Source: a virus
Length of the DNA: 23,680 bases
Virus record (IMG/VR): IMGVR_UViG_3300020446_000080
Location: 1 to 23,680 of that record
Reading direction: 5' to 3' (one strand)
Shown: piece by piece, positions 1 through 23,680 of the stretch
How positions within the stretch are numbered: position 1 is the stretch's first letter
Layout: the number at the start of each line of letters is the position of its first letter
Translations under genes and position numbers: made by a program
Notes under the pieces: generated by a model
Told to the model about the DNA's origin: nothing
The model's database searches: none
What the model saw: only the letters and a program-made list of their open reading frames with translations

Positions 1-3000
1 GCAGATGCGGTGGTTGCAACAGATGGTATTACAACAATTGGTGATTTCTTTGAAGGTGGCCCTACACAAACAAACCAAGAGATTGGTCTTTCAGGTAGAG
101 AAGAAGCCCTGCGCAGGTTAGGCAACAAACTTAAAGTAGGATTTGAAACTGGTACAATTGCTACCGTTGCCCCCGTAGCCATAGCCGGGACTGTTGCAAC
201 AACAGGAAAAGTATTAACTGAAACACCTATTCTAAGAGAAGCGGTCAGAGGAACAGCTACCGGAGTCAGGTCTGCTGGAAGAAAAGTTTCTGAGGGCCTG
301 CAAAACATTGAAGCCAGACGTGCGTTAGGGCAACAACAAAACATTGTTGCGAATACGTTAGCGGATATATCTTCCGTGTTTCGCTATCGTGGGTTCATGC
401 CAGAAGAAGTCGCAGAGGCACGACTGCTTGTTACAGGACAGACTGATGCAATCATCAAAACTGCAAAGAACATTCTTGGCTCTATGGATAAAGAAATAAA
501 TAAAGTCTTAAAGGAAGCAGATAAAGTTTCAAATGGTGCAAGTCCTTTAACCAAACAAAGTATGTTTAACAACATCGAAGAGTTTATGACTGCGCCGACA
601 CAACAGATGCGGGACCGTGCTATTGCAGAGCTTCCAGATAATGTTGCTGAACAGGCTAAGAACATGCGCGGTCTTATTCAGTCTTTGAATAAGAATGTTT
701 TAGAAAGTGACTTCTTAAAAAGAATGGATGATTTAAATCCAAAAGAATCTGCACGTTTAAGAGGTGAGATAAACAAAAACATAAACACTTATCTCCGCAG
801 GCGTTATCAATCTTTTGAAGTAAAAAACTACACTCCTACAAACGAAGCGTTTGAAAAAGGTGTTGCTGGTTTTCAACAAAGTCCGGCAGCAACTCTTGAA
901 GAGTTGTCAAAGATTATCAATAAAACTGCCGACCCTGCTGAACGGCAGGACCTTTTGCGTCAGTTTGGTATGAGAGAAACTATGTCTCCTGAACTTGATA
1001 AAGGACTTATCTTTGAATTTGTAGACCCTAGCAACATTACTAGAGAGGCAGCGGAAAGAGCGGCAAGAAACTTCTTACAAAACAACACAAGAAAAGTGGG
1101 AAGCGGCAAACTCGGTAACTCCTCAAGAGTAGCAGACCATAGGATAAACGCAAAGCTGTTTGCAAATAGAGCAAACCTGCCAAAGTTTAAGCGTGAATTA
1201 TTGGGTGAGATTACAGATCCAAAAGAAAGTTTTCTTGGAACTGTAGCTGACTTAGCAGAGTTTAAAGCTGTAGATGATTACTTCTCAAGGATTCGTCTTC
1301 TAGCTACACAGAGAAAAGCTGATGGTTCGTTAGCTAATCCAGGAATAGCTCAACTGTTTAGAGACACAACACAAATGTCTAAAGCAGAGAAGGATGATCT
1401 TATCGAAGCTGGGTACAAGATATTAGATGCCGACACCACACCTCAAGGCACAAAACTAAAACTAGATGAGGGAGACTTTGGATCTCTTCGCGGCTTTGCT
1501 GTGCCCGATAAGATATCTCAAGACCTAACAAGACTTGTTATCGGAGACCAAGGTGTTCTAGGTAATGCTATCAGATCTACCTATTCAGGTTTTCTTAGAG
1601 TTAAAGGTGCTACACAATTTGGTAAGACGGTCTTGTCTCCAATCACTCAACTTAGAAACGTAACCACGGCTTCATTGTTTGCTCTTGCACAAGGCAACAT
1701 AGGTAGAGGTGCGAATCTTGGTGAGTCAGTTCGACTGGTTTATGACAACTTGTTTACTGGCGTGGCACCGGAACAGGCAGCGCGAACTTTTTCTGAGCTA
1801 CAAGAACTTGGAATTATTGGCACACAGGCACAGCTTCGAGAACTGCAAGACCTAATTCAAAAAGGTTTTGGTTATGGTGTGGAGGAAATCAACGGCATAC
1901 CTGTTGGCAGAAAGTTTGGTAGTAAATTTACAGACAATCAGTTGGGAGCTTTTGTAGGAAACCTGGGTAAGAAAGCTGAGAATCTATACCAAGCAGGGGA
2001 CGACATATGGAAGATATACAACTTTGATTTTGAATTAAACAAGTTGAAGAACGCATATCGTAAGGCAGGTAAAAATGACTCTGAGATTATTGCTGACTTG
2101 GTACAACGTCGTGGCATAACCGTTACTGGCGAAGAGACAGCCGAAAGACTTCTACGAGAAGAAGCTGCTCGTATTGTCCGCAATACAGTGCCGAACTACA
2201 ACATGGCACCAGAGGCGATAAGAACATTACGTCGGGCACCTGTTGGTAACTTCATAGCTTTTCCGTATGAGATTCTTAGAACAGGGGCGAACACAATTGC
2301 TCGTGGTGTGGATGAGTTAGCAAGTGAGATACCAGAAATTAGACAGATTGGACTGCGTCGATTAACTGGTGCTATCACAACATTTGGTGCGTTACCCGCA
2401 GGAATGTCTGCGCTGGCATACGAACTGTCAGGTGTTAGTGAAGAAAAAATGAAAGCGTATCAGCGGTCACTGGCTCCGTCTTGGGAAAAGAACGCAAGGC
2501 TCCTGCCCACAGGTATAGACAAAGAAACTGGCCTGCCCACATATATAAACTATAGCTATTCTAATCCATACGATATGTTAGAAAAGATAGCTATTGCTGC
2601 CATCAACGGGGCTGAAGAAGGACGGCTGCAAGGTAAGAGCGGTGCAGAAATTACTTTAAAGGCAGCAAATGACTCACTCGCTGAACTGTTTGCTCCATTT
2701 ACCGAAGAGGCAATTATTACTGCAAAGATTCGTGACGTGCTTGATCCAGCCACAGATGTAATTGGTTTTCGTCAGGCAGGACAACTTACTGGCGGACGCG
2801 GGGGTCAGACACAAACAGGCGCAAGAGTGTATAATCCAGAAGATTCTGTGGGGGATAAGTTTGGAAAAAGCTTTCTTCATGTATTAGATGGTTTGCTTCC
2901 GTCCGTCATACCTGTGGACGTTCGCTCTGGTGAACTCGAAGCTAGTCGCTTTGCCCGTGGTTTTGTAAATGGTCTCAACTTAGAAGAGACTGTTGGCATT

Positions 3001-3726
3001 TCATCTGTGGATAGAATGAAGAGAGAAAGAGAACTGTCTTCGGAATTAGCTCGTGCTTTTACAGGCATTACCGAAATGCCCATTGAACCAACTGGTTTAA
3101 AGTTCAGAGGTTACGAGCTTGCTGAAGCTAGAAAAAATGCAAACAATATATTTACAGCGGTTTCAAACAGAGCTAACGCAACACCACAAGATTTTATAAA
3201 CGCATATAGAGCGGCTAACGAGGCAAACTTTAAAGTCCAACGAGAACTTTACAACGTCATTCAAGACATGAAGACCCTTGGCTTGAGCGACAGACAAATT
3301 AGAAAACAGTTGAAAGCAGCAAGAATCAGTGGTTCTGGTTTAAGCAAAGTACGCAGAGGAAAGTTTGACCCTGTAGATATTAGTCAAACTGTTAACAAAA
3401 ATATCCGTGACAATGAATTAAGATCCGTATTTCCACGGAAAGAGCTTCTCGCTATTAGAAAAGAGTATCGCAACAAACCTCTGGCGGTGGAAACAAAAGA
3501 ACCTCAACCTGAAGTATCAGTCGAGCCAGTACAACAACAACCAGTTGCAGCAACCGCAACTCCTCCGGCGGTAGCGCAAGCGGGGGCCGCTCCTGCCCAA
3601 ACAACGGCGGCTCCCGCACTTTCTTCACAACCACAGAACAGTGGTGGTATAATGTCGTTTCTAAGTAGCGGCAACCCGATAGACGCAATAAAGAACTTAC
3701 AAATATTTCAGAGGGCACAACAATGA
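1..3726 (+). CDS. Large virion protein, probably internal/ejection protein (5' end outside window)
   Basis: The frame is open from the first base, so the gene starts upstream; the GTG at 10 is only the first possible start in the window. At least 1,241 codons are visible. The protein is mostly polar and looks helical, with a short hydrophobic stretch near residues 48-70 (counted from the GTG) and a Pro/Gln/Ala-rich segment at about 1160-1213 before a 25-residue end. I see no catalytic motif. Its size, low-complexity tail and place directly before the lysozyme (ATGA overlap, so translationally coupled) fit the large internal or DNA-ejection proteins of marine phages. That role is inferred from context and length, not from a recognised domain; a tail-associated structural protein is also possible. 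Confidence 0.7.
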   Translation, partial: ADAVVATDGITTIGDFFEGGPTQTNQEIGLSGREEALRRLGNKLKVGFETGTIATVAPVAIAGTVATTGKVLTETPILREAVRGTATGVRSAGRKVSEGLQNIEARRALGQQQNIVANTLADISSVFRYRGFMPEEVAEARLLVTGQTDAIIKTAKNILGSMDKEINKVLKEADKVSNGASPLTKQSMFNNIEEFMTAPTQQMRDRAIAELPDNVAEQAKNMRGLIQSLNKNVLESDFLKRMDDLNPKESARLRGEINKNINTYLRRRYQSFEVKNYTPTNEAFEKGVAGFQQSPAATLEELSKIINKTADPAERQDLLRQFGMRETMSPELDKGLIFEFVDPSNITREAAERAARNFLQNNTRKVGSGKLGNSSRVADHRINAKLFANRANLPKFKRELLGEITDPKESFLGTVADLAEFKAVDDYFSRIRLLATQRKADGSLANPGIAQLFRDTTQMSKAEKDDLIEAGYKILDADTTPQGTKLKLDEGDFGSLRGFAVPDKISQDLTRLVIGDQGVLGNAIRSTYSGFLRVKGATQFGKTVLSPITQLRNVTTASLFALAQGNIGRGANLGESVRLVYDNLFTGVAPEQAARTFSELQELGIIGTQAQLRELQDLIQKGFGYGVEEINGIPVGRKFGSKFTDNQLGAFVGNLGKKAENLYQAGDDIWKIYNFDFELNKLKNAYRKAGKNDSEIIADLVQRRGITVTGEETAERLLREEAARIVRNTVPNYNMAPEAIRTLRRAPVGNFIAFPYEILRTGANTIARGVDELASEIPEIRQIGLRRLTGAITTFGALPAGMSALAYELSGVSEEKMKAYQRSLAPSWEKNARLLPTGIDKETGLPTYINYSYSNPYDMLEKIAIAAINGAEEGRLQGKSGAEITLKAANDSLAELFAPFTEEAIITAKIRDVLDPATDVIGFRQAGQLTGGRGGQTQTGARVYNPEDSVGDKFGKSFLHVLDGLLPSVIPVDVRSGELEASRFARGFVNGLNLEETVGISSVDRMKRERELSSELARAFTGITEMPIEPTGLKFRGYELAEARKNANNIFTAVSNRANATPQDFINAYRAANEANFKVQRELYNVIQDMKTLGLSDRQIRKQLKAARISGSGLSKVRRGKFDPVDISQTVNKNIRDNELRSVFPRKELLAIRKEYRNKPLAVETKEPQPEVSVEPVQQQPVAATATPPAVAQAGAAPAQTTAAPALSSQPQNSGGIMSFLSSGNPIDAIKNLQIFQRAQQ

Positions 3727-4184
3727 AATCAGCAACCATAGATCAGTTACGTCAGGAGCTTGCCTCTGACGAGGGCTGCAAGTACGAAATATATTTGGAC
3801 CACCTAAATTTGCCAAGTTTTGGAATTGGTCACCTCATAAAAAAGGATGACCCTGAGTACGGCAAACCTGTTGGTACAGTCATTGAACAGGAACGTGTGG
3901 ACAACGTGTTTAAATTGGACATCGCTATTACACTTGAGGATTGTCACCGTCTGTACCCAGACTGGGATGACCTGCCAGAAGAATGTCAGCTTATCATTGC
4001 AAACATGATGTTCAATCTGGGGTATCCTCGTCTGTCAAAGTTTGTCGGAATGAAGGCAGGGGTAGACGCACGGAACTTCAATGAAGCAGCAGATCAGATG
4101 GTCGACTCGAAGTGGTATACGCAGGTGCCGAACCGCGCACGTCGTTTGGTAGCAAGGATGAGGGCACTGGCAGATGGAGAGTAA
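3723..4184 (+). CDS. Endolysin, T4-type lysozyme (glycoside hydrolase 24)
   Basis: This 153-residue protein would cleave the glycan strands of host peptidoglycan at the end of infection. The N-terminal segment aligns with T4 lysozyme: E17, D26 and S32 fall exactly where T4 has its catalytic triad E11, D20 and T26, followed by the FGIGH motif at 33-37. Ser replacing Thr at the third position is conservative. There is no signal peptide or membrane anchor, so it would need a holin or similar for access. Its ATG overlaps the stop of the large virion gene (ATGA), and its own stop lies inside the next small gene. The length is close to the roughly 160 residues usual for the family. Confidence 0.9.
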   Translation: MKSATIDQLRQELASDEGCKYEIYLDHLNLPSFGIGHLIKKDDPEYGKPVGTVIEQERVDNVFKLDIAITLEDCHRLYPDWDDLPEECQLIIANMMFNLGYPRLSKFVGMKAGVDARNFNEAADQMVDSKWYTQVPNRARRLVARMRALADGE

Positions 4185-4341
4185 GGAACACTGCTCACCC
4201 CGCTGCCCACGGTGTCAGGGTAATCTCAAGACAGTTTATGTACACGGACACGAACAATGTGTTACATGTGGTCAGATAATCGATGACTGCTGTCAAGGAG
4301 AAGTAGCATGCGAACCAAGAACCCAGTCGCAAGAAGCCTGA
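4174..4341 (+). CDS. Small zinc-ribbon protein
   Basis: A 55-residue protein with two CxxC knuckles: C11-P-R-C14 and C29-V-T-C32, with extra cysteines at 7, 39, 40 and 46. The spacing is that of a zinc ribbon, so it probably binds one Zn ion and may contact nucleic acid or protein. It starts within the last codons of the lysozyme gene and overlaps the following arfA-like gene by 34 bases, so the three look translationally coupled. No strong ribosome binding site is seen. The target and role are unknown; zinc-ribbon microproteins next to lysis genes are common in marine phages. Confidence 0.7.
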   Translation: MESKEHCSPRCPRCQGNLKTVYVHGHEQCVTCGQIIDDCCQGEVACEPRTQSQEA

Positions 4342-4484
4342 AACTACGACGATTTAGGCTCAAAATAGTCAAACCCCGCAAAGGTAAGGGGTCTTACACA
4401 AGGAAGGGCAAGTCCCTTCCTTTTTCTATGTGCTTGTTTTTACTAAATAAAAACATCGATTCTCAGGGCCTTCAGCAACGATAG
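4308..4484 (+). CDS. arfA: ArfA-like alternative ribosome-rescue factor with in-frame terminator
   Basis: In bacteria ArfA enters ribosomes stalled on mRNAs without a stop codon and recruits release factor RF2 to free the peptide. Residues 25-35 read KGKGSYTRKGK and match the conserved E. coli ArfA block KGKGSYMRKGK. Upstream, N5, F16, R17 and K22 align without gaps to E. coli N14, F25, R26 and K31. The start is clear: AAGGAG lies seven bases before the ATG. The nominal product has 58 residues, but a strong intrinsic terminator (4400-4425) lies within codons 31-40, so most transcripts should end near codon 39 without a stop. Beyond it comes a hydrophobic run (MCLFLL at 41-46), like the hydrophobic C-terminus of full-length E. 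coli ArfA. It is the last gene of the late operon. The family match is strong; activity is inferred. Confidence 0.85.
   Translation: MRTKNPVARSLKLRRFRLKIVKPRKGKGSYTRKGKSLPFSMCLFLLNKNIDSQGLQQR
4400..4425 (+). terminator. Intrinsic terminator inside arfA; end of late operon
   Basis: A perfect 9-bp stem (4400-4408 pairing with 4414-4422, arms AAGGAAGGG and CCCTTCCTT) closes a 5-nt loop and runs into TTTTT at 4421-4425. It has all the marks of a rho-independent terminator on the plus strand. It sits inside the arfA frame, 57 bases before the TAG at 4482-4484. The stem could also be cut by RNase III, as in E. coli arfA. A second, purely A+T inverted repeat (4436-4442 with 4448-4454) follows and may serve either strand. 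Confidence 0.85.
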
Positions 4485-4490
4485 TCGTGT

Positions 4491-4673
4491 CTAACTACCT
4501 TCAGGTCGCTCAGAATCGCAATCTAGGGGCTGATACCACAGAAAAAACGCATCACAGTTGGGGCAAGACAGGTTTGATTCAATGTATTGCTTGCCGTCTG
4601 CATCTTCTTGGTCGTGGTCACCACCCCATATTAGGTCATGCCCACACGACCAACACTTAGGTTTCTGATACAT
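4491..4673 (-). CDS. Small zinc-ribbon protein, last gene of replication operon
   Basis: This 60-residue acidic protein has two CxxC pairs, C7-W-S-C10 and C37-P-N-C40, separated by 26 residues rich in Asp and Glu. The pattern fits a zinc ribbon. It overlaps the preceding gene by 17 bases and is the most distal gene of the long minus-strand replication operon, converging on the late operon. No intrinsic terminator with a U-tract is seen downstream on this strand. Function unknown; a role in nucleic-acid or polymerase binding would be typical but is not shown. Confidence 0.65.
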   Translation of the reverse strand: MYQKPKCWSCGHDLIWGGDHDQEDADGKQYIESNLSCPNCDAFFLWYQPLDCDSERPEGS

Positions 4674-4866
4674 CTCTTTTACAATTCCATCCTGTTATAA
4701 CTAACGGTGCTTTGTGATCAAGCCACACTCTTATTGTGTTTGCTAACATCTCATCGATGCGTTCTTCACACTGTTCCATAGTTTTGTATGGGCCTCTGTC
4801 GTCAGTCAGCATAAAGCATCCCACATTTGTGTATGCGTGACAGGCTACCAAGATTGCGGTAAACAT
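4657..4866 (-). CDS. Small cysteine-containing hypothetical protein
   Basis: A 69-residue protein not assigned to a named family. It starts with a short hydrophobic stretch (FTAILVAC) and has cysteines at 9, 17, 33 and 62, so it could be exported and disulfide-bonded, but the hydrophobic part is short and lacks positive charges before it. The start is supported by GGAGGTGGAG just upstream, within the end of polA; polA's TAA lies three bases before this ATG. It probably is translated from the polA transcript. Confidence 0.6.
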   Translation of the reverse strand: MFTAILVACHAYTNVGCFMLTDDRGPYKTMEQCEERIDEMLANTIRVWLDHKAPLVITGWNCKRDVSET

Positions 4867-4869
4867 TAT

Positions 4870-6744
4870 TTACTCCACCTCCCCCCAGTTATCTACGATT
4901 GCAGCATCAACCTCAAAGGGTATGTTTAAATTAGGAACGCAAGTTGTCATGATTTCGACTATCCGGTCCGATTGTTCCTGACTCTCGATGTTGAAACAAA
5001 GTTCGTCATGCACCGTTAACATGGGAAGCAATCCCTCTGCATGGCAATCAACCATCGCCTTCTTGGTCTGGTCGGCACTTGATCCTTGGATCAGCCTGTT
5101 GAGTGCCTTGTATGTAAAGGCACGTTTGATAGCGGCCCTTCCACCATACTCTTTCGCTGCTTCCTCTAACGGTAATGCTTTATGATAACCGTATGATTTT
5201 GGCTGCCACATGTCAAACCTACACTTACGGCCCAAGCATGTTCGGATATGTCCTATAGTTTGTGCCCTGTCCATAGCAAAGTCAGCGATGCCTTTTACAA
5301 ACGGCACCTTATCATGGTACTGACCTAACAACTCTTTGGCTTCTTCTTCTGTGATATCCATAACCCCAGCCAGCTTACCACGACCCATACCGTACATGAT
5401 ACCAAGGTTCACAGTCTTTGCCTGTTTGCGACTGATACCAGCAATATCCGCCACCATCTGGTGAAAGTCAGCCTCACCCTCGTTATACATTTTTACAACG
5501 TCGTCTATTTGTGGATGACGGTGTGCGCCTTTTAGTGTAGAACAGTAGTGGGCAAGCCAGCGTGGTTCTTGTGAGGCGTAGTCAAAAGAACCCCACTTAC
5601 ATCCCTCTTCTGGGATGAACAAACCACGAATCATCGCTTTGATTTCTGGGTCTCTTGCCGGGATTTGCTGGAGGTTTGGGTTGGACGAAGAAAATCGTCC
5701 TGTGACTGTGCCCCCTTCATCTGAACGAAGAGGATTAAAATCACAATGGATACGACCGTTATGCGAATGCTGAAGTATAGTCTCAACAAAAGTTGTGTTG
5801 GCTTTGTTAAACTCACGAAGGCGCAGAATCTTTTGCGCAAGTGGGTGGTCATGGTTCGCAAGAAACTGTTTTGTAAAGGCAGGAGCATTCGTCTTTTCTG
5901 TCCTATTGTACGTCAGCCCAACGGCATCGAACGCCTTTGCTATAGATGTAGCGACCCACGGTTCGACATTGACTTGGGTAAGATCCTTTATTTCCGCTAA
6001 CAAGACATCTTCACGTTGCTTTAAATCTTTCTGCACACGTTCAGCTTTGTCAATGTCAACCCGCACACCGCGAGTTTTCATGTCCAAAAGAACTGGCAAC
6101 AGGCTTGACTCTAGATCAAATATGCCTGTGCATTCGTCGCTTACAAGGTCAGCCCGTAACCTATCCCACAGACGTAAGGTGACAGACGCATCTTGCTCTG
6201 CATACCTGCCCACAAATGTGGAGTCCAGCTTCCACATCTCAGCCTTTGGGTCCACGCCATACATATCTGCCGCAGACCGTAACATCTTTTCGTTCTTCCA
6301 TTCGCCCAGATATTCACCGGACAAAGAGTTCAGGTTGTAATATCTTCTGTGTTCGTTCAGAAGTGGTGCGGCTATCATTGTATCGATAATCTTACCCTGC
6401 ACTTCGATACCTGCCCAGCGCAGCCAACCAAGGTCGTACATACAGTTGTGCATTACCTTTTCTATGTGAGGTGTGGCTAACTGTTTTTTCAGCCAGTTTA
6501 CCACAGTTTTTTCTGGTAGGTTTCCTGACTTGTGCCTTACAGGGAAGTACCCAACAAAGTCTCCAGCAGCAACCGCATACCCTATAATATACCCGTCATC
6601 ACGACACCAACCTGGGCCTAACGTAGTTAAGTTTGGGTCCTTTGTTTCCAAGTCTATAGATATCCTGTCGTAGACTGTCAGGTCTGGAAAGCTTGACGGC
6701 GGTAACCAGTCTTCATTTTCTGGATCAAACAAATCAACTTTCAT
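4870..6744 (-). CDS. polA: DNA polymerase I (family A) with 3'-5' exonuclease domain, Leu762 type
   Basis: Replicative phage polymerase of 624 residues. The N-terminal part is a proofreading exonuclease: DxE at D31/E33, N100 with D104, and YAEQD ending at D185. There is no 5'-3' exonuclease domain, as usual in phages. The polymerase part has the TGRFSSSNPNLQQIP block at about 348-362, motif A with D388 (DYASQEPR), motif B (RKQAKTVNLGIMYG, K443) and motif C HDE at 579-581. The residue aligned with E. coli F762 is L447. The frame extends six codons further to a GTG at 6762, but GGGGAG ten bases before the ATG at 6744 and overlap with the upstream stop favour the ATG. All catalytic residues look intact. 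Confidence 0.95.
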   Translation of the reverse strand: MKVDLFDPENEDWLPPSSFPDLTVYDRISIDLETKDPNLTTLGPGWCRDDGYIIGYAVAAGDFVGYFPVRHKSGNLPEKTVVNWLKKQLATPHIEKVMHNCMYDLGWLRWAGIEVQGKIIDTMIAAPLLNEHRRYYNLNSLSGEYLGEWKNEKMLRSAADMYGVDPKAEMWKLDSTFVGRYAEQDASVTLRLWDRLRADLVSDECTGIFDLESSLLPVLLDMKTRGVRVDIDKAERVQKDLKQREDVLLAEIKDLTQVNVEPWVATSIAKAFDAVGLTYNRTEKTNAPAFTKQFLANHDHPLAQKILRLREFNKANTTFVETILQHSHNGRIHCDFNPLRSDEGGTVTGRFSSSNPNLQQIPARDPEIKAMIRGLFIPEEGCKWGSFDYASQEPRWLAHYCSTLKGAHRHPQIDDVVKMYNEGEADFHQMVADIAGISRKQAKTVNLGIMYGMGRGKLAGVMDITEEEAKELLGQYHDKVPFVKGIADFAMDRAQTIGHIRTCLGRKCRFDMWQPKSYGYHKALPLEEAAKEYGGRAAIKRAFTYKALNRLIQGSSADQTKKAMVDCHAEGLLPMLTVHDELCFNIESQEQSDRIVEIMTTCVPNLNIPFEVDAAIVDNWGEVE

Positions 6745-7006
6745 CGTTGATAATCTCCCCACCTAACGCAGCATATCCTATGATATCTATCCATGAGTCA
6801 TCTTTGTCCATGTTCTCTGCTAAACGTGCAAGCTTTAGACCAACCATACAGGCGACAACTTCTTCGGGTGTTATCTCACGCTCAAGAATGATACCCCATA
6901 TCTTTGCAATACGCTCATGATTCATCTTTGCAGGACCATATTCCTTGGCCCTCGGACCGTTGATTAAACCTTCAGCGGTGTCCAAAAAATACTTTCTGTC
7001 TTTCAT
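6734..7006 (-). CDS. DUF6378-like small phage protein, possible nucleotide-metabolism role
   Basis: A 90-residue helical protein. It has the pattern that I associate with phage proteins of the DUF6378 type: KEYG near 21-24, NHERIAKIW near 29-37, the block KLARL near 57-61, and DSWIDIIGYAALG near 70-82. Related all-alpha proteins have been linked with nucleotide hydrolysis, but no catalytic site is evident and I give this only as a possibility. It lies between the SF1 helicase (ATGA overlap at its start) and polA (11-base overlap at its end), so it is co-translated with replication proteins. The family name is from memory and should be confirmed by profile search. Confidence 0.7.
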   Translation of the reverse strand: MKDRKYFLDTAEGLINGPRAKEYGPAKMNHERIAKIWGIILEREITPEEVVACMVGLKLARLAENMDKDDSWIDIIGYAALGGEIINDES

Positions 7007-8517
7007 ACTACAAATCCGTATCGTGTCTGTTTCTCTATAATATGTAATGCTTTTTTAGCACGAGTCATCCCAACATAAAACGTGCGAATCTCACTGTCTT
7101 GATCTCTGCTTTCAGCGCAGGCTCTGGATGTATCTAAAACAAGAGCGACGTTATCCGCCTCGCCACCTTTGGCTTTGTGAATTGTCGATATCTTGACCCT
7201 CGGCTTGTCCGTCAGTATCTTCTCTCCCATCCGACGAACAGAGGTGATGTATATTCTCTCCTGCTCTGCCACTTTCAACACTTCGTACCAAGGCTTCTCT
7301 CTCAAGTCGCTCGTACAGAAGTTCTCTTTTACGTCGTCGAGAGCGTAAGGAATTTCGTTGTCGAGGGTGGCTAAGTTCTTCCTTCCAGATTTGGTCACGA
7401 TATCCGACCTTAATAATGTAGATAACGTCTTCAGTTCCATTGCCGTAGCGGTCAAACCTTTGCATAATTTAAGCCATACCTCTATTCCAGTTAGTACATT
7501 GGGTGAAATGGACCAACCAGAACCTTCACGCCAGAACAGGTAGCCCTGTTCCTTGAGGTCTGTTGCAATCTTATTAGCAATGTAGTTTGTTCGAGCAAGG
7601 ATCAGCCACTCGCCGCTGCTAAAGTTGAGGTCCATGATATCGTGATGCCAGACAACTTGCCCAGCTTCACTTACAGGTGACCACACTTTTGGCTGTCGCA
7701 CAACCACTCGATTTATTAGAGATTCCGCTATGTCATAGACGTTTCTTGGAAGACGATATGACTTATCCAATACCATCTTATTTTCTGATGCGTTTAAGAA
7801 ATCACGAACATCTACACCCATCCAAGAGTAAATACATTGGTCATCATCCCCTGCAAAATAGATTCGCTTTGCTCGTGGCTTGAGCACATCGTGGACCATG
7901 CGCCACTGTATCGGGGCCAAGTCTTGGGCTTCATCAACAATCAGGACCTCCAACCTTGGAGCTTGTTCCTCTACTATAAAACGATCAATCATATCCACGA
8001 AGTCCAGTTTGTTTGTATCACGTTTGTAGTCTCGCAATACTTCATCTACCAGCTTCAGTTGTTGATAGTGTAGCCGCCTGTCGTTGGTGTCATTGAACTG
8101 TTGCTCAATACTAATCTCACGAACCCTAGCCAACTGAATCATGGACAGATAAGCATCTCCACCCTTGCCCGGTGAGAAGAGTTGCCCATCCGCCATGTTC
8201 AAAGAAGAGTTGGAAGAAAACTCCAACCCTAATATATCGCCAAGCTGTCTGAAGTCAGTGCCTCTTAGAACCTGTTTACGACTTATGCCGAGAAACTGAA
8301 ACGCAAGTGAATGAAGTGTGCGAAACCAAACCATTTCATCTGGGTTCATGTTCAACGCAGATGAAGCACGAGTCCGAGCTTCGTCCGCTGCCTTACGACT
8401 GAAGGACACAAACGCTATGTCCTCTGGCCTTGTGCCATCTTCAAGTTCCTGCTTGACGATAGATATAAGCTTGGTTGTTTTGCCTGTGCCTGGTGGCCCA
8501 AAAATTGTTGTCTGCAT
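7003..8517 (-). CDS. UvrD/Rep-like superfamily 1 DNA helicase
   Basis: An ATP-dependent DNA helicase of 504 residues, likely acting with the primase and polymerase at the fork or in recombination. Motif I is GPPGTGKTT at 7-15; motif II DEAQD at 195-199; motif III GDDDQCIYSWMG at about 223-234; motif V TIHKAKGGEADNV; and motif VI YVGMTRAKKAL near the C-terminus. The accessory 1B/2B regions are shorter than in E. coli UvrD (720 residues), as is common in phage versions. The ATG overlaps the primase stop by one base and its own stop overlaps the next gene by four. All core motifs look intact. Confidence 0.93.
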   Translation of the reverse strand: MQTTIFGPPGTGKTTKLISIVKQELEDGTRPEDIAFVSFSRKAADEARTRASSALNMNPDEMVWFRTLHSLAFQFLGISRKQVLRGTDFRQLGDILGLEFSSNSSLNMADGQLFSPGKGGDAYLSMIQLARVREISIEQQFNDTNDRRLHYQQLKLVDEVLRDYKRDTNKLDFVDMIDRFIVEEQAPRLEVLIVDEAQDLAPIQWRMVHDVLKPRAKRIYFAGDDDQCIYSWMGVDVRDFLNASENKMVLDKSYRLPRNVYDIAESLINRVVVRQPKVWSPVSEAGQVVWHHDIMDLNFSSGEWLILARTNYIANKIATDLKEQGYLFWREGSGWSISPNVLTGIEVWLKLCKGLTATAMELKTLSTLLRSDIVTKSGRKNLATLDNEIPYALDDVKENFCTSDLREKPWYEVLKVAEQERIYITSVRRMGEKILTDKPRVKISTIHKAKGGEADNVALVLDTSRACAESRDQDSEIRTFYVGMTRAKKALHIIEKQTRYGFVV

Positions 8518-10049
8518 TAGAACGGCACCTCACTTTCAAGTTCGATACTTGGTACTTGGACCTCGGCATTGAACGCTGGCACCCACCAAACGCGCAGAGG
8601 TTTAGTATCCCCTTTTGTAGTGGTAAACCTTTTTAATCCATTGGCTGTGCCGTTATCGTTCAGTTCTTTTAACCGCTCTTGAATCTGACCACGACTGTAG
8701 CTGTCAAACTTTTGGTTACGCAGGTATTTAAGCAGTGCTTCTAACTTGAAGTATGTGAGGCCCTCTTCATCGTCCGTGAAGGGCTTGCCAAGTGCGATCT
8801 CTTCAGCGGACTGGGCTTGTACCCGACCGTCACAAAAGCCCTCTAGCAAGTCCATGAACTGGCCTTTATAAGTAAGTTCTTCCGGTACATCTATCTCACT
8901 CATACCGTCCATCAACATGGACACAATCACCTGCCAGTCTGCTATCTTCATCATCGGTGGCATGACGTGTATCTGTTCCATACATGCTTTCTGAAAACGC
9001 TGCGGTGTTTGCAGGTCATCAGTTGTTAGTTCGACACGCCGACCACCCACGTCACAGAACCAGACAGGTGGCTCAGACTTGACTACACACAGACCTGTAA
9101 TCTCCACATGCTGAATGTGGCTACCTATTCCACACGCTTTTGTTTTGCAGAGCGTTTTGTTGCAGAACGACTTGAGGGGTTCTTGGTCACAGGGGAAACC
9201 ATATTCCTTCTTATCGTGTTGAGACTGAATAGTGACGATTTCAGAAGCTGGTAAAGGGGGCGTACAGTATTTGACATTAATTTCTTCAAGACGTTCTCTC
9301 CATTTCTCAGGCTGTTCTTTCTTAGCACCGACAGCGGCAGCGAACATAACTGTGTTGCGCGTACCCTCTGGTATGCCCTGACTGAACATGTGTGACAGAC
9401 ATGGTGCCCACTGGTCAAACTCATTAACAGGTTCGCCAAGCTGTAGCTTTTCAAAATGTTTGGGTTTAATTCTTCTAGCTTCTATTAGATCCAGAAATTC
9501 GGTAAGGTCCGCTTCGCTTCCGTCTTCTTTGACAGCGTAACGCATTGTCTGTTCCGCATCAAAGTACGGAAGGTTGATAAAGTTACCAATGTCACCACGC
9601 TCGACAAGAATCTCTTCTTGTTTCGGGAATATTTCACAACCACCATATCCAAGATAGGCTGCAATCTCTGTGGCTTTGTCACGGAAAACACCTGCGCTAA
9701 AAAATTCTGTAAAGAAGAAAAAGATGTGAGCACCGCCTGACTTCGAGCGGCAGACCACACATGGAATATCATTGTCCCGTAGTCTTTTGTCAAGTGCAAC
9801 AAGGTCCAGTGGATACTGGTCTATGTCCAGCGCACCGAACTTACATTGGCTGTTTTCGTTGATAGGTATAGAACCTACGCCATGCTTACCCTCAAGGTGT
9901 GCGACAATAAGTTCTAACGTAAGGGGCTTTCTAATGATGCGGGACTCTGCCTTTTGTTTTCCAGCACGTCTCTCATCTGATATCTGTGTCTGTCCATGTG
10001 CGGTGCTAAAACCTTCAAACGCCGCCATGAACCGTTCGGCTTGGTTCAT
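8517..10049 (-). CDS. Archaeo-eukaryotic-type primase with cysteine cluster
   Basis: Likely makes primers for phage replication. The N-terminal half has AEP superfamily landmarks: metal-binding DID at 75-77, SGGAH at 104-108 (nucleotide-binding His108), EIFPKQ at 139-144 and GNFINLPYF near 155-163. This EIFPKQ pattern recalls the TOTE-type primases. Residues C217, C287, C296, C301 and C306 surround a PriCT-like region and could hold an iron-sulfur or zinc centre, comparable to the Fe-S domain of PriL. The last residues (SEVPF) resemble the acidic Pro-Phe tail of SSB. GGAG lies seven bases before the ATG. It follows the candidate SSB gene after a 67-base gap holding a strong hairpin. Confidence 0.85.
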   Translation of the reverse strand: MNQAERFMAAFEGFSTAHGQTQISDERRAGKQKAESRIIRKPLTLELIVAHLEGKHGVGSIPINENSQCKFGALDIDQYPLDLVALDKRLRDNDIPCVVCRSKSGGAHIFFFFTEFFSAGVFRDKATEIAAYLGYGGCEIFPKQEEILVERGDIGNFINLPYFDAEQTMRYAVKEDGSEADLTEFLDLIEARRIKPKHFEKLQLGEPVNEFDQWAPCLSHMFSQGIPEGTRNTVMFAAAVGAKKEQPEKWRERLEEINVKYCTPPLPASEIVTIQSQHDKKEYGFPCDQEPLKSFCNKTLCKTKACGIGSHIQHVEITGLCVVKSEPPVWFCDVGGRRVELTTDDLQTPQRFQKACMEQIHVMPPMMKIADWQVIVSMLMDGMSEIDVPEELTYKGQFMDLLEGFCDGRVQAQSAEEIALGKPFTDDEEGLTYFKLEALLKYLRNQKFDSYSRGQIQERLKELNDNGTANGLKRFTTTKGDTKPLRVWWVPAFNAEVQVPSIELESEVPF

Positions 10050-10073
10050 TGGTTACTCCGGGCAAGAGAGGGT

Positions 10074-10109
10074 GGGGGCAGGGCGGAAAGGAATAAAATC
10101 CCTGCCCCC
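10074..10109 (-). promoter_or_regulatory. Intercistronic hairpin between SSB-like and primase genes
   Basis: Perfect 10-bp inverted repeat: GGGGGCAGGG at 10074-10083 pairs with CCCTGCCCCC at 10100-10109 across a 16-nt loop. It lies in the only sizeable gap within this part of the operon. On the minus strand no U-tract follows, so it is more likely an RNA processing, stability or partial-attenuation element than a full terminator. Confidence 0.6.
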
Positions 10110-10116
10110 TACTGGC

Positions 10117-10908
10117 TTAAAACGGTACGTCGGTGTTGTCAGACGAAGTGGCTGTCTGACTTTCTTCCCCTGTACTCATTTTAATTTCTCCGGCACGGTA
10201 TGAGTTGTATAAATCACGCGCTTCCTGCAACGCTGGCATTGGCACGGACTCCATCTCAAGCTGCTGAACTTGGTAGTTGAACCACGAACCTTTGTCGTTG
10301 GACTCTTGGATCGAGGTCAGCTTCCACGGCACAGCCCACATTGGTGGGTTGAACAGGCCCTTGGTTGGATGCATGATCTTCAGACCAGCACGACGGGTGT
10401 TCCACTGCTTTGCAATCTTCATCTGTGTCTTCTTCATGTCACAGATCATCTGCGTGGTCATGCCGTCAGCATTGTAAGCAAGCACAAGGAACTGTGCAGA
10501 ACGAACAAGTTCATTGCCATTTGGCAGCATTTCGTTTGCACCATTGCGCTGTGTCTGGCGAATGTCTGGGTGACTGTTCTCCAGTTCACCCATAAAACCA
10601 CCACCATTTTCTCGCAATTGAAACTCCAAAAACTTAGTAGTGTAAGCGCACATTAGCACGTCCACACCTTCATCTGCTTCCCAGTAATCACCAGTGACTG
10701 TGTTGAAGATATCACCAGCCGATGCGCCTTTGATAAACTTCGGGTCAGTCTTAATTAACTGTGGTGACAAAGGCTGTAGAATCCGCAAGAACGGGATCTG
10801 CATATCGTCTGCACCGATTGTTTCCATGCCCTGACCCGCTGCTTCAAACAGATCATCCATGATGTTTGCAACTGCGGTGTTTTGTTTTTCTGCTACTGCT
10901 CCAGCCAT
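10117..10908 (-). CDS. Candidate single-stranded DNA-binding protein
   Basis: 263 residues starting at the ATG with AAGGAG six bases upstream; two more codons to a TTG at 10914 are in frame but unlikely. The last residues are SSDNTDVPF, an acidic stretch ending in Pro-Phe like the DDIPF tip with which bacterial SSB docks repair and replication proteins. The central part (about residues 35-210) is rich in beta-prone and aromatic residues, consistent with an OB-like fold, but I cannot prove homology. The position directly before the primase supports a role in coating ssDNA. The assignment is inference; it may be an unrelated conserved phage protein. Confidence 0.6.
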   Translation of the reverse strand: MAGAVAEKQNTAVANIMDDLFEAAGQGMETIGADDMQIPFLRILQPLSPQLIKTDPKFIKGASAGDIFNTVTGDYWEADEGVDVLMCAYTTKFLEFQLRENGGGFMGELENSHPDIRQTQRNGANEMLPNGNELVRSAQFLVLAYNADGMTTQMICDMKKTQMKIAKQWNTRRAGLKIMHPTKGLFNPPMWAVPWKLTSIQESNDKGSWFNYQVQQLEMESVPMPALQEARDLYNSYRAGEIKMSTGEESQTATSSDNTDVPF

Positions 10909-10910
10909 TT

Positions 10911-11477
10911 TCAACTCCTTGATATTTTAGCTTCAGTTCCAACGTGTACACCGAACGTGTCAAAGTCTAACTCTTGTCCACTCTCGATGCGATTTTTTGC
11001 CCACGCTTTTAGTGTCTGTGGATGGACATGCTCTTTCTGTGCTGGTTCAAGACCATACTGACTACGCAGGTCTTCGACCACAGAGTTTGCCATGTTGTCC
11101 TCACCAGATTTAAAAGAAACTGTGACATCATTTTTAATGATGTCCCCCTCCCCGATTGACCGAAGCCAGGTGAAAGCTTCGTGTTTCTTGTCATCAGGTA
11201 TACGCGCATGAACAAACCGTCGCAAAGCAACCTTGTTGCCATCAACTGTAATAGAGTCCATGCCCATCTCTTCCATCAGAGCGGGGATGTCCTCTTCGTT
11301 TACCTTACGCTTTTGGAATTTGAGATCCTTGACGTATTGCTCTGCTTCAGCAATCTTAGCTTCGATCTCTATTGAATGACGGATGAGACTAGACAGAGCA
11401 CTGCCCCTCTCACCGTCAACCTTGTCAAACTTTGAGGCATTGACTTCCTCATCAAATAGCGAAAACACATCGCTCAT
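10911..11477 (-). CDS. Conserved phage coiled-coil protein of unknown function
   Basis: 188 residues. An N-terminal acidic segment is followed by a predicted coiled coil (about 33-60, rich in Glu, Lys, Ala, Ile), then a compact domain, then a region with VHPQTLKAW near 150. I recognise the overall pattern as common beside phage replication genes but cannot name a function; an ssDNA-binding partner or recombination accessory is possible. The frame is open 38 codons further upstream, but that stretch runs through the promoter at 11534-11564, and AGGAG nine bases before the ATG at 11477 fixes the start. Its stop overlaps the Shine-Dalgarno region of the SSB-like gene. Confidence 0.75.
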   Translation of the reverse strand: MSDVFSLFDEEVNASKFDKVDGERGSALSSLIRHSIEIEAKIAEAEQYVKDLKFQKRKVNEEDIPALMEEMGMDSITVDGNKVALRRFVHARIPDDKKHEAFTWLRSIGEGDIIKNDVTVSFKSGEDNMANSVVEDLRSQYGLEPAQKEHVHPQTLKAWAKNRIESGQELDFDTFGVHVGTEAKISRS

Positions 11478-11533
11478 CGTACAATCTCCTGTACTTTCTA
11501 CGTTAAAGTTTAACCCCTTCGGGTGTGACGGAG

Positions 11534-11564
11534 AGTATAAACCCACTCCCCAGAGGTATGTCAA
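11534..11564 (-). promoter_or_regulatory. Sigma70-type promoter for coiled-coil/SSB/primase genes
   Basis: Minus strand: TTGACA (11564-11559), 19-bp spacer, TATACT (11539-11534). TTTATA at 17 bp is an alternative -10. It lies just after the stop of the ParB-like gene and about 57 bases before the start of the coiled-coil gene, so it would reinforce transcription of the core replication genes. The long spacer suggests moderate strength or help from an activator. Confidence 0.6.
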
Positions 11565-11568
11565 GTTG

Positions 11569-12477
11569 TTAATAAACGTCTGGCAAGACATCGTTTTTAT
11601 TAAACTGCATGTCTCTTTTCATGCTGGCTTTGCCTAGCTTGTAGTTGTTCCAAGTACGAATCAAAAGTATGTTGTACATAAACATCGTGAGCGGCACAGT
11701 CTTGTCCATCTTCAATCGGATAATTGTTTCCAACAGTAATCTGATTGGTGAACGAGGCCCTTTGCCAAAGCCTTGTGACAAATCTTCCATAAACTTTTTA
11801 GCCAAGTCTAAGTCACCCTTCTTTGCGGCTGTGTAAAACAGAGATGTCAAAGAAGAAACAGGATAGCTTGTCGTTTGATTCGCTTTCTTTGAAAACTTGA
11901 TGGCAAGTTCCAAAAGATCCGTGTCCATTCTGTTATACATGGTGCGAAGATCATCGTTGTTCAGAGCAATGCCTCTGGCTTCTGGTAAGCCTCGACTCCA
12001 CGCATACAGCATCCGAACTGCAAAGCCTGTCTCACGAGGGTACTTGATACCCATAATCGTGAATACATCTGCCGCTGAACGATTCTTGCCAATGTCAAAA
12101 TGCACAAAGCTTGAAGGGTCTACACCAAACACAGCGTGACTGGTGAACGGCACTCCTGCACGAACACAACCCGCCAGTCTGTTCTGACCATCTAGAAGAT
12201 AGCCATGATTTCCAAACACTATGGGCTGACCAGTCAAAGACCAGTTGTTGTTTGCCATGTCACGAGAGTAAAGTTTTATCGAACGTACCTTTTGTGTTCG
12301 ATTACCCACATTCAAGTTCTCAAGAATATACATTGCCAGTTCTGGCGATATCTGTACGACTCTTGAGTTTTGAGGTGGTTTTTTTATCAACGATTGCAGA
12401 ACAGATACCTGTTCATCAGTCTCCATGTCTGCACTGAGTTGACGTTGTTTTGATATAAGAGATGCAATCTGTTGCAT
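11569..12477 (-). CDS. ParB/sulfiredoxin-like domain phage protein
   Basis: 302 residues. The segment from about 40 to 110 (Y..DM...W...GQPIVF followed by GYLLDGQNRL, D96-G97-Q98-N99-R100) matches the ParB-like nuclease domain proteins of many phages, where the DGQxR motif is the signature. In ParB proper this fold binds CTP; in phage stand-alone proteins the activity is uncertain (nuclease, CTPase or DNA binding). The rest is helical. A very strong ribosome binding site, AAGGAGG, stands eight bases before the ATG. The 93-base leader holds two small dyads (12493-12515 and 12523-12534). It follows the RHH regulator in the operon. Confidence 0.75.
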   Translation of the reverse strand: MQQIASLISKQRQLSADMETDEQVSVLQSLIKKPPQNSRVVQISPELAMYILENLNVGNRTQKVRSIKLYSRDMANNNWSLTGQPIVFGNHGYLLDGQNRLAGCVRAGVPFTSHAVFGVDPSSFVHFDIGKNRSAADVFTIMGIKYPRETGFAVRMLYAWSRGLPEARGIALNNDDLRTMYNRMDTDLLELAIKFSKKANQTTSYPVSSLTSLFYTAAKKGDLDLAKKFMEDLSQGFGKGPRSPIRLLLETIIRLKMDKTVPLTMFMYNILLIRTWNNYKLGKASMKRDMQFNKNDVLPDVY

Positions 12478-12570
12478 TCTTCGATCCTCCTTGCCCCTTG
12501 TCCGTTTGTCGGGGCCATAGTGCCTTGCTCAAGGGCCATTAAGTTTAACTATAGTGAGCAGCTATAATAT

Positions 12571-12717
12571 CTAGGCAGCTTTTTCCTGAGACGTTGCTGT
12601 CTTGACAATGTGAGCCAGTTCACCACTGACGCTCCTGTCGTTCTTCTCTGCCCGTGTCTTTAAAATTTTGTAAACGTCAATGTTTACTGCCACTGATTTC
12701 CACTTTGTGGTGTCCAT
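12571..12717 (-). CDS. Ribbon-helix-helix (Arc/MetJ-type) DNA-binding protein
   Basis: A 48-residue protein too short to be noticed by length alone. The segment KWKSVAVNIDVYKILK gives the N-terminal beta strand with alternating residues and the start of helix 1, then TRAEKNDRSVSGELAHIVK gives helix 1/turn/helix 2 with the typical R/N-x-S-x-S-x-x turn. This is the ribbon-helix-helix pattern of small dimeric repressors. It is the first gene after the minus-strand promoter at 12754-12783, and GAAGGG lies nine bases before its ATG. It most likely regulates its own operon and perhaps other early promoters. Fold assignment is confident; target sites are inferred. Confidence 0.75.
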   Translation of the reverse strand: MDTTKWKSVAVNIDVYKILKTRAEKNDRSVSGELAHIVKTATSQEKAA

Positions 12718-12753
12718 GTTATTATGCCCTTCTATTTATGTGTTACTGTTATA

Positions 12754-12783
12754 AGTATATCTCATATCTGATCGGGGGGTCAA
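12754..12783 (-). promoter_or_regulatory. Sigma70-type promoter of the replication operon with possible operator
   Basis: Minus strand: TTGACC (12783-12778), 18-bp spacer, TATACT (12759-12754), about 37 bases before the RHH gene. A small dyad, ATAT-CTC-ATAT (12757-12767), overlaps the -10 and spacer and would be a natural autoregulatory site for the RHH protein. The plus-strand nuclease gene begins at 12791, so this short region also carries any promoter for that gene. Confidence 0.65.
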
Positions 12784-12790
12784 GAATAAA

Positions 12791-13342
12791 ATGAGAATAG
12801 CACATCAAATTCGTGATGGTAAAAGATCTGAACTCATTGCAGCTTCTTGGTTGATGTCCCAGAACTGTTATGTCTACACTCCGTTTATTGAACAAGGCCC
12901 GATAGACCTCATCGCCCTCACCTCGAAAGGTGAATTGTTATTGTTTGACGTGAAGACTGTGGGCCGTAGAAAGAACGGCTCGATAATCTCACGTCTGCTA
13001 TCAGACATCCAAAAGAAATTGGGTGTCCGTCTTCTGTATGTGGACCTCGAAACTGGGTCCTGTGCCTTGTATCCGTATCAGCTATCGCGCTCACCAGATA
13101 ACAACGCTGTGAAATATGCCGCGCAGCAGGCATCTAATCGGCACTTCGACGGGGGTCAAGTTCCAACCATTGACGGGCTTCTTCACCCAACGTCTTCGCT
13201 GATAGATCAATCTTATTCCGAAGAGACTTCACAATGTGAACATCAACCGTGCCCTTTGTCATCAGGTCAACATATGTCACCGGATGATGCTGACCAATAC
13301 GATGAGCACGATCCTCCGACTGAACACGAGTCTCAAGATTGA
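12791..13342 (+). CDS. PD-(D/E)XK nuclease, Holliday-junction-resolvase-like
   Basis: The first ~110 residues have a PD-(D/E)XK core: G10/S13/E14 in the first helix, D39 (GPIDLIAL) and D53-V-K55 (FDVKT), the usual metal and catalytic residues of Hjc-like resolvases and related phage nucleases. It may resolve branched replication intermediates or process DNA for packaging. Residues from about 115 to 183 are low-complexity, rich in His, Asp, Ser and Gln, and are encoded antisense to the end of the SNF2 gene (209-base overlap). It is the only plus-strand gene between two minus-strand operons. No good Shine-Dalgarno is visible; a G-run lies about ten bases upstream. Confidence 0.75.
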   Translation: MRIAHQIRDGKRSELIAASWLMSQNCYVYTPFIEQGPIDLIALTSKGELLLFDVKTVGRRKNGSIISRLLSDIQKKLGVRLLYVDLETGSCALYPYQLSRSPDNNAVKYAAQQASNRHFDGGQVPTIDGLLHPTSSLIDQSYSEETSQCEHQPCPLSSGQHMSPDDADQYDEHDPPTEHESQD

Positions 13343-14591
13343 AGTCGTTCGCATAATAGATCACATTAGTTGCAGCCGTCAGCGTCAGGCCATAACCTGC
13401 TGTCTGTGGGTTGGCAACGAAGAACCTTGCATCCCCGAACTGAAACTGTTTGATGGCTTCTTGTCTGTCAGCATCGGACGTATCACCGAAGTAATTGACC
13501 GTGGATCCTGGGCCGTACTTTGACTCTAGCATGACAGCTATCTTTCGTATGTCGTATCTGAACCTCGACCAGATTATCACCTTGCCGGACATCTCTTCTA
13601 TTGTCTCAAGCAAAGCATCAACACGCTTGGTTGGAATCTCCACCAGTTCACCATCATCTGTCATGATGTGACCGCACAGTATCTGTTGTAACCGAAGTAG
13701 TTGTGTCATGACTGCTGGCGCAGAAACTAACTGCCCTTCATCGAGCAAAGCAATGGCTGCTGTCTTGATGGAGTGATAGTATTGTATCTGTTCTTTTGTG
13801 CAGTACACTTCACGGGTGGTGTAAATCTTGTCTGGTAGATCCAGAGCCTCTTCCTTTGTTACTCGGTACGAAAAGCCAGCCAGCTTGTCCGACAGTTCTT
13901 CCAAGTTACGATACCCAACAATTTGCTGAAAGCTGTGCGAACCCATGCGCTGAGTCCGTGTAATAGCGTACCGTCCTTGGAAGGAATAGTAACTGTCGAA
14001 TCCCAGCAATCGTTTGTCCATGAACCCACATTGTGCGTAGAGATCCATAGGCGATTTAGTAACGGGCGATCCGGTAAGGATACGTTTGTACGTTGCACTC
14101 TGACCAAGCTTAACCAAAGCTTTAGTCCGCTTGGCCTTGGGGTTTTTAATAGTTGTGCTCTCATCGACCGCAAGTAAGAAAGTCGAGCCTTGTGTAAACA
14201 GATCCAGATATTGAGAGACCTTCTTCGACGCTCCAAATCCCTCCACGTTGACCAGTAAGATGCGGAACTTCTCACGCTTCTCAACCCCTTCGGATAGACG
14301 TTCCCTCTGAGCCTTGTTAGGGTTCGCACTCCAAACATATATCTCTGGTTCAATGTCTTCTGGTAAGTGAGTCGGTATTTCTGATACTTCCCAGTTTCGA
14401 TACACACCCTTTGGCGCAACGATGACCGCTGTGTCGATAAGCTTGTTGTCGTATAGCCATGTAATGTTGTCGAGCAAAACTTTTGATTTACCACAGCCCA
14501 TCTCCATAAAGTATCCGAAGTTCTTTTTGTTGTATGATTTCTCAAGGGCAATCCGTTGATGCTCATACGGCTTCGTTTTGTATCTGAACAT
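13134..14591 (-). CDS. SNF2-family superfamily 2 helicase/translocase
   Basis: 485 residues. Motif I MGCGKS (31-36, lysine K35), motif II DEST (143-146), motif III LTGSPV near 173, and the C-terminal helicase lobe with TAGYGLTLTAA and RAHRIGQ (motifs V and VI). This is the compact phage SNF2-like form used in replication, recombination or remodelling of DNA-bound proteins. Its ATG comes directly after the stop of the upstream small gene (TAAATG), so translation is coupled. It is the last gene of the early operon, and its end overlaps the convergent nuclease gene by 209 bases. All motifs look intact. Confidence 0.92.
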   Translation of the reverse strand: MFRYKTKPYEHQRIALEKSYNKKNFGYFMEMGCGKSKVLLDNITWLYDNKLIDTAVIVAPKGVYRNWEVSEIPTHLPEDIEPEIYVWSANPNKAQRERLSEGVEKREKFRILLVNVEGFGASKKVSQYLDLFTQGSTFLLAVDESTTIKNPKAKRTKALVKLGQSATYKRILTGSPVTKSPMDLYAQCGFMDKRLLGFDSYYSFQGRYAITRTQRMGSHSFQQIVGYRNLEELSDKLAGFSYRVTKEEALDLPDKIYTTREVYCTKEQIQYYHSIKTAAIALLDEGQLVSAPAVMTQLLRLQQILCGHIMTDDGELVEIPTKRVDALLETIEEMSGKVIIWSRFRYDIRKIAVMLESKYGPGSTVNYFGDTSDADRQEAIKQFQFGDARFFVANPQTAGYGLTLTAATNVIYYANDFNLETRVQSEDRAHRIGQHHPVTYVDLMTKGTVDVHIVKSLRNKIDLSAKTLGEEARQWLELDPRRSAD

Positions 14592-14783
14592 TTAAGATCT
14601 CGGAAGCTTGACAACATTGTCTCTTTGAAATCCTGTCAAAAGGATCTCAAGTTCTTCGTCGCTTGCCGATGGGATGAACTCACGATACTTCTTTATCGCT
14701 TGCTCTAAGTTTATCTCCCCGCCACAATACTGATCACACACGTCGAACATTCTCTGCGTCTCATCTGTAATGTTATTCGTCAT
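14592..14783 (-). CDS. Small hypothetical protein
   Basis: 63 residues, acidic, predicted helical (about 10-50), with two cysteines at 16 and 20 and no recognised domain. It overlaps the preceding gene by 11 bases and is followed without gap by the SNF2 gene, so it is probably expressed with it and could act as an accessory factor. Coding reality rests on this tight packing. Confidence 0.55.
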   Translation of the reverse strand: MTNNITDETQRMFDVCDQYCGGEINLEQAIKKYREFIPSASDEELEILLTGFQRDNVVKLPRS

Positions 14784-15006
14784 TATCTAATCCTCCAGCG
14801 AGAATCGCATACTTAGCGTTCTCAAGGTAATATATAATTTCAGCAGGGTCAGGCTGGGTAGTCATCATTTTAATTGTCCCGTCCTCTGCTTCGCCCAAAA
14901 TAACTACGTCCTTTAACATCTGACCTGCGACCTCGCACACTGTGGGCACGGGGTCTTTCTTAAACACAAGCTTGCTGTGTAGATAGATCACATTGTCTTT
15001 TGACAT
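14773..15006 (-). CDS. Small hypothetical protein
   Basis: 77 residues. The sequence suggests a beta-rich start (NVIYLHSKLVFKK) and then a two-layer alpha/beta segment ending in an acidic tail. I do not recognise the family. It sits two bases after the stop of the zinc-ribbon gene and overlaps the next gene by 11 bases, consistent with coupled translation in the early operon. Confidence 0.6.
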   Translation of the reverse strand: MSKDNVIYLHSKLVFKKDPVPTVCEVAGQMLKDVVILGEAEDGTIKMMTTQPDPAEIIYYLENAKYAILAGGLDNDE

Positions 15007-15008
15007 AC

Positions 15009-15377
15009 TCAGCCCTGTAAAATTCTATGCCATGCGGCAAGAACATTAGTCACACGTTCTTCGCTCTGACCATCGTGGTCAATCAGCCACTCTTGTATGA
15101 CATTATCGACAGTGGTCACCGCTTCTTGCCACTGCATCCTCGGTTCTTTGGATGCGATGGTAGCTTCATCTGGCATCAGATGTGTTTCCATATCGGACTC
15201 CTCGTTACTGTCTGATATCCTATCAGATATCATCCAACTGTCAACAATTTCAAGGCCACACACCTGACAAGAAATCTTCCCATCCATTTTGTTGAGAGAC
15301 AAATTACTAGAGCATCTGGGGCAGCGACCTGCGTCCAACGGCATTTGCATATCATCAATGATATTTTGTTTTATCAT
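15009..15377 (-). CDS. Zinc-ribbon protein with C-terminal helical part
   Basis: 122 residues. An N-terminal zinc ribbon is formed by C19-P-R-C22 and C37-Q-V-C40, with SCQVCGLEIV typical of the second knuckle. The rest is acidic and helical with a Trp-rich end. GGAGG nine bases before the ATG supports this start, which lies 23 bases inside the upstream gene. It may bind nucleic acid or a host protein; function unknown. Confidence 0.65.
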   Translation of the reverse strand: MIKQNIIDDMQMPLDAGRCPRCSSNLSLNKMDGKISCQVCGLEIVDSWMISDRISDSNEESDMETHLMPDEATIASKEPRMQWQEAVTTVDNVIQEWLIDHDGQSEERVTNVLAAWHRILQG

Positions 15378-15612
15378 TATCGTTTTCCTCCATGTCTAAT
15401 ATGTTTTGATTAGCAATCATCATGGCTGATGCTAACAGTTGAGTTACAACAATCGGACTATTTCTGTTGCCCATAACAGCCAGCCCAAGTCCTGCACATA
15501 ACATTAGGTATGCCGCAAAGTCCTGCTCGACACCCAACTCTTGCAAAGTCTTGACCGTGTCCCTCACAATATCTGAGGCAGCATCGCCTAACTCTTCACT
15601 TTTTTCTATCAT
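15355..15612 (-). CDS. Hypothetical protein with hydrophobic segment
   Basis: 85 residues. An amphipathic helix (about 1-28) is followed by hydrophobic stretches (FAAYLMLCAGLGLAVM, then QLLASAMMIA), which could be a membrane-associated hairpin or simply a buried helical core. The reading frame is open 11 codons further, but GGAG eight bases before the ATG at 15612, inside the end of the upstream gene, favours this start. No family recognised. Confidence 0.6.
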   Translation of the reverse strand: MIEKSEELGDAASDIVRDTVKTLQELGVEQDFAAYLMLCAGLGLAVMGNRNSPIVVTQLLASAMMIANQNILDMEENDNDKTKYH

Positions 15613-15832
15613 TTGTCTGCTCCACGTCCACCACCTCAACATCACCGATAGAAAAGTTAAGACTGTTCATCAAACCTGTGCGCCTACGCAGTCTATTCTC
15701 AGCTATTTCTTTGGCTTCTTCTTCGTCAATCGCCTTCACAAACTGGTCTTTGTAAAACTCCACGACCAGACCTACCCTGTATTGGGTCAGCTTTGCTGAC
15801 GGAAATTGACTTACAGTCTTTAACTTTGTCAT
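15596..15832 (-). CDS. Small hypothetical protein
   Basis: 78 residues. The core YRVGLVVEFYKDQFVKAIDEEEAKEIAENR followed by a short strand looks like a small alpha/beta domain seen in marine phages: strand, strand, helix with Glu/Ala repeats, strand. AAGG nine bases before the ATG supports the start; a GTG two codons upstream is an alternative. The first ~35 codons overlap the end of the zinc-ribbon frame that reaches down to 15726. Confidence 0.6.
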   Translation of the reverse strand: MTKLKTVSQFPSAKLTQYRVGLVVEFYKDQFVKAIDEEEAKEIAENRLRRRTGLMNSLNFSIGDVEVVDVEQTNDRKK

Positions 15833-15944
15833 AATCACATACCTTCGTAAACAATTTGAACCAACACTTGGGACAATAGTACTGACCCTGTTCTACTACT
15901 ATCGCCTCTGCGTTACATTCTACACAATGATAATCAGTAATCAT
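15726..15944 (-). CDS. Small zinc-ribbon protein, overlapping next gene
   Basis: 72 residues with knuckles C8-V-E-C11 and C24-P-K-C27 (YYCPKCW), a clear zinc ribbon in the first 35 residues. GGAAGAG just upstream and a start inside the end of the preceding gene (ATGATTACTGA) support it. The remaining half reads through 107 bases of the downstream gene in another frame and looks non-conserved in composition. Either the two genes truly overlap or the zinc-ribbon frame has lost an earlier stop. Confidence 0.55.
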   Translation of the reverse strand: MITDYHCVECNAEAIVVEQGQYYCPKCWFKLFTKVCDYDKVKDCKSISVSKADPIQGRSGRGVLQRPVCEGD

Positions 15945-16350
15945 ACGGCTCTTCCCAATCATCTGTAAAGACGCTGTCCAGATGTTTGATGATGTCTGGC
16001 GGCAAATAATTGCGTGGCTCTTCGTAGCCCAGTGGTTCAGGCACATGGTCTTTACTTTCCCCATGCGTCATTTTCAGAACACGGTCCTTGATCCTTTGTT
16101 CTACCTCCGGCAACCAGTCATCCAGATTGTTTCCATGTTCTTTGTCTTCTGGAAACAGGATAGACTTGCCGTCCTTCTTGATGTCGAAGATCATGTAGTT
16201 GTGACAGCCCCATGTGTCCGTCACGACCTCATAGCCAAGGCTTTCAATCTCACCCTCGACCTCGTGCGTTCCGTTCCAGCCATCACCGTCACCGAACCCG
16301 AACTTTGAGAAGGCATCTTCCCATTCCCATGTAATGATTACTCTAGGCAT
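15934..16350 (-). CDS. Hypothetical acidic protein
   Basis: 138 residues beginning MPRVIITWEWEDAF. The first part is glycine- and aspartate-rich (FGFGDGDGW), then alternating strands (GYEVVTDTW, YMIFDI), then an acidic C-terminus ending EEPYDY. The longer open frame reaches 16467 but overlaps the upstream gene; GGAAGGA before the ATG at 16350 fixes the start. No family recognised. Confidence 0.6.
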   Translation of the reverse strand: MPRVIITWEWEDAFSKFGFGDGDGWNGTHEVEGEIESLGYEVVTDTWGCHNYMIFDIKKDGKSILFPEDKEHGNNLDDWLPEVEQRIKDRVLKMTHGESKDHVPEPLGYEEPRNYLPPDIIKHLDSVFTDDWEEPYDY

Positions 16351-16576
16351 CTTCATTCTTCCTTCCATCAATAATGTTTTGGATAGCATACTCAAAGTTA
16401 TCCCATGAGATGCCGTAGTTAGCATCAAAGCTGTTTGCGACAAGGTGCAACACCTCTGCCTTTTCATCTTCGGTCAGCGTCACTTCCATCTGTTCGCACA
16501 CGGACTCCACATCTTCAACGTGCCAATCGTTTGAGATGTATGGTGTGCCATCTTCTGTGTGTTTAATATGTGCCAT
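16343..16576 (-). CDS. Small acidic phage protein
   Basis: 77 residues, strongly acidic and helical. The arrangement VCEQMEVTLTEDEKAEVLHLVANSFDANYGISWDNFEYAI resembles a small family frequent in phage early regions (a helix, a Leu-Thr-Asp/Glu turn, then D-A-x-x-G-I-x-W), with no known function. Its ATG overlaps the stop of the upstream gene (TAATG). Acidic early proteins of this kind can act as DNA mimics, but nothing here proves that. Confidence 0.65.
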   Translation of the reverse strand: MAHIKHTEDGTPYISNDWHVEDVESVCEQMEVTLTEDEKAEVLHLVANSFDANYGISWDNFEYAIQNIIDGRKNEDA

Positions 16577-16848
16577 TAGTACACTCCAAATAAAAATTCG
16601 TTGATTGTTTCGATGTCTTCCAACACCACGAAAAAGAAATCACCCCCCGTCATGTGAAGGGCTGTGCATTCTTCTTCCAAGTCTCCTGTCCTGACGGTCA
16701 TCGGGCGCAGAATGAACTGTCCGTCACCAAAATAAAACACACACTGTTCTCTGTCCCGTAGATCATAACCACTTCTGCTGTTACCAACCACAGTCAGAAC
16801 CATACGCCTACGCTGTATGCGCTCAAATGATTTTTCAACTTCAGTCAT
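16576..16848 (-). CDS. Small hypothetical protein
   Basis: 90 residues with alternating strands (MVLTVVGN, CVFYFGDGQFILRP, DFFFVVLED), suggesting a small beta-sheet domain followed by a C-terminal helix. AGGAGG five bases before the ATG fixes the start within the end of the upstream gene; the open frame extends 14 codons further but lacks a ribosome binding site. Family not recognised. Confidence 0.6.
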   Translation of the reverse strand: MTEVEKSFERIQRRRMVLTVVGNSRSGYDLRDREQCVFYFGDGQFILRPMTVRTGDLEEECTALHMTGGDFFFVVLEDIETINEFLFGVY

Positions 16849-17020
16849 TGCTGTCCTCCTCGAATGTTCCTTCAAACATGAAGCACTCATGCTTGCCTTG
16901 AATTAATGTGATCAACTTGTCCCTCACTGCCTCGTGCAATGTATCTGGGTCTGTCCCCTTCGGTGCTTTGACGCTGAGAATATTGTCCAGCGTAAAGTCA
17001 AAAGATATTATGTCACTCAT
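16841..17020 (-). CDS. Small hypothetical protein
   Basis: 59 residues. The start ATG overlaps the stop of the upstream gene as ATGA. Two strands (ISFDFTLDNILSVKAP) lead into one helix (DTLHEAVRDKLITLIQ) and an acidic tail. Longer in-frame starts lie inside the upstream gene and are less likely. No family recognised; expression is inferred from the coupled arrangement. Confidence 0.5.
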   Translation of the reverse strand: MSDIISFDFTLDNILSVKAPKGTDPDTLHEAVRDKLITLIQGKHECFMFEGTFEEDSND

Positions 17021-17322
17021 ATCCACATTCCCTTCCATTCTGTGTCTTTTTCTTTCCACTGAATTTCAATGCCATTCTCTGGCGGCTTCTCTTGGCTGTT
17101 CGACATGAAGTCCCAGCCAGAATTGTGATAGCTGTTGACTGCGATAATCTCACGGTCTAGCAGTTCGTAATACTGGCGCAGTCTATCAACAAACATTTTT
17201 AGATCACCCCACTTGATGTGGTCAGTCGGGTGGGTGGTGAACATGATGCCGTCACCCATCAGGTCACCATGTTCATTCGCCATATCCATCTCTTCAATCA
17301 TCAACTGTTTTAGCTTTCCCAT
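17017..17322 (-). CDS. Hypothetical protein
   Basis: 101 residues; N-terminal helix rich in Met and Glu, then a segment with THPTDHIKWGDLKMFVDRLRQYYELLDREII that reads as a turn followed by an amphipathic helix. The start overlaps the upstream stop (TAATG). It is one of the small, tightly coupled early genes; the function is unknown. Confidence 0.6.
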   Translation of the reverse strand: MGKLKQLMIEEMDMANEHGDLMGDGIMFTTHPTDHIKWGDLKMFVDRLRQYYELLDREIIAVNSYHNSGWDFMSNSQEKPPENGIEIQWKEKDTEWKGMWI

Positions 17323-17756
17323 TAGCTTGCCTCCGCGTATGCCCGTAGCATCTCGCTGTGCCTCATGCTGGCAGTCTCATGCCAGTGTTTTGACTCCTCG
17401 TAGTTTTCAGGGTCAAATCGACTTTCAAAAATCTTTACATACATTTCTTTATCGTAATCATCCCAACTGATGATGTAGAAGAAGTCGCACCAATGGTAAT
17501 CATCCATAAACATCTCAATCCCAACAGCTTCAAACTGTGGAAGCAGACGAATCTCACCGCCCTTGGGGTTTTTGTTTGCCGCAACAAACGCTGCCGCAAA
17601 TTCATCAGCTTCCCATCTTGGCAGAGGCCAAGCATATGACTTGGCATCCTCAATGTGCGCTGCCGCACCTTGTGGGTATCCATCATAGTGTTTGTAAACC
17701 CCGTAGTAAGATTTATCGTTTTTGTCCTCGAAAAAATATACCGCTCTTGTACCCAT
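17322..17756 (-). CDS. Hypothetical protein, MGTRAxY-type phage family
   Basis: 144 residues. The start MGTRAVYFFED and the following YYGVYKHYDGYPQGAAAHI belong to a pattern seen repeatedly in phage proteins (a short strand, then a K-H-x-D-G-Y-P motif). No enzymatic activity is known to me. The ATG overlaps the stop of the upstream gene (TAATG); five further in-frame codons upstream are therefore not used. Aromatic residues are abundant. Confidence 0.65.
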   Translation of the reverse strand: MGTRAVYFFEDKNDKSYYGVYKHYDGYPQGAAAHIEDAKSYAWPLPRWEADEFAAAFVAANKNPKGGEIRLLPQFEAVGIEMFMDDYHWCDFFYIISWDDYDKEMYVKIFESRFDPENYEESKHWHETASMRHSEMLRAYAEAS

Positions 17757-18004
17757 TAGCTTACCCTCCAACCTTCATTATCCAGATAAATTAACATATG
17801 ATCCATGTACCTTGGTTCGATGACCAAAGACCGACCAAAGAACTGCCAGTTTATACCAGCATTGAATGCCTCTCTTGATTCTTCTTCCAACCAATCAGCC
17901 GCACTATCGTTCATAGGCTGAACCAACATGATTGAACCTTCGTTGATGAACTTGAAATCACCGTCCTTGATCCACGAACCTTGGTCTTGTGTTTGTGTTG
18001 TCAT
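17756..18004 (-). CDS. First gene of early operon, hypothetical protein
   Basis: 82 residues. GGAGG stands eight to nine bases before the ATG at 18004. A longer in-frame start at 18085 would lie upstream of the promoter at 18045-18072 and is rejected. The protein is mixed alpha/beta (DFKFINEGSIMLVQP, WQFFGRSLVIEPRYMDHMLIYL) with no recognised family. Being first behind the early promoter it should be among the earliest products made, which suggests a host- or regulation-directed role, but that is inference. Confidence 0.65.
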   Translation of the reverse strand: MTTQTQDQGSWIKDGDFKFINEGSIMLVQPMNDSAADWLEEESREAFNAGINWQFFGRSLVIEPRYMDHMLIYLDNEGWRVS

Positions 18005-18044
18005 ATCACTTGTCCTCCGATATAATAACGTAACTTCTAAGACC

Positions 18045-18072
18045 ATATTATAAGACCACATGGGATAGTCAA
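18045..18072 (-). promoter_or_regulatory. Early promoter, minus strand, with GGGATA-type box
   Basis: TTGACT (18072-18067), 16-bp spacer, TAATAT (18050-18045), about 34 bases of leader before the first early gene. The spacer contains TATCCCAT, the same core found in three other minus-strand promoters of this window. Identical -35 and -10 hexamers and the same 16-bp spacing recur at 22020-22047. Confidence 0.7.
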
Positions 18073-18142
18073 GCATAAAATGCACATTACTATAAAGTTT
18101 TTTCCGCCCTTTAACTTTTCAAAAGTTTTTTTCAAATATGCC

Positions 18143-18216
18143 GTTACAAACGTTACAAACGTTACAACCCTTGTACAGCAACGGTTACAGCTGTAACACT
18201 TCTGTAACGTTGTAAC
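18143..18216 (+). repeat. GTTACA/TGTAAC box array, candidate operator or origin iterons
   Basis: Four direct GTTACA boxes start at 18143, 18152, 18161 (exactly 9 bp apart) and 18184; three inverted TGTAAC boxes start at 18192, 18203 and 18211. The innermost pair forms the perfect palindrome GTTACAGCTGTAAC (18184-18197). A degenerate TGTACA is at 18172. An AT-rich stretch with AACTTTT/AAAAGTT symmetry (18113-18127) lies next to it. The array fills the 240-base divergent gap between the early operon promoter and the small terminase gene. It could bind a regulator of the packaging genes or mark a replication origin. Confidence 0.8.
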
Positions 18217-18243
18217 ACCATTCAGTCCGCACAGGAGTGGTTT

Positions 18244-18831
18244 TTGAAATCTGAAATTAAACAACCCAAAAAAAACACTATAGGCAAAGTCGGCAGACCA
18301 GCAGGACTGACAGAAAGACAGAAGACTTTTGCCAAGCTTTATGTCGAGGGGCGGCACAGTAATGCTGAGTGTGCAAGAATGGCAGGGTATGCAGAAAAGT
18401 CTGCCAGAGTACAGGCCAGCAAATTTCTGAATGGTACAGATTTTCCAGAAGTTGTCGAACTGATAAAAGAACTCAAACAGGCGGCTGAAAGAAAATATGG
18501 TGTGACCCTGATGCACCAGCTTAAACGTCTGGACGAACTGTCGAGGGGTGCGGAAGAGGCAGGACAATATTCTGCCGCAATCAATGCTGAGAAAATCCGC
18601 TCTGCTTTGGGCGGTCTTACTATTGACAGACGTGAACAGCAACATATCCATCAGCTTGACAACATGAGTAAGCAGGACATTGTTGCCCGTCTAGCTGAAC
18701 TGCGGAAATCATATCCACACGCATTCATTGAAGGGGAAATAGCGGATGCCAAAGCTATTGAACACAGAGAAGAAACTGTGGCTGTCTTTGAAGAAGTCCC
18801 TGCCGAAAAAAACCCATTGCCAACGGATTGA
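18244..18831 (+). CDS. terS: Terminase small subunit
   Basis: 195 residues. Terminase small subunits recognise the packaging site and pass the DNA to the large subunit. The segment LTERQKTFAKLYVEGRHSNA, followed by ECARMAGYAEKSARVQASKFL (about 22-62), is the N-terminal helix-turn-helix of the Terminase_2 type; a helical oligomerisation region follows (about 75-150), then an acidic tail. The start codon is TTG, with AGGAG six bases upstream at 18233-18237. The GTTACA array lies directly upstream. The large subunit gene is not adjacent but about 3.4 kb further on, beyond the minus-strand island. Confidence 0.8.
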   Translation: MKSEIKQPKKNTIGKVGRPAGLTERQKTFAKLYVEGRHSNAECARMAGYAEKSARVQASKFLNGTDFPEVVELIKELKQAAERKYGVTLMHQLKRLDELSRGAEEAGQYSAAINAEKIRSALGGLTIDRREQQHIHQLDNMSKQDIVARLAELRKSYPHAFIEGEIADAKAIEHREETVAVFEEVPAEKNPLPTD

Positions 18832-19162
18832 GAACCGTGTTTCAGAAGGGATGCCAGACTGTTATCTGTGCATTGATGGCGTACCCGTATGGGTTGAATT
18901 AAAAATAACAAAAAATAACGCAATCGAGATACAACCCTCACAGATTGCATGGCATACCAGCCATTCTCGCTGTGGTGGTGTAAGTTTTTTTCTTGCTTAC
19001 AGCCCCTCTGAGAGGCTTGCTTTTTTATTTGACGGGGGTTTAGCAGCCCAGATCCAAGGTGCGCGGTTCGATGACCTGCGGCCTGCGGCCTTATTCTCTG
19101 GTGATCTAGATTCCTGTGCCTCGAACCTGCGGCCTGCGGCCTGCGCCCTCTGGTCTCTATAA
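18746..19162 (+). CDS. VRR-NUC domain nuclease with repeat-derived tail
   Basis: 138 residues. PD-(D/E)XK signature of the VRR-NUC family: E29 in the first helix, GMPD at 35-38 (D38), V-E51-L-K53 (VELK) and Q66. In phages these small nucleases are placed with replication or packaging genes and may cut branched or terminal DNA. It begins 86 bases inside terS, with GGGGAAA upstream, so it is probably co-expressed with it. The conserved domain ends near residue 98; residues 110-138 are encoded partly by two copies of the GC-rich repeat, giving LRPAA at 111-115 and again at 129-133. Confidence 0.75.
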   Translation: MPKLLNTEKKLWLSLKKSLPKKTHCQRIENRVSEGMPDCYLCIDGVPVWVELKITKNNAIEIQPSQIAWHTSHSRCGGVSFFLAYSPSERLAFLFDGGLAAQIQGARFDDLRPAALFSGDLDSCASNLRPAACALWSL

Positions 19163-19193
19163 AAAAGTGGGTCGCCTGCGGCCTGCGCCTGCG
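19075..19193 (+). repeat. GC-rich repeat copies 1-3 (CCTGCGGCCTGCGGCCT)
   Basis: Copies at 19075-19091, 19126-19147 (extended by one unit) and 19174-19193 (variant), all in the same orientation. The unit CCTGCGG is repeated within each copy and can fold as GGCC-TGC-GGCC. The first two lie within the end of the VRR-NUC frame; the third forms the loop of the terminator at 19161-19198. Confidence 0.85.
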
Positions 19194-19198
19194 ACCCA
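19161..19198 (-). terminator. Intrinsic terminator of the minus-strand island
   Basis: Minus strand: TGGGTCGC (19198-19191) pairs with GCGACCCA (19175-19168) across a 15-nt loop made of the GC-rich repeat, followed by C and TTTTTT (19166-19161). It would stop transcripts of the GP88-like gene from running into the nuclease and terS genes. Another dyad, TGCCCAG/CTGGGCA (19242-19274), lies just after that gene's stop. Confidence 0.75.
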
Positions 19199-19282
19199 TA
19201 GTTATTGGAGAATCTAAAATGATCATGATTAGAATAAGAAATGCCCAGACTGTTGTCAATAATCAGCCTGGGCAATGTGCTC

Positions 19283-19957
19283 CTAGTGTTTCGGATAGCA
19301 AACTGTTTTAACTTCACGCGACCAGCAAGCGCGGCAATTGCCACAGTAACCAAGGTCAATCTTACCAATCTGTTTTTCTTTCTTGGCGGTTTCGTATTCG
19401 TCATGTGTTATCATTTCACCGTTCTTTTTTGTCCGGTATGCTTCGCACATTTTGCCGACAGGGGCTTTATATCCGGTGATAACTGCGCTTGAATGCTCCC
19501 AGCTTTCAGGCGGGTTATCGTCAACCATTGTTGCGCTGTATCTTACAACAGCGTTGTCTGGTAAAGCTTCAATCTTCAAAGCTTCCTGCCAGAATTTCCT
19601 TTCTTTTGTGGGGATCCAGTGTTTTTTGTTTGGCGTTAATCTGCACACTGCAATAATTTTAAGGCAATGTGCAACGCTTCGCACGTCGCCAGAATCGAAC
19701 CAACGCATCGTATCTTTACGGGACTTGTTCAACAATGCTGCCATATCAACGGCAAAATTTGCAGAGTTAAGAAAGTCTAGTCTGGCCTGCATGGCATTCT
19801 GAACAACAGGCCACGGATAAGCCCCCTTCATTGCGTAGCAGTCAAAACAGACTGAGCCTTTAATCTTCGCTAGCTTTTGACCCGTAACGCAACCAAAAGC
19901 AGATATATTGAAACTGTCCCCTGGCATTTTTTTGGGTTTTGATAACATAGCAACCAT
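19283..19957 (-). CDS. GP88-like phage protein with cysteine clusters
   Basis: 224 residues resembling the Gene product 88 family first named in mycobacteriophages: MPGDSFNISAFGC near 11-23, then C37-F-D-C40-YAMKGAY, and a C-terminal CGNCRAC (C205, C208, C211) with C220. The cysteines could bind zinc or an iron-sulfur cluster; a relationship to radical-SAM-like folds has been considered, but no function is established. AGGAG nine bases before the ATG fixes the start. It has its own promoter (19989-20017) and terminator (19161-19198), so it is a monocistronic unit at the edge of the island. The family name is from memory. Confidence 0.75.
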   Translation of the reverse strand: MVAMLSKPKKMPGDSFNISAFGCVTGQKLAKIKGSVCFDCYAMKGAYPWPVVQNAMQARLDFLNSANFAVDMAALLNKSRKDTMRWFDSGDVRSVAHCLKIIAVCRLTPNKKHWIPTKERKFWQEALKIEALPDNAVVRYSATMVDDNPPESWEHSSAVITGYKAPVGKMCEAYRTKKNGEMITHDEYETAKKEKQIGKIDLGYCGNCRACWSREVKTVCYPKH

Positions 19958-19988
19958 GTTTTTATTCTCCTATTGTTATAGTCTCTTT

Positions 19989-20017
19989 ATTGTATGGGAT
20001 ATTCCCACATTATGCAA
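19989..20017 (-). promoter_or_regulatory. Promoter of the GP88-like gene with GGGAATATCCC operator
   Basis: TTGCAT (20017-20012), 17-bp spacer, TACAAT (19994-19989). The spacer holds TGTGGGAATATCCCA, with TGGGA/TCCCA arms forming the most complete dyad of the four related promoters. Its position in the spacer would allow a bound protein to block RNA polymerase. Confidence 0.7.
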
Positions 20018-20025
20018 GCCACAAT

Positions 20026-20082
20026 CCTGCGGCCTGCGGCCTTGTTCTTTTTATGTAATCCTGCGGCCTGCGGCCTGCGGCT
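20026..20082 (+). repeat. GC-rich repeat copies 4 and 5
   Basis: CCTGCGGCCTGCGGCCT at 20026-20042 and an extended copy at 20060-20082, both preceded by AAT and in the same orientation as copies 1-3. Copy 5 is followed by CGCGCTTTATGTATA, a flank shared with copy 6. They lie in the gap between the GP88-like promoter and the upstream terminator. Confidence 0.85.
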
Positions 20083-20097
20083 CCGCGCTTTATGTAT

Positions 20098-20134
20098 AAA
20101 AAAAATAAAACTGGATCAGCTTGCGCTGATCCAG
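20098..20134 (-). terminator. Intrinsic terminator with GCAA tetraloop
   Basis: Minus strand: CTGGATCAGC (20134-20125), loop GCAA, GCTGATCCAG (20120-20111), then TTTTATTTTTTTT. The perfect 10-bp stem with a GNRA loop and U-tract begins five bases after the stop of the 63-residue gene. It is nearly the same hairpin as at 20356-20381, with a compensatory pair change. Confidence 0.9.
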
Positions 20135-20139
20135 TCTGA

Positions 20140-20331
20140 TCATCCATGCAGAATATCACTCAATTCCCCATCCCAGTAATCATCGTTCGCGCATTCGATT
20201 GCATCGCGCGGGGACATGCCAGCCTCGAAGTAATCACGCCAGCTTGCATCCGCTAGGTCGTGAATAGTAAATGGAAAGCCAGTCTTGTGTAATTCTCGGC
20301 TACATTCTTTTTCAAACTCTTCATATGTCAT
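20140..20331 (-). CDS. Small acidic hypothetical protein
   Basis: 63 residues, acidic, with two predicted helices (YEEFEKECSRELHK and SPRDAIECANDDYW). AAAAGGA lies upstream of the ATG, just after the hairpin at 20356-20381. It ends directly before a strong terminator, so it is the last gene of the transcription unit starting at 20625-20653. No family recognised. Confidence 0.6.
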   Translation of the reverse strand: MTYEEFEKECSRELHKTGFPFTIHDLADASWRDYFEAGMSPRDAIECANDDYWDGELSDILHG

Positions 20332-20355
20332 TTTCTTTTTCCTTTTATAAACGAA

Positions 20356-20381
20356 ACTGGGTCAGCTTGCGCTGACCCAGT
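20356..20381 (-). promoter_or_regulatory. Intercistronic GCAA hairpin
   Basis: Minus strand: ACTGGGTCAGC (20381-20371), loop GCAA, GCTGACCCAGT (20366-20356). The 11-bp perfect stem follows the stop of the 56-residue gene by 13 bases. It is followed by TTTCGTTT, a broken U-tract, and then by the ribosome binding site of the next gene, so it may be a leaky terminator or a stabiliser of upstream mRNA. Confidence 0.8.
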
Positions 20382-20394
20382 ACGGGAGAAACTC

Positions 20395-20565
20395 CTAATC
20401 ACTGATAAGTAAAACCTTGCAGTCCTCTTTCATGAAGAAAGTAACTTCATGCTTGTCTGTTCTGACGACTAGCAATCTTGTAGGCTCTTTCCCGTCCCTT
20501 TTTAGCCACGTTGTTTCAATTGTAACGTCTGCACCGTCAGTGAATATGTTTGTTGTATTACTCAT
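20395..20565 (-). CDS. Small hypothetical protein
   Basis: 56 residues: NIFTDGADVTIETTW, KRDGKEPTRLLVVRTDKHEVTF and FMKEDCKVLLIS suggest a three- to four-stranded beta sheet with no recognised family. AGGAG seven bases before the ATG fixes the start. The leader between promoter (20625-20653) and ATG is about 55 bases and holds two inverted repeats. Followed by the GCAA hairpin at 20356-20381. Confidence 0.65.
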   Translation of the reverse strand: MSNTTNIFTDGADVTIETTWLKRDGKEPTRLLVVRTDKHEVTFFMKEDCKVLLISD

Positions 20566-20584
20566 TTTTTTCTCCTAGTGTTGT

Positions 20585-20616
20585 TACCCATTTTGGGTAG
20601 TTATCCCCATGTGGGG
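20585..20616 (-). promoter_or_regulatory. Two inverted repeats in the leader of the 56-residue gene
   Basis: TACCCA-TTT-TGGGTA (20585-20599) and CCCCA-TG-TGGGG (20605-20616) lie side by side between the promoter at 20625 and the ribosome binding site. As RNA they could form two hairpins; as DNA they could be operator half-sites. Their CCCA/TGGG cores resemble the box in the nearby promoter spacers. Confidence 0.55.
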
Positions 20617-20624
20617 CTGGTTCC

Positions 20625-20653
20625 AGTATATAGGATTATCCCATAAGAAACAA
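20625..20653 (-). promoter_or_regulatory. Promoter of the 56- and 63-residue genes, with GGGATA box
   Basis: TTGTTT (20653-20648), 17-bp spacer, TATACT (20630-20625). The spacer reads CTTATGGGATAATCCTA and carries the shared TATGGGATAATCC element. Hexamers are weaker at -35 but strong at -10. Confidence 0.65.
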
Positions 20654-20671
20654 GATATTTTTTTCCTTAGT

Positions 20672-20724
20672 CCTGCGACCTGCGGCCTCGCGCTTTATAT
20701 ATCTAGTCCTGCGGCCTGCGGCCT
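20672..20724 (+). repeat. GC-rich repeat copies 6 and 7
   Basis: CCTGCGACCTGCGGCCT at 20672-20688 (one substitution) and CCTGCGGCCTGCGGCCT at 20708-20724. Both are preceded by AGT; copy 6 is followed by CGCGCTTTATATAT, close to the flank of copy 5. They lie in the gap between the promoter at 20625 and the end of the upstream gene. Confidence 0.85.
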
Positions 20725-20737
20725 GGCCCCGTATATA

Positions 20738-20751
20738 ACAGGCGCGCCTGT
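20738..20751. repeat. 14-bp perfect palindrome ACAGGCGCGCCTGT
   Basis: A perfect dyad just before the hairpin at 20759-20774, outside any gene. It could be a protein-binding site or a cruciform; no partner copy is seen in the window. Confidence 0.6.
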
Positions 20752-20758
20752 AAAGGAT

Positions 20759-20774
20759 GGGGGCCGCAGCCCCC
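20759..20774 (-). promoter_or_regulatory. UNCG-tetraloop hairpin after the 37-residue gene
   Basis: Minus strand GGGGGC-TGCG-GCCCCC: a 6-bp G/C stem closed by C-G around a UGCG loop, six bases after the stop codon. No U-tract follows. One of three near-identical copies in this island. Confidence 0.8.
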
Positions 20775-20780
20775 AGTCCC

Positions 20781-20894
20781 TCATTTCCCCTTCTCTGGTT
20801 TTTTAACAGGCTTTGGTTTTTTGACTGACTTAGGTGGTTGGATTAACGGCCCAAGCATTTCGTCCAAAAAACTCATAGGGTCTTTCTTTCCCAT
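20781..20894 (-). CDS. Lys/Pro-rich 37-residue peptide
   Basis: A short gene with a helical start (DPMSFLDEMLGPLIQ) and a tail of KxPKP repeats (PKSVKKPKPVKKPEKGK), giving a strongly basic end that may bind nucleic acid or membrane lipids. Its ATG overlaps the stop of the two-helix membrane gene (TAATG), with GGGAG upstream, so it is co-translated with it. Hairpin downstream. Function unknown. Confidence 0.55.
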   Translation of the reverse strand: MGKKDPMSFLDEMLGPLIQPPKSVKKPKPVKKPEKGK

Positions 20895-21088
20895 TACCAT
20901 CTCCCTGCTTTGATTGCGAATGCAATCCCTGTTGCTAAGATTACAGATCCCATGACTATAAACTCTATAGCCAATAGCGGAAACTCATCACGTCCCCACA
21001 GGTCTGCTCCGGTGAACAGCAGGGTTGCCCCTGCTGCTCCGAATATCACTGACATTACTCCCCAGAACATTCGTCTCTCCGTTGCCAT
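20894..21088 (-). CDS. Two-helix membrane protein (possible holin or superinfection protein)
   Basis: 64 residues with two hydrophobic segments, about 8-27 and 37-60, joined by a short polar loop (DLWGRDE). This topology fits a class II holin-like or small inner-membrane protein. It is far from the lysozyme and in the opposite operon, so a lysis role is uncertain; a membrane-acting early protein is equally possible. It overlaps the upstream gene by 34 bases. Confidence 0.65.
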   Translation of the reverse strand: MATERRMFWGVMSVIFGAAGATLLFTGADLWGRDEFPLLAIEFIVMGSVILATGIAFAIKAGRW

Positions 21089-21420
21089 GCCCAGTCTGAG
21101 ACCTTGCCTTCATACAGTCCCTTCAACCATTTTGCTTGGCCTACGTTCGAGGCATTAGTGTGAAGGCCGATCATCTGTGTTATGAACTCTCGGTCTTCAA
21201 GGGGATGATAGTCTTTTCCATCTGGTCTGTGCTCTCCGTTTATCCAAAAAACAGGACCGTGGACCAACCGCAAGAACCGTGCTCTGTCACACCATTCATC
21301 AACGGTAGCCTTTTTTATCTGGCCTATACCAATAGCCATAGTCCAGTCTATGACCGTGTATTTATAGCTGGGTAGATCTTCCCAGCCTTTGACGGATTCT
21401 GCATTCCAATTTAATGACAT
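21055..21420 (-). CDS. Hypothetical protein
   Basis: 121 residues starting MSLNWNAESV; GGAG with an A-run precedes the ATG. The frame is open four codons further but lacks a site. It is rich in Trp (eight) and charged residues, with a mixed alpha/beta pattern and no recognised family. It lies between two UNCG hairpins and overlaps the membrane-protein gene, so it belongs to the unit from the promoter at 22020-22047. Confidence 0.65.
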   Translation of the reverse strand: MSLNWNAESVKGWEDLPSYKYTVIDWTMAIGIGQIKKATVDEWCDRARFLRLVHGPVFWINGEHRPDGKDYHPLEDREFITQMIGLHTNASNVGQAKWLKGLYEGKVSDWAWQRRDECSGE

Positions 21421-21493
21421 TTTTTTCTCCATACTTATCGTTGCCGTTTCGACCTTTTGGTCTCATCAGCGACAGCACACACTGTCGGACGGC

Positions 21494-21509
21494 GGGGGCC
21501 GAAGCCCCC
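21494..21509 (-). promoter_or_regulatory. UUCG-tetraloop hairpin after the 64-residue gene
   Basis: Minus strand GGGGGC-TTCG-GCCCCC, the classic very stable cUUCGg loop, five bases after the stop codon at 21515. No U-tract follows. Second of three copies; the loop differs from the others only in its second base. Confidence 0.85.
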
Positions 21510-21514
21510 TAGTC

Positions 21515-21709
21515 TTACATGACTTTTAGCTCTTCACGAGCTAGCTTGACTTTCTTTGCAAGATAGTCCGCCACGTCATCAAGGTTTTCAAAGAATTGAC
21601 CGACAGACATGCCGTATCTGTTCATGACGCGATAGCCAGAATATCCATCAGATGATCCTTTTTGAATGTGATATCCCATCGCTTTGGCTATTGGCTGTAA
21701 GTATTTCAT
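21515..21709 (-). CDS. Small hypothetical protein
   Basis: 64 residues: a helix (LQPIAKAMGYHIQ), a strand-turn stretch (DGYSGYRVMNRYGMSVGQFFE) and a C-terminal helix (LDDVADYLAKKVKLAREELK). Sequence resembles small phage proteins that read like a beta-hairpin plus helices, but no family is recognised. AAAGGA precedes the ATG, immediately after the hairpin at 21724-21741. Confidence 0.6.
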   Translation of the reverse strand: MKYLQPIAKAMGYHIQKGSSDGYSGYRVMNRYGMSVGQFFENLDDVADYLAKKVKLAREELKVM

Positions 21710-21723
21710 AACGGTTCCTTTCT

Positions 21724-21741
21724 GGGGGGCCGCAGCCCCCC
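21724..21741 (-). promoter_or_regulatory. UNCG-tetraloop hairpin between two island genes
   Basis: Minus strand GGGGGGC-TGCG-GCCCCCC, a 7-bp stem, 14 bases after one stop codon and directly before the AAAGGA of the next gene. Because the ribosome binding site follows at once, it is unlikely to be a terminator. Confidence 0.85.
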
Positions 21742-21755
21742 TGTTGGTGTTTGGA

Positions 21756-21983
21756 TTATTCGGCCCAGATACGGTCGAAGTGACGGCGGATGAAAGATTT
21801 AACGGTTACCGCTTTCTCAGGATTTTCGACCTTCATCAGCAGACCTTCCTTGATGCAATGCTTTTCAAAGTCATTGAAGTCTCGGATAGCTATGTCACGC
21901 TTTGTCTTGAGTGACTGGTACTTAGCCTGTGCAGACTTGATGGTCGAGATAGGACGACCGACCTTTTTAACTGCTTCTGACAT
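21756..21983 (-). CDS. Basic helical hypothetical protein, first gene of island unit
   Basis: 75 residues, basic. The start SEAVKKVGRPISTIKSAQAKYQSLK recalls the GKVGRP stretch of the small terminase and other DNA-contacting tails (AT-hook-like GRP), followed by an amphipathic helix and a basic segment (VTVKSFIRRHFDRIW). DNA binding is plausible but not shown. AGGAG is well placed before the ATG, and the promoter at 22020-22047 lies 37 bases upstream. Confidence 0.6.
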   Translation of the reverse strand: MSEAVKKVGRPISTIKSAQAKYQSLKTKRDIAIRDFNDFEKHCIKEGLLMKVENPEKAVTVKSFIRRHFDRIWAE

Positions 21984-22019
21984 TTTATTCTCCTGTTTGT
22001 TAATGTCGTTATATCTACG

Positions 22020-22047
22020 ATATTAGAGGAATATCCCATATAGTCAA
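22020..22047 (-). promoter_or_regulatory. Promoter of the island, minus strand, with GGGATA box
   Basis: TTGACT (22047-22042), 16-bp spacer, TAATAT (22025-22020). Same hexamers and spacing as the early promoter at 18045-18072. Spacer ATATGGGATATTCCTC contains the shared TATGGGATATTCC element. Confidence 0.75.
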
Positions 22048-22226
22048 CTATTATCTTTCCACATTATGGAAAACTATGGGATGGTCTCAGGGTTACTTGC
22101 ACAATTATTTGTTCACGTTTTGTTCCAAGCAGCCCCCCCTCCCCTAATATTGGGGGGACGGTCAGCAGTACAGTCGTGTCGTGTCGTTGGGTTGATAAAT
22201 TCATTCGCGTATATTATCGTTCGGGT
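22048..22226. other. Intergenic region before terL
   Basis: No gene seen. It holds the dyad TTTCCA-CATTA-TGGAAA (22056-22072), another TATGGGAT box (22075-22082), a C-run/G-run pair around TAATATT (about 22133-22156) and three tandem GTCGT units (22173-22187). A plus-strand promoter with TTGGGT (22187-22192), 17-bp spacer and TATATT (22210-22215) would start RNA only a few bases before the terL ATG. Any packaging site could lie here, but none is recognisable. Confidence 0.5.
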
Positions 22227-23680
22227 ATGGAGAACACAGCCAGCCTAGAACTACTGCCCGACGACGTACTCAAGGAGATTTACCTGCTTGAGGACCAAGC
22301 AAAGCGACTCGAACTCCGAGAACGTGCGCAGGAAGAGTTCATGCCCTACGTTCATCATGTCTATGAGAACTTCATAGAGGGGACCCATCATAGAATCATT
22401 GCGGAAAAGCTGGAGCGGATTGCAAAGGGTGACTTGAAAAGACTGATTGTGAATATGCCACCCCGACATTCTAAATCAGAATTTGCATCCTATCTCATGC
22501 CGTCCTGGTTCTTGGGCAGAAATCCCAAGTTAAAAATCATTCAGGCTACCATGAACACCGAGCTTGCTGTAAGATTCGGGAGAAAGGTCCGAGACCTGAT
22601 CGCCGACCCGGTATATCGGGAGGTCTTTCCCAACACGGACCTTAAACAGGACAGCCAGGCCGCTGGTCGGTGGGAGACTAGCGTCGGCGGGGAATATTTC
22701 GCAGCAGGGGTGGGAGCGGCGATGACTGGTCGTGGCGCAGACTTGCTTATCATCGATGACCCGCACTCGGAACAAGATGCTTTGTCCACGACTGCTTACG
22801 ATAATGCGTATGAGTGGTACACTTCGGGTCCTAGACAGAGACTTCAGCCGGGTGGCAGCATAATTATTGTCCAGACCCGGTGGTCAAAGAAGGATATTAC
22901 GGGCAGGTTACTGTCTGCACAGGCAAAAGATTTGATGGCTGACCAGTGGGAAATTGTAGAATTCCCCGCCATTATGCCGTCGGGGGAACCATTATGGCCT
23001 GAATTTTGGAAAAAGGACGAGCTTCTCAAGGTCAAAGCTTCGCTGTCCGTGGGCAAATGGAATGCGCAGTGGCAACAGAATCCTACGTCCGAAGAAACCG
23101 CGATGGTCAAGCGGGACTGGTGGCAGGAGTGGGAAGAAGACGATGTTCCAGATTTAGACTACATAATTCAGTCTTACGACACCGCGTATTCAAAGAAAGA
23201 GACTGCTGACTACTCTGCGATTACGACGTGGGGCGTGTTTCGTCCATACAGAAACAGCGAAGAGCACTTGATATTGCTAGATGCAAAGAAGGGTCGGTGG
23301 AATTTTCCAGAACTTAAAACCATAGCGCGAGAAGAGTTTGAGTATTGGGACCCAGAGTTGATGTTGATTGAGGCAAAAGCGTCTGGTCAACCATTGGCTG
23401 ATGAAATGCGGTTACTGAACCTCCCGGTTGCAACCTTTGCCCCCGGTCGTCGGAAGGGTGGGGGAGGTCTAGACAAGACAGCGCGTATGCATATTGTTTC
23501 GCCTATTTTTGAATCGGGCAAAGTGTGGTATCCTTCTGGGGAGAAATTTGCCGACGAAGTCATAGAAGAGGTTGCATCATTTCCTAATGGCGACCATGAT
23601 GACTTTTGTGATAGTATGACAATGGCATTGATGCGCTTTCGCCAAGGCGGTTTTGTCAGGCTTGATGGCGAAGAGTTTGA
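22227..23680 (+). CDS. terL: Terminase large subunit (3' end outside window)
   Basis: 484 codons are visible and the frame stays open to the window edge. The large subunit is the ATP-driven packaging motor and cuts the concatemer. Walker A is PPRHSKSE (78-85), Walker B LLIIDDPH (173-180), and the C-terminal nuclease shows SYDTAY with the first metal-binding Asp, a second region LMLIEAKASGQP and HDDFCDSMTMAL near the end. The N-terminal part (FIEGTHHRIIAEKL) is typical of marine-phage terminases. The ATG at 22227 has only a weak GGG before it; ATG at 22341 has AGGAAGAG but would remove family-like residues. No promoter-proximal partner: terS is about 3.4 kb upstream. Confidence 0.9.
   Translation, partial: MENTASLELLPDDVLKEIYLLEDQAKRLELRERAQEEFMPYVHHVYENFIEGTHHRIIAEKLERIAKGDLKRLIVNMPPRHSKSEFASYLMPSWFLGRNPKLKIIQATMNTELAVRFGRKVRDLIADPVYREVFPNTDLKQDSQAAGRWETSVGGEYFAAGVGAAMTGRGADLLIIDDPHSEQDALSTTAYDNAYEWYTSGPRQRLQPGGSIIIVQTRWSKKDITGRLLSAQAKDLMADQWEIVEFPAIMPSGEPLWPEFWKKDELLKVKASLSVGKWNAQWQQNPTSEETAMVKRDWWQEWEEDDVPDLDYIIQSYDTAYSKKETADYSAITTWGVFRPYRNSEEHLILLDAKKGRWNFPELKTIAREEFEYWDPELMLIEAKASGQPLADEMRLLNLPVATFAPGRRKGGGGLDKTARMHIVSPIFESGKVWYPSGEKFADEVIEEVASFPNGDHDDFCDSMTMALMRFRQGGFVRLDGEEF

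Follow-up and report, generated by a model that had tools for sequence, protein, structure and literature searches.

Does a small gene near the lysozyme gene of this virus encode the ribosome rescue factor ArfA, and is its product normally made from an mRNA that ends before the stop codon? The gene lies in the stretch of DNA analysed here (the window, a 23,680-base virus record with a GC content of 46%), in which the following features are relevant.

3624–3653, + strand: promoter-like site TTCACA-18-TATAAT with TG before the second hexamer (11 of 12 matches), upstream of the lysozyme gene.
3723–4184, + strand: phage lysozyme gene, upstream of arfA and in the same direction (PF00959, 2.8e-5; PHROG endolysin/tail lysozyme).
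4174–4341, + strand: small CxxC zinc-ribbon-like open reading frame (ORF) that overlaps the arfA start by 34 nt (weak Zn_ribbon_TFIIB match, 0.22).
4295–4300, + strand: strong Shine-Dalgarno sequence AAGGAG of arfA, read directly; it precedes the ATG by 7 nt and is conserved across the phage group.
4308–4484, + strand: arfA ORF, 58 codons to the distal stop (PF03889 match).
4320–4412, + strand: conserved ArfA core, codons 5–35 (NPVARSL...F...KGKGSYTRKGK), defined by the alignment of relatives, the PDB profile match and pN/pS.
4400–4422, + strand: hairpin with a perfect 9-bp stem and a 5-nt loop in the arfA frame, codons 31–39 (stem scan; relatives).
4421–4427, + strand: T-tract TTTTTCT after the GC stem (terminator score d = 13.1).
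4428–4484, + strand: end of the frame, with the stop codon (pN/pS 0.79; moving stop).

A sequence-only reading of the window had assigned the 58-residue translation of the ORF at 4308–4484 (MRTKNPVARSLKLRRFRLKIVKPRKGKGSYTRKGKSLPFSMCLFLLNKNIDSQGLQQR*) to the ArfA family, and profile and structure database searches agree that this membership is well supported. The product matches the Pfam ArfA family (PF03889) significantly, with 30.1 bits against a curated cut-off of 25.5. A phmmer search of PDB with the window protein returned six ArfA sequences and no other matches, and a profile built from 17 viral relatives recovered ArfA chains at ~1e-11 over 34 positions (3–36), which span the entire conserved core, with nothing else significant. 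Searching its own record with the arfA product gave 1.6e-8; the NCBIfam search gave no match, and the PHROGs search gave weak matches only, to families of unknown function.

The block KGKGSYTRKGK (residues 25–35) matches the family pattern KGKGSYxRKGK. In ArfA, this block occupies the empty mRNA channel, and the N-terminal part of the core contacts RF2. Phe 16 of phage ArfA aligns to Phe 25 of the Escherichia coli protein. On the other hand, Ala 18 of E. coli ArfA is required for release, and because its equivalent in phage ArfA is Arg/Lys (ungapped alignment by eye), activation of RF2 by the phage protein is putative. We infer that the phage protein has rescue activity.

The arfA gene is the last in its cluster, at the end of a set of virion protein and lysozyme genes, and faces convergent genes including those for DNA polymerase A and a UvrD-type helicase. 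Late expression of arfA agrees with this arrangement and is plausible from gene position alone. The zinc-ribbon-like ORF at 4174–4341 is conserved (74–96%) among relatives. The predicted promoter-like site at 3624–3653, which has similar counterparts in three related loci (L002, L009, and L048), is a possible start of the unit ending in arfA. The closest named relatives by polA (45–51% identity) are phages of SAR11 or have their host given as Gammaproteobacteria or unknown, and a DNA-level search against named phages matched polA only.

The hairpin at 4400–4422 has the sequence AAGGAAGGG-CAAGT-CCCTTCCTT. Hairpin and T-tract together (4400–4427, codons 31–40) are in frame and precede the stop codon at 4482–4484, in accordance with the sequence-only reading. 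The transcript is predicted to end at about 4426–4428, and a peptide made from RNA ended at the T-tract would contain about 39–40 residues; the earlier estimate was about 38, and the accompanying statement that the truncated peptide retains the conserved block (residues 25–35) holds. Most transcripts of the gene probably do not extend into 4428–4484.

By a strict terminator score (d > 0), the arfA hairpin is the better of two + strand sites in the whole window. A lax terminator scan over 1.6 kb found one such site versus 1.2 expected, which is ordinary, and single-sequence folding of 61 nt gave z = -1.4, which is not significant alone. Random synonymous recoding equalled the strength of the stem in ~1% of trials for the window and in 0–1.7% for its relatives. 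Because the lax scan calls the site unremarkable, the case for the hairpin rests on comparison.

Several repeated elements were observed elsewhere in the window. Two near-identical long perfect hairpins of the type CTGGATCAGC-TTGC-GCTGATCCAG (20103–20135 and 20349–20381), with T-tracts on the - strand, are the strongest terminator-like sites of the window. Seven scattered, mostly intergenic copies of a CCTGCGGCCTGCGGCCT repeat are found at 19074–20738, and three copies of a GGGGGCCGCAGCCCCC palindrome are located at 20759–20774, 21494–21509, and 21725–21740.

For the comparison, a protein search yielded 52 viral loci and a polymerase search yielded 80. L047–L049 and L051 were rejected as arfA matches (downstream sequence without arfA), as was L052 (a short match to query residues 35–58 only). 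The phage-group set comprised 17 members, among which 14 different core sequences occur. Purifying selection acts on the ArfA core (pN/pS 0.16 for codons 2–30, from 12 sequences), and the value downstream of the hairpin is 0.79; the group sequences share kinship, and these figures represent a descriptive pattern with no formal test. The stem, 9–11 bp long in the phage group (11 in some relatives), is kept across the 17 relatives, so that no homologue within this phage group is without the hairpin, and the T-tract is also conserved. Every base is invariant in codons 32, 33, and 37, which are fully paired in the stem. Two changes were seen in codon 38, each converting G-C to G-U, and the amino-acid-altering changes in codons 35 and 36 are all placed in the loop.

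After the hairpin, the peptide is wholly different in one subgroup (L014 and L016–L019), and the position of the stop shifts among relatives, giving ORFs of 56, 58, 72, 88, and 114 aa. Tails such as MCLFLLNKN..., MWLFLLIFN..., and MCFHHAHICRRQ... vary in length, and the hydrophobic run is missing from some relatives. A hydrophobic read-through tail had been proposed to belong to the retained circuit; because its sequence is not conserved and its length varies, the tail instead looks unselected as protein. The evolutionary evidence supports a selected product that ends at the hairpin. The gene might be an ordinary one, translated to its stop codon as a full 58-residue protein with a hairpin that has no effect, as the in-frame stop at 4482–4484 and the nonsignificant lax scan would allow. 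We consider this highly improbable, given that the stem is conserved while the stop position and the tail are not, and that the hairpin is associated with arfA and recurs in other arfA clusters (see below).

The association is seen in the gap between the lysozyme gene and polA. The hairpin is present in the window and in 5/5 syntenic relatives that carry arfA, and a hairpin of any kind meeting the same criteria occurs in 1/35 relatives whose gap lacks arfA; the test covered the 2.5 kb next to polA only, many viral contigs are fragments, and an arfA elsewhere in those genomes would escape it. In L048 and similar relatives, gene and hairpin are both missing while the flanking genes on both sides are present. 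Since arfA-less syntenic relatives lack it, the hairpin belongs to arfA and is no general feature of the operon end, which rules out a general operon terminator as its sole reason.

A related explanation is that the hairpin is a mere late-operon terminator which genome compaction has placed in the last gene, with no selected link to tmRNA; ArfA would then tolerate an internal terminator because it is able to release its own nascent chain. This would fit the position of arfA at the end of its cluster opposite convergent genes, as well as the positive terminator score, but it would account poorly for the operon ends without such a hairpin in arfA-less syntenic relatives, for the recurrence of the same placement in other arfAs with unrelated stems, and for the regulatory role of the same architecture in bacteria. 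We regard it as unlikely.

To examine the wider distribution of the hairpin, three further viral scans were added, after which the set comprised 92 distinct non-fusion viral arfAs; these form 50 clusters at a core identity of 80%. A strong in-frame stem was detected just after the motif in 10/50 clusters, and synonymous recoding rarely equalled the stems of these ten (p 0 to 0.033). The stems are unrelated in sequence, for example GACCGC/GCGGTC (L200), GGGCAGACC/GGTCTGCCC (L390), and GGACGC/GCGTCC (L295). Terminator scores are positive in about seven of the ten (the window group, L200, L390, L134, L295/L300, L368, and L191), whose hairpins look like intrinsic terminators, and negative in L199, L202, and L384, which have poor T-tracts. 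In the L295/L300 cluster, too, the peptides differ from immediately past the hairpin onwards and end at different stops (22 vs 50 residues from the motif). Clusters in which the stop codon follows shortly after the motif contained no strong hairpin (0/33; Fisher p 2e-6); longer frames give more room for stems, and the recoding test controls for frame length. As 40/50 clusters have no strong hairpin, phage ArfA does not depend on hairpin control. The positive control, Providencia chromosomal arfA, showed the expected hairpin, with a stem of 16–18 bp.

Proteins in which the ArfA core is fused to a C-terminal phrog_17747 domain of unknown function (GNYTKP...GGKGG...QWSARKAQMLA) were observed in L020–L040, L156, L174, L349, and others. 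These fusions were set apart: L028, L037, and L349 have a stem at the same place, yet with weak T-tracts, d < 0, and a conserved C-terminal domain after it. In Caulobacter phage Cr30 (L136, 2434–2596), the ArfA ORF is unannotated and its core falls between two annotated genes.

The mRNA could also be ended by RNase III cleavage at the hairpin instead of termination, with the same non-stop result. A stem of 9–11 bp is short for an RNase III substrate, and on this ground such processing appears less likely here; the window stem has 9 bp (11 in some relatives), compared with 16–18 bp in Providencia arfA, and a T-tract is present and conserved. Although the E. coli arfA hairpin is acted on by RNase III (PMC8012679) and the T-tracts of some viral hairpins are weak, we consider cleavage in the window gene quite improbable.

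In E. coli, arfA mRNA is shortened at a stem-loop within the gene (by termination or RNase III), trans-translation handles most of the product, the truncated ArfA that escapes is fully active, and only 46–48 residues are present in structures of ArfA on the ribosome (PMC8012679). The phage gene resembles E. coli ArfA (YhdL) in its conserved core with KGKGSYxRKGK, its in-frame stem-loop, and its predicted truncated product that retains the core. It differs in the predicted length of this product (~40 residues vs ~55 in E. coli), in a hairpin with a 9-bp stem located directly after the motif, in a tail that is not conserved, and in the N-terminal part (NPxAxxL vs NAIEALL). Control by tmRNA has experimental proof in E. 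coli, whereas that of the phage gene is predicted from sequence and analogy.

Similar expression has been demonstrated experimentally for BrfA of Bacillus subtilis, a rescue factor working with RF2, whose internal intrinsic terminator produces a non-stop mRNA (PMC6881298). BrfA is similar to phage arfA in this internal terminator, but it is a Gram-positive chromosomal protein of distant sequence, and its control is established by experiment whereas that of the phage gene is predicted.

Among cultured phages, g10 of Citromicrobium phage vB_CbaS-RXM is annotated as ArfA in passages of its description (PMC8953757) that do not remark on a hairpin. We found an 11-bp in-frame hairpin directly after the motif of g10, whose cluster is among the ten with a strong stem. 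RXM is a different type of phage (a 104 kb siphophage), its stem sequence is unrelated, and its T-tract is weaker than that of the window. In pelagiphage HTVC027P, gp30 is ArfA, with expression in both the early and the late phase of SAR11 infection (PMC12753301). The HTVC027P polymerase is related to that of the window (45% identity); unlike the window arfA, gp30 has a frame that stops directly after the motif and no internal hairpin.

Taken together, it is likely that the ArfA of this phage is normally translated from a transcript that lacks a stop codon and serves as a back-up rescue factor. Transcription of the unit comprising lysozyme, zinc ribbon, and arfA would end at the hairpin inside arfA, as its sequence and conservation suggest, and ribosomes would reach the RNA end after about codon 39–40. 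The peptide to this point holds the whole conserved ArfA core, and the predicted ~40-residue product would keep an equivalent core because it ends 4–5 residues past the motif. By analogy with E. coli and B. subtilis, the peptide would be tagged by host tmRNA-SmpB and degraded, and it would be released intact when trans-translation is saturated or failing. Released ArfA may then, as a member of its family, bring RF2 to further ribosomes that have stalled on truncated mRNA. The supply of ArfA would thus be low while trans-translation copes and would rise with the load of stalled ribosomes.

All 12 of the named phage records with the closest ArfAs have alphaproteobacterial hosts, and several Brevundimonas phage records already name ArfA. 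A 2024 survey reported arfA in 0/2,376 alphaproteobacterial genomes (PMC11633108). Scored with the phage-trained profile, 119/197 genomes from the order of a Pelagibacteraceae genome reach at least 41.5 bits, a strong ArfA-like match. In the Pelagibacteraceae genomes L217, L218, L220, and L228, an ArfA-like small ORF is located around 5001–5111 in a conserved SAR11 neighbourhood. In three inspected genomes, the ArfA-like gene lies among conserved chromosomal genes; its neighbours presumably include dapB and nth (names read from sequences). Pfam alone finds ArfA in 10/385 genomes of the class, and one scanned SAR11 ArfA-like protein scored 24.9 against the Pfam cut-off of 25.5. ArfA is accepted as being restricted to the beta- and gamma-proteobacteria, and the ArfA-like genes of many SAR11 genomes are relevant to this view.

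Phage ArfA is already known (RXM, PMC8953757; HTVC027P, PMC12753301), as is non-stop arfA in bacteria; a non-stop phage arfA was not encountered in a literature search restricted to open PMC papers. We tentatively raise the possibility, itself rather doubtful, that phages, including those of alphaproteobacteria, have repeatedly evolved or retained an ArfA gated by tmRNA, with the non-stop mRNA as a sensor and the rescue factor appearing only once infection or an mRNA-cutting host defence overloads trans-translation. If the non-stop reading of phage arfA is right, stop-to-stop gene calling would misplace the ends of such phage genes, phages in several unrelated lineages would carry a rescue factor together with its non-stop-mRNA control, and infection could be tied in a testable way to mRNA decay and ribosome rescue.
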